Source: Glomus cerebriforme (taxonomy: Eukaryota; Glomeromycota; Glomeromycetes; Glomerales; Glomeraceae). From it: DNA of 64,000 nt. Position 1 is the stretch's first letter, and every line of letters begins with the position of its first letter. The translations under genes and the position numbers were made by a program. The DNA lies in NCBI GenBank assembly GCA_003550305.1, contig QKYT01000052.1, positions 110,718 to 174,717 of the forward strand. The letters are read 5' to 3'. This document shows positions 1 to 64,000 of the stretch, piece after piece. The notes beneath the pieces are model-generated. The model had not been told where the DNA came from, ran no database searches, and was given only the letters and a program-made list of their open reading frames with translations.

Positions 1-31
1 AAAAAAAAGGAAAAAAAAAAGTATAAATTAC

Positions 32-761
32 TTATTATCAAAAGTATAAAAATCATTCCACATATCTTCTTCAGCAAAACCTTTACCAAAAAATCCTTCA
101 GTTGACGATATCCATAAAATTCTTGCAATAAAATCGTAAAAATAGCCTTGTTTCCATTCAGGTTTATTATCAAAATTGTCATTTGATTTAATTTTATTTA
201 AAATAGTATCAACAAGTTTTATTTTTGTATTTTCAATCAACTTTAATAAATTTTCACCACCTAAATATTTTTGTGGATTTCTAGCTTGATGTGACATTCT
301 AGCAGTAGTTGATTTATCAATGCTAAATGCTTGTTGAACAATTTTGTCAGCAAATGAAGAAAATACAAAATTTTTTTCTTTAAAAATTAGTGGTAAAACA
401 AGTGGATCCAATAAAAATGTTATATTTTTTCCTGCAAGTTTTAAAGTGAATATATTTCCATATTTCTCGCTAAAAAAAAAAAATATATAGATTTTTTAAA
501 AAATTTTTTCTTATTTATAATATTATTATTATTTACTAACCGACATTCTGATAAAAATTTTGTTGGATTTGTTCCATAAGGAATAGCGGAACCGATCCAA
601 GGAATTTTATAAGGTACAATTCGAGGTATCAAAAAATTATGATAATCATCTTTATTAAATTTATTGTTTTTTAATATGTAATAATGAATTATATATCCAA
701 CAACTAACAATAAAATGATATATTGTTTTTCTTCAAATAATATTAAAAATGATATTGGCAT
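32..761 (-). CDS. Cytochrome P450, CYP7/CYP8-like, N-terminal part (3' end off window)
   Basis: Two exons are visible: 761-541 and 469-32. They join in frame across a GTTAGT...TAG intron to give ...LSECREKYGNIFTLKL. A further donor (GTAATT) at 31 shows the gene continues off the left edge. The protein starts with a hydrophobic anchor (about residues 7-30), then the P450 entry motif IPWIGSAIPYG, then KYGNIFTLKLAGK and LLDPLVLP. The SAIPYG and LLDP style resembles the CYP7/CYP8 (oxysterol 7-alpha-hydroxylase, prostacyclin synthase) branch rather than microsomal xenobiotic P450s. The start is the first Met before the anchor. Expected role: ER-anchored monooxygenase acting on a sterol or lipid. 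The heme-binding Cys motif is outside the window, so activity cannot be judged. The family is fairly sure, the subfamily less so. Confidence 0.8.
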
Positions 762-1474
762 TTTAATTAATTATTTGGAACTCCTTAGGGAAAAAAAGTA
801 TATATTTATAAGAATATTTTATAAGATCTAAACCCCCTGACATGTTACATAGTATGGACATAGTGTGGAAAGATTTGCCATTGCAAGTTTTAAGTTTTTT
901 ACCAACTAAAAAAAAATCTAAATGAATGAGATGTCTTATGTGACAGCGATAATCTTTTTTGCGTTGCATTTACTTCCATATTTATAGATTTATCCGAAAA
1001 AAAATGACCTGCCATTCTAAAGCCGGACAAAAGATTTTTTTTTTTCATAATAATTAATTTGATTTGTATACTATATCAAGAAATTATAAATCATAATAAT
1101 TCAATTAAAGCCATTATTATTATTTACGCGTAAGGTAGTACTTTATATTTTGTGTGATGGTTGACGACACAAAAATGCTTGGCATATAAATTCTATATTT
1201 AAAAAGGCATATACTGTCCAAAAACAGTAATGATGCTGAATTGTTAACAGAAAAATTTAAGGCCTTTTTTTGACATACAGTATATATTGACCATTTCACG
1301 AAGCTAATTAACTCTTTGTCTGACCATTTTAAGAAAACCCGTCGTATACTATTAATTAACATTGACGTTTAAAAATGCCTGAGCTGAACGTTGAATAATA
1401 TTTGTTTTTTCCTATCTCAATTCTTTTTTAACTCACTTGATATCACCAATTGCTATTGCGAACTTAATTCCAAT
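762..1474. other. Intergenic, P450 to WW gene
   Basis: This is AT-rich sequence between two divergently oriented genes. It should hold the promoters of both. No credible coding stretch, RNA gene or repeat was seen. Confidence 0.5.
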
Positions 1475-2013
1475 ATGAACACTCCTTTGCCTGCTGGATG
1501 GAATTCATACGTGAGTCGATATGATCATGTTCTTTTATTGTTTAATTGATGAAGATTAAAATTCATTGTCGTTCCCGTTTCTCATTTTAGGTTGACCCGG
1601 CAGGGCGAATTTATTGTACGTATTCATTGTTCTTTTGATTATGAACTTGTTATTTTAAACTTTATATTTCATTTCTTTTTAATAGATCATGATACAAGTA
1701 CCGGCGTTACTCAATGGGTAACTATTGAAACCTTTACTTTCTTTTGTATCAAGTATTTAGATTTGCTTACGCTTAACAAAACAAATTTATATTGAATTTA
1801 TACTAGAATCCTCCTTCAGTAAATCCACCCATAGCAGTTTCAACATCTCGTCCAAAGAAATCAGGCTTTCTTCAAAATATCTCGAATTTTATTCAAACTG
1901 CTAATCAACAAGCTATACAACAGAGACAACAACAACAACTACTGCTACAACAAAATCCTGCTTTGGCTCGACAAATCATAGCGAATAACCGGCGACAAAG
2001 CTTTGCTCTATAA
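1475..2013 (+). CDS. Small WW-domain protein, four exons
   Basis: Four short exons (1475-1510, 1591-1615, 1686-1717, 1807-2013) join in frame to a 99-aa protein. All three introns have GT-AG ends (GTGAGT, GTACGT and GTAACT donors). Residues 4-34 form a compact WW domain: first Trp at 9, GRIYY around 17-21, TSTGVTQW ending in the second Trp at 31, and PP at 33-34. WW domains bind Pro-rich peptides. The remainder (about 35-99) is basic and Gln/Asn-rich (QQRQQQQLLLQQ), probably disordered or helical, and ends NNRRQSFAL. No catalytic domain is attached, so an adaptor role is inferred. The exons are too short for simple ORF calling. The continuous domain across three junctions is strong support. 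Confidence 0.82.
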
Positions 2014-2856
2014 CCAGGTCGCAAATCAGTGTGATGATGCAATGGCTGGTTATACTAAATATACTAAATATACCTAAACTACAATACTGCAGTGCAGTAA
2101 CGTTATTTAGTTTTTCTTTTTTTTTCATAGTTTACATATTTGTTAAATTGTTTAAAAGCAAATGCTATGTTTTTTTTTTATTATCTCACGACTTTAATCG
2201 AATTTTGATATATTTCTCTCTTTTGGTCGTGTTTATGATTTTTTTTAAATATAATAAACAAATATATTAGATGTTTGTGTAGTAATACAATCAGAGCTTT
2301 CATATGTTTCATCCAAGTTTTTTATTAGCCGCAGCAACCACGAAAAATGTTTAAATAATTGAATGTTAAAATCTATACCATAAAAGATCTAGTTTTGTAA
2401 ATAAAAAACTTTTTATACAAAGTCGGTAATCTAAGTCACCTAAAGCCTAATTATGTTATAACATTTTGTGATGATTTAAAACCAATTTAGTAATTGTAAC
2501 CGTTTTTTTCTTAATAAAGACAGCAGCGCACAAATTACATCTAATCAATGATACTATAAAATCTAAACTACTTTGTGAGACAATACTTTTATGCATAATT
2601 TCTTTGTGACAAAAATCGTCGTTCTTGATTCACCAAATCTATTTGTCACACTAATGCACAATATATATCATTGTTATATAATACTGGACGTGATAGTTAA
2701 TGCGGTGAAATTTGTGTATAAATCGGATGTCAATTATATATAAATATCTTAGTTTTCTCTCTTTCTTATCTTTGTAGCTTCGTTTTACATTATTGTAAGT
2801 GTTCTAGATTATTACTATTTTGAGTTGGAAAATTGTGAAAAAATTTCTTTGATAGT
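2014..2856. other. Intergenic, WW gene to F-box gene
   Basis: AT-rich sequence with T-rich tracts. It should contain the WW gene 3' end and the F-box gene promoter; a TATA-like TATAAAT lies near 2717. No other gene or repeat was recognised. Confidence 0.45.
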
Positions 2857-4592
2857 ATGTCCGAAAAAGGAATGATGTCAGAAATCTATTCTTGTGACTT
2901 TGAATTTAATTACTTGGATTACACTGATTACACTCGAAAAGATTTAAATTTAAATGATAACATAGGATGTTTATCAACAACAAAGAATCAAATATATCAA
3001 GATTTCAAAGAAATAACAAACAAAAAATTTTCTTCATCAAATGTTAAACCAAATTTATGTTCATTACCTACGGAAATTCTTTTAAAAATTTTATATGAAT
3101 TAATCTTATCAGAAAATTCGAATTCACCAAAAACTGCAGTAATTTCTTTACCTTTAGTATGCAAATTATTTTATAAATTATCTCATGATAGAGTTGTATG
3201 GGAACAAGTTTTTATAAATGATTATGATGTTGATGCAAGAAAAAGAAGATTTATTTTTTGTAATTTCAGAAAAATTTTTTATCGTAGATCAAAGTTAAAT
3301 ATTGAAAAAATGGATTCTAGTATTCAAGTGTTGGAAAATTTTCATTTTAATGATTTATCTCCAAGTGAGTTAAGTTTGGATAATGTATTGGATGAATTAA
3401 CATGTTTGTGGGTTCTTGTATCAGAAAATGGTGAGCGAAAAGTTATTTTCATTTTCAGTTATTCTCATTTTCTTTTTGTTATGCCATGTCATGTCGGTAT
3501 CAAAGATTTTCTAACCTAATATTATCTTTTCAGATGGAAGAAATTTAAAAAAGCTTACAGAATTGGAAGCACCAGAATTTTGTTGTAAGATTTTCAATTT
3601 ATTATTTGCAGACATGGATTCTTCTTTGAAACATTTGGCTTGTGTATTCATTTCTTTAAAGATTATTTCTATGATGTTGGCATATGGTGAGTTTAGAATT
3701 TACTTTTCTTTTTCTTTTTTCTTTCTTTTTTTTTTTTTTTTNTTTTTTTTTTTTTTTTTAATATATAATTGTATTAATTTATCACTTATTATTATTATTA
3801 TTATTATTAAAGGTACAAAATCATACACGTCCATTGTGAAAACTATGGTGGACAAATTACATGATCGAATATTAAATTGGGATCCTACCAAAGATGCAGT
3901 ATTTCCCATGTTAGATTGTCATGCTCTCCATATCTATTTAGCTTGTGGAGCTCGTGATGATTTTAAAATTGTTCCAGAATCTTTAATTTTTGATGCAAGA
4001 AAATCGGATAAATGGTTACAATGGACGGATATGGTTGATGTATGTAACATATATAATTTTAATTATTTTTATATTTAATGTATATACCGAATTTTTTTTT
4101 TTTTTTAAAAAAAAACCCCTTTAATCTTTTTTTATTTAGGTATATTCATCGAATAAGATATTATGGTGTCTTAGAAATGACGGATATGATTGGCCTTCTT
4201 GTCCTCCGAAACGATGGAAAGGATTATGCATAGATCCTGCACTTACAATAGTTGAAGAAATATTAAAAATGGAAATAACATTCACCGAAATTGAAATTGA
4301 TGATGAAAGAGACGATGATACTTTCAGTGATGATTTAGAGGATGATGAAGGAACTTATCATGATAATTCCTCATATTATATTATGGAAGGAGTATTAACT
4401 GATGATACCGGTACAAGTTATTATCTGGAAGGTAAATCATTTCCAGTAGATAAAGGTCGTAGAGTGAATTTTGAGTTTAAGGATAACGGAATGTTGGTAA
4501 AGTTTTATGGGTTTATGACAGCATTTGGAATTACTGGAAGGTATTGGAGAACTAGTGAAAATGCTGGATTTTTTTGGATGTGGTCATACTAA
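2857..4592 (+). CDS. F-box protein, four exons
   Basis: Exons 2857-3430, 3534-3686, 3813-4039 and 4140-4592 join in frame to 468 aa, with introns starting GTGAGC, GTGAGT and GTATGT. The F-box-like segment is near residues 68-120: LCSLPTEILLKILYEL, then LPLVCKLFYKLSHDRVVWEQVF. F-box proteins bring substrates to SCF ubiquitin ligases through Skp1. The central part is all-helical and unrecognised. Near the C-terminus come an acidic linker (ERDDDTFSDDLEDDEG) and a beta-rich module (YYIMEGVLTDDTGTSYY ... VNFEFKDNG ... GFFWMWSY) that may bind the substrate. The second intron has a long T tract containing one N. The F-box call is good and the substrate unknown. Confidence 0.8.
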
Positions 4593-4758
4593 TTTATCAT
4601 TAGAAAAAATAAATATTTTTTATAGAAATATGTACAATATATTTAAATGACAACGAATCAATTTATTTAAATAAAAGTGAACATGACGTAATGACTGACG
4701 TATCTATTTCGTAATGTACAAATATTGATCGACACACACTATAAAATAATTCATTAAA

Positions 4759-6111
4759 ATGGTAAAATGGATTATTCTGATTTACTATCGAATAAAAAAA
4801 ATGTCAATTTGTGAAAGATGCAAAGAATGCAACAAGTCAAATAGTGGATTTAATTGGTGTCGTGATTGTAATGCGAGACATTTTCAACAAAATTTTAACA
4901 ATTGGAAGAGTGGTAATGATGATATTGATAGATTTATTCAAGATACTCAGTTATCAGCAATTTGGTGGACTAAATTATTAGAGTGGATACCTTATGATAG
5001 ATTTTATGATATTGAATATATTGCAAGAGGTGGGTTTGGCAAAGTATATAGAGCAAAATGGATTGATGGACGTATATGTAATTGGGATAACGAAAGTAAG
5101 AATTGGAATAGACTCCATCCAAATGAATTTGTAGCTCTAAAAAGTTTAAATAATTCAGAAAAAGTTACATTAGAATATATCAATGAGGTAATTAAATTTT
5201 AATAATTTAAAGAAATTTTCGATTTTTTTTTTTTTTTTTTGAAAACTAAATATACTGTATATTCTATTATTTAGATTACATCATATCATAAAATCACTGA
5301 ACCTTTTATTATTGAGCTTTATGGAATAACTCAAGAACCGAAAACAAAAAATTATATGATTGTTTTGCAATATGCAGAACATGGAAGTTTACGAAATTAT
5401 TTAGATCAGAATTATAATAAATTAAATTGGAAAGAAAAGATTTATATTTTATATGATATTTCAAATGGACTTGACCAAATTCATAAGAAAGGATTAATTC
5501 ATCGAAATTTACATCTTGGTAATATATTAAGACTTGAATGTGGAACTTCTATAACTGATATAGGATTATATAAACCTGCAGATTATAATGTATTTGAAAA
5601 TAAAATATTTGGTGTCTTACCTTATGTAGCTCCGGAAATTTTACGAGGACAAAGTCATAACAAAGCTTCTGATATCTATAGTTTTGGTATAATTATGTAT
5701 GAAGTAATTTCAGGATTACCCCCATATCATAATGTACCTCATAATGAACTTTTGGCTTTAAGAATTTGTCAAGGACTTAGACCAAAATTTAATATTAAAA
5801 TACCAGAATTAATTTTGCGTTTAATTAAACGATGTTTAGACGCAAATCCTTTGAATCGTCCAAATGCTAATGAAATATGGGATACTTTATTGCAATGGTA
5901 TAACGAAGATGATACAGAATTATATAAGCAAATTAAAGTAGTAGAAGAAATTAATAAGAATTTATCTACTAGTGTTATTACATTATCAGATGAAGCAATT
6001 TATACAAGTAGGTTATTTAATTTCAATAATCTTCCAGAACCAAAAAATTCCGATGACTATTATAAACAATATAACCATGGAATATTAAGTAAATATGCGT
6101 ATATTGTATAA
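4759..6111 (+). CDS. Protein kinase-like gene with HRN in place of HRD (candidate pseudokinase)
   Basis: Exons 4759-5187 and 5275-6111 (intron GTAATT...TTAG) give 421 aa. A second Met at 4801 would give 407 aa and better matches the paralog at 51269. Order: a Cys cluster (CERCKEC ... WCRDC, residues 18-37), then a TKL-like kinase domain: Gly loop ARGGFGKV at 89-96, VALK Lys at 128, HRNLHLGNIL from about 219, DIG at 238 in place of DFG, APEIL, and DIYSFGIIMYE. The catalytic-loop Asp is Asn (residue 221), so phosphotransfer is expected to be weak or absent although the Lys and metal-binding Asp remain. The tail (IYTSRLFNFNNLPEPKNS) is shared with the 51269 gene. Kinases of this type are greatly expanded in Rhizophagus. 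Intron position is conserved between the two copies. Confidence 0.88.
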
Positions 6112-7015
6112 TAATTTATAGTTTAAATTTCTTTGATCTTAATACTATCTTAATTATTGTATATTTAAATCTTATAAATATCTTTATTTCTTATTTATTA
6201 TATTTTAAAAAAAATATTTTTTATGAGTTGATTTATATACTGTATACTATATATATGTTGTACGTCAGATAAATAAATTCTTTTATTAATTTTAATAAGA
6301 CCAAGAGTATATCTATTGATGTGTTTATAACCAGAATGAATAAATACATGTTTATGAAATTGTGAAAACAAAGTAAATTATATTACGCATGAGAATAGAA
6401 CCTTTGAGTAGTAGATTTCTGATATATACTGAAAACTAAATTTATCATCACAATTCGACGTGTTAATAAGTTTTTTCTCAAATTTAGTTTGTTCATATTT
6501 GTTGACTAGCTTTCTACTTCAAGGTTAATTTAAATTTTTTACGTACATTTATAATTGGATTTATACTAAATCTAATGACCATTTAAAATTGTATCAATTT
6601 TACCGGAGGAATTTGATTTAGTATGTCTCATACTCTATGAAATCCTGATAAGAGGATAGAAATATAATTTTAAAATAGTTACCGATACTTCTTGACAATA
6701 ATTATTCATCATCATTCAGATTCTATAATAGCTAAATAATTAATTAACATTAATGTCTTTAAAACATAATTTCAATTGAATTGAGTAAAAAAAAAATATA
6801 TATATATACTGATTAAAGATGGTTTATTGTATGAACATCAACGGTAACGCGGCATCGATAATTATATGTTTTGCTCTTGAATAAAAAGGCTTTAATGGCT
6901 GATTCTCCAATGAATTAAACAATAATAGATTCAAAAATTAAGTTTTTAGGGTTGCAAAATACATTACTTATTAAGAAAATTTATAACTACTAAAAACTGA
7001 ATTTAAAATTTTTAT
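6112..7015. other. Intergenic between convergent kinase and F-box/LRR genes
   Basis: AT-rich 3' flanks of two convergent genes. No coding or repeat signal beyond simple AT runs near 6790-6810. Confidence 0.45.
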
Positions 7016-8779
7016 TTATATTAACCAAAAGTTGTCGAAATTTTGCCATTCATCATGTAAATGTTTTTCTACAATGTAAATATTTATTTCTAAATTATAA
7101 AGAATTGTCATTAATTTCATATAATTATGTAAGGAACGATTATTATTTAGAGAAGAATCAATGAAGGAATTAAATCCAAGATTTTTCAAATTTGAATTCT
7201 TAATTTTAATATATTCAACGATTGCTTCTAAATACCCGAAACTCATCGCAGTGTAAAGATCCAATGTGGTTATAGGTACCTCTATTTCATCAAGTATTAA
7301 TTTTAAAATTTTTGGATTGATGGATATATTAAGACTGAGATGCCTTAAAGATGAAGGAAATGATTTAGCGAAAGATTGAGTACTAAATCTTATTTCATCA
7401 ATTTGAATATGTCGTGAATTGTAACTCTCCACTAAGATTAAATGTTTGAGATTATTAAGAGATGGTAAAACTTCAACAAATTTAGAGAAATATTTCGGAA
7501 TTATTATTAATGATAAGTAAGTTAATGAATTACAATATAATGAGATTGATTGAATTATTGTTTCATTAATATGTTCAACTGTAAGTTTTTGTAAGTTATT
7601 ATTAGATAAACGTATTAGAATTTCGATTGCTTTGATGTAATTATTTTTATCGTACATTGGATCGAATCTAATCTGATAAAATTTTAAATTCTTGATATGA
7701 ATTGGAGCGATTGTATTCATATGAGATGTACAGAATTCGAGAACGTCATAATCACAGAAATACTTAGTAAATTCCAAAGTTTCCAATGAATGCCGAATGG
7801 AAAGGAAAGGTAACAATCCTCCTATATCACTAAAATATCGGAACTTTAATGATTTCAAAGTATTCTTTGTTTGTTGATATTCCGCAAGTGAAGAGAAAAA
7901 AGTATCAGATCCCTTTTCATCACGCCATTCTTCAAAGAAACTAATAGATTGAAGATTTTTTTGATTTTTAATTATTCCTGAAGTTATATTGCGAACGAAA
8001 TTAATATGTTCAACAAATTCGTTCTCAATAAATGAGTGTATAATTAAATTTTGAATATTATCGCAACATAAATTTAATTTTATGAAAATTCCTGAAATTG
8101 CTTTAATAAAATCTTTTTGATGATAAGTCGGTTCAAATCCTAGAAAAGTGTACTTTAATGATTCAATATTTGCCATAGCATCCTTAAAATTCCCAAACTT
8201 AGAAATGTCATAAAGTTCCAAGAAATTAGAAGTAACTTCTTCATCAAAAATTTCTCCAGGATCACCATAATAATCAAAATCGTCATTTATTTTGTTGTGA
8301 TCATATTCAATATTCAAAGATACGAAACCTCGAGTATTTTTGAAAACATAAGTTCCAACGAGTTGATATACGAAAATCATTTCAACATATTTGGGGTTTC
8401 GATTTAATAAAACAAAAAGCCATTTTGTAACTGATGTTTTAAAAGATGAAAAATCAAAATGTTGTATGAAGGATGAATAATTATATAGTGTAGAAGGTAA
8501 AGATGATGATAAAGATGAATTAAAAGCTCTTCTTCGTAATAATTGATTTCTCCATTGAGCATCAAGACTCTGTATTAAAGTTTGAATAATTTTAGGACTT
8601 TCAGATTTAAAAGGGTTCTTCCAAAGTAATGGAATAGCTAATTGACACCAAATACGATTTACTCGGATACAATTGTATAATGTTAAATGGTCATTAGTGA
8701 GATAAAGAAGAATTTCTAAAATACAATCGTTAACAATTTGTGGTGGTTGAGAAACTTGAACGGTTTCTGAAATTAACAT
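7016..8779 (-). CDS. F-box / leucine-rich-repeat-like protein
   Basis: A single 587-aa exon. Residues about 10-60 (PPQIVNDCILEILLYL ... CIRVNRIWCQLAIPLLWKNPF) form a fungal-type F-box ending in the usual LWKNP. The rest has irregular LRR-like periodicity: NLKSLKF-type strands, SLETLEF, NLQKLTVEHI, SLTYLSLIIIP, NLKHLILVES, SLRHLSLNIS, ITTLDLYT, NLKNLGFNS. This is the standard build of the large Rhizophagus F-box/LRR family, thought to select substrates for SCF E3 ligases. Start is the first Met before the F-box. No introns, unlike the F-box gene at 2857, so they are not close paralogs. Substrate unknown. Confidence 0.85.
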   Translation of the reverse strand: MLISETVQVSQPPQIVNDCILEILLYLTNDHLTLYNCIRVNRIWCQLAIPLLWKNPFKSESPKIIQTLIQSLDAQWRNQLLRRRAFNSSLSSSLPSTLYNYSSFIQHFDFSSFKTSVTKWLFVLLNRNPKYVEMIFVYQLVGTYVFKNTRGFVSLNIEYDHNKINDDFDYYGDPGEIFDEEVTSNFLELYDISKFGNFKDAMANIESLKYTFLGFEPTYHQKDFIKAISGIFIKLNLCCDNIQNLIIHSFIENEFVEHINFVRNITSGIIKNQKNLQSISFFEEWRDEKGSDTFFSSLAEYQQTKNTLKSLKFRYFSDIGGLLPFLSIRHSLETLEFTKYFCDYDVLEFCTSHMNTIAPIHIKNLKFYQIRFDPMYDKNNYIKAIEILIRLSNNNLQKLTVEHINETIIQSISLYCNSLTYLSLIIIPKYFSKFVEVLPSLNNLKHLILVESYNSRHIQIDEIRFSTQSFAKSFPSSLRHLSLNISINPKILKLILDEIEVPITTLDLYTAMSFGYLEAIVEYIKIKNSNLKNLGFNSFIDSSLNNNRSLHNYMKLMTILYNLEINIYIVEKHLHDEWQNFDNFWLI

Positions 8780-10318
8780 AATGAAATTTTAAATTTATAA
8801 AGGGTGAAAATAAAAGTGGCGAAATAAAAAAAAAATGTAAACGACGGGAATGTTATAATATTCCGTCAATCATGTGTAACAAATGTTACGCAATAATCCT
8901 GCCATGGACTAGTCATTTTTTATGTTGATCCAATTGTTATAGAAAGACTGACGATGTAGCAAAATGTCCAATTCATTTAATGTACAGTAACTAAAACATC
9001 TGTCCATCTGGTCCTAATGATTCTGAGGATAAAACTTTAACATATGATGTTGGAACGATTCATAGGATGAAAAAAAACTTATCGTATATGCTTGAAATTA
9101 GGAAATAATAGATATAGAACCAAGCAGTTATATAGGGAATTCTAGTCTAAACCAAATCAGCTAATTCGACTAGTTTTTCCTTGATAAGGAAGTTAAAAGC
9201 AAGAGAAATTTAAAGAGAGTTCTAGTTCTTAAAAAGATTATAAGAGAAAAAAAACTAAAGAGTATTTATAATAAAGTTAAATTAAGAAAATGTAATTAGC
9301 AGTCATCTGTTAAAGAAGAGGGAAGTGGAATATTTATGAGCATTTGATTTTTCATTTATATTACTTTGAGAATGTGTAAAATGTGTCGATTATGCGATAT
9401 ACTACATAATTTAGTTTATTTGTTCATGTGAAAAATGTTTTCGTTAAAATTTTTACGCGTCGCGTCATTTGTGTCATTCTGTTGTATATCACCCGCAGTG
9501 ACACTTATAAATAAAGCCGGTCATGAATTTTAAAACTTGAGTAAAGCGATTTTATTAAACTAATAATTAACATATACAACAACGGAAGAAAATTATTTCT
9601 TACAAAGATGTTATTAGCATATTTTTATCAATCTAAAAATGTACTATATATAGATGGAAGTAATATTAAGCAAAGCAGGCACAAGAAGCAAGAGATAAGG
9701 CATTTCAAAAGATAGACAGACTGTCAGATTTATTTAATCAAGAAAGCCCATAGAATTCAAACTGCCAATAAAAGAGAAGGAATTGTAATTTGCTTGAGAT
9801 CGAATAACAATATATAACAATATATACTTCAAATTCCAGAAATATGTGATAAAAGTATAGTATTACTGTTTTTTGTCTTTTTTTGCCATATATTTACTAA
9901 ACTTTCGATTTTTTATGATAATAACCTGGTTTTCATGTCAATTGCAGTGAATTTTTTGTTTATAAAAGAGTAACAAGATTTTCCAGCTCCTTCTATGATT
10001 AAAAAAGATATATCTTATGGGATTACTGTTTTGTTACTATTGTATAAATACAAAGAAAACAATCATTTTTACCGCTTGCGCCACCCTATGGAATAATGTG
10101 TTGAATGTTAGTTTGTTATGTAAATATAATAATTTAAAATCAATTCACCTAATGTAATTTTTATAATTGAACAAAAAAAATTTGCAAAATGAAATATATT
10201 TATATTCAAACATTATTTTCTTTATTCAATTTCAAGAATATATTAAAGACATTTTTATGAAATAGGATTCCTCATTTTAAACATTCTTCCTGATATGAAT
10301 ATTAGAATACTAATTCAT
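8780..10318. other. Intergenic stretch with no recognisable gene
   Basis: About 1.5 kb of AT-rich sequence upstream of the F-box/LRR gene. A short open stretch near 8999-9109 (PSGPNDSEDKTLTYDVGT) looks coding-like but has no start and no extension. It may be a relic. Confidence 0.35.
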
Positions 10319-10894
10319 TCATACTTTAAGTTTTGTTACTTGTGTTAAGTCAGAAATTCTTTCCCCAAAAATTCCATCCTTATCAACTTCATGTTTATGT
10401 AAATAAGATAATGCTACATCTTCATAAATTATATGTTATTTAAAAAAAGAAATAGTACCAATAAAAAGTCTAATGTCTTTTTTTGTAATAAACATAATAC
10501 TGTAATTGCCATGGTTTGAAATCTTTCGTAAAATAAATCTCTGGAAAAATTTTCTTCATTAGATGCTTTAACATATAATATTCCTTTTTTAGCCGTAGAT
10601 ACTTTTGCTAAAGTTGACAATACAATCTTTCCAACACATTGAGGTACAATTAACAAATAATAATTTTCGGATCAATTTTGCTACATTTTGATGATCTTGT
10701 TACGTTACCTCTTTTTGAAAATTTTTTGTAACCTTGAAAAGTGATAAGGAATCCATATTCGCTAAAATGAATAAACCAAATGTTCCATATTCTTTAAACA
10801 AACTTGTATTTGTATTTATTTGAGAATTTTGTGTATAAAATCTTCGTAATGATATACGCTGTGAAGATAAATATGCACGAATTAAACTTAACAT
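10319..10894 (-). pseudogene. Decayed gene with mitochondrial-presequence-like start
   Basis: From 10894 the frame reads MLSLIRAYLSSQRISLRR, an Arg/Ser/Leu-rich, acid-free start like a mitochondrial presequence. It then reads SLFKEYGTFGLFILANMDS and stops at 10700. Coding-like pieces continue in other frames: LLIVPQCVGKIVLSTLAK ... AKKGILYVKASNEE, then FPEIYFTKDFKPWQL, then YEDVALSYLHKHEVDK and GIFGERISDLTQVTKL ending at 10319. No set of normal introns that I could find restores one frame, so frameshift decay is the best reading. The KEYG-hydrophobic segment loosely recalls DUF1279 proteins of mitochondria, but I do not claim that identity. Confidence 0.4.
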
Positions 10895-11875
10895 ATTAGA
10901 AAGAATAGAAAGAATATAATATATTTATTTTGAATTTTCGACTTTTATTTGTATATTTGAGTGTATATATACAGTATATAACATATTCAACTTTGGATGA
11001 ATTACAAATTTAGAGTTATAAGACGTTTATTTGTATATAACTAATTATTAATGTCACATGATTCGTATGCATTGTACTGTAGGTCAACTAATTGAGAATC
11101 TTGAAAGTCTATTAAAGTTAAGAAAAAAATTAGTAATTGTTGGATTAATTACACAACGACAATATAAATTTAGACACAATACCTTCATTATTTTCATAAC
11201 GAAGCAATAATAGATGAATTAATTAAAATCCTAACTAGCAACATTCAATATCAATCTGCAAGATCGTCTACAGACTACATTTGCATGTGGTCTGTGGAAG
11301 GAATCTCAACGACTCATAAAATACTGTATTATTAACTATAATTATAGAACTTTTCTTTAGTTTAATCAGTTCTCTAAAATCCTTTAAATTCTTTTTTATT
11401 AAAATTTGATTAATATGTTATAAAATTTTCATTTTCGGCGCCTGATCTATCTCTGCTTTAGTAAAGGTTTTATAAAGTTAAATACTAATAAATTAATTAC
11501 AATAATGTAAGAATTAAGCAGACTTATGCCATTAGTTATATTTATTACTCCTTTTAAAGAATTCAATTATTTGCGTATCATAAACATCAAATAATTAACA
11601 TAATCTCCAATATTTAAATACAAATAATAGCATGGCAGTATATTTTTTTACTCATAATAAAATAATCGTCAATAATTTTTAATGTACAGGATCTTACTAC
11701 ATTTAGTATCGGTCTTATATCATGATTCGTAATAGTAATTGCGTGATGTATGACGAATCAATTAAGAATTACTCTCATAATACATATAGTATATATAATA
11801 TCTTTTTTTTTTCCAAATCTTACAAATCTTATCAAACTCTTCAAAACTCAAAACCATAAATATCTAAAATAGATA
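10895..11875. other. Intergenic between decayed gene and BTB gene
   Basis: AT-rich. It contains a small near-perfect hairpin at about 11269-11294 (ACAGACTACAT, TTGC, ATGTGGTCTGT). No gene recognised. Confidence 0.4.
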
Positions 11876-12562
11876 ATGAGTTCAGAAGAATCAAATTCAA
11901 ACCGTATAATTCTTAATGTTGGAGGCTACAAATATGAAACATTACGTTCTACTTTGGAAGCTTATCCTGAGACTTATCTAGGCGAAATGTTTCATAATAA
12001 TGATAATGATAAATTACAACCAACGAATGGCAATGAATATTTCATTGACCGGAATGGCAAAATCTTCACATATATCCTGGAATTTTATAGAACTGGAAAA
12101 ATGTTTATTCCAAGAGATGATGATACTTCAAAGACAGAAAATTTGAGAAACATGATTAAAGAGGAAATGGAATTTTTTAAAATTCCTTTAGCTACTGAGA
12201 AAAGAATTGATCATTGGTGTCAAATAAGTGTCAACAAATTATTTGTGGTTTTAAAGGATTTAATTAGGAAAGCCTATATTCAAGGCGCGAGTGATTACTT
12301 ATTAATTATAACACCTTATGGTATTTATTCAAACAATAATAAATCATTTAAGGAATTTGAAATTGATAATATGGATTTTTGGTATCATACTATCTTAAAT
12401 AGTCCTGATTCTATTACAGAATATCTTGAAAATGATTTATCTTATCTAAATTTAAGTGTAGAATATGTTGATAAGAGTGAGGAGTTGAATCCATCTATAG
12501 AACTAAATATTTATCATGATCCTATTGATTATGATGATATTTTAAAAGTAAATAATAAATAA
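11876..12562 (+). CDS. BTB/POZ protein with K-channel tetramerisation (T1)-type domain
   Basis: A single 228-aa exon. Residues about 10-90 have the KCTD/T1 signature: RIILNVGGYKYETLRSTL, a YPETYLGEMF segment, NEYFIDRNGKIFTYILEFY, and TGKMFIPRDD. Such domains oligomerise and in KCTD proteins often link targets to cullin-3. Residues 100-228 form an unrecognised C-terminal domain (KEEMEFFKIPLATEKR ..., LIITPYGIYSNNNK, LNIYHDPIDYDDILKV). No transmembrane helix is present, so this is not a channel. Start is the first Met, 4 residues before the acidic leader. Family call firm; partner unknown. Confidence 0.88.
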   Translation: MSSEESNSNRIILNVGGYKYETLRSTLEAYPETYLGEMFHNNDNDKLQPTNGNEYFIDRNGKIFTYILEFYRTGKMFIPRDDDTSKTENLRNMIKEEMEFFKIPLATEKRIDHWCQISVNKLFVVLKDLIRKAYIQGASDYLLIITPYGIYSNNNKSFKEFEIDNMDFWYHTILNSPDSITEYLENDLSYLNLSVEYVDKSEELNPSIELNIYHDPIDYDDILKVNNK

Positions 12563-13413
12563 AATTTTTTTTTATTGAAAGTACTAGCAATTATAACTAT
12601 ATAGTGATAGTATATAAAGAAATAAGAATCAATAATTAGTATATGAATCAAAATGTAATTGGAATTAATATAGCTTTTATAATAAATATATAAGTTTAAA
12701 GTTTATTGATCTACTATATTTTTGACTTGTGTATAATATGGTGTAATATGTATGAGTTGGTAAATTAAACCAAAATTAGGTTTTTTGTTCTTTTGTTTTT
12801 TGATATAATTTTACTATTATTATCTATCTAAAATATCAATTCTATATTATTTTGCAATTTTTCTTCATTACTATTTCTTGCAAATCTATGCAAAAAAACT
12901 GTATAAGGAGTTATAGGCAGTAGGATTTATAATTTATTTATAAATTAAAATATACTATATATCACAGGCCATAGTATTCCAAGTATCCTAAGTATCTTAT
13001 CAATTTATAGTAATTTTAATGAGATTATGCTATAAAATATTACAATTAAAATTTATATCAGTTTGAACTATAATAAATCATAGAAAAATCTGCAATACTA
13101 GTAAATATACTTAATTAATAGAATAAAAAAATTATGTACATATTCTGAAAATTTTCAATTATATAATTTTATTTTTTATTGATATACAATTATGTATACT
13201 GTATATTAGAAAAAAGTTAGTATTCAGATATGACATTTATTACTAATACAGTAATTATAAATTAACTAAATCTGATTAAAAGTTTAGGCTTAATTTTATT
13301 AATATCATTATTAATATATATTATTTTATATTTTTATATTTTTATATACATATTTTGCATAATACAGATATTAATTAAAATTATTTATCCACTTTTTAAA
13401 ATGAAAAAACTTA
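12563..13413. other. Intergenic before the transposon nest
   Basis: Very AT-rich sequence with no coding or repeat structure recognised, between the BTB gene 3' end and the first Tc1/mariner-like element. Confidence 0.45.
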
Positions 13414-15559
13414 TACAGTCATCCCCTTCTATAATTACATCCTTCGGGATCACTAAATACTGTGATTATAGTGAGATGTTCTTATAAAAAGGGTTTTTAC
13501 TATATAATCACATATATAATAAATTTTTATATTGGTGTGATTGTATTAAAAAATTTCTTACTAAAAATAGCTAAAAATAATATTATAATAAAAAATTTTT
13601 TTTTAAAAAATCTTAAGTAAAATAACTATAATTTTTATTGTTTAATAAATATTAGTGTAAAAACAAAAAATTTCTAAAAAAAACTTTATTTTTCTTCAGC
13701 TTTATTATATAGAATTTTAAGATTACGCAAATATGTAATCTTTGTTATATAGTCACGTAAAAAAAATTACACAAATATAAAATGTTTATTTTAGTTACGT
13801 ACACGAATATGTAATAAAATTACACAACTATAAATAGNTTTATTATGCNTCACNTAAAGACACGTAAATTTATTTCAGTCACGTATACAAATATGTAAAA
13901 AGAATTACACAAGACTTTTTACATGTTTATGTATTATTTTTATTTATATTTCTTAATTAAAGTAAATTAAGGAGTAAATATAATTCTAAAAAAAGTGTTA
14001 ATTTGTTAAAATACTTATATTAAATTTTTAATAATTTTATGTTAAATTTGATGAGTATATAATATCTGAAGTCCTATTGATGTGACTATAAAAAGGAAAA
14101 TTTTTATATGTTAACTATTATATTGGAACTAATAATTGCTGTGATGGTGACTATAATCAATTTGTAACTACAAAGGGGATATTTTACTATATAAAAATTC
14201 AGGACTAAAACTAATATGATTATATAGAGGTTGTATTTGAAGGGCCACTCTTTTCTGAAAAATTCTGAACAAATTTTTTACGAAGCAAAAACACAACCTG
14301 AAGGCTTCATTCACTATAGTAACAGCCTTCAGGGTCTTAAGAAAAATATTCCTCTTGTTATTTAACGTTTAATAAAATAGTTTAGGCTATTTGCGTTTTA
14401 TTATTTTTAAATATATCCACAATTTTTATTTTACGACTCTTGGATAATGACCTTTAACGATACCTCTGGAAGCACTTGGTATTTTCAGCTTGCCAGTCTT
14501 GCACAAGTTTTATTTCTTCAGAGTCAGAAAAGAGAAGTAATAGAAAGTTTTGTAGGGAAGAGAATGATTTTTCTTAACTTTGGGTTCTTGTAAACAAACT
14601 GTTTGTAAAGGATTTAAAGGGAAAGAACTTTTCTTTTGTAATGTAGTTTGGTATTTTTCCATTTTACTTTAGGTTTTTTGCAGCTAGATATAGTTGTTTT
14701 TCTTAATTTTATTTCCTTTTGTTTTGTTTTGTTTTGTTTATGTTTTTATTTTTATTTTTTGTTTCTTGGAGTAATCTTTTGTCATTTTTTAGTATTTTTC
14801 ATTTTCTTTTGGAAGATGAGGGGTACTGAAGCAAGTATCATCAAAAGGCTAATTTAGTATAACTTGTTATTTGTTTGGCCCAAAGGAGTTGTTTACTAAT
14901 TTTAAGGGAGATGACGTAGATGGTCACATAGAGTCAATCTTTTCAGTCTGTTAGTTTCTGCAGGTGGCCTCAGTATTGCGATAGTTTTCAGTCAGGTAAT
15001 CAGACCTGATGTACAGAAGACGGCCTGCTGATTAAAGACCATTAACGACTGAATTGTTACGGCTGATTTTTTTTTAGGTTCGCTTGGATTGGCTGATCTT
15101 TTTTTTAAATTTTTGGTTGGCTGGTTCTTTTTTAAGTTTGACATGTCATTTTATTTAGTTCGTTTATAGATTGGGACACCTTTGGCCTTGTGAATTTTGT
15201 TCAGCCTTCGCAAAATCTCCATATGGTGCAGATCAGCTTTTTTTTGCTAAGCGAGGGGTAGCATTTATTAGTTAGGTTTAATTTGCGTTTAAATTAATAA
15301 ACTTATCGTGCAAGATCGCATTGTTAAATTAAAAAAAAAATAGAAGTTGTGTTTGAGATTCTTCAAATGGTGATGGGTCAGTCCTAATTTCCAGTTTCAA
15401 AAGGTAGTGATCAATAGTTTAGTATTTATGTGTTATTTTATTTTATTATAATTTGTATGCATAAAATTTAATAAACTTATTGCATAAGATCACATTGTTA
15501 AAAAAAAAAATAGAGGTTGTGCATATATAGGGGGGTGATTATAGAGGGAGATAACTGTA
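13414..15559 (+). mobile_element. Non-autonomous Tc1/mariner-like element, copy A
   Basis: The ends are TA-CAGTCATCCCCTTC at 13414 and GGAGATAACTG-TA at 15559, i.e. TA target duplications around inverted termini of CAGTTATCCC type. A second copy lies inverted at 19458-21955 and matches along nearly its whole length, including a GC-richer core (CTTCAGGGTCTTAAG, TCAGAGTCAGAAAAGAG, GGATAATGACCTTTAACG). Copy A has an extra internal duplication near 15290-15500 (the AATAAACTTAT...CATTGTTAA...TAGAGGTTGTG block occurs twice). No transposase frame is visible; the T-rich ORF at 14648 is chance. It needs a transposase in trans, or is dead. Confidence 0.72.
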
Positions 15560-15770
15560 TCACAATTTCCAATGCTTCTTTATCATATTTAATCCAAAAA
15601 TGCTCATAACTTGCTAAATGCTTTTTAATTCTTTTCTTTCTATTAATTTATAATAGATTTAGCATCATCTTTCAAAACTTCAGTATAGCATTTACATATA
15701 TATTGATGGTCTTTATCTTCTGCTTTAGTTTTTTTCAAAATTGTTATATATGTAAAAAAAATATATTTAG
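15560..15770 (-). pseudogene. Relic resembling a BED-finger (hAT-type) N-terminal segment
   Basis: On the minus strand the pieces KKTKAEDKDHQYICKC, YTEVLKDDAKSIIN and, one frame over, KKHLASYEHFWIKYDKE look coding. A CxC followed by HLxxxxH spacing recalls BED zinc fingers at the start of hAT transposases. It is frameshifted, has no start, and is cut off where copy A was inserted. Identification is weak. Confidence 0.3.
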
Positions 15771-16369
15771 GTTAACCTCTAGTGTTATGTAGCATGAATA
15801 AATATAAAGATATAAAATTATAAAATGTAATAAATATAAAGTATGAAAATAGCAAACAATTAAAAAAAAAGATTATTAAGTTATAAAATGATTTTTAGAT
15901 TTTACCAATTTATCACTTATCAAATTCCAAATTTAGGTTTTTGGATAATTTTAAATAATTTTAAACTGTCCAAAATCTAGTTTTAGACAGTTTCAGACAA
16001 TTTTGAATTATTCAAAACTGGTCTAAAATTATTTAATTTAAAAAACAAATTGGATAAGTCCAAAACTCACCATTACCTTAACTATTTAGCTAAATATTAA
16101 ATAACTTAAATGTTTACAATTATGATCATAAACAATTATATTACAAGTTTTTAAAATAAATAATTTTATATTTTTAAAAAATTCTGAAAAAAAAATAAAA
16201 TATGAAAATTTGTTTATTATGATTATAAGTACAAAATTATATATTATTTATATTATATTAATATATGATGATTAGTATAATTTTGGTCAAAAAAATTGAT
16301 TAGATAATTTTGATCATTATTTATTGTATATTAAAACAAATTAGTAATGCAAATTTTTCTAATAATAAA
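15771..16369. other. AT-rich spacer between copy A and the pogo-like element
   Basis: Contains short Asn/Leu-type repeats around CAAAATCTAGTTTTAGAC / AATTTTGAATTATTC (15960-16040). Nothing else recognised. Confidence 0.35.
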
Positions 16370-16577
16370 TACCGTATTTTATCAAAAATAAGCACCTATC
16401 AAAAATAAGCACCTCCCCTTATTTTGCACGAATTCATGCAAAAATCAAAAATAAGCACTTTCAAAAATAAGCATCCCCCGGTATTTTATTAATTTTATGA
16501 CAATAAAAAAAAAAAGAAATAATTTTTAACTTTATTGATTTATTGACTTAGAAAAAAACAAAATTTAACAAATATTA

Positions 16578-18379
16578 TTAATTTGTATTGATAAAATCAA
16601 TTTCATCTATTTCTCCATTTTCATCTTGAAGTTCTTTAAGAAGTTTATCAATTTCTTCATAAACAAGATCAACTTCTGATCCATCTAAATCATTAGATAT
16701 ACCACATTTTTTAAAGGAACGGATAATAATATCATCCGAAATATTATCCCATGCACGCTTAACCCATTTACAAACATCACTTATTTTAGCACGTCAAAGA
16801 TTTCCTGAAGTAGTATGTCCAGCTCCACCATTAGACATCCAAAGGTGCCATTCTTTACGGAGGTTATCCTTAAATGGCTTGTTGATTGCAACATCAAGTG
16901 GTTGACAAATGCTAGTCAAACCACCCGGAATTACTGCCAAATCAACATTAGTATTATAAAATGCATTTTTAACAGATTCTTCTAAATGTCCTCTAAAAGA
17001 ATCATACACCATCAATGCAGGAAAGTTGGATTGGCCATTTGTCATTCTTGAANGTTTGAGATAATCAANATANNNTTTCATTAAGTCTGCATTCATCCAT
17101 CCACTCTCTTGGAACCAAACAATCACACCAGAAGGTGCTTGTTCTNNGCGTGNCATTTGTTTTCCTTTGAAAATACAAATTGCAGGAAATTTAGTTCTAT
17201 CTATTATAAATAAAAAAAATTATTATTTTATTTAAAAACTAATAAAAACCATAAATTTAATGTAAATATTACCTGCGGCTAAACTTGGGTGCTGAAACCT
17301 ACCTATGCCGAAACATATTTGGGATTCGGCATATGCCGAAATGTCGATTCAGAAATTTGCCGAAATCCCAAATCCCAAATCCCAAATCCAAAACCGATGC
17401 TGAAATCCCAAATCGATGCTAAAATCCCAAACCGATGCTGAAATCCCAAACCGATGCCAGAATCCCAAATCATTGCCAAAATCCCAAACATTGCTGAAAT
17501 CCAAAAATCCCAAATTTTGGTCATTTCCATATTGGAGGTTTGGGATTTCGGTAACGGTTTGGGATTCTGGCAACGGTTTGGGATTTTGGCATCAGTTTGG
17601 GATTTCAGCATAGGTTTGGGATTTGGGATTTCGGCAACTTGTATATGTCGAAAGGTATTTGGGATTCGGCATATAGCCGAAACGTTTCAGCACCCAAGTT
17701 TACCTGCGGCACATGTTAAAACTACCGTAAATCGGTTTTTTTCATTTCCTGTTCCACAAATATGAATTGTCTTTTCACCTTTTGTATGAATGGTAAAGTT
17801 TCCAGCCATGTCAAACCAGACAGGTGTTTCATCCATATTAAAAATATTACACAATTCAAAAGATTTTCTGACCCTAATTCGAATGACAAATCTGCGAAAT
17901 TTTTTCAATAATTCTTCCATTTGTTCAGGTAGTGTTTGTGATACTTTTGTACACTGCCATAAAGCCAATTTATACCTTTTCATAAATGCAGATAACCAAC
18001 CAGATGTTGCCTTAAATGTTTCTATTGAATCGCCATAGAGAGAAATCATTTCTAGCCAATCTAAAATTTCAAACATTGAAATTCGTAAATTCACTGTGGT
18101 TATAGCTAATGCCATTTTTCTTTGTTCCATAACCTATTTGAATAACTCTTCTTCTGCTTCGGGATAAAATGCTTTTCGCCCAGAACCTACACTCATATTT
18201 GTTGCTTTTGTTTCATCTGTCCAGTTTAAACTTGCTTTGACCCACCTTCCAACCATACTAGCATCAAGTCCAAAGTGCCTAGAAGCTTCATTTCTGCTGC
18301 GTTCCTTAGCATAAGTAACAACAATTTTTTTTTGATCAATAGAATACGAATTACGTTAGCATTTTGAAACTTGTGGCAT
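16578..18379 (-). pseudogene. pogo-like DDE transposase, interrupted by stops and a MITE
   Basis: Exons 18379-17704 and 17200-16578 would encode about 432 aa. The N-terminus is a CENP-B-type helix-turn-helix (NEASRHFGLDASMVGRWV). The DDE region follows: NMDETPVWFDMAG (first Asp), LMVYDSFRGHLEESV (second), GGLTSICQPLDVAINKPF (third). The C-terminus is acidic (LLKELQDENGEIDEIDF). Three in-frame stops break it: TAA at 18358-18356, TAG at 18136-18134, TGA at 16796-16794. All are explainable by single C-to-T or G-to-A changes (e.g. CAG to TAG, CGA to TGA). Several N bases lie at 17052-17153. The intron donor GCAG|GTAA has been duplicated by the MITE. As read, it is inactive. Confidence 0.82.
17280..17702. 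mobile_element. 423-bp MITE (hAT-like 8-bp target duplication) inside the transposase
   Basis: Perfect 19-bp terminal inverted repeats start TAAACTTGGGTGC (17280-17298 and 17684-17702). They are flanked by perfect 8-bp direct repeats CCTGCGGC (17272-17279 and 17703-17710). The interior is a near-palindrome built from GGGATTT(C/T)GGCA / GGTTTGGGATT units reading outward on both strands. This causes several overlapping spurious ORFs. 8-bp duplications are typical of hAT elements. No coding capacity. Confidence 0.85.
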
Positions 18380-18693
18380 ATTAAAGCAGGTTTGAAATTT
18401 ATGAAATTATAAAGGTTGCGTGAAAGTTATGAAGGTCGTATGAAAGTTTCACGTGAAAGTTATGAAAGTCGCGCAAAAGTTATAAAGTCACGAATGTGAA
18501 AAATGTGAAATAATACCCCCTAATCCACATGGTGAAATTCCCAAATCAGTAAAAAAAAATTTATGAAGTGATAAAACCCCTTGATTAATAGATAACAGCA
18601 TTTTTTAAAAAAGTTTTGAAAATAAACACCCCCCAAACTTTTTGTTCAGAATCCTTGCAAAAATGGAGTGCTTATTTTCGATAAAATATGGTA

Positions 18694-19457
18694 AATAAAA
18701 TTTATTAACTTATCATAATTGATTTAATAATATTAATAGATATTTTTAATTTTTTAATATTCTAAAGTTTTATTAATAATTTATCTTCTATTAAATTTTT
18801 AATTAATAATTATTCATTTATGTTAGTAAACTATAAAAAAAAATACTAGATATTTTTTGATCTGTTCATTATTAAAATTTAAAATTATATTATTTTAGTA
18901 AATTATTTAAAATTAATTATTTATTTGAGCAAAATAACATTAGTTATTAATTACTTTTACTACTATAATCTTTGCAAAAAATTCTATTTTTAACATCAAC
19001 TCCTAATAAAAAATAAATATAATCTGTACTTCTACTTAATAGATAAAATGATTTATCTTTTAAATGCATAAATTTATAACTGATTTGTAAAATGACTATA
19101 TAATTATATTATTTAAATTATAAAATAAATAATATTATACTAATTATCTTAGATATTTTTTAAGAATCTTATTCAGTTTTTTAATAATATATACTGTATA
19201 TATATAAATTTTAATATTATATCAACTTTTATGTATAGATTTTTTGTAGTAATCTAAAATATCTGTTTGATCTTTGCTTTTGTAAATATTATTATATATA
19301 TATTGAATAATAAAAATTAGAATTACAAAAAAATAAAGATTAAATAATAATCAAATAATTTATAAATTACTATATATTTTGCTAATTTTATATAAATAAC
19401 TGTTTTTTTATATACTATCTACAAAGAGTAATAAATTTACATATATATGAATTTATA
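18694..19457. other. AT-rich spacer between pogo-like element and copy B
   Basis: No coding, RNA or repeat feature recognised; extremely AT-rich. Confidence 0.4.
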
Positions 19458-21955
19458 TATAGTCATTCTTCTCTATAGTTACCCCTATATAAGCATAACC
19501 TTTATTTTTTTTTTTTAATGATGCGATCTTGCATTTTAAGTTTATTTAAACATTATAGCAAAAATTGTAAATAATAAAATACATATAAAGAAAATTTAAC
19601 TAAAAACACACCCCTTGCTAAGCGAAAAAAGGCCGACCTGTCACCGTCTGGGAATTCTGCGAAGGCTGAATAAAATTCACAAGGCCAAAGGCATCCCCAA
19701 TTCGAAACGAACCAAAAAAATAAAATGAAAAATAAAATTGAGCTTCTGGATGTTAATTTCACCAGTGATCAAGAAGTCTGTGCGGTGACCATAAGGGTTA
19801 TTCCTCTCATTCACGTCAGAAATCTCTGGACATGTTAGAGAACAGAGCCAGTTCATCTTTACAACCCCTCAGTTGTTCTACTGGGATCATCCCTATGTGA
19901 CTATACTCATGCATCAGGAATTTTACCTGACCGCTTTTCACCCCCTTAAAATGATTGACACCTTTAGAGCCAAAAATCAATAAGTTATACCAAACCAACC
20001 TTTTTGCGATCTTCATTTCCAGTACCCCCATCCCCCAAGTAAACTGCAGCATACTTTACACCAACAGCAGGAGTCATGATGAAAAATACCAGCAAACAAC
20101 CAAAGACTGCAACAAGAAACAAAAAATAAAAAAAAAATAAAAAAAACCAAAATAAAGGAAATAAAATTAGGAAAAACAACTATATCTAACCACAAAAAAC
20201 CTAAAGTAAAGTATATTAGGAAAAACACCAAACAACATTCCAAAAGAAAAAGATCTCTCCCTCCAAACTCTTCACAAATAGTTCGTTCACAAGAACCCAG
20301 AGTTAAGAAAAATCATTCTCTTCCCTACAAAACTTTCTATTACTTCTCTTTTCTGACTCTGAAGAGATAAAACTTGTGCAAGACTATACAGCTGAGAATA
20401 CCAAATGCTGCTAGAGGTATCGTTAAAGGCCGTTATCCAAGAGTTGTAAAATGAAAATTGTGGGTATATTTAAAAATAATAAAACGCAAACAACCTAAAC
20501 TATTTTATTAAACATTAAATAACAAGAGGAGCATTTTTTCTTAAGACCCTGAAGGCTGTCACTATAGTGAACGAAGCCTCCAGGTTGTGTTTTTACTTCG
20601 TAAAAAATTTGGAAAAATTTTTTTGGGAAAGAGTGACCCTTAAGCATAACCTTTATATAATCATATCAGTTTTAGTCCCAAATTTTTATATAGTAAAATA
20701 TTCTTTTGTAGTCACAAATTGATTATAGTCATTATCACAGCAATTATTAATCCTAATATAATAGTTAACATATAAAAATTTCTCTTTTTATAGTCATATC
20801 ATGTGATTAAATAGGACTTCAGATATTATATACTGTATATAACTCATTAACAAATTGATTCGATATACCGAACTTGTGGTTCAAGAGCAAAAGTTCAGTA
20901 TATAGAGGTAGTTCAGTATATCAAATTTTCTTTATATACCGAACTCTATAAGTAAGTAATAAACAGTTCNGTATATTNAAAATCACGTGATTTATCTTAT
21001 GTATTTCGATATAAAATTTTTATTATTGTAAAAAAATAAATGTTTAAAAATTTATAAATTATATTATTATTAATAAAATGTTNAAAAAAATTATAGTACT
21101 ACTATAATACTATTAGAAAAATTATTTTCTGCGTATGTACAGTACATTGTACGATTCATGAAACAAGCATAAATCTTTCTTTTTTTTTAATGTTGCTTAT
21201 TTACATTTACAATTTTTCTTTTTTGACTCAACAGATAAAAAGATATTATTTATAATCTACTGATCACATGACCAGTTCAGTATATCAAAGATTTTTTTAT
21301 ATATTATGAAACTGGTTTTTTAAAAAAAGTTCAGTATATTGAGAGTTCATTATATCATGGGTTCATTATATCGAGATTAAACTGTACTTTTTTTAAAATT
21401 ATATTTATTCCTTAATTTACTTTAATTAAGAAGCATAAATAAAAATAATACGTAAACACGTAAAAAGTTTTGTGTAATTCTTTTTACATATTTGTAAATA
21501 AATTTGTGTTTTTACATGACACATAATAAAACTATTTATAGTTGTGTAATTTTATTACATATTTGTATATGTGACTAAAATAAACATTTTATATTTGTGT
21601 AATTTTTTTTTATGTGACTGTATAATAAAGATTACATGTTCATATAATTTAAAAAATTATATAATAAAGCTATGAGAGAGAAATAAAGTTTTTTTTAGAA
21701 ATTTTTTGTTTTTACACTAGTATTTTTGTATTAAAAATTATAGCTATTTTACTTAAGATTTTTTAATAAAATTTTTTTTATTATAACATTATTTTTAGCT
21801 ATTTTTAGTAAGAAATTTTTTAATATAATCACATCAATATGAAAATTTATTATATATGTGATTATATAACAAAAATCCTTTTTATAAAAACATCTTACTA
21901 TAATCACAGTATTTAATGATCCCAAAGGGTGTAATTATAAAGAGGGATAACTGTA
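19458..21955 (-). mobile_element. Non-autonomous Tc1/mariner-like element, copy B (inverted relative to copy A)
   Basis: Bounded by TA duplications; the outer end reads AGAGGGATAACTG-TA at 21955. It matches copy A in reverse complement across most of its length, including the CCTGAAGGCTGTCACTATAG and GAACCCAGAGTTAAG core blocks. It lacks copy A's internal duplication but carries a ~530-bp insertion at about 20862-21388. No transposase is present; the ORFs here are products of A/T-rich strings. Confidence 0.72.
20862..21388. mobile_element. ~530-bp MITE inserted in copy B
   Basis: Present in copy B but absent at the matching place in copy A. The ends are loosely inverted: TTGATTCGATATACCGAAC at the left against, in reverse complement from the right, GTTTAATCTCGATATAATG. 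Sub-terminal GTTCAGTATAT units repeat in both orientations. The right end CTGTA suggests a Tc1/mariner-type origin. Degenerate, with several N. Confidence 0.55.
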
Positions 21956-22649
21956 GATAAATAAGACAAATTTTAAAAAAAATAAAATTTATACATTCTT
22001 AATTTTCAAAATAAATAAGTTTTTTCTATCTATTAGTTTAAAAATTTTTAATATAAAATTATAATTTTTCTAATGAACTTTTTATTATTATTATAAAACC
22101 ATTTCTTTATGTATGCAAACTAAACTCATAATTGTATGGCCGGCCCCTGGCCGGCCATTTAGTAGTAATTAGTAATATTTTATCTAAATATAAAAATGTA
22201 TACTCCCAAAAATTCATTATCTTAATATTTAATAACAATTAAAATATTATTACTATCAAAAATAATAAAAATATCACATATTATGATTATTATAAAAAAA
22301 ATTTACTTTATAAATAAAATTAAAATTATTTGTTTAACAATTTTAATGTTTAACTGGATAAAATCATGATTAAATATTAGGTCATGTGATATTAAAGAAT
22401 TTATTCTTTAAATATCTTGTTTGATTAATTTTAAATGATTGGACTCTTTATCTCAAATAAAAATAAAAATAAAAAAATTGTAAATGATTAAATAAATTGA
22501 ATTTTATTAATAGATGTTAAGATGTTTTTGAATTACATAAAGATAAAAAAAAATAGATTTGAAGTTTAAAAAATAAAATTTGTATGTTCATGTTATGTCA
22601 GTAGTCCATAGATATCTGCTCAAAACTTATGAAAATTTAGATATATGTG
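21956..22649. other. Spacer with a GC-rich perfect palindrome
   Basis: AT-rich, except for a perfect 10-bp stem with a 3-base loop at 22136-22158 (ATGGCCGGCC, CCT, GGCCGGCCAT). No gene seen. Confidence 0.5.
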
Positions 22650-23662
22650 TTTAACATACATGCTGAGAGATCAATGATTATNTAACCTCATTAAAATTAG
22701 AGAATGGAATACAATTCATGTGATATAAATGTAAATAACTTACCAAATATGTAAGCTAGATGAATGAATTTATATTTATTCGAAAGAGGAGATCATGACC
22801 TATCCATTAAATCCAAAATCGCATGATTTGGATTACTGGTTGATAAATAAATTCGTTCAACATAATTATTTTCAATTTCTGAGTTTGATTATTAATATCT
22901 TCACATGTAGTGGCTCAATTTGAATGATCTTTGGTTCATAAGCTAGACATGATATTGGATTTCAAATGAATATAACATTATTTGTTTAACATACATGCTG
23001 AGAGATTAATGATTATGTAACCTCATTAAAATTAGAGAATGGAATACAATTCATGTGATAAAAATGTAAATAACTTATCAAATATGCAAGCTATATGAAT
23101 GAGTTCATATTCATTTGAAAGAGAAGATCAACTCTATCCATTAAATCTAAAATCGCATAATTTGGATCACTGGTTGATGAATAAATTCGTCCAACACAAT
23201 TATTTTCCATTTCTGAGTTTGATTATTAATATCTTCACATGTAGTGGCTCAATTTGAATGATCTTTGGTTCATAAGCTAGACATGATATTGGATTTCAAA
23301 TGAATATAACATTATTTGTTTAACATACATGCTGAGAAATCAATGATTTCAATGATTATGTAACCTCATTAAAATTAAAGAATGGAATACAATTCATGTG
23401 ATAAAAATACAAATAACTTACCAAATATNTGANCTAGANGAATNAATTNATATTCATTCGAAAGAGGAGATCAAGATCTATCCATTAAATCCAAATTCGC
23501 ATGATTTGAACCACTGGTTGATAAATAAATGCGTTCAAACCATTTATTTTCAATTTCTGAGTTTGGTTGTTAATATCTTCACATATACTGACTCAATCTG
23601 AATGATCCTTGATTCCTAAATTAAAGCAATTCTTACCTTTCAAATAAATATAAAAACATTCA
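22650..23662. repeat. Tandem array, three copies of a ~337-bp unit
   Basis: Units begin at TTTAACATACATGCTGAGA: about 22650, 22985 and 23329. A fourth partial start (TTTAATATACATG) is at 23663. Each unit carries the same blocks in order: AACCTCATTAAAATTAG, GAATGGAATACAATTCATG, CGAAAGAGGAGATCA, CTATCCATTAAATC, TTTCAATTTCTGAG, ATCTTCACATGTAGTGG. Copies 1 and 2 are closest; copy 3 is more diverged and has several N. No frame stays open across a unit, so it is satellite-like and not coding. Confidence 0.85.
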
Positions 23663-24798
23663 TTTAATATACATGTAAAATCCAATATAAAAATTTTTAA
23701 AAATTATTTTTGTTACAAATAATTACCAAATAATATCTCACAGGAAAGTTTTGAATTCTTTTCATTTTAGGATTATATTTACTATTTAATGATTTTATTG
23801 GAATAAAACTAATAGAATAATCCCAAAGGTAAAGAGGAAGTTGTATAAATTTTTTTCTGAGTAGAATAAATTTTTTTTTCTGTGATTACTAATAAAAAAT
23901 TTTGGCAATTTGCGCCAATTTCAGCCAATTCGGACTGTGCCGCAAATCATTACCAATAAATAATTTTGTGTCAAATTTCAGCCAATTCAAATTTTGGCGC
24001 AAATCATGTGATCATCATCCAATTTTCACTTTCAAGACCTATATAAAGAACTGCTATTCATACGAAATTGAAAATTGAGGGAAAGATGATATGTTATGTT
24101 AAACTGTGGTACGGTTTTGCAAATACTACACTGAACCACAATCATGATATGATATATATATATATAAAAATAGTTCCTGTTTTGCTGCATGATGCTAACC
24201 AAATTAATACCTATCTCCTTCTTTTTTGGGAATGCATCATTTATCATAACAGCTAATAACAAGCAATAACACTATCAAAATGTCAATCAGCTAACACTAA
24301 CAACTATATAGTGCATTCTGTATATAGTGTTAATAAGTTAATTATTTTTGATGTATTAGTATCTAATATAAGAATATAAATTGTTGCAAAAAATAATTAA
24401 TTTAAATATCACAGTTTTTTTTAATGTTCTAATATTCTAATAGATATTGCCAAAATTATTTTAAACTGTCTTATTTTATCTTATTTATAAATATATTCTA
24501 TTTTATTAATAATAATAAATATTACTAACATTTTGGTCTAAAGGCAAAATCTAAAATTTTAAATTATAAAAAACAGAAATAATAAATTTTCTAAAGACAA
24601 AACTATATATTTTAAAATAATTTGATTTATCTTTTTATAAAATATTATTGCAAATAAAAAATTTAAGTTATATATCAATCCTTTTCTTTAATTTCTTTTT
24701 TTATAATTTAAAAGTAGTTTCTTTATAAAAATAAATATATTTATCAATTTTTTTTAACTACTAATTTATGAATTTTTTTTTGTTTTATAATTTTAAAG
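23663..24798. other. Spacer with GGCGCAAAT-type short inverted motifs
   Basis: Around 23890-24010 the motif TTTGGCaatTTGCGCCAATTTCAGCCAATTC occurs twice in loose form (positions ~23898 and ~23975), a probable degenerate small element. ORFs near 24032-24262 are antisense pairs of AT-rich sequence and are not supported as genes. Confidence 0.35.
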
Positions 24799-25122
24799 TA
24801 CCGTATAGTTCTGAAATTAAGCACACTTTTTTTGTTATAAGGATGCTTAATTTCGGTGTATAATTTTTTTAAAAAAATCATATTTATATTAATTTTGTAT
24901 TTAGGATATCTTGTGATCCAGTGATTAGAGAAATTAATGTAATTTAGCTCATTGGATTCGTCTCAATGAGAGAAATCCAATGGTAGTTATTTCATATCTC
25001 TAGGATAAATATTGGCCGAGATATCATAAATTTATTATCAAAAGAGTGCTTATTTTCAGGTTATTTCTTATATGTAGAGATGCTTATTTTCAGGTAATGC
25101 TTAATTTCAGAACTATACGGTA
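24799..25122. mobile_element. 320-bp MITE with pogo-like termini
   Basis: TA duplications at both ends and perfect 23-bp inverted termini starting CCGTATAGTTCTGAAATTA. The CCGTAT start matches the pogo-like element at 16370 and the MITE at 27839, so the same transposase group could mobilise it. Inside, AGATGCTTATTTTCAGGTAA-like sub-terminal motifs repeat. No coding potential. Confidence 0.8.
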
Positions 25123-25478
25123 TAATTTAATTGCTGATTCGCGACTCAATGATACAAAATGATCGGCAATCTATAATTAATTTTAACGTAATTTTATATA
25201 TTAAAGGATTTTGTAATTTATCACCATAATGATGCATCGCCAGTGTCACATGATTCATAATTCCAGACGGAATTAAATAATCTGCAATAAAATTGCCTTT
25301 TTAAGAATTTTATGTAATCTAAAATTTCAATTTTCAAATGAAATAAAATTGCCTTTTTGGATTGTGTAATGTTACCTAAGATCCAAATAAGGATATTTTG
25401 GCCAGCATTATAAAATTTGAGCAAAATTAAACATATAATGAATAACATATGACAAATAATATTTATTATACTGAAAAA
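25123..25478. other. Spacer, nothing recognised
   Basis: AT-rich. It contains a short internal duplication of AAAATTGCCTTTTT (about 25290 and 25345). No gene. Confidence 0.35.
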
Positions 25479-25992
25479 ATTCTAAGTTATACATGTTGTC
25501 AAAACTGTCCGAAAATATGTCTGAATCTGAAAGTTCAAAACTCAAGTTCGAAACTATAGCCAAAATCTGAAAATCAGACTGGAGAATAAAAATCCAGATG
25601 AAACTAAGGATAGCTCTGAAATTTCCAAAATCTAAATTCTGAAATTCTGAAATTCTGAAACCAAAATCTGAAATTATTCCAAAATTCTGATTGGCTGAAA
25701 TAATAAAAATTTTATCTCGCTATTTATTAGTATTTTTCTGTTCTGTGATTACTGGTTGCCGAGATATTTATTGCTAAAGTTTTTATTTATATTAAATAAT
25801 TAGTAAATGGTAAAAATCACGTGATTATTATTGGCCAGAATTATTAAATCCAAAATCAGGTTGAAATGCTAAAAAATTGTTAGATTAAGCGCACGTGTAG
25901 ATTATTTTCTTTTTAGAAAATACCCATTCCACAAAAAATCAAATTTGGTAAAAATCATTTCACTAATTATGTAATATAAAATTTCCTTTTTA

Positions 25993-26224
25993 GGGGTACA
26001 TCTAAAGCGGAGCAGAATCACGTGATTTATATAAAATTTTTGGCCAGAATTATGGCATTAAGAAATTATGCATATGACAAATAACAGGTGATAAATAGGA
26101 TTTCATCTATCAAAAAAATTTTAAGTCGATAGAATACTTAGGAAAAATGGAAAATGAAGGTATAACACGGGGTGACAGATATGCACTATGATCACGTGAT
26201 TCTGCTCCACTTTAGACGTCCCCC
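25993..26224. mobile_element. ~232-bp MITE nested in the foldback arm
   Basis: Inverted termini of about 33 bp: GGGGTACATCTAAAGCGGAG at the left, and GGGGACGTCTAAAGTGGAG in reverse complement at the right, both running into CAGAATCACGTGAT. CTTTTTAGG occurs directly on both sides, a possible 8-9-bp target duplication. Non-coding. Confidence 0.72.
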
Positions 26225-26759
26225 TTTTTAGGAAATTTAATAATTCCGGCTGAAATTTCCATAATTCTGGCCAATTAGAATATCTTTGATTACAGCGGCA
26301 TGTCTTTTTAGTGAGTTCTTTTCCCTTATTTCTTTTTGATTCTTTTTGCTTAGAGATATTATTGACATTTCTTTTTTACTTTTTTAGCAACAATTTCTTT
26401 AAGCATTCTATAGAAAAAAATATTTTAATTTTTAGATTATTTATAAGAGTATTTAATGTTTTTTTCGTATTTTATTGTAATTTAATTTATTCAATTTATT
26501 TTCGTTTCATACTAAAATTAAAAACATGTTCTTAATTTTCTATATTTGCATAAATGTTTATTTGATAAAGTAATTGTTTGTTTTATGTTTTTATAGAGAT
26601 CTATTATACAATATACATTTTAGAATAAATAATTTAAATATTTGAATTATTTTAATTTTGAATAAATAAAAATCATTATCTCTTTTAAAAGCAAAGTAAA
26701 AATAAAATAACATTTCTAAATTAGCAAAAATAAATATTAAGATGAAAAAAAATGAAAGA

Positions 26760-27300
26760 TCAAAGAAAGAACTCACAATTCACCTCAAGAAGTCCAAAAA
26801 ACCTGTTACTGAAGAAAAAAAGAAAAAAAGTATTAATAAAACACTTAAACGAAAAGAAAATGAAGTAAAGAAGGGAACTCACAATTTATCTCCAAAAAGT
26901 TCAAGAAACCTATTTGTTACTAAAGAAAAAAAAAAAGTATTAATAAAACACTTAAATGAAAAGAAAATAAAGAAGAAGAAAGGAACTCACAATTCATCTC
27001 CAATAAGTCCAAGAAACTGTCATAAAGAAAAAAAGCAAAAAAATTTTAATAAAATATTTAAATGAAAAGAAAATGAAGGATTAAAAAAGGGAACTCACAC
27101 TTAGTTTTCACAAAATCCAAGAAACAGACACTAAAGAAAAGAAAAAGCAAAAGGAACGTCAATAATGTCCCTAAATGAAAAAAGAACACAAAAAAAAGAA
27201 TAAAAAAATAAAGAAAACTCACTATTAGTCTCCAAGAAGTCCAAAAAACCGTTTTTTAAAAAAAAGTAAAAATAAAGTCCTTAAATGAAAAGAAAAGTCT
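26760..27300. repeat. A-rich tandem array, five units of about 108 bp
   Basis: The anchor GGAACTCACAATT...CTCCAA(G/T)AAGTCCAAGAAAC recurs at about 26768, 26875, 26983, 27091 and 27214. Spacing is 107-108 bp, then 123. Each unit ends in an A-rich AAAGAAAAAAAG run. The first three units share one open frame (26742-27065) giving a Lys-rich 36-aa repeat (KKGTHN(L/S)SPxSxRN). I treat this as satellite because the frame breaks in units 4-5 and there is no sign of an upstream gene. Confidence 0.7.
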
Positions 27301-27503
27301 ATAATCCACAAAAAATCATGTGGCCCCCGTTTTGGACTATATAAAAATAGTTTTATCTGGATTTTCATCCTCTGACCCTAATTTCAGATTTGACCAGATT
27401 TTTGAATTTTGACTGGAGTTTCGTTTCGGAATGATTGGCCGAATATCGAATCCTGAAATTATGCCAAAATTCCAGAGTTTTGACAACATGTATATTCTAA
27501 GTC

Positions 27504-27838
27504 CCTAGAATAAATAGTAAAAATGGAAAACTATGGTGTGACGCAGGGGTGACAAATTATTATATAGTATAAGTCACGTGATATAATATTTCACGTGATA
27601 GGGTGGCAATGTATCGCCATGGCAATAAATTACTTTTTTCTATATTAAATACTATTAGTTTGGAATGGTGTTTGCACCAGCTTAAAAACATGTCCAACAA
27701 CTTAAATACACTATAAATTTACTAAAAAAGAATATTTTATAAAATAATAGAAAAAAATATTTTTTAAGTGTTATTTTATTAATTTAAGTATGAACTGAAT
27801 ATATTATATATTTTTCAATAGTATTAAAAAAAACCTGG
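27504..27838. other. Spacer with a CACGTGAT-containing direct repeat of sequence at 26130
   Basis: 27505-27590 (AAAAATGGAAAACTATGG ... GCAGGGGTGACAAATTATT ... AGTCACGTGAT) resembles 26130-26200 in direct orientation, so it is another fragment of the same repeat family. No gene. Confidence 0.4.
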
Positions 27839-28108
27839 TACTGTATAGCACTGCATAAAATACCCCGGGTCTGAATCAATTTATCTGATTTAAAACATTG
27901 AATTAGACCCGGGTGTGTACATTCATCCTGTCAGTACTAGACAAATTTAATATATGAAAATTTTAAATTTGATTTAAAATAGTGATTAAATATTCTAATT
28001 TTTATGAAATAAATTAGATTTACATATTACATATTTGATATCTCAAAACGGGTATTTTATATGGGGGGTATGCCGAAATGGGGGTATTTTATGCAGTGCT
28101 ATACGGTA
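27839..28108. mobile_element. ~270-bp MITE with pogo-like termini and internal hairpin
   Basis: TA duplications flank inverted termini: CTGTATAGCACTGCATAAAA at the left, CCGTATAGCACTGCATAAAA in reverse complement at the right. The termini run on into ATACCCC. Just inside the left end is a strong hairpin (about 27864-27913, CCCGGGTCTGAATCAAT against ATTGAATTAGACCCGGG). Non-coding. It shares the (C/T)CGTATAG start with the 24799 MITE. Confidence 0.8.
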
Positions 28109-28873
28109 AATCTAACAAAATTCATGTATAAAAATTGTAAAATTAGCTAAAATATAAACTGGAATGGTGACTTCCTCCATAGTAAACTCGTTGAATTTTA
28201 TAATGAAAGATAAAAAATTTTTTTTTTTGTGGTTTATCCAGGTTTCATAATATTGATTGGTAAGTTATTGTTACATTTAAGCATGACTATGTGGGACAAA
28301 TTGAAGTTAAAACATGTGAATTGACGTCATTCATATAACGAATTTACTAATTAATTTTGTATCGTTGAGTGGCGGAGCATTGGTTAATGTAAAAAACTTG
28401 ATTAATTTATATAATTTCCCACCAGAAAATTTCAATTCAATTAAATTTATTAACTTTAATTAGGAATTTTTTTTTGAATAAAACGTAGGAATAACGAATA
28501 ATGTAATACATGTAATACAACAATGAATTTTTTTTAATAATTTCTCTGTATAGCAAATTTTTATATTATTTACTATTTAAATCGGTATATCAAGAAAAAC
28601 TCATTTTTTCGAATCCTCATTATAACGAACCAAAATCATCAAACCTCTGACTGTAGTCATTTTAGTATAATAATCAATTAATCAATTAATAATTAATTAA
28701 TAATAAATATAACTAATAATTAATAATTTTAGTAAAATTATAAAAATAAATTTTTAAAATCATGAAATATTTATTAAACATTGCAAATTTTTTCAGATTT
28801 GCAAATTTGTGGGTTATTTGCGGGCGAATCATGTGATATTGGCAAATTGTTAAACCGACATCAAAAATGATTA
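28109..28873. other. Spacer with a mariner-type terminus remnant
   Basis: The stretch 28610-28654 (TCATTATAACGAACCAAAAT ... CAAACCTCTGACTGTA) looks like one end of a Tc1/mariner-type MITE. Its partner end was not found. AT-rich otherwise. Confidence 0.35.
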
Positions 28874-29866
28874 TTGAGCCGATCTAATTTGCCTAAAAAT
28901 TTCAATTTTCCTAACGATAATCTAGATGAAATTAATAATGAAGTTACACAATCATTTTTAGAAGAAGATTTTTTTGAAAAAATTAATAGAATATTCAAGG
29001 AAACGCGTGAAATTAATCCATTAACTATAATGCAAATTATGTCAGATTATCGAGGTAACAAGTGAATTAATTCTTTTGCTAATTTTATTTCTTCATTTCT
29101 GATTTTTACTTAAATTTAGAAAAATATGATCATTATACTCAAAAAGAAAGAAAGAAAATAAGAAACAAAGGTGCACTTAATGAAAACGATCTTGTAGTAG
29201 TCACTGAATTGGGCATAATGGATATTATGACTGCTGTTCGTCAGGATCGGTTAAGTAATACTGAGCAACAAATAAGAACAAAGGGACGAATTACACGATG
29301 GAAAACTGCATGCAAAAAGGTCTTTGATTCTACTAAAATAAATCCACAAGCTTCTAAATTTAAGAGAGGAGATTTTTATTTCTATTGTGAAAATAGTAAT
29401 TCTATTGTAATTGCTGAAATCATTGCAGTATTTGAGGTAAATTACTTAAATTTTATTAAATTTATTCATATCTTCTAATTTTTTATTGTTTACATTATTA
29501 AAGAAACGTGGATCAAGTTATGTCCGTACAAATCTATTTTATGGTTTGAATGAAGGAAGAATTCATGCACGTTTATATGATCTTAAGTCAGATTCAGAAC
29601 ATGAATTCATTCTTATTATAAGCCAAAATCGCACACAATTCATATATGAATCTAGTCCATTTCGTTTTATTACACATTTAGGTTCTGTATTGGAAGAATA
29701 TCATGGTACTTCTCATTGGTTAGGAAAAACAATAAAGTTGGGAGATCTTCGATATGCAGCATATTCACATTTTGTTGGAAAATCTAGTGAACTTGAGCAG
29801 TCTATTAAAGAAGCAGAAAAAATTATGCGAGCAAGAAAAAATAATTCTAATAATAATGATGAATAA
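28874..29866 (+). CDS. Unrecognised protein, at least three exons (5' end not resolved)
   Basis: Exons 28874(or earlier)-29054, 29120-29436 and 29504-29866 join in frame with GTAACA and GTAAAT donors and TTTAG / TTAAAG acceptors. No ATG opens the first exon: a stop lies just upstream of 28874, so an upstream exon or 5' truncation by the adjacent repeats is likely. Features: acidic start (DNLDEINNEVTQSFLEED), a basic stretch (KERKKIRNKG), then ITRWKTACKKVFD, RGDFYFYCEN, GLNEGRIHARLYDLK, SPFRFITHLGSVLEEY and a basic/Asn tail. I do not recognise the family. Consistent splicing argues for a real gene. Confidence 0.6.
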
Positions 29867-30175
29867 TTTTTTGAATAGTTTTTTTACAATTACATTGCAG
29901 ATTGTACATTGGATTTATCAATAAACTTTTATCATACATTGTTATATCTTTACATAAACTTAATTTGTACATTTAATTAGAAAATGAAAATTTTATTTAA
30001 AGTTTCGTAGTATCGTACGTTAAATAAATTATTTTAAGGTTTGTGTACACTTTAAATTAAAATTTGGATGTACACTTATATGTAAGTCAAAAACGAAGGT
30101 TAATATATGTGCCACACTGATATTCAGGGGCCCTCTAAAATACATAAATTAATACATAATGAAAATACACGGCAT
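29867..30175. other. Intergenic between convergent genes
   Basis: Short AT-rich 3' flanks of the unrecognised gene and the Cys-rich gene. Nothing else seen. Confidence 0.4.
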
Positions 30176-30595
30176 TCATTCACAAGTACATTTACAATTA
30201 AAACCACGAGTCCAGCCATACCCATCATTATTATTATAAGGTCTACCATTATTTCGATCAGGTCGTCCACGACACGTACAGGGGTCGCAGTTAAAATATG
30301 ACCGTTGTGGACAAGAACCTGAAATTGTTTTAAAATAATTTAGCAAGGTTTTGAAAATAATATTAGAACAACAAAAAATTACTCACAAGTCCATTTTCCG
30401 CACATTGAATTACATTGTCCCTTGGTACAATCACCTGAAATTGTTTTAAATAATTTAATTAATAAATTTTCAAAAATAATTGCGGCTACTTCACTTACAT
30501 TTTGAACAAGTTTCGCAACCAGTCGGATGACTCAGTGCGAAAGTCAATGACAAGAAACAAGCAAAAAATACGAATAAAATAGCTAATTGTTTCAT
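30176..30595 (-). CDS. Small cysteine-rich secreted protein, three exons
   Basis: Exons 30595-30499, 30434-30387 and 30318-30176 join in frame to 95 aa. Residues 1-20 are a textbook signal peptide (MKQLAILFVFFACFLSL TFA). The mature ~74 aa contain 14 Cys, mostly in CxC and CxxC steps: GCETCSKCDC, QCNSMCGKWTCSC, NCDPCTC and a final CKCTCE. A Gly/Asn/Arg-rich stretch (GRPDRNNGRPYNNNDGYG) sits between. Such proteins may be apoplastic effectors, antimicrobial peptides or metallothionein-like. The dense CxC pattern also fits metal binding, but the signal peptide argues for secretion. Both introns end in nearly the same string (ATTTTAAAACAATTTCAG) and exons 2 and 3 start alike in phase 1, so the exon-intron unit was probably duplicated. 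Confidence 0.85.
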
Positions 30596-30599
30596 TGCT

Positions 30600-30855
30600 G
30601 AATTGATACAGATACTATAATACCATCCCATTTATATAATTAAATATCTAACGTTTAACAAGCCTAATTATGTTTATAATTCTACAATAAGAATCTTCTT
30701 TTTATGGCATTTTCATTGTCAACTGAATTGATACGCCAGATTCTGTAATATCATTCCATTTATATAATTAAATAAATATCTAATGGCAACTAGCGTAATA
30801 TTAGGTTCATAATTCTACAATCAATATCTTCTTTTTATGGCATTTTCATTGTCAA
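30600..30855. repeat. ~125-bp tandem duplication upstream of the Cys-rich gene
   Basis: GAATTGATAC...CCATTTATATAATTAAATA...TAATTCTACAAT...ATCTTCTTTTTATGGCATTT occurs twice in direct orientation (from about 30600 and about 30725). The first copy begins 5 bases upstream of the ATG of the minus-strand gene, so the duplication covers the promoter and 5' UTR. It includes a TTTATATAA box in each copy. Confidence 0.75.
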
Positions 30856-31239
30856 TTAATCTGATTAGTTGAGATTATCGTTTTAGATCAATCTGAATTA
30901 CTACAAATAAAATACGCGTACCAGAATGCATATAGTAATTTTAATACTACTGCAAATTCGACTTTCGGAGTCTATTCAGCAAAAAACATACCGATGCACA
31001 CATCCCACACATTTTAAAAAATTCTTTATTATATTTTTTTGTAAAGTACCGTGATACATAAGAAAGGCCGGCCGGCAAAGTAAAAACAAATGTAAAAAAT
31101 GAAAGGGAGGCAGGGTTTCAAGGGAGGAATAAAACATGAATGGGATTCATGTCTGCCAGGCCCTAACCCATATAATGGCAGTTACAACTAAATTCTTTAC
31201 TATCTACCCATCTCATAATTAACATTACTATTCTAAACT
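30856..31239. other. Intergenic, probable 3' flank of the 31240 gene
   Basis: GC content rises at 31060-31160 (AGGCCGGCCGGCAAAG, GGGAGGCAGGGTTTCAAG). No ORF or known RNA was recognised. It may be a 3' UTR of the minus-strand gene. Confidence 0.35.
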
Positions 31240-31576
31240 TTGGATCCCCTACGCATAATAAAGATTTTCACGTTTCTTTCCCAACCTTTTCCCCGAATTT
31301 CACGTCTCACAGTTTCAAATGCATAATCCATAGTATCTAACTCTTCCTTATTCGAGTCAAAAACTCGTTCCTATTTTCTTCAAGAGATGAATTGGATGAA
31401 CCGGATGATGTACTCAGCTGATCAAATTCGACCTGAAGTCTTTGGGCAATTGCATAACGTTGGATCACTTCATTTCGGAGAGTTTCGATAGAGGCTTCAA
31501 TACTATTATCGTAAATTGCTGGCCAGTTGACAAATTTATACAAGATCGACGAGTAAAAATATACCTTATATATCAT
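31240..31576 (-). pseudogene. Unrecognised gene fragment with a frame change
   Basis: One frame reads ...NWPAIYDNSIEASIETL ... RNEVIQRYAIAQRLQVEF DQLSTSSGSSNSSLEEN and stops at 31337. A second frame continues at once as VFDSNKEELDTMDYAF ETVRREIRGKGWERN VKIFIMRRGSKV, stopping near 31238. The join needs a one-base shift or an unusually small intron near 31370. The helical, charged character and base use look coding. No family recognised; 5' end unclear. Confidence 0.4.
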
Positions 31577-31961
31577 GTGACTTTATATAGTAAAAACTTA
31601 TGATTCGTGGCGTAATATGACAGCTAAATTATATAATTTAGTCACCTGTTACGCAAGTGTCATTATATCACTTGAGTGATGATAATGTATTACAATGCAT
31701 AACTATTAACTTTTTTAAGAAATAAAAAATAAGGAGATATTTACTATGAACATGAAAAAGGATCATGTGCTAACCAATAAAGTCGTTATTTGAACAAATT
31801 TTAATTTGTAAATCCTTTCTATAAATTGTTAAATTTACCACAAAAAGAACAATGTAAATATTTAAAACTTTAATCTCGGTTGGCAGAAAAAAAAAAAAAA
31901 CTTTTTTTTTTCATCCCCCCTTTTTTTATTATTATTATTACTCAAAAGTAATTTCTTTAAT
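31577..31961. other. Intergenic, promoter of the PB1-like gene
   Basis: Includes A/T homopolymer tracts (31886-31935) immediately upstream of the plus-strand gene. No other feature. Confidence 0.4.
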
Positions 31962-32552
31962 ATGTCAACGGTCTTCAAAATATCATATAAACCACCACCA
32001 CTAGAAGTTTTAAATCAATTAACACAATTACCACCGATACCACTTTCAATTTCACCACCAAATTTAACGATAACTCGACGATTAATATTTAAAAGCATAC
32101 CATCAACATCATTTTCTCCTACATCCCCAACAACATTTTCAATTATAATAACAAGTGTAAAACCAACATGGGATCAACTTACCACCAAAATTCGGTCACA
32201 ATTTAATATACCGGCAAATGTTAAATTTGGTTTAACTTATACTAAACCGAAAGATGAAGAAATTGTTCTTTCCTCACAAAAAGAATTAGATAATTATTTT
32301 TCTCATCATAAAGATGATGAATTATTAAATTCAAAAAAGAATCCTACTTATAAATTTGAGTTAATGATTTTTCCTCCAAAAAATAATGTCCAAGAAAATA
32401 TGAAAGAAGGTGAAAAAAAGATTAACTATTCGGAAAAGACGAGTTATAAAGAGGGACAGTTGGATGTTGAAATATATGATGACGATTATGATGAGGATTA
32501 TGATTATGGTTATGACGACGAAGAATATGTAAATGGATGTTCTCAACAATAA
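31962..32552 (+). CDS. PB1-like domain protein with acidic Tyr/Asp tail
   Basis: A single 196-aa exon. The first ~60 residues are Pro/Thr/Ser-rich (PPPLEVLNQL, LPPIPLSISPP). Residues about 60-140 look like a PB1 fold: FSIIITSVKPTWDQLTTK, IRSQFNIPANVKFGLTY, KPKDEEIVLSSQKELD NYF. The invariant basic Lys is not obvious on the first strand, while an acidic DEE sits in the OPCA-like loop. PB1 domains mediate hetero-dimerisation in signalling scaffolds. The tail is low-complexity acidic (YDDDYDEDYDYGYDDEE). Function unknown; PB1 assignment moderate. Confidence 0.7.
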   Translation: MSTVFKISYKPPPLEVLNQLTQLPPIPLSISPPNLTITRRLIFKSIPSTSFSPTSPTTFSIIITSVKPTWDQLTTKIRSQFNIPANVKFGLTYTKPKDEEIVLSSQKELDNYFSHHKDDELLNSKKNPTYKFELMIFPPKNNVQENMKEGEKKINYSEKTSYKEGQLDVEIYDDDYDEDYDYGYDDEEYVNGCSQQ

Positions 32553-34357
32553 TATAATATTCGTATTTGGTAATTTATTTGATATTATCTTTATGTAATT
32601 TTAAAATTCTTTTTTTTTTTTTTTAATAACTTTTCTAATTAAATTTATTTATTTAGTAATTAATTCTTTTAATCTTATTTATGTATTTTTTTTAAACCCT
32701 TAATTCTTTAATAAATCTCTTTTTAACTTTCTATTTAATTAACGATATTAACAAGTGTAATATCTACTTCCTTTATATTATTTTTAGGTATCATCGAGTC
32801 TTTTTTTTTTTTAATTTTGATAAATTTTATTATTTAAAATTTTATTTTTTCTCTTCTTTTTTAGATTGTTTAATAATAAATAATTTTTTTTGTTCACCGT
32901 TCATACATGTAGAATTTAATTATATAATATTAGTTAAAAATTACTATAACAAATGTTGAAAAATAAAATGCTTATTATTTTCGTACTAAGCAATTGTTTT
33001 GGTTTGAGATAACAAATGTCATTTCAATTTAATCGTTTTTTTAACGTACTCTCTTCTAAGTTTTTTGAGAAAATTTTAATCATAATTTATTTTAAATAGA
33101 GCGCTGCGTATGATAAATCATAACCTGTTAAGAAGATGTTATTTATTTCCTCCTTCAGTGAAAAAAGGGGAGTTTATAGTGTATATGTTTTGAATATATG
33201 GATTTTTATGAATTTCATCAATTTATTAACTGAATAATAATATATTTGTGTAAATATTATGTGAAACAAAAATATTTTATTACTTAAGTGTGGTAAAATC
33301 TTATTTTTTTTTTATTACTCCCTGTCGAAAATTTAAACGAATAAAAATATATATCGATTTATATATTTAAATTTTAAAAAACTATAAAAAAATTTAAAAA
33401 ATTTTAAAATACGAATAAAAGAAAATACACGAAATGATAAAATATAAAATATTTTTTTTTTTTATATTTTTAACGCGTTATAGAATCCATATGTACGGCC
33501 AGGTCAGGAATCGACTATAAAATGGAATGTTACAAAATAAGTAAATAAGAATAATCGATCATTAAGCTTATTAAGTTGTAAATTTAACTAACCGTTAGTG
33601 AAATGAGTGTCATTTTTTTTTTTTTTTTTTTTGAAAAAAAAATTATTTGTAAATTTTTTTTTTTAATGATATCATAAATTTTTTTTTAAAAAAAATGCTT
33701 AAAAAGTCTTAAAATCTCAAAAAAAATCTTATGGATCTTATTAAAATCTTAATGAGCTGACCAGCTGAGTTTTCAATGAATTTTTTTAGCTGCTTTTATA
33801 TTAATATCTGAACCCTGCGCAGCACTATTTCTCGGATATGTTTAAAGTTTTTTCCGCATCAAATCTTAGAAGGTACATTTTGAGTTTATTTTCCGCGTCA
33901 AAATTATTCTATTATTAGAAAATTCCTTTGTTCAAGTATTCACGATTATTTTAGATCAAGGTGACCGATCCATTCAATGGATATTATTATTATAATAATT
34001 AATTTAAAGTAACTTATTACGGAATTTGCCAAGTCATAGAAGGTTTCTGTTAAAAGATGTATTTAAATAGTTGAACCAAAATATACAGTATATATTGTCA
34101 TTGGTAAAGTTTAGAACCGGTTTCGTTTTTTTGGAACCGGTTTGCTTTTAAATCATGTCCAATTATAATTTTATTATATTGATTCTACCAGCAGATTTGA
34201 AATCCGAACATATTTTTCTATTTTTAACTAAAATACATCATTCTATTGAATTGTTGAACATATTAAATTGACCGTATAGATCACAATAAGCGAAATTGTA
34301 AAAATAACATGTAATTGAATTTTAAATTAGCAAAGAGGTTTCTATATTTCTTTGATA
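32553..34357. other. Long AT-rich intergenic stretch
   Basis: 1.8 kb of homopolymer-rich sequence. Short GC-richer patches near 33480-33530 (GTACGGCCAGGTCAGG) and 34110-34150 (two GGAACCGGTTT motifs) may be repeat fragments; a similar ACCGG-rich patch is at 55170-55250. No gene. Confidence 0.35.
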
Positions 34358-34595
34358 TTAGTCGTCCGAAAAACTTTGCTTTTGTTCACAATTTAAGATG
34401 ATTATGATATTTATAAATATTGTCCATTTAGATTTCTTTTCCACATTAGGTTGCGGTTTTTCCGATTCAATTTCTGATTGAATGCCAACTCCTGCAGGGA
34501 ATAAATTAGTACATTTGACAATTACCATATAGAACAAATGACATTTTGAACATATTGTATTATTCCAAAGTATAATAATATAATCTTATTTTGTC
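34358..34595 (-). pseudogene. Short coding-like stretch, unrecognised
   Basis: About 78 codons stay open on the minus strand and read ...ICSKCHLFYMVIVKC, NLFPAGVGIQSEIESE, KPQPNVEKKSKW, then a hydrophobic segment (TIFINIIIILN) and a stop. The only in-frame Met gives 56 aa. It may be the last exon of a lost gene. Evidence is only the open frame and varied composition. Confidence 0.25.
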
Positions 34596-35029
34596 GTTTA
34601 ATACAGTATCTAAAAAAGATTTGATTTTGAGCAATCTTTATATTTTTAATCTGTAATCAAATAAGAATATATTTCAATAAAATTAATTCTTTTAAATAAT
34701 TATCATTTCTATTTATAAAGGGTGTGCATATATTTTATTTATCGGATTTATTTATTTATATATTTATATATCAAATTTTATTTTTATTGGATGAAATTTT
34801 TAGATTTCTTTTGTAATTAGTGATTTATAACTTCATCTTTCGAAAGGGAATTTGTGATCACCCATTTATATTATGTGATGAAATATTCTATATTTAAATC
34901 TTCATACAAAAAAAGAAATAAAATTTATGATTAAATATGATTAACTAATGGAAATTGTCTCCTTAAAATATGACTTTCTTAAAAGAAAATATAAATCTAT
35001 CTTTAGTACATACTATCATAGAATCAGAA

Positions 35030-35371
35030 TTCCATGTATTAGGATTGTATCCTCCATTATTATCTCACTCTAATAACTGTTTTGGTATAAGGTGTAAATT
35101 CATCACGGGATCTATGAAGTAAGATTAATTTCTTCAGCATCTTTAGTTGTTCATGATTCCGATTTTTGATTTATATTGAGACTTTGTATAATTCCTTCAG
35201 AATTTAAAATATAGAATCTAATAAATGGAATAAATTTGTTGTAAAGTATTCTTTAAATTTAATTTATTTAATTCAGATTCTATCGCAACTTGTATTTCAT
35301 TTTCTTTATTCATATTAATTTCCCATAATTCGAATATCAAATAAAAAAGCATTTGTGTTTAATTTAGTCAT
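35030..35371 (-). pseudogene. Decayed protein-coding relic
   Basis: Successive minus-strand pieces in different frames read as one broken protein: MTKLNTNAFLFDIRIMGN, then MNKENEIQVAIESELN KLNLKNTLQQIYS, then IRFYILNSEGIIQSL NINQKSES-stop-TTKDAEEINLTS, then LHRSRDEFTPYTKTVIR. At least two frameshifts and two stops are needed. The family is not recognised. Confidence 0.4.
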
Positions 35372-37007
35372 ACTGGGCATTATAATATTGTAATTCAGTA
35401 AATAAAATTGTTATTACAACATTACTCTCATATATTATTGCATCATAAATTGTGTTCATCCGTTCATCCTTCAATTATTCTAAATGAGTCACATTATAAT
35501 TCTTCAGTACAATGAAAATTATCCATTTTTCTTGAATGTGTTCCATTTGATAGATTTAAGGTGAATTCGGTTTGTCAAAGTGTATTCTGCAAAATGGATA
35601 GATTGTAAAACAAAATATACAAAACAAATGGTATTAAGGTTAAATGGGTCAAATTAAAACAAACAGTATACATACAATGAGGGTGAATGGATGATTCTTA
35701 ATGCTCCAAATTAGAGTAAGTCTGTGGATTTCTTAAGTATTCCGCTGAAGATCAGAATCACCTCTATTTTTATAAGACAAGTTTTTGCTAATTTAATATT
35801 TAATTTAATGCAAAAGAAAATTGTAATATGTGTCAGTGAAACCCTAAAGTAATAAAATAATATATAAAAAAATAAGTTTTTTATCAATATAACCGGAACT
35901 TATTAAATCTTCAAATGTGATGCAAGTAGAAGAAAGTCAAGAATAAAAAAGAACCATGTAAAATTATTCATGTTAAAAATATAAGAAAAATTCATTCATA
36001 ATTTAATTAATTCAAATTTTTTAATGAAATTCTCAAAGGTTGATTCAAAACCATTATCAGTTCTCTTAAGTAATGAATGCATTCTACTCATCTACATCTT
36101 TGAACTGTTTATATACAGTATTATGATGATCCTCATGTTTTCACTAACGAATAGCTTAAAACAAATGTGTCATAGAAATATTAATGATGCTGTTAATCCT
36201 GTTATGATGAGATATCATTACACAGGTAAGTAATAAAATCTCTCACTTTTATGAAGAAGTTTTTCGAGTTTATTGAGAAAACTTAGCATGTTTACGCTCT
36301 TCTACAAAATTCCCCCGAAACACGTGTTCGAAAGTATTGCTCCGTCCCAAGCGTTGATAGGATTTTTAACCACAGTTTGATACCAGACATCTCGGCGCCC
36401 TTTGTAAACATATAGGAACAATCTGAATTTTCCTTGCATTATTCTATCCTTTGCTGCGCTATGTAACTTTATGATTAATTATTAAGCAGACGGGTAATAC
36501 AATATTTTAATAATAACGATATCTTAAATGGCGAATTCTAATATAAAAAAAAAAAATACAGAATTATATATGACAATTTTCAAAATTTTAATGATCGCGT
36601 AAGATGTGAACGTTATCATCGCTGTCAGCGTACCTTACTCAGAATTACTAGTTGATTTAAAAAAGAAGCCGTCTTCATTGTACGAGTATCATTTAAAAGT
36701 CTCTCTGTCTAAACACACTTTTGCAACGAAAAAGTTACAATAGCAACTCTGTTATTCTGGCTAAATATTGGCTTAAATTCACAATCTCACCACATGTAAA
36801 CTTATTGTAGGCATGCATAATAAATCATATGCATCATAACTTTATTTTATATTTTTTTATTTTAAATTTATAAACATCTAAATTTTCAAAAATTCATGTT
36901 AATATCGAGAATAGATTAATTATAATCCAGACCCGACCTAAATATATCAAAGATCCTCTATCGAGAGACTATGTATATGCAAAATATATTGAGACTTATA
37001 AAATGTA
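35372..37007. other. Intergenic stretch with no supported gene
   Basis: AT-rich with a GC-richer patch at 36305-36420 (CCCCCGAAACACGTGTTCG, CTCGGCGCCCTTTG). The 69-aa ORF at 36024-36233 ends next to a GTAAGT donor but has no recognisable domain or partner exon. Confidence 0.35.
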
Positions 37008-39324
37008 TTAATTCTTCTTGTTATCTATGGAAGTATTATTCTTCTTTACTGCCGTTTTCATCCAATCCTGTGCACGCTTATTTCCAGCCATGGCTGCCTT
37101 TTTGATTAGGTTTCGAGCTTCATCTTTCTTTCCAGTACTGCCCAAGTATTGGCCATACGCGAACATGCCCTTGGGATTCTCCTGGTTTGCCGATCGTTTA
37201 AGTAGTTCGATATATTCTTCGTAATACAACGTGGCGAGCTCATATTGTGCATCTGCATTGTTGAGATCGGAGGCTTGTTGGAGATATGGCATCGCCTTCT
37301 TCGCGAGTTGTTCTGTAGAATTAATAAAAAAACAAGCGTTTGTGTGATTGAGTAAACTTAGATCGGAGATCTCGCGCAATAATACAAAACTCAATTAAAA
37401 AACAACCATCCCGCGTGCTATCTTCAGACTCGTCCTCTTCCACTTTCACATATTTCCTCCAAAGATAAAGTCCCGTATAATATAATGCTCTGGAATCATT
37501 TGTACTCGATCCGCAATATTGATAACACTTGAACGCCTTTTCACGATATTCCCGATACTCTTGCTCCAGTATCTCCAGTTGCTTCTTGTCCTGTAAAATG
37601 GGGTCACTTTCGCCAGCGGATTGTACTTGATTATTGTTCTTTAGGGATAACACAATCTTATGTACATCTTCTGCTTTCTGATGCCAAGCAGCAGCATTTG
37701 TCAGAGTCCATTCTTTCTCTTGAGGATCATTAAAAGGTGTTTCGGTCGTAATGTCACTGGTTGGCATGGTTTCTTGTTCGATCAAGTCTGCCAGAATATC
37801 ATCAAGTACCCTAATAATATCACTTATTGATGGTCGATCTGTCGGTGAAATGGCACAGCAATCCTCGATCAACTTGTTGAATTTTGGGCAGATGGTCAGG
37901 TTTTCATCATCATTCATCATATAAAATAGCTTGTTGTTTTTGATTTTATGTTGAGCAGTCTTATCGTCATCATCACTATAAGGTTTCTTTTCTGTTTGCA
38001 GCTGCCAGAGAAGAGCTCCATAGCTTTATTGACAATAATTTTGCATAGTTAGGATGGAAGTTGACACAATAAACTGTTTGTACAATGACATTCATGTACC
38101 TCCAAATATCAGACAAATAGGTATGTTCTTTAGCATCTAATACCTCAGGTGGCTCATAACGACTGTTTGTGATGATATAACTGGATCTTTCCTCTATCTA
38201 TGAAGTTAGAAATAGTGGCAGAATCCAGAATAAAGTTTAAAACAAAATTTGCAACAGCAAATCAGAAAGTAGAAGCATAACGTACTTCTCTCCCGTACAC
38301 AAAATTTGACACTTTAGGGCGCAAGTCTTTCGTCATGTAAATATTGTCACAACATATACTCTTGTGTATAATACCAGAAGCATGGATGTATGCGAGAGTG
38401 TATGCAATTTCTCTAGCAATTTCAATCTTTTGCTTCATTTTCTCACGCAACTTGCCCTTCTTGAGCACTTCCGTCAACGATCCACACGGCAAGTCCTCCG
38501 TAACGACGTACACTCGGCCGTTTTGTCGATATAATCCATAAGAGCCGTGCACTGATCCCAAATTGGCGAGCTTCTGAAGGATCGCAACGCTTCGGCGTAT
38601 ACTATGAGAAGAATCACTGCCAGGATCCGCAGCAGCATCGATATTATCGGAAATTTGGTAACTGACTTCACTGGCAATGACGGGTTGGCCCTTGTAATCG
38701 CTGCGAAATTTTGAGGGTTCGTTCTCGATAGGTTTTAATTTCAGATCCTTGATGAAAATTTTAGTAAAGTCCTGTATCAATTTGTCATCCATTATGCGTC
38801 GAACGTCTTTTATGTAAGAGTTATTTTCCAGAGTTATTTGTTTTACATCGTCGCTAGCATTGGCCGTATGTATCTTTAAAATAAAAAAATAAACAAATAT
38901 ATTAACAATTAAAGATAAAGTCATCTTTCAGTTTATGTAAAATTTCTGTTACCTGAACTGAAAGTTGAAAATAACTAAGATACTTAGCCAATTCATCCTC
39001 TAATTTCTCATATTCCTGGATGAAAAGGATTTCCCAGAGGTTGTAGGAGAATTTATTTGCCGAAGTTCGTATGACATACCGCAGGCATCTGCGAAGAACA
39101 TCCTTCAGCTTCTGAAATGTTTTATACTCTTCATCCATTTGACAATCGTTTAAGGTCCTTTTTTGACTGTATTTGGATAGTGCTTCAGACAAAAGTCGAC
39201 AATTCTCGCCAAGAGATTCGCAACGTTTACTGTTATTGCGTAAATTGGAAGACATCACGTATACTTTGGTCGCGATGTCCATCAGCTGTAAGGCAAAGGA
39301 AACGATTCCAAGTGATTCTGCCAT
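37008..39324 (-). CDS. MLKL-like helical domain + pseudokinase + Sel1-like repeats, five exons
   Basis: Exons 39324-38953, 38873-38286, 38197-38100, 38023-37407 and 37312-37008 join in frame to 659 aa. The fourth intron has a weak donor (GTTGTT). Start is MAESLGIVSFALQL; an upstream in-frame Met exists at 39375. Residues 1-124 are all-helical and fit the MLKL-type N-terminal bundle (NSKRCESLGENCRLLSEAL). Residues about 180-450 are a kinase fold with key residues lost: VIASEV at the VAIK site, HKS (294-296) for HRD, SNF (313-315) for DFG. The scaffold is kept (SDIWSYGALLWQLQ, PTDRPSISDII). Residues about 540-650 hold Sel1/TPR-like units (SDLNNADAQYELATLYY, NPKGMFAYGQYLGSTG, AAMAGNKRAQDWMK). 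MLKL-type proteins execute membrane-lytic death in animals and plants; that role here is inference. GC is higher than in neighbours. Confidence 0.85.
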
Positions 39325-39917
39325 AATCATAAAATTCCAAAAAGTATAGTTTAGTTTCAAATAATGGATGATCAAACTATAAATTGAAAATTTTTCAACA
39401 ATGAAAATTTTTATTAATTTTAGCGTTTATATATTGAGGATTTTACAATGAATGTAAAATTGGAAATATTTGGGTCTAGGCTTAATTACACGTCACACGA
39501 TTATCGGTACGCAAAGATCTACTATTATTATTATTATTTTTTTTTTTTTTTTTACATATTTCGATATTTTTGCTAATCCTTGAGTAAAACTTCTTGTAGC
39601 TAAATTTTAACCAATTTGTCAATTTGTTTTAGACTCAGCAGTATGCTTTTTAAAAGATTTAATTGAAAAAAAATAAAGCAATATTCTTGGAAAGGATTGG
39701 ACAAATTTAGCTAGATATAAAACTAATTGAATTTCTTGGCTAGTATGATCAACATCGCTGATTGCTCATACAAACTTCTAAAAAAGAACGTGGAATGTTC
39801 AAATGACCTGAAATTCTGAAAATCATTCCTTATTGTTAAAAAGATTACCCGATCTGTTTTCAATAATAAAATCAGCTCATCCATTAAATTTATTGATCAC
39901 CGAAACCTTCTACCAGC
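39325..39917. promoter_or_regulatory. Shared divergent promoter region of the MLKL-like and kinase genes
   Basis: 593 bp separate the two start codons. The region is AT-rich with a T tract (39537-39554) and TATA-like AGATATAAAA near 39712. No gene fits inside. Shared control is inferred from geometry only. Confidence 0.5.
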
Positions 39918-42580
39918 ATGACACATTGTACCTCAAATTCTAAAGATGCCAATGAAACCGAACAATCAGATGTGCTCGCTGAAAATGAACAATTAACAAT
40001 AATCATCCCGCTTCCCCTGCCTGATAAATCTTTCTTGGATGATATTCAAAAATTTTATTCAAACGATTTCCAAGAAAATTTCACTGGCGACGATGTGACT
40101 TTAGATTATCTTTTTACAGCATGGGATTGGTCGAGAATGGTTCAGTGTGTCTACAATGAATACTTTGGTACCGGAGAAGATGCCCTACAGTCCGAATGTG
40201 CCGCAAAATCACCCGACTATGCTTATCAGGAAGTGCTTCGTGAACTCAGAGCACGAAATCTCTTTGATGTTCACGAATTTACGAAGTTCAACCCTAATCT
40301 GAAACCAATCCCGTGTGCACCCGTACTGTGGAAAATTGCTGAACAAGACATTCCAAACTGGGAAACACTCAGATCAATGTACCGGGATTGCCCTGATATG
40401 AAATTTTGGACTCGTCATAGTTTTGATATGTGGCAAGTGTGCCGCATGTATCAGCTATACAAAGAGCGTCCAGAAAATGTCGACATTCTTCGATCAATTG
40501 TTGGAGATTATCCATACAAATACGACGACAAAAAATTAAGCAAGTCCAAATTAGGCAAAATAACAGAAGAGGAATTTAAGTTTCTAGACATGGCGCTAAA
40601 TGAAAAAACTAATGTAAAGTTTGGTCATTTCTGCGAATTCATTCTATATAAAGAATTATATGATGTCTTGTCGTTGGAGGACTACTACTTGGCTCAAAGT
40701 CTCCAAAAAACTTCTTGGAGTGATGAAGAGTCTGAGGAACTCAAGGAATGGTTCCAGGACTTAGTTGTTGCCGGGATTACAAAGATTGCAAAATGGAATC
40801 CTTGGAGAGGACGCCGCAGTTACTTATGGATCAACAGCTGGCTAACTTATGCTCAAGAAACCACCAAATACAGCCCTTACGGAGACAATAAAGCTCCATT
40901 AACGTTGTTACTTAGTCCGAAAATCCCGAACAAACAGTTTCGTTATGGTAACTATTGGAACGAATTTGTAAGTCGATAATTCTCCGCATTTTTTATCTTA
41001 TTTTTAGAATAATGTTCATTTTTGTAAGTTTGTCTTTGTTTTCAGAACGACTGTGGGCTTACTCGGCAAGTTCCTCACGCAAAACCTTTAATGGTACAAA
41101 CATTTCCTGGTTTCTGCTACCGATTCTTCAAAGAAAAATATGGGGATACTTCTGCACAAAAAATGTTTACGATGCGTGTTGATGTACCTGGTAATGCACA
41201 GAGACTACAACGGGAACTTGGCGATCTCTATAAGAGAGATTTTGGGCATATTATAGAGTGGATCCCGTACGAAAATCTGAGTAACGTTGCGTATATGACC
41301 CGTGGTGGATTTGGATACATATATACTGCGGAATGGAAACCACAGCAAAACGTCAATTTACCACGATATCAGCGTAATCTCTCTAGCGATGTCACAATTC
41401 CTGTCGCCCTAAAGTATATCTTTAACGCAGAGCATATCACCGAATCATTTCTTCGTGAAGTATGTTTATGAATGACATTCAAAATATGTACAAATACTTA
41501 TATATTTTTTTATGTAAATTCAGCTGAACATTATGGTGCACGCTTTATCCGCGTATCCACTTGGATTTGTGAAATTTTGGGGTCTTACAAGACGCCCAGT
41601 GCCTAAAATAATAGAATCAATCTCTGAGAAGAATTCTTTACCACCTTCGAATGCAGTCCTATTGGTTCTAGAGTTCGCAACACATGGGACACTCCATGAT
41701 TTTCTTTCATCTAAGAAATCTATGGACTGGACGGAAAAAATTAATATTGCTTTGCTTATTGCAACTGGTATTAATAAAGCATTGCACTCTAAAGGAATTG
41801 CTCATAGGTAAGTGTTGCCTATTTGGAAAACCAAAACTGAACAATTATTTATTTACCACAAACTTGGCTCTATGATTGTACATTTTAATCATTAGAGATT
41901 TACACAGTGGCAATATTCTTATGCTCAATGTTCCTGACGGGAATACGCCGTCTATAAGAGGTTGTGTAACTGACGTGGGGTTAAGTGGCTACGTCCGAAT
42001 TGAGAATGCTATGGTAGCAGATGAACAAGAAGGTGTTTTTGGAGTTCTTCCTTATATTGCACCCGAAGTGCTTGGTGGCGAACCTTATACACTTGCTGCG
42101 GATGTATACTCTTTCGGTATTATTTTGTGGCAAATTGCTGCCAATAAGTTACCTTTCCGTAATCGTGCTCATGACATTAGTCTGAAAAATTCCATATGCA
42201 ATGGTCTTCGTGAGAACCGCGTACCTCAAGTACCCAAGGATTACGAAGATATGTATATGCGGTGTTGGGATGCTGATCCTAAAAAAAGACCTACCATCGA
42301 TGATGTCATGTGGGAATTAGAACGTATGTGGGAGGATTCAGTTGACGGCAAACTCTCTACAAATGAAGAAGGGGCTGATGTTGATGATGATGGACCAAAA
42401 GAGAAGATGGATAAAAATCTTGATAATTCACAAGTTCACTCCACCGACATCCACCCAAATACCGTATATCACAGCCGGTTTTTTTCCACCACATCGGAAT
42501 GCACATTGGAATTCACGATGGAAGATTCCGAGATCTGTTGGCAGCAATCGTTTACTAGGGATGTCAAAAATCTGGTTTAA
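39918..42580 (+). CDS. Large protein kinase with unique 400-residue N-terminus, four exons
   Basis: Exons 39918-40967, 41046-41459, 41524-41807 and 41896-42580 join in frame to 810 aa, all with strong GT-AG sites (GTAAGT, GTATGT, GTAAGT). Residues 1-400 form a helical, Trp-rich region I do not recognise (LFTAWDWSRMVQCVYNEY, PCAPVLWKIAEQDIPNW, SLEDYYLAQSLQKTSW). The kinase domain spans about 425-710: GGFGYIY at 437, VALK Lys at 473, HRDLHSGNIL at 582 with catalytic Asp 584, DVG at 609 in place of DFG, YIAPEVLGG, DVYSFGIILWQI. Catalytic residues are intact, so it is probably active. The tail ends TVYHSRFFSTTSEC, echoing the SRLLNF tail of the 51269 kinase. Divergent neighbour of the MLKL-like gene, with similar less-AT-rich codon use. 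Confidence 0.9.
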
Positions 42581-43206
42581 ACAATAAAAAACAATTAAAA
42601 CCAATTAAAACCATATGGAAATTTTGTTCTAAAATTGTTTTAAAACACGCACGTGCCATACCTATCGTTTACTATTGACCAAGAATCGCTTAGATAGAAA
42701 CAATGATATTATTTAATAAGAACTTCTCATGTAAAAATATTTCAGCATAGCTGTTAGAGAATTATTTTATTATAATTTAATTTACTGTTGTTAATAAAAT
42801 AATTTTTTTTTGAGTTCGAAAAATTTGTAAGGACAATAATAAGACAAATTATAGGTTGAGGTTAATATAAAAAAAAATTATTTATAATTAATATAGCCAG
42901 TATTATGTATTTAGCCAAATTTCATAATTCGGATGCATATTTTTACTATTAAATGTACTTGATTTGTTAACAATATAAAACGTAACTCAATAACTCAATA
43001 CTAATAATTGATAAAACTTGTGCAATTTTAGAAGTTAGAACGTACTGTACTATTTTATTTAATATTTGATCTTATCTCATGTTTACTAATGGTCGCCCAT
43101 GATTTTTCATAGTGATATTTTTTTAAAAACTGTGAAAATGATAATATCAAATATAGTTTATTTTAATATTTAATTTTTATTGTTAATAGCGTTAATATTT
43201 TAATTA
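42581..43206. other. Intergenic, 3' flank of the large kinase
   Basis: AT-rich, no feature recognised up to the N run. Confidence 0.4.
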
Positions 43207-43781
43207 NNNNNNNNNNNNNNNNNNNNNNNNNNNNNNNNNNNNNNNNNNNNNNNNNNNNNNNNNNNNNNNNNNNNNNNNNNNNNNNNNNNNNNNNNNNNNN
43301 NNNNNNNNNNNNNNNNNNNNNNNNNNNNNNNNNNNNNNNNNNNNNNNNNNNNNNNNNNNNNNNNNNNNNNNNNNNNNNNNNNNNNNNNNNNNNNNNNNNN
43401 NNNNNNNNNNNNNNNNNNNNNNNNNNNNNNNNNNNNNNNNNNNNNNNNNNNNNNNNNNNNNNNNNNNNNNNNNNNNNNNNNNNNNNNNNNNNNNNNNNNN
43501 NNNNNNNNNNNNNNNNNNNNNNNNNNNNNNNNNNNNNNNNNNNNNNNNNNNNNNNNNNNNNNNNNNNNNNNNNNNNNNNNNNNNNNNNNNNNNNNNNNNN
43601 NNNNNNNNNNNNNNNNNNNNNNNNNNNNNNNNNNNNNNNNNNNNNNNNNNNNNNNNNNNNNNNNNNNNNNNNNNNNNNNNNNNNNNNNNNNNNNNNNNNN
43701 NNNNNNNNNNNNNNNNNNNNNNNNNNNNNNNNNNNNNNNNNNNNNNNNNNNNNNNNNNNNNNNNNNNNNNNNNNNNNNNNN
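43207..43781. other. Assembly gap (run of N)
   Basis: 575 undetermined bases. Content unknown; a hairpin element abuts the right side. Confidence 0.98.
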
Positions 43782-43788
43782 GATAAAA

Positions 43789-43879
43789 TAGTTATTTCAT
43801 GTGAACCATGAATTTATCATTATTTTCACGGCTGCGCCGTGAAAATCAATGATATTCATGGATTCCCATGAAATAACTA
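43789..43879. mobile_element. ~91-bp hairpin element with TTTCATG ... CATGAAA arms
   Basis: Outer arms TAGTTATTTCATG and CATGAAATAACTA are inverse. Inner arms CCATGAAT and ATTCATGG follow, and the centre is a perfect hairpin (TTTTCACGGC, TGC, GCCGTGAAAA). A related structure is at 49884-49968. Either a tiny MITE or a regulatory hairpin. It directly abuts the assembly gap. Confidence 0.6.
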
Positions 43880-44710
43880 GTACATATTGCATAATGGCAA
43901 TATTGGTACGAATCGTCTATAGTCTCATGATATATTGTACAAAAGGAAAATCAATGGACTTTTTAAGATTTTTTTTTATAGACGGTCAGCCTGATTTCGA
44001 ATCATCTCTAATTTTAGTAACAATTATCAGCACTTAGGCGGCATTAAAAACTGCTTTGGAATCAGATCGATTTATATGTAAAAAAGTGTAGAGAATCGAT
44101 TCTCAAGAATCGATTCTACTATGCTGTTTCGATTTTTTCAGAATCGATTCCAATCCCTAAACCAAACAGTGTCAAGTGTAATTATATGATAATTGATTCT
44201 TGATAATTACAAGATGATACTAGTATCCTGTGTTATTTTTCTTTTGTTTATTTCTACACATTGTATGTATGTATAATAATAATAATAAAGAACCATCTAT
44301 TCTAGGATTTATACTCCCTACTGACTGTTTCTAAATCGGAGCCTTACCATAATTTAAAAACGGACCAATATAATGTAAAAAAAAAGCGTTTAAATTCTTA
44401 TATCATAATATTTCTTAAAATTATTACTTAATAACAGATAACCTATAATATTAATAAAGTTATTAAATAGTTCAATAATGATATTTATTATCTATATTAG
44501 AAAATAATTACGTCCATTCGAAACTATTTTTGTATCACCGACACTTTACCTTTTGTGGCGCAACGAACTCAAAAACAAATTTTTTTTTTTTTGTAATGAT
44601 ATTTATACGCGATTTTTATGTTCATTTTATGCAGTATCATATAAATATTTAACATAGCTTGATATATTTGGGTACTTAAACTACTTTGCTTAATAATTTA
44701 TTTTAACACC
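43880..44710. other. Intergenic with a small AATCGATT palindrome pair
   Basis: 44089-44120 reads GTAGAGAATCGATTCTC then AAGAATCGATTCTAC, a palindrome made of two AGAATCGATTCT units; a third AGAATCGATTCC follows at 44141. Nothing else recognised. Confidence 0.4.
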
Positions 44711-44807
44711 AATATTCAAATATCACCGCACCAGCATTATGGTGGAGAATTAAAATGTAATGAAATTCTACACCCCAATGCTGGTGCGGTTATATTGAGA
44801 AATATAC
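44711..44807. repeat. Long near-perfect hairpin with GC-rich stem
   Basis: Left arm 44711-44751 (AATATTCAAATATCACC, GCACCAGCATTATGGTG, GAGAATT) pairs with right arm 44764-44807 (AATTC TACACCCC, AATGCTGGTGCGG, TTATATTGAGAAATAT). The stem is about 40 bp with a few mismatches and the loop about 12 bases. It could be a small MITE or the precursor of a small RNA. Confidence 0.65.
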
Positions 44808-45438
44808 AATAAATTTAATGTATTACCTAATAAAGAAAAGAAAAATTTTTAATCATAGAATTTCATATAATACACGAACCGATGCTTATCTTAAATATAT
44901 AATCAAAGTTACGGCATAATGCTATAATGTATAATGTTTAAGGTCTGAATGTAAATCCTATTCCAATAAATTATCAAACTGTCGAAAACGTGATATTATT
45001 AATACAGCTTATTGATTATAGATAAATTTGTTTAATTGTAAAGGATAATGCATAATCTTCCCAGTAGGCATCGAAATATTTGTATCTAGAGGACGAATTT
45101 TTTGTTACGTCACTATTTGTCAACTTGGGTTAGGGTAGGGTAAGGCATATGATTGGTCACAAGTCATGTACCCGAGCGAACCTAGTATGCATATTAAAAT
45201 AAAATTTGAAACATGAATTTAGTAATTCAATTTGAATTTGATATTATAAACAATTCATTTTATTTATCAGAATGGTGTTTTTTTTTATATTTCGCAATTT
45301 TACGACGTGTGAATAAAATTTAAAATTGAGACGGTAAAAGTAAAAGAAATAAACTACAAAAATAAAAATAAAAATACCTTTTACCAAATTATAAATATAC
45401 AAAAAAAAACTATTTACTTTTTATGAAAAAAAAATTTT
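44808..45438. other. Intergenic before the GRF gene
   Basis: AT-rich; the GGGTTAGGGTAGGGTAAGG patch at 45127 is too short to be a telomeric array. No gene. Confidence 0.4.
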
Positions 45439-46370
45439 TTAATATCTTCTTCTTTTCAATTCTTGATTTTCTTCTTTTAATTCATTATTTTCACGTTCCA
45501 AGTATCGCTTTTCAACAATCAATACATTATTTTCACGTTTGTATAGATCGTTTTCTTTATTCATAATTTCCGTATCTTTCTTTAATTTCTCTATTTCCAT
45601 TTTTGCTTTATTAAGATCATTTTTAACTGATCGAGTAGCATTGCGCCATTTTTGAAGATTTTTATCTTTTTTTTGAAAAAAATAAAGATATAAATAAAAT
45701 ATATTAATTAAAGGAAAATAAAGTAATTTCAATAAATTGATTTTTTTTTTATTTTACCTTGTTTTAAAAGATGATATTGAATTATATCTAATAATTGTGG
45801 AATAGAATATTCGGGTACAACATCCCAATTGTCGAATACAAGTGGTTCACGTTTATACACTTCATCAAATAAATCTCTATCATTTCTATTATTAGAGTCA
45901 ACAGTGGTAATAGTGTCAGTAGAAGTGGTAGTTGGAGAAGCAGTTTGTGATCTCGTTGAAGGAGTTCCTGTTGAAGAAGTACTTCGATTAGAAGGTGTTG
46001 TAACAATAGGTCGTTCTGAGAGTTGATCGGGATGTAAATTAATTTCATCATTATCATCATCATTATTATTGTTATTATTATATGATTCCACTAAAACAAA
46101 AGGTACTTCAGGTCTATTTTGAGTTGTAAACGATAATTCATCATTATGATATTCATATATGGGCTCCGACCATTTAAAGAAATTACATCTTTCTGAATGT
46201 AAAGGACCACCAAATTTACTGCACGCCCAAAAATGTTTTCCTCTATTTGGTGTTTCTTCTTTTTTAACTTCCCTTAAAACCGCTGGAATTCCACAACTAC
46301 AATTTATTTGTCTTCGTGAATTATTTATATTTGTGTTAATTGTGAATGTATTATTTGATAAGTCATTCAT
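45439..46370 (-). CDS. GRF-type zinc-finger protein with C-terminal coiled coil, two exons
   Basis: Exons 46370-45758 and 45665-45439 (donor GTAAAA, acceptor AAAG) give 279 aa. Residues 23-68 are a GRF zinc finger: NCSCG, then NRGKHFWAC (GR-x-F/W), then HSERCNFFKW; zinc ligands C24, C26, C50 and C62. GRF fingers bind single-stranded nucleic acid in topoisomerase 3, APE2 and NEIL3. Then comes a Thr/Ser/Asn-rich disordered linker (~90-165), and a C-terminal coiled coil (KNDLNKAKMEIEKLKKD ... LERENNELKEENQELK). No catalytic domain is present; a stand-alone GRF plus coiled coil is common in this lineage. Role likely nucleic-acid binding and dimerisation. Confidence 0.86.
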
Positions 46371-48460
46371 TATTATTATTAAATATAAACCGTTTTTTTT
46401 TTAAAAAAAACAATAAAATAAAATAAAAAATTTAAAAAAAAAAAAATAAAATGAAAAAATAAAATAAAATGGTGTCAAATAAATAAATACAAGTAACAAC
46501 GTCAAATAGACATTTATTTATTGGGAATTTGAAAGAAGAAAAGAACGTCAATCAAATTGAACAAACAGGAAAATTTTGAATGAGAAATGGTTAGATTAGT
46601 AATGAAAATATTTAAATTTACTATATTAATCAAACAACTGTCCAATCGAAATAATTATGATTACTACAATGATCGTCTTTTAACAAAGTTTTATTAGGTT
46701 TAATCCGGTTATTAAATAGGAGATAATATTCCGTTTAAATATTGAAAATTTACTATATATATATATATACGTTTTTATATTATTTGCACCAATAATCAAA
46801 ACGCCAAAGTATTGTTTGACTGCGCACCACCGTCATCGACAATAACGTTACCGATTTATATTTTAAATTTTTACGCCAACTGAATCTCCTTACACATGCC
46901 CTTCAGGTGAGGAACCTAAAAATCGTACGATTTGAACGCTTTGATAATATTGGTGGAAATTTCTATTGACCAGTTCAACACTTGATTCTGATCGTTTTTT
47001 TTTGTCTACAAATTCAAATTAGGGTTTGGTAAAGGCAATTATTGCCAGTCACGTGCCAGACCATAAGTGCGCCCTTAAATTCGTAATTAATACTTTTATT
47101 ATTATTAATGGAAGAGGATTTAATGTTATAATCGATTTAAATAGTTTAAAACATGATCTCATTTTTTTTTTGTTATTATATAAGATATAAAGTTTTAGTT
47201 TTAGTAATAGCCTTCAATGTATTTATATATTAGTTGACAAAAATTAAAATTTTAGTTCTTTTACATTGTATACAAAAAAAAACTCGAAAAATATTTATTA
47301 ATAATAATTTATATTATAATTCATAATACATAACAAAAGATTTTAAAATATTGTAATTGGTCGACGTAAAATTATTTGAACTTTCGATTTCTAAAAATGG
47401 CAATTATTCAAATTTGTGATTAAAGAATCAAATCAATATCATTCTTTTTTTTTTATTACGCTATTATTTTATTCAAGAATACAGTATGTAGAATCATTTA
47501 TACTGAAACTGTATATGCGCCTAAATATTGGTACAAGTTAATGATGCTTTTCAAATCCAATTTGAATTACAGAGTAGGGAGTGTTAAACTCAAAATTATA
47601 ATTGAAATAAATCCTTTATGAACTTTGTTTTAAATACCTTAATTCTGAGCTCATATTATAATTTCATATAATCAATAGGTTTCTCAATAAGCGTCATTGG
47701 TCAAAATGATAGTAAAATTTCGTAGTAATGAAGATAAATATGGATAAATGTGTAAATTGTACAGTAAATCACATTGGATATGCTAATTGTTTTAATAAAT
47801 TGATATTACCTTTGGTGTGCAGGGTTTAACTTGTTGATATTATAAACATAGCGAAATAATTATTTATTATTTTAATATCATAATATAATATAATCTTGTA
47901 AAAAATGAAGTATAATTGTATAAAGGTGTTAATTAATTTAAAATTAATATTTTTTAGAACAAAATAACTAACTTTATTTTAAGTCTATAATGTTTTTGAA
48001 AAATGTTGCAATATAATATGTCATGCTTCAGCAACAGCGACGAAGGAAGGGTGGCTGCACTCCTACGAAAGGAGGGTGTCATAAGGAAAGGTAATCTCCT
48101 CCCACTCACGGACAAATTTCTTTGTTTGTTATAAATTAATCATTATAAGACAAAGCGTAATATTCAAGTGACTGATGGTGGGGAACAGTCAGTTAATTGA
48201 TCTATGTGATCTATTTTTGCGTTTTTTAAAACTTTAACAGTGTGAAAGAAAAAAATAACTTGGCATATGTAAAATTAAAAGTCCGTTTAATGACATAGTG
48301 ACCTGACGAAAAATAGTAAGATCCTTACAATTTTTTAATCTTATATTTTTAGAATAGAATTAAAAATTTTTTTTTTATCTTGATAAAAAAAAGTTGAATA
48401 AATTAGAATAAATAATAAAAAATTTAGAAATAATTTTTTTTAAAGCAAATCAATAAGTAA
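46371..48460. other. 2-kb intergenic stretch
   Basis: Mostly AT-rich. A GC-richer island at 48025-48115 contains a small hairpin (CTCCTACGAAAGGAG) and purine-rich GGAAGGGTGG. At 47740-47829 a 29-codon ORF (MDKCVNCTVNHIGYANC) weakly recalls the Cys cluster at the start of the local kinases and may be a relic. No gene is supported. Confidence 0.35.
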
Positions 48461-48712
48461 TTAATTCCTTTGATTTTTCGATCTGATTATATATGGATTC
48501 TTATATTTATTATTTTTATCTTTATCCGTCAATTCTCTTCTGCTTTCTTCTGACTTTAGCATAGCTAATATTACGGTTGGATCAAAAATTTCTTTATATT
48601 TTGATCTATGGTTATTATTGAGCGAAGGAGGGTGATTAAAAATTAAGATTTTATCCAATAAATACACAAGAGTATACAGATCAAACTCGATAAAAAAACA
48701 ATTAAATCATTA
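48461..48712 (-). CDS. Short unrecognised coding stretch, probably a last exon
   Basis: About 80 codons stay open, reading IEFDLYTLVYLLDKILIFN, PPSLNNNHRSKYKEIFDP, TVILAMLKSEESRREL, then a Lys/Asn-rich end. No ATG opens it and the upstream exon was not found. It has varied composition and a natural polar C-terminus (KNPYIIRSKNQRN). It may be a 3' exon or a truncated gene. Family unknown. Confidence 0.35.
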
Positions 48713-48959
48713 CCTAATATATATAAATTAATTGATTATTTGTTACCCAAAAGTACGATTGTACTAAAGAAATAACCTATACAAAGTAAGTTTACTAAGC
48801 TATATTTGATCGATAGTCATTTCGATATGAAATATTAATAAATTAATATGTATTTGTTACACGTAAACATAAAATAAATAATACAAGAGAAATTATTAAG
48901 TCGAAAAAAAAAATTATTTTCAACTACATTTTTTTTTCATTTTTCGTATATATAAAATC

Positions 48960-49577
48960 ATGGAAAATATTTCTCAAGATTATAATGAAAATTTAACCGA
49001 ATATACTTCCAATCCGTTTGAAGAAAATATTACAACTGAAACAAACTTTTTTAATAGCTCATTACACGAAAATGAGTCTACTTCTGCTCTTTTGACGCAT
49101 TCATCTACACCAAATTTTCGATCAACTCCCCATATGATTTCTCATCCAAGCAATATTCTATTCATGTGTCAAAAAATTTCTGATTCTATTAAAGAATTTA
49201 AAAAAAATGCTAAAAGGCAACTTGAACAAGCAGATGAACTTAAAAATCAATTTAATAAATTGAAACAATCTCTTATTACGCAACAACAGTCTCCCAATTC
49301 TCGTCATGTAAACCAAAACCGTCGTGTCCATAGATCCCATCCTTACCCTTTAGTTTCTTCTCATACACCATCCATTCGGCCATCCGTTTCTGCTACGACT
49401 TATTATCATGATAATAATAAATTAGGTTATAGTTCTCACTCTCAAAAAGTGAGTGTTCCTGTCGCAACCGGCCTTCCTGACAATGAATATTTCTCAGGTA
49501 ATTCTAGGAGTTCTGAATTCTACAACGGCACCTACGGCGGTAACGCCACTTACGATATTCGTGAGTCTGATTTCTAA
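48960..49577 (+). CDS. Hypothetical Ser/Asn-rich protein with short coiled coil
   Basis: A single 205-aa exon. Residues 1-65 are acidic, Asn/Ser/Thr-rich and disordered. Residues 68-110 form a helix (CQKISDSIKEFKKNAKRQL, EQADELKNQFNKLKQSL) of coiled-coil type. The rest is Ser/His/Tyr/Gly-rich (SEFYNGTYGGNATYD). No signal peptide or known domain. Base use is less AT-rich than the flanks, supporting a real gene. Function unknown. Confidence 0.6.
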   Translation: MENISQDYNENLTEYTSNPFEENITTETNFFNSSLHENESTSALLTHSSTPNFRSTPHMISHPSNILFMCQKISDSIKEFKKNAKRQLEQADELKNQFNKLKQSLITQQQSPNSRHVNQNRRVHRSHPYPLVSSHTPSIRPSVSATTYYHDNNKLGYSSHSQKVSVPVATGLPDNEYFSGNSRSSEFYNGTYGGNATYDIRESDF

Positions 49578-49883
49578 TGTAGTTTATTTAAATAGTCTTT
49601 CAGAATACTGTAATTCTTTTTTCCTTTCTCATTATTATATTTATATTGTATTTTTTTTAAATGTATTAACAAACATGTTACACAAATAAAATTATTATTT
49701 GTCAAGTAAGTTATTTCAAGAATATAAAACACAAACAGTAATTTTTTTTTTAAAAAAAAAACAAAGTCATTAATTAAATAATACCAAAAAAAGTAATTTA
49801 TTTCTGTTAGTAATAGATAAGCGTATTAATGGAATAGTTTGGATCATGATATATTCTCATAATTTCTCATAATTTAGTATTAT
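49578..49883. other. 3' flank of the Ser/Asn-rich gene
   Basis: AT-rich, with CTCATAATTTCTCATAATTT at about 49857, a fragment of the satellite motif seen at 53.9-55.0 kb. Confidence 0.4.
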
Positions 49884-49968
49884 TTATTTCATGGGAGTTG
49901 GGAATAATAGGGTTTTTTTCCCGAAGGGAAAAAAACCATGGTATTCCCCTCCCCATGAAATAAATGGG
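49884..49968. mobile_element. ~85-bp hairpin element related to 43789-43879
   Basis: Outer arms ATTTATTTCATGGG and CCCATGAAATAAAT are inverse. The middle has GGGAATAATAGGG against CCATGGTATTCCCC, and the centre is a perfect hairpin (GGTTTTTTTCCC, GAA, GGGAAAAAAACC). Same design as the 43.8-kb element: CATGAAAT arms around a strong inner stem. Confidence 0.65.
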
Positions 49969-51268
49969 TAATCCCCAGGAGCGTGTCACTCATTAAATAT
50001 ACACGTGATAAACTATTTTAACTATTTTAACAATTTATAGTGATCTATTTTCTTTTTTATTAACCTTTAAAATTTTTTCTTCTCTTTATAAACAGTACTT
50101 ATAAAAATTAGAAATTTCCCGGCTATCAATATGAGACCGGGAAATAAGTAAACGAAGATTCCCGGTCACCTTAAACATAGTTAATCACATGCAAAAAATT
50201 AGATTGCACTTAGTGCGACAGGGATTACCATGATAATTTCTCATAATTTCTAAAAAATACATTTATAATCATGGCCAGTACTGTCTGAATTACGGTAATT
50301 ACACAGGAAATTTTCATAATTCGGAAAGCTGTTGCAGCAGGAACACTCACTTGTTGTAATTATATTGGTTGGTAATTCAGGTGAAATAAATAGTAAAATT
50401 AAACAATAGTCACTAAATATTTTCATGTTTCCACGGTAGTTTTACGTTTAATGATTTTAATTATGAAAGGACAAATTTGGGAGCAAATTTCTTTAGTGGT
50501 TAAATGACTTAAATTATAAAACTCACTTTCAAAACTTGTTATTTTTACCTTTTTAACATACAAAACTATATTTACAATTATTTATCGAAAGTCCTTTAGT
50601 AATATAATAAAATATACAATAAAATACTTAAATTCAACTAAAATGACAATAATATAAAGTAAACGAAATCCACCAAGTTTTGAAATGAATTTTGCCAATG
50701 GAGAAATAATTAAATTGTCAGACTAAATATAGTAATTTAATAATTACAAATAGTATTTGTTATAACGTTACACCGATTGTTTTTCGTAATTAATCAACGC
50801 GTTTTAAAAATAAGTTAAATAACGAATTTATTTATAATATCTGGAATATCTGGAATTTAAATGCAATGTTTCAGTCAAAATACTTAATGTCTTAATATTA
50901 AGTCGAATGGGATATTTAGTATGTTGTTTATTTTATTTAATTGTTGTTATTTTTATTTTTATTATTTTCGAAACGGGTTTTTATAATATAATTATTGTGT
51001 AATTACTGTAATTACTGTAATAATTCTTTTATAAACCTAATTATAAAATAATAAATTGTTAATAAATAATTATACTTAATTTATTTGTATTATCATTATT
51101 ATTATATATGTACAGTATATATATTTATATTTATATATATATAATAAAACTACGTACTGTACCACACTACGTAATGCAAGTTGCGTAATCTAGCCGCAGT
51201 ATTTGTGGCCAAATTTAGCTATTTAACAACCGAAATGTGCTCTTTCTACTATTTCTATTTTTTTCATT
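49969..51268. other. Intergenic upstream of the second kinase
   Basis: AT-rich. It contains a small hairpin near 50117-50143 (TTCCCGG ... CCGGGAA) and further satellite-like CATGATAATTTCTCATAATT at 50230. No gene. Confidence 0.4.
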
Positions 51269-52940
51269 ATGAATCAAAAGTTGAGATATGGAAATTGTGA
51301 AAAATGTAATCAAATAATGACCGATTTTAACTGGTGCAAGTCTTGTAATTCAAAAAATTTCCAAGAAAATTTTAAAAATTGGACTAGTGGAAATGATAAT
51401 ATTGATAAATTTATTCAAGAAACTCAGCTTTCAGCAAAATGTCATTATAATGTATTGGAATGGGTACCTTACAATAGATTTCAAGATGTTAAATATATCG
51501 CAAAAGGTGGATTTGGAAAAGTTTATAGAGCAAAATGGAAGGATGGATTTATTTTTATGTGGAATTATAAAAATAATGGTTGGAATAGACTACAGAATAA
51601 TATGTTTGTAGCACTAAAAAGTTTAAATAATTCAAAAAATGTTTCAATTGAATTTATCAATGAGGTATAAAATTATTTATGGTATTAATTATTGTCGATT
51701 TCAAACCGATTAAAATGGTTGAAAAATTTACATTTTACTTTAGTACATTTTGTATTTTTTTATCACCATCATAATGGTTCAATCATTTGAAACCGTCAAT
51801 AATATAATTTAAAATTTTGAATTATTTAGGTTACATCTCATCATAAAATGTTCAATGCACATATTACATCTTATATTGTTAGATTTTATGGGATAACTCA
51901 AGATCCAGAAACAGAAAATTATATGATGATTTTGGATTATGCAGAAAGAGGAAGTTTACGAAATTATTTAGATCAGAATTACAATGATTTAAAATGGGTT
52001 AATAAATTACAAATTTCATTTAATATTGCAGCTGGACTTAATCAGATTCATAATGAAAAACTGATCCATCGAGATTTACATATTGGTAATATATTATGTT
52101 TTCCTCATAAAACCTTTATTACTGATTTGGGATTATGTAAACCTGCAGATAATACATTAAAAGATACAAAAGATACAAGGAAGAATACATATGGTGTTCT
52201 ACCTTATATAGCTCCTGAAGTTCTACAAGGACAAAATTATACCAAAGCTGCTGATATCTATAGTTTTGGTATAATTATGTATGAAATAATTTTAGGTTTA
52301 CCTCCATATTATGATGTAAGTCATGATGAAAATTTAGCAATAAAAATATGTCAAGGACTTAGACCAAGGTTTAATATTAAAGTACCTCAATTAGTTGTAC
52401 ATTTAATTAAACGTTGTCTAGATGCAAATCCATTAAATAGACCAACTGCAGAAGAAATCAAAGAAATTTTAGACAAATGGAGAAAAGAGGCTAATTCTAG
52501 AAGGTTTAATCCAACTGAATTAACTAAACAAATTGAAGAAGCAGAAGAAATAAATAATAATTTATCAATGAGAAATTTATCTTCAACTAATTTGAAATAT
52601 GAGACACATTCTGAAGCAATTTATGCAAGCAGATTACTTAATTTCAAAAATCTTCCTGAATCAAAAAATTCTGATGATTATTATAAACAATATGATAATA
52701 TATCAAGTATGATATATTCAGGTAATTATGAATGATTTAATAATATTGTAAAAATAGCTAATTAATTTTATTTGATTTGATAGAATCTTTACAAATTGAT
52801 ATTTCTCAATTGAAAATTTATGATGAAGGTAAAATGTATATTATTATAAATTATGATTTTTTTTTTTGATTGATTTTATTTATTTTTTAATTTATTTTTA
52901 TAAAGATAAATTAGAAAATATTGATGAAAAAATAGAGTAA
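51269..52940 (+). CDS. Protein kinase, intact paralog of the 4759 gene, four exons
   Basis: Exons 51269-51664, 51830-52721, 52784-52828 and 52906-52940 join in frame to 455 aa. If the third donor is not used, translation stops at 52735. N-terminal Cys cluster (CEKC ... WCKSC, residues 10-26). Kinase domain: AKGGFGKV at 79-86, VALK Lys at 117, HRDLHIGNIL from 212 with the catalytic Asp, DLG for DFG, APEVLQG, DIYSFGIIMYEI. The conserved family tail AIYASRLLNFKNLPESKNS follows. The added last exons give SESLQIDISQLKIYDED ... IDEKIE, an ending that reads like a natural C-terminus. The first intron falls at exactly the same place (INE|V/I-TS) as in the 4759 gene. Likely an active TKL-like kinase; substrates unknown. 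Confidence 0.9.
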
Positions 52941-52975
52941 TTGCATATGCAGACTTTAAAGTTTAAACAAACGAT

Positions 52976-53121
52976 TATTTATTTACTAAAGCAGGGTTGG
53001 AAAATTTGTATGTACTAGATAAAATTTTACATTGTACTCGTACTGTACTTGTACCTTGTATTAACTGTTTTAATTTTTTGTACTAACGGTTGTATTTTCC
53101 AAACCTGCTAAAGTAAATAAA
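52976..53121. mobile_element. ~146-bp MITE, GGTTGGAAA type
   Basis: Inverted termini TTTATTTACTAAAGCAGGG and, in reverse complement from the right, TTTATTTACTTTAGCAGGT, followed on both sides by TTGGAAAAT. The centre repeats TTGTACT / CGTACTGTACTTG. No coding capacity. It sits about 36 bp after the kinase stop, so it may lie in the 3' UTR. Confidence 0.65.
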
Positions 53122-53742
53122 AATCTACCAGCGTGATAAAATACTTTATAGATACTAATGAAATTTTTTTATAATATAAAATTTAAGTCAGGAATTTAGT
53201 ATAAATAGCTTAATTGAATTTTTTCAATACAAATATATTTGATTCCAAACCTATAAAAAAAAATCTGAAAAATGTAATCACGTTTCAGGACAATGCAAGC
53301 AAATTCAGAGCATGTTTGGAATTTATTTTTTTATTAAGGCAAACCTCAAATTCGAATATTTTGGATTTTAACAGCAGCATACATACTATACATGTACAAC
53401 ACTACAACACTATCGTAAAAATCCTAAACTTCATTTATTAATTTCAATTTAATTTTTCTTCTTTCTCGAGGAATTCTGATTGAAATTTAATGAAATATTT
53501 CGTATACTAATCTAACAATTTTAAACAAAATTAAGACAGCACAATATATATTTCCAATTTCCAGCATCAAGTTAAGATTTTTTCCCTCCATCAAATAATA
53601 TTTCGGAGGTTGATGTTTTCCAGAATAAAAATGCTAGCACATCCAATTTCAGAATCTATAAAAGAGTAAGATAAAAAGAAAAAAGAATTATTCTAAAAGA
53701 TTAACTAATAAAAATTAAAGATAAATTACATCAGAAATCCCC
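53122..53742. other. Intergenic, nothing clear
   Basis: AT-rich. The 75-aa ORF at 53214-53441 has no recognisable domain and I do not support it. Confidence 0.35.
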
Positions 53743-53868
53743 ATGAGTACTATCAAGTGGTTTAATACCATTGTAGAATTCTGGGAATTTACTGAGAAAA
53801 ATTTATTGCCGGGAGATTATCGCAACTGGAATATTTACGTTGGGGATGAGAACTACTGTATATTCTAA
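53743..53868 (+). CDS. 41-codon ORF, possible small gene or fragment
   Basis: Reads MSTIKWFNTIVEFWEF, TEKNLLPGDYRNWNIYV, GDENYCIF. Trp-rich, well mixed composition and less AT-rich than the flanks, so it may be a genuine microprotein or the first exon/fragment of a gene. It lies directly before the AT satellite. No family recognised. Confidence 0.3.
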   Translation: MSTIKWFNTIVEFWEFTEKNLLPGDYRNWNIYVGDENYCIF

Positions 53869-53929
53869 TTTATTATTATCATAAGTCATGATGGCCAAAT
53901 AAATGGTGTATAAGAAGAAACTAAAAGAT

Positions 53930-55020
53930 GAATATGGAATCTATGGACACAACGAAAATTATTATGAGAAATTATCATGAAAATATGAATAATTATGATA
54001 TGAAATTATGAGAAATTATCGTGAGAAATTATCATGAAAATTATGAGAAATTATGAGAAATTATCATGAAAATATGAGAAATTATGAGAAAAAAAAAGGG
54101 AGAAATTATGAGATATGAGAATTATATCGAGAAATTATGAGAAATTATCATGAGAAATTATCATGAAAATATGAGAAATTATGATCATATCTCATAATTT
54201 TCATGATAATTTCTCATGATAATTCTCATAATTTCATAATTTCTCATAATTTCTCGATATTTTCATTATGAGAAATTATCATGAAAATATGAGAAATTAT
54301 GAGAAAAAAAAAGGGAGAAATTATGAGATATGAGAAAATATGAGAAATTATGAAATTATGAGAATTATCATGAGAAATTATTGAAAATTATGAGATATGA
54401 GAAAATATGAGAAATTATAAAATATCATGAAATTCAAAATTGGTCAGAATGCCCAACATTTTGAGAAATTATGAGAATTATCATGAGAAATTATCATGAA
54501 AATTATGAGAAATTATGAGAAATTATGAGAAAAAAAAAGGGAGAAATTATGAGATATGAGAAAATATGAGAAATTATGAAATTATGAGAATTATCATGAG
54601 AAATTATTGAAAATTATGAGATATGAGAAAATATGAGAAATTATAAAATATCATGAAAAAATATGAGAAATTATGAGAAAAAAAAAGGGAGAAATTATGA
54701 GATATGAGAAAATATGAGAAATTATGAAATTATGAGAATTATCATGAGAAATTATTGAAAATTATGAGATATGAGAAAATATGAGAAATTATGAAATTAT
54801 GAGAATTATCATGAGAAAATTATTGAAAATTATGAGATATGAGAAAATATGAGAAATTATAAAATATCATGAAAAAATATGAGAAATTATGAAATTATGA
54901 GAGATGAGAAATTATCATGAAAATTATGAGAAATTATTAGAAAATATGAGAAATTATTATGAGAAATTATCATGAGAAATTAAATTATGAGAAAATAATA
55001 ATTATGAGATACTGTATTAT
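53930..55020. repeat. ~1.1-kb AT-rich satellite built on ATGAGAAATTATC
   Basis: Dozens of short units (GAGAAATTATGA, ATCATGAGAAATT, GAAAATATGAG) alternate. Higher-order blocks, e.g. AAAAAAAAGGGAGAAATTAT followed by GAGATATGAGAAAATATG, repeat about every 120-130 bp. One segment (54185-54270) is inverted (CTCATAATTTTCATGATAAT). No open frame of interest. Short stray copies occur at 49857 and 50230. Confidence 0.9.
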
Positions 55021-55658
55021 TGCGAAATTATAAGAAATCATGAGTCAGCACTATGAATTTGGCCGAATTACATAATTTTCTTATTTGGAAATTTTCATGA
55101 TTCTGGCCGGGATTATAATTCTGGCCAGAATTACTTCCGTCAACCAGTATTAGTAACCGTTTTAAACGCAACCCGGTTTTCGTAATCTGAAACCGACCTG
55201 AATTGTCTTGGAACCGGGTCCAAACCCGGTTTGGTACATCCGGTTTCGATTTAAGTGCTTTTATTTGTTTAAATTGAACTTTTAAAGGAAAGATTATAAA
55301 ATAAATTTTATTTTAAAACTTACTTATTCATAGGATAATTAAACTTAAAGTTTTTATTTGTAAATTTATCTTAAAAAATCTCGTAATAAGGCAAAAAGAG
55401 TAAAAGTAAAAAACCAAATATTTGTAATTATTATTTTCACTAAAACTTTAAAAAACAATTTATGCTTAATTAAATTTTAATGATAACTTTATTTTCATAA
55501 TTATTTAGACATGACTATCTTCTGAAAAGTAGTATAAATTAAATAACATTACATTATTGTTTTAATTATCCATATATTTTTATGTAATATATCAAAATGT
55601 ATATGTATTAAATACATTAATAATTCTTCTACACTGTGTTAAAGTAGTGTGAAAGTAT
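55021..55658. other. Repeat fragments and spacer
   Basis: 55060-55140 repeats TTCTGGCC(A/G)GGATTATAA-like strings. 55170-55250 is GC-richer with ACCCGGTTT/ AACCGGGTCC inverted pairs, probably a small degenerate element. No gene. Confidence 0.35.
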
Positions 55659-55808
55659 TTACCTAAAAAATAAATAAATTGTCCATGCTTGACAACCAAT
55701 AATCATTAGTAAAGCACAATATATCCTATTGGCAAGTGTTACCCAAGATATATCTTCATCCAATGAAGTATCTGTCCATAGGTGCTTACCAACCTTCTCA
55801 TACAAAGG
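55659..55808 (-). pseudogene. Coding-like fragment with a membrane segment
   Basis: 49 codons open on the minus strand: PLYEKVGKHLWTDTSLDED, ISWVTLANRIYCALLMI, IGCQAWTIYLFFR, then AGG-TAAATA, which could be a splice donor or the stop. A hydrophobic span (YCALLMIIGCQAWTIYLFF) fits one membrane helix. The frame is stopped upstream. Could be an exon of a lost gene or transposon-derived. Confidence 0.28.
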
Positions 55809-56543
55809 TCAGAGTTAGGGCCTTCTAGCTCTTTGGAATTAAACTCATATGGAACCAAACTCATAGAGTGTTCCCTATCTCAAACCTAGATCTCCATTGA
55901 ATATAGCTTTACCAATTATATCAATATACTAACATGGACATAATATTATACTCAGTAATTCATAATTACCCAGTTCACTGATATCTACTTTATAAGAAAG
56001 GCCTGCGTTTAGGAGAAGTTCGATCTGACGATATACAATCTGTACATCGTTATTGTTGTAGTGTGAGGATGTGGGAGAATGTGTATTATCGATATTTTAT
56101 TATTATTAGGTTATAATAATATTTCTTTACTTATTTTCTTCAGGTCAATAATCCTTCTTCATTTTCTTTTCTTTATATTATAACCTATTCTAAAATAAAA
56201 GAGAATGTATAGTAGATGTGAGCAAAATGGTATAATCATACTGAAATAAATTTAATATCACATAAAATATGCAGAAAATATAAAAATATTTATTACCAAT
56301 ATTGATTTAACTTCTTGCCTCAAAGTTTTTGTTTTAAATCATCTTCAGGAAATACCTCAAACTTGCTTTCAGGTTGTTGTGTATTAAAGTATAAGAGAAG
56401 GATTGTGCAGTGTATAGCTTTTGAGTTTTGAAAAAGTTTGGTGTCATGTATTTATATTTTTTATATCATATAAATATTTTATTCCCAACGGCATATTTGC
56501 TCATTTTTATTAGTCCGAGTCATTAACTGATATTTTTATTTAG
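55809..56543. other. Unusually mixed-composition stretch, possible retroelement remnant
   Basis: 55810-56080 is less AT-rich than its surroundings and non-coding in all frames. It includes GTAGTGTGAGGATGTGGGAG, which could be an LTR edge. No primer-binding site, polypurine tract or pol fragment was seen, so this stays a guess. Confidence 0.25.
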
Positions 56544-56822
56544 ATTACACATTACATCATAAATTATTGTCCGGAAATAAAAATTATGTGATGGTTTTGG
56601 AATATACAGAGTAGTAATTGATTAAAATTATAGAAAAATTTTCACGTGAACACGTAATAAATCATTGATTTTAACCTTTTTAACCTTATAACTTCGCATA
56701 ATAGTTTAGGATGATCAGGACTGGAAACTCCACTAATATACCTCACGATAAACCTTTGACAAGAACTTAGAAATAACATTTAATTAAACGATGCTTAGAT
56801 GCAAATATCGACCGATCATTAA
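56544..56822 (+). pseudogene. Relic of a kinase gene of the 4759/51269 family
   Basis: It starts just after a TTTTTATTTAG acceptor at the same place where exon 2 begins in the two intact kinases. Readable pieces: YTLHHKLLSGNKNYVMVLEY (compare TSHHKMFN ... ENYMMILDYAE), then IPHDKPLT near 56740 (compare VSHDENLA), then HLIKRCLDAN and DRSLIN near 56780-56815 (compare HLIKRCLDANPLNRP). The catalytic core between them is deleted or unreadable and stops are present. Confidence 0.6.
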
Positions 56823-58048
56823 TAAATTAATTATCTATAAAAAGACATTCTAGAATTACTAAATTTTAATAGTTAAAATTCAAAACAAGTGTATAATGTA
56901 TTATGGTGTTTCGGGCGAAACAAATTGAAACGTTTCGTCCATGTTTCGCCCAATATAGACCACGAAACCTAAAATTCATTATAAATTTCACCCGAAACAC
57001 TAATATGCTGTACCTATATTTCTCAATTAAAAGCCTTAATAATCTTGGATAAATATATCAATAATTATTATTACTACTTGTCCAGTTTTTGAAATTTTTC
57101 TGAACTCGTTTCGCATTACAAGTATGACATCAATATAATGTATTGCATTTTTTTTACAGCTCATGCCTTCTTTGCTAATTCAAACAGATCAATGGAAATT
57201 CTTAAAATATTTTTTTTTTATTAAAAAAGAATCTATATACCGTAAATCGACTTCAATAAATTTTACTAAAGTTTCTCATTTTTAATTATAATCACAAAAC
57301 GAGTTACCAGAATCTTAATTTAATCAGGTACTTTGTCATTAACTCATTATGCCTGAGAACTCGTGTAATTCTTTCTGTCATTCCAGCTTCTTACACACTT
57401 GTAACTAATATTTCTATTGTTTTCTCTTAAAATGTTTTTATCAATATAGAAAGAGTGCAGGAACTTAATATTTTTTAAAAGAATTAAATATAACAAAAGG
57501 TAATTATAAAATTATAAAAAAAATTAATGATGCATATTTATTTATTTTTTATATTCATATCTACTAAGGGTAATCTATTGGATATACATCTAATAATTAA
57601 ATATATTTATTAATTACTGAAAATTGTATCAAGCTCAGCAGACAAACAAGATTGGCATCATCTTCGAGAAGTTAAGCTGTCCTTTTGAAATCTGCCGCCT
57701 TAATTAGATTTAAAATTATTTCAATAAAAAATAAACTATAAATTGAAAAAATTCAAATGTTAAAATCATATTATTAAACATAATAAAGATTTTTATAAAA
57801 GAATATCGATATAGCTATACTTTTTGATAAGTTGGAACCAATGAGCATTGTCAATAAAATTTTACCAATTCAAAATATTTGTACATAATTAGAACATCAT
57901 TTATTTAAATGAAAAAGAATATCCGTTCCTAAAACAATTAATCGCATTTGTTTATTGATATAAAACTTGTGTTACTATTAAATGATATTTAGTCATCAGT
58001 CATCACGCAAAGTACTTTCAGCGAAATCTAAAAATAAAAAACGGAATA
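56823..58048. other. Intergenic containing a 95-bp MITE
   Basis: AT-rich. Only the element at 56906-57000 was recognised here. Confidence 0.4.
56906..57000. mobile_element. 95-bp MITE with GTGTTTCGGG termini
   Basis: Inverted termini GTGTTTCGGGCGAAA (left) and, in reverse complement from the right, GTGTTTCGGGTGAAA. Sub-terminal TTTCGTCC / TTTCGCCC / CACGAAACC motifs repeat inside. Too small to code. Confidence 0.7.
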
Positions 58049-58247
58049 ATGTCCGAAAGGTGAAATCTTAAAAATCATCAAATCAAAATACTGTATATTT
58101 ATTTTATAACTATGATTTTATTATTAATATAAATCTTTTTTTTTTTAATTTAGGTTTCCTCACTCTGAATACTTGATTTTTGGAATCTATAACTTTTGTG
58201 GTGTTTTCGTTTGGACAGTCAGGTCTGATCAAACGGAATTTCCATGA
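58049..58247 (+). CDS. Possible two-exon 34-aa microprotein
   Basis: ATGTCCGAAAG (58049-58059) spliced at GTGAAA to an exon at 58154-58247, after a strong T-rich acceptor ending TAATTTAG, gives MSERFPHSEYLIFGIYN, FCGVFVWTVRSDQTEFP. Frame and splice sites agree, but at this size chance is a serious alternative. Confidence 0.22.
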
Positions 58248-58503
58248 ATATTATAAATACCAAAGGAAGATTCTTTTAGACTTAAAAAATGTCTAAATAA
58301 CTTTCATTGATCCCTTTAAATTAAAATGAATATTATTCTTATCCATAAAAGTATTTCCATTTACTTTCCGAGATATCGCGATCATACTTTTATCATCCCA
58401 TACTTATTACATCAATGATATGATTAAATTTAAAAACTTGCAAAAATTCTTTTCCCTTTCTTCTTTCTAAAACTTATCAACCCATTATAAAATCTAATCA
58501 AAG

Positions 58504-58779
58504 ATGAAAAAAGACTTTTTATTATTTTATACAGGATTTTTATTAGGAGTTATCACCACCTATTTTGTGATGAAGGTTAGTAGTAATAAATTAAAATAAT
58601 TTCTTTTCAAGTAATATAAAGATTATAAACCTAATAATCCTTTTTATCATTATTATTATTCTTTAAAGCCAAAAAAATCCTCCAAATCTAAGAAATCTCG
58701 AAAACAATTATTAACGACATCCATCGAAGAAAATTTACAAGAATCGGATGGTTCTCTCCTCGTTAAAAGTGAAATTTAG
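58504..58779 (+). CDS. 60-aa single-pass membrane miniprotein, two exons
   Basis: Exons 58504-58575 and 58669-58779 (donor GTTAGT, acceptor TTAAAG) give 60 aa. Residues 5-23 (FLLFYTGFLLGVITTYFV) form one membrane helix. Then a Lys/Ser-rich basic patch (KPKKSSKSKKSRK), then an acidic tail (TSIEENLQESDGSLLV). The layout of short helix plus basic and acidic linker recalls the N-terminal anchors of organelle tail/signal-anchored proteins such as Pth2, but no catalytic domain follows. A GC-balanced second exon and clean splicing support a real gene. Confidence 0.6.
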
Positions 58780-59285
58780 ATACTACGTTCTCACCTGTTT
58801 TATGTACGAAATATTATGAATTTTATTTTATTTTTTGATTGTTTGAAAAAAAAACAAATATTCATATAATATTTCCTTTTTTTTTTTTTCTATTCTAGCA
58901 ACGATTTACCTATATATATATCAATGATCTTTTAGATGGGTTGATTTCTCTATTACTATACTGTGTAATAAATGGATCACGTCATTAATTAATAATAAAT
59001 TTATAGAACTTTTAAAGATGGTTTATTTGAATTGTATCTTGTCAAATTACAAATAAAAAATCTTCGACGCGATTCCTTAATAAAATTACAGCGTGATCCA
59101 CGTGGTTAAATATATATTTTTTTTGAATTTAACAATTTAGCGATTCCGATAGTTTAAAAAAAAAAAAAAATACTCGACAATTTTTACTGCTTAAACATTA
59201 AAGAATAAAGATATATCTTAGGTGTAAAATTTTTTTATTATTTGATTGAATTAAATAAATTTGAATTCTTTCATTTCTTTAATTA
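58780..59285. other. Intergenic between convergent genes
   Basis: AT-rich 3' flanks of the miniprotein gene and the nucleotidase gene. Nothing else recognised. Confidence 0.45.
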
Positions 59286-60775
59286 TTATTTATTAAAGTG
59301 CTTGCTGCACGCTTCAATAATTTTAGGATGTATTTTAGGATGAGCAACTACAATTCCTTTGTTAGCTTTTAAAGTTCTTCCTAAAGAAAAATCTAATGGT
59401 TTAGAGTTTATATCTGAAACTTTACCACCAGCTTCTTGAACCAAAATAAATCCAGTTGCATGATCCTATTATGTAATTAAAACATTTTCAATTAATATTA
59501 CTTAATTATACTTGAATACATAAAAAGTAAAATTATATATACCCATATATTTTCTTCATAATCAGCACGAGTTGGTAAGCGTAAATAAATATTAGCATCA
59601 CCTCTAGATACTGCAGCATATTTGCATTGACTATCCATACGAAGAGGTGGTTTAGTTATACCAAGAATTGAAGCAATTTGTGCAGCATCACCATGAGATG
59701 AATGTAATACTTCAACTGATTCACAAAATGTCGCTTCTGATACCGAAGAAATATCGGCAAAATGAATTTGTGTTTCCTCCGTTGAAGACAATGCTCTCTA
59801 TTTATATTAATAATTTAATAATTTTTTTTTTAAAAAGAAAAAGAAAAAAAAAAAGTACTAGAATACTAAAAATTATATATACTTGAAAAGCTCCTTGTCC
59901 TCTTTCTGCAATAAATAGGCACCCTCTTTCCCCTTCAGGATTATTAAAATCTACAGGTAAATTAGGGCATCCCATAACTCCTAATTGTACATTACCACCT
60001 ACAATCAATGCTAAACAAATTGCATATTGTTCTCCACGTACAAATCCTTTGGTACCATCAATTGGATCAAGTGTCCACATTCCTAAAAGAAATATATTTT
60101 AAGTACTCATATAGTAAATCAAATAGAGATAATATTTACGAACTTTCTTGTGAACCACCGGGATGAGATCCTCGATCAATAGCATCCAATAACTTTTGCA
60201 CAAAAAAAAATAGATTTAAAATCAACCAAAGAAAAATTATATCTTGTTTCCGAATCAATTATTATAATACCTTTGTTTCATCTAATGGTTCATCCAATAC
60301 AGAATTAGCTAAAGAAAGAACCTTTTCTCTTAATTCTTTTCCTGCATCACCACGTAAAGCTTCAGAATCTTCTTCTCCGACAATTGGATCATTCGGAAAA
60401 GACTTATATAAAATGGTATTCACTACAGCTTGTGCACTAAAATCACCAACTGCAAAATAAAATAAATTTGCTTATTAAACAAAAAAAAAAAAAATATATA
60501 TATTTTTTCTCAATAATATTATAAAAGTTATGTACTTGTTACTGGGGACTTGTCTTTTTTGGTTATTGTCTCATTTTTAACAAGTTTTTTGAACACTTCT
60601 TGACAAACTTTACTTGCTTGTAAAACTGCATTAATAGCAACATTACGTTCTGCTGCAAATACTATTCCAAAAAAAAATAAAATAAAATAAGATAAATCAA
60701 ACAAGTTATAAATTAAAATGGTTTTATATTATTATCCTGTATAGGATGAAAAATAATTAAACTACCTGACATCAT
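59286..60775 (-). CDS. MET22: 3'(2'),5'-bisphosphate nucleotidase (HAL2/MET22 type), seven exons
   Basis: Exons 60775-60766, 60661-60536, 60449-60271, 60192-60144, 60082-59883, 59797-59543 and 59465-59286 join in frame to 332 aa, close to the family's usual ~350. It belongs to the Mg-dependent, Li-sensitive inositol-monophosphatase superfamily. Metal-site motifs are all present: GEEDSEALR near 73-81, WTLDPIDGTKGFVRGEQY near 123-140, and WDHATGFILVQEAGGKVSD near 273-291. HAL2 enzymes convert PAP to AMP and relieve inhibition of sulfate assimilation and RNA processing. The first exon codes only MMS. Exon 4 ends at a GTTCGT donor, needed to keep RMWTLDP in frame. No missing residues. Divergent from the O-fucosyltransferase-like gene, with 352 bp between the ORF-track-independent first Met codons (60775 and 61128). 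Confidence 0.92.
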
Positions 60776-61127
60776 GAATAATAAAAAAAAATTTTGAAAA
60801 AAATTTTGGGAAAAATGCGAAATTACGAAATATTTTTTTAAAAAAAACTTATGATCGATTTTACACTTACCAAGAAAGAATAGAATTATTTTTGTACGAA
60901 TTACTTAATTTGTGCTTGTAATTATAAAAATTAATTAAAATATCGGACATAAACTTCATATGGTAAAATTTGTGTTATCATTTCCGTATATTAACCCACA
61001 CATTTTGGCTGATTACCATTTTTTTCTTTTTCAAGGTCAATTTAAAGTTGCACCAATTTTTATTAAGAACCTTCATAATATAAGAGAAACCCATTTTTTT
61101 AAAAGAATATCCTCAAATTTTTCAATA

Positions 61128-62489
61128 ATGAGTCAAAGATATTTCCTCTTTATTATAACATTTCTTATAATTTATCTTGCAGTTTTATATTTAATAATTT
61201 ATTTTCCACTTAGTGGACAAATTTCTAATGAAATATCATATAAAGAAAAAACATCCCAATTAAATACTCTTTCATGTTTTGATTCAAACGACCTTAATGA
61301 AGAAAAATATATGACATATTTACCACATAGTGGATTTAATAATCAAAGGATTAGTCTTGAGAATGCTATTTTCTTATCATGGGTATTAAATCGTACATTG
61401 ATTATGCCACCAATTCTTTTAACTAAGAAATCTATTATTCCACATCGTCCGTTTAATATATTATATAGAATGTTAAATGGTAATTTGACACAAAATATGA
61501 TTACATGTAAAAGAAGAGGAGTTGAAGATAAAAGTTGTATGTTTACACAATTAGATTGGGAAGAATTGATGAATTTTAAATTTATAAAAAAAAACATTCG
61601 ATACATTCATCGTGAAGATCAAAATTTGGATGTAAATGAACTTTATTCCTTTTTAAAAATTAAGGATCCTGAAAGTCAAGTTTTTACTTTAGCCGAAGAA
61701 ACGAGATATGATTTTCAATTTTATGATGATGAAAATATTTCTAAAGTATCAGATGATCAATTTGATCATTTAATTCATATATGTTCTTTACAAAGACGTA
61801 AAGAAAAACTTATACATTTTGGATCAATTTATCATCTAAATAGGTTTAATTTAAAATATAAAGAAAATATCAAATTTCTTAAATCTGTTAGAGAAAATAT
61901 GATAATTAATCATCCTGTTTTACTTAATATTGGAGAAAAAATATCTGAACAATTAGGTGGATTAGGGTCATACATTGGTATACATTTAAGATTAGGAGAT
62001 AATGGTTTTGATAAAAAATTTGGAGCAAAAGCAGAAGAGAATGTGAATCTCGTTTTAACAAAATTATCAAATGAATTTGAATCTGATGTTCCATCATCAA
62101 CTTCATTAGATGAAATCGAAGTTTCAACAAATAATTTGGTTCCTACAAAAAATATGATAGAATCAGAGAAATGTATACGATCAATTTCTCCAGAACAACG
62201 TCATTATCCAATAATTTATCTTGCTAGTGATAAACCTCGTAATGATGTTAGATTCAAGAAATTTTTTAGAGAATTTCCTTGCGTATTTATGTTATTTTCA
62301 AATTTTGAAAAATATTTAGATCAATTGAAAGGAGTCAAAAATCCAAGAGATGGCGCTTTATTATATAGATATTTTGTTCCTTTGATTGATGGAATTGTAG
62401 CCGCAAGAGGTTTTAAATTTGTTGGTACACCTGAAAGTACTTTTTCAGATTACGTTGCAAGATTACATGAATATTGGGTTGGATCTTAA
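61128..62489 (+). CDS. O-fucosyltransferase-like type II membrane protein
   Basis: A single exon of 453 aa from the Met at 61128. An in-frame ATG at 60960 would add 56 residues, but the anchor (YFLFIITFLIIYLAVLYLII) follows the later Met directly. Short cytosolic end, membrane helix, then a lumenal domain: YLPHSGFNNQRISLENA (the GGxxNQ-like donor-site loop of GDP-fucose O-fucosyltransferases), FLSWVLNRTLIMPP, GSYIGIHLRLGD (the HxR motif), IIYLASDKPRND, and a C-terminal STFSDYVARLH motif. This order matches the PF10250/CigA-type fold. Likely a Golgi or ER fucosyltransferase using GDP-fucose; acceptor unknown. Intronless. Confidence 0.82.
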   Translation: MSQRYFLFIITFLIIYLAVLYLIIYFPLSGQISNEISYKEKTSQLNTLSCFDSNDLNEEKYMTYLPHSGFNNQRISLENAIFLSWVLNRTLIMPPILLTKKSIIPHRPFNILYRMLNGNLTQNMITCKRRGVEDKSCMFTQLDWEELMNFKFIKKNIRYIHREDQNLDVNELYSFLKIKDPESQVFTLAEETRYDFQFYDDENISKVSDDQFDHLIHICSLQRRKEKLIHFGSIYHLNRFNLKYKENIKFLKSVRENMIINHPVLLNIGEKISEQLGGLGSYIGIHLRLGDNGFDKKFGAKAEENVNLVLTKLSNEFESDVPSSTSLDEIEVSTNNLVPTKNMIESEKCIRSISPEQRHYPIIYLASDKPRNDVRFKKFFREFPCVFMLFSNFEKYLDQLKGVKNPRDGALLYRYFVPLIDGIVAARGFKFVGTPESTFSDYVARLHEYWVGS

Positions 62490-63272
62490 TGTAAAGTAAT
62501 AACAGATAATAGATTAATTACAATTATAAATAATTTTAATAATCCTAGTATAATTTTTTTTTCTTTGAATTGAACAATAAAATCTATATTAATAATAATC
62601 TTAATATATTAAATCATGATCTTTTTTTATTTGTGAATTGTTATCGTCAAAGTTATTATGTTGCATCCAACCATACAGTATCTATAATATCAAATACACG
62701 TGTTACCGCAATGTTGGTCTAACATCGGGATATACGTCGATGACTCGATGTATTCTTTGTCGCACATCCAATATATTGTGTAATTATTATTTTAAAGTAC
62801 TTGAAAAATTTCTTGCGGTCCTAATAACCAATTTTAATTCAAGATTTTGAGAAGATTCTCAATTCTAAACAAAAAAAAAAAAAAAATATGAAAAGAATCG
62901 AGAGTTTATACATATAAAGTGATTCTTTTCCTAAATGAGATGACTATTATCGTTACATAATAAGTTTAGCCAATGAAAATAAAGGTGGAAGAAAACAAGC
63001 TATACGATATAAAGTATATTATTATACGTAACAATGAAACTTTACCTATATGGGATTTGCAGTTTGCCTAATGCATGAATGTATGATTTTCTACCGTTTG
63101 AAAATTTTTTATAAAAAACACTCACAATTAACCATATAAAACTAATTGTTTATTATGATTTTTAAATGATTTACAACAAATTCACATGTAAATTTTAATT
63201 TAAATAGTCCCGATGTTTTTCTGAAAATTTTCCCCTGGATTTCTTAAATTTGAATGTTGTTTTTTTCTTCTC

Positions 63273-63305
<33 letters not shown>

Positions 63306-63335
63306 CCTAAAAAACTAAAAAACATAATTTCCAAT
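62490..63335. other. Intergenic before the second P450
   Basis: AT-rich with long A and T tracts (62872-62886, 63267-63305) just upstream of the P450 start. No gene; the 70-aa ORF at 62638 is unsupported. Confidence 0.4.
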
Positions 63336-64000
63336 ATGTGTTTAATTACATTTCTTTTATTTATATATACGATTTATTATTATTATAAATATTCTAAAAG
63401 AAAAAATCCTTTGCCTGGTCCATTACCATTACCATTTATTGGTAATTTATATCAATTAGGATTTTTAAAGGAGGATAAAAAAATTTCTAATAAATTTATT
63501 CAAGAATTATTTTCTAATTATGGAGATATATTTGAAACTTATTCTTTTAACGAAAGGATCATTTGGATCAATAGGATTGATTTAGCGGAAAAATTTTTAT
63601 ATGTTAATAATATGAAATCGACGAATTCAATCATTAACGATGAAAAATTGGAATATAATTATTTTCATTTAAGGAATAAAAATGAAATTAAAGAATTAAA
63701 GATTAATGAAATGGGAATTTATCATAATCGTGAATATAGTTCATGGAAATTTCATAGGAATGTTCTTATAAAATGTGTCACGTTACCTAAATTTTTAAAA
63801 GAAATTGTAATGGAATTACAAGAACAATTTAAAGAATTAGAGAATTATTGGAATGATATAGAATCTGTAGATTCATATTCAAATAATCATGATTCAATTC
63901 AAAATGGTTCAAGTAAAAAAGAAAACGGTTCAACAAATAACAAATTTATTAATAATAATGATGATGTAGATAAAATGATTAAAATTATTGATATATCAAA
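63336..64000 (+). CDS. Cytochrome P450, N-terminal part (runs off window)
   Basis: The frame is open from ATG 63336 to the window end (221 codons). A short membrane anchor (CLITFLLFIYTIYYYY) is followed by the basic/Pro hinge KRKNPLPGPLPLPFIGN, the classic P450 signature, then LFSNYGDIFETYS. WKFHRNVLIKCVTLP near residue 142 is the C-helix (W-x-x-x-R). An Asn/Ser-rich insert (SYSNNHDSIQNGSSKKENG) lies near residues 180-205. ER monooxygenase; substrate unknown. It is not a close paralog of the CYP7-like gene at the left edge. The heme Cys lies outside the window. Confidence 0.85.
   Translation, partial: MCLITFLLFIYTIYYYYKYSKRKNPLPGPLPLPFIGNLYQLGFLKEDKKISNKFIQELFSNYGDIFETYSFNERIIWINRIDLAEKFLYVNNMKSTNSIINDEKLEYNYFHLRNKNEIKELKINEMGIYHNREYSSWKFHRNVLIKCVTLPKFLKEIVMELQEQFKELENYWNDIESVDSYSNNHDSIQNGSSKKENGSTNNKFINNNDDVDKMIKIIDIS

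What the first reader, a model, noticed from the sequence alone, without database searches (positions are those of the whole stretch)
37008..39324. Fungal MLKL-like protein with helical bundle, dead kinase domain and Sel1 repeats
Seen: five exons in frame; an all-helical N-terminus with a ~RCESLGENCRLLSEAL pattern; a kinase fold with VAIK, HRD and DFG all replaced (VIASEV, HKS, SNF) but the C-lobe scaffold kept; Sel1-like repeats at the end. Known: animal and plant MLKL proteins pair a four-helix killer bundle with a pseudokinase. Inference: this may be a fungal necroptosis- or heterokaryon-type cell-death executor, with the Sel1 part as a sensor or scaffold.
Basis: partly seen in the sequence, partly recalled or inferred. 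Interest (0 to 1): 0.78.

Follow-up and report, generated by a model that had tools for sequence, protein, structure and literature searches.

The report
Divergent MLKL-like protein of a mycorrhizal fungus
This gene of a root-symbiotic fungus encodes a distant cousin of MLKL, the animal protein that kills cells by puncturing membranes, with a dead kinase control domain and an added repeat domain; it belongs to a large fungal family that has been noted in print, but its own function is untested.

The parts
37008..39324 (-). Whole gene, five exons, 659 aa: MLKL_N-like bundle + pseudokinase + Sel1-like tail
38953..39324 (-). Exon 1, residues 1-124: four-helix bundle (predicted helices 2-26, 33-56, 63-89, 95-123)
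   Evidence: AlphaFold2 pLDDT 83.1, pTM 0.76; PF22215 E 9.6e-4, 19.1 bits, below the 27-bit cut-off
38286..38873 (-). Exon 2, residues 125-320: linker, degenerate N-lobe, catalytic-loop and DFG regions
38664..38690 (-). GQPVIASEV, place of VAIK; no Lys
   Evidence: placed by eye against the paralogues' YRGQxVACK (the automatic alignment misplaced this column)
38343..38372 (-). IIHKSICCDN, place of HRDLKxxN; catalytic Asp replaced by Ser
38286..38315 (-). KVSNFVYGRE, place of DFG (NFV)
38100..38197 (-). Exon 3: end of the activation segment (YEPPEV) and start of the F helix
37407..38023 (-). Exon 4: rest of C-lobe, linker, start of Sel1-like tail
37008..37312 (-). Exon 5: Sel1-like helical repeats to the stop
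39921..42580 (+). Neighbouring head-to-head gene (outer limits of its open pieces): N-terminal part without Pfam match, then a kinase that looks catalytically intact by eye (RGGFG, VALK, RDLHSGN, DVG)
   Evidence: exon borders not modelled

Best explanation
[quoted passage not shown] Most likely mechanism: the pseudokinase does not phosphorylate; it is a switch that holds the bundle inactive. Phosphorylation of its activation segment by another kinase, or binding of a partner to the Sel1 solenoid, releases the bundle, which oligomerises on a membrane and permeabilises it, killing or sealing off a hyphal compartment. Shown here by computation: architecture, homology, loss of catalytic residues, family expansion. 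Inferred: gating, oligomerisation, membrane attack, biological purpose.
Confidence: 0.55

Rival explanations
1. Non-lytic signalling scaffold: the bundle is a dimerisation or docking module (as in Cbl-type or plant coiled-coil adaptors) and the pseudokinase plus Sel1 solenoid assemble kinases in a pathway; no membrane is attacked.
Against: At the sequence level the family profile finds MLKL and no Cbl among its 11 matches, and Pfam finds MLKL_N in 30 of 30. Animals, plants and fungi use this bundle superfamily for membrane attack (PMC12881547, passages).
Confidence: 0.3
2. A decaying family member: a duplicate that lost its catalytic residues and is drifting, with no present function.
For: Long end branch, 2.82 changes per column; Lys and HRD Asp lost in addition to the family's DFG change; no relative found with the bundle as query (196 candidates, none at E<=10).
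Against: 659 codons without a stop in five exons with intact splice sites and exon-like composition; C-lobe and Sel1 module still recognisable.
Confidence: 0.1
3. Allorecognition (heterokaryon-type) executioner, triggered by a polymorphic partner when unlike hyphae fuse.
For: HeLo domains of fungal incompatibility proteins are related to the MLKL bundle (PMC10197012 and PMC12881547, passages); the family is expanded and divergent.
Against: No prion-type motif, NLR or population data were examined here; HeLo matches only 3 of 30 bundles, best E 0.0015.
Confidence: 0.15

Closest known systems
Glomeromycotina MLKL homologues (TC 1.A.105) with Sel1 repeats, noted in PMC8778642
   Same: Same subphylum, same combination of MLKL homology with Sel1; the paper says they were found exclusively in Glomeromycotina and that Sel1 has no clear function in fungi (passages).
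   Different: The passages read give no motif, structure or mechanism. The window gene is an outlier with two more catalytic residues lost.
Animal MLKL
   Same: N-terminal four-helix bundle detectable by profile, then a pseudokinase.
   Different: No Sel1 tail (recalled). The fungal family mostly keeps the VAIK Lys and the HRD Asp (as HHD) and changes DFG to NF[KE]; the window lost Lys and Asp too. MLKL's own motif details are recalled, not from a call.
Plant MLKL and RPW8/NRG1 coiled-coil bundles
   Different: No plant chain among the 11 sequence matches of the family profile; plant MLKL lacks a Sel1 tail (recalled).
Fungal HeLo / HeLo-like (HET-S, HELLP)
   Same: Related bundle superfamily; some HeLo-like domains occur with kinase or pseudokinase domains (PMC12881547, passages).
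   Different: HeLo Pfam matches only 3 of 30 bundles; control by amyloid motifs was not examined.

Membership tests
MLKL-like proteins | N-terminal MLKL four-helix bundle, by sequence | tested here: inconclusive
   Window alone: PF22215 19.1 bits, cut-off 27. Family: 24 of 40 genome matches over cut-off; MLKL is the best PDB match of the profile that includes the window.
MLKL-like proteins | Four-helix bundle, by predicted fold | tested here: met
MLKL-like proteins | Brace helix between bundle and pseudokinase | not tested
   A following helix (170-193) is seen in the model of a paralogue; the window's linker was not modelled.
MLKL-like proteins | C-terminal kinase fold without the DFG Asp | tested here: met
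   PF07714 E 4.5e-31; NFV at the DFG place.
MLKL-like proteins | Switch by phosphorylation from a RIPK3-like kinase | not testable with these tools
   Ser, Thr and Tyr are present in the activation segment (translation); no data on phosphorylation.
MLKL-like proteins | Membrane permeabilisation by the bundle | not testable with these tools
   Needs experiment.
Glomeromycotina MLKL_N-pseudokinase-Sel1 family | All three modules, collinear | tested here: met
   Bundle, kinase (74.7 bits), Sel1; Sel1 itself is not seen by Pfam in the window.
Glomeromycotina MLKL_N-pseudokinase-Sel1 family | Usual motif set VACK, HHD...N, NF[KE] | tested here: not met
   Window keeps N-F and the Asn of the catalytic loop, but not the Lys or the HHD Asp. 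The set is common in the family, not universal.
Fungal HeLo (PF14479) | HeLo sequence profile | tested here: not met
   Not listed for the window at E<=10, where the program's filters drop most matches above 0.1; 3 of 30 members of A1, best E 0.0015.

The most novel reading that the evidence does not exclude
Arbuscular mycorrhizal fungi carry a diversified necroptosis-like arsenal in which the executioner pseudokinase and an intact activating kinase are linked, either in one chain or as neighbouring genes: a RIPK3-MLKL-like pair that can be read from the genome. The window gene, stripped of all three catalytic motifs and lying head-to-head with an intact-looking kinase gene, would be the executioner half of one such pair.
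Probability: 0.2. Interest if true: 0.82.

Novelty: new variant of a known kind. Interest (0 to 1): 0.55.

Why it matters
MLKL-type execution is known from animals and plants, and its bundle from fungal HeLo proteins, but fungal proteins with the full bundle-plus-pseudokinase plan are hardly studied (one sentence in PMC8778642, one in PMC12881547, among the passages I read). A family of at least 30 loci in one root symbiont, mostly with a shared DFG-to-NF change and with a Sel1 tail where one was looked for in full, makes it directly testable whether this mechanism is shared between the kingdoms, and offers candidates for how these multinucleate fungi seal wounds, reject unlike partners or answer invaders.

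Tried and rejected
Full-length protein search returned 8 kinases at E<=0.001, among the 7994 best of its candidates, none of them a recognisable relative of the whole protein; the bundle alone returned none of 196 candidates at E<=10. Only an alignment of paralogues found the family. PDB search with the bundle alone gave 8 matches, none MLKL and none convincing. Kinase segments within 1.5 kb upstream were found at 2 of 31 loci (30 paralogues and the window); I did not check whether they are intact, and with so many kinases in the genome I claim no enrichment. The genome-wide kinase and Sel1 searches scored only about 150 candidates each and could not be used for counts or for a proximity test. 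The kinase tree (30 of 119 family domains, every fourth; 20 other kinases of this genome; 6 outside kinases; the window) puts the window beside the family at SH-aLRT 84, below its star level, on a long branch flagged as unsure: weak support. Foldseek and VIA-align of the full paralogue model show only kinase domains in the 50 rows listed each (ITK, BTK and others, one RIPK1, no MLKL), so they do not test the bundle. An alternative start inside exon 2's open frame exists (a Met before a hydrophobic run that lies in intron 1); I reject it because 30 of 30 paralogue loci join bundle and kinase and one does so in a single frame, but RNA data would settle it.

Rows dropped: alignment A1 left out 1 of the 30 paralogue bundles (L025, which contains unknown residues). 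In one search, 36 of 163 domain hits were dropped because a motif column was a gap. In one search the VAIK column could not be read reliably in 6 of 30 loci and the HRD column in 1; L029's DFG column was misaligned, and its DFG was seen by eye. Only 120 of 260 hits were listed and used. The kinase match of the window has no shuffle control.

Full report
What is there. The minus strand of 37008-39324 holds five exons with GT-AG introns that give 659 aa. Exon 1 encodes residues 1-124, exon 2 residues 125-320, and the rest follows in frame. Exons are richer in G+C (0.37-0.43) than introns (0.17-0.32) and the window (0.26). Pfam finds the kinase fold at residues 211-426 (PF07714, E 4.5e-31), matching the model only from position 43, so the nucleotide-binding half is degenerate. 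PPE and the F-helix Asp are kept.

The genome. The window is a stretch of contig C656 of a 112.5 Mb assembly in 1117 contigs. It is probably Glomus cerebriforme, by inference: a 729-aa frame of this genome is 100% identical to a protein (P0028) named from that species, and contig lengths printed for three other proteins of that name (152501, 45796, 269313) equal those of C362, C975 and C1110. Against a simple identity of assemblies, P0028's printed contig length (159044) differs from that of C339 (149595), where the frame lies.

The family. PF22215 (MLKL_N) gave 40 matches at E<=10 in the genome, 24 over the curated cut-off; the window's own exon was not among the 40 candidates scored. In 30 of 30 loci fetched, a kinase segment follows on the same strand. 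L034:619-2805 is one continuous frame of 729 aa with MLKL_N (38.5 bits, cut-off 27), kinase (125.6 bits) and Sel1 (38.1 bits, cut-off 30.7), which answers, for the family, the worry that the helical exon belongs to another transcript. Its model shows a helical bundle (helices 30-65, 71-93, 105-129, 140-160), a further helix at 170-193, a kinase fold and a helical solenoid; mean pLDDT 81.1, with five low-confidence stretches.

The window gene belongs to it, as an outlier. Bundle: 20.0 bits to a profile of 30 paralogue bundles, 25.2 with the start of exon 2, against a best of 14.5 and a second of 7.4 among 1000 shuffles of exon 1; hhalign score 32.4, probability 67%, over 108 columns against a best of 24.3 in 200 shuffles. 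A whole-length profile of seven paralogues missed the exon. Kinase: 74.7 bits to that seven-paralogue profile, no shuffle control. Tail: 41.7 bits (best stretch 33.1) to the Sel1 module of 45 relatives against a best of 9.6 in 1000 shuffles, although Pfam's Sel1 model does not see it. The order of the modules is the same. Identity to the paralogue bundles is 11-19%, and in a quick kinase tree the window sits beside the family at SH-aLRT 84 on a very long branch.

A family-wide change at DFG. Among the 30 loci the DFG Asp is Asn in 27, Gly in one and Arg in one; L029 alone keeps DFG. The HRD Asp is kept in 26 and the VAIK Lys is read in 20, other residues in 4, unreadable in 6. In the public relatives, of 127 kinase domains with both motifs readable, 111 have Asn at the DFG Asp, 114 keep the HRD Asp, mostly as HHD, and 111 keep the Lys. 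So the usual family signature is Lys kept, HHD, NF[K/E]; the window protein has gone further and lost all three.

Distribution and print. The alignment search found 260 proteins, 120 listed; the names given include Rhizophagus, Glomus, Gigaspora, Diversispora, Funneliformis, Ambispora, Acaulospora, Entrophospora, Dentiscutata and Cetraspora. PMC8778642 (passages) states that homologues of the MLKL family 1.A.105 were found exclusively in Glomeromycotina and carry Sel1 repeats. It is the only paper in the held library with both 'Glomeromycotina' and 'MLKL'. PMC12881547 (passages) notes that some fungal HeLo-like domains sit with kinase or pseudokinase domains. PMC11476962 (passages) names a Basidiobolus MLKL, so fungal MLKL may not be confined to Glomeromycotina. 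The idea of a fungal MLKL-like protein is therefore not new; the motif signature, the outlier and the kinase linkage were not in the passages I read, and the literature searches were.

Kinase linkage, a lead only. Fourteen of 120 relatives gave two or more kinase domains with readable motifs. In several the first looks intact and is followed by MLKL_N and the pseudokinase: P0012 (Rhizophagus irregularis), P0009 (R. clarus), P0018 (Diversispora epigaea), P0114 (Funneliformis geosporum). In P0030 (R. irregularis) the first kinase is itself changed at DFG (NMG). These may be true fusions or merged gene models; some also hold a second MLKL_N (P0009, P0012), which suggests merged tandem genes. In this genome L013 has a kinase segment just upstream on the same strand and L009 one upstream on the other strand, L029 pairs MLKL_N with a kinase that looks intact and lies head-to-head with L019, and the window gene lies head-to-head with an intact-looking kinase gene. 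Kinases are so common here that neighbourhood alone proves nothing.

Verdict.

Noticed in passing
P0009, P0012, P0018, P0114 (public relatives): Predicted proteins of three genera join a kinase that looks intact to MLKL_N and pseudokinase in one chain; fused genes or merged models.
   Followed up: partly
L019 and L029 (C302:385987-387498): Two MLKL_N genes head-to-head, one with a pseudokinase (NFK), the other with a kinase that looks intact (GSGHFG, VVFKK, HRD, DFG); Sel1 was not tested in L029.
   Followed up: partly
L014 (C421): DFG replaced by GFE and VAIK by VACI, unlike the family's usual NF[KE] and VACK.
   Followed up: no
window 5275-6111 and 51830-52735: Two further kinase genes in the same window.
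   Followed up: no
window 16794-18133, minus strand: Open pieces that read like a DDE-type transposase of a mobile element; recognised by eye only, no search run.
   Followed up: no
window 43204-43791: A run of unknown bases, read as X in all frames.
   Followed up: no
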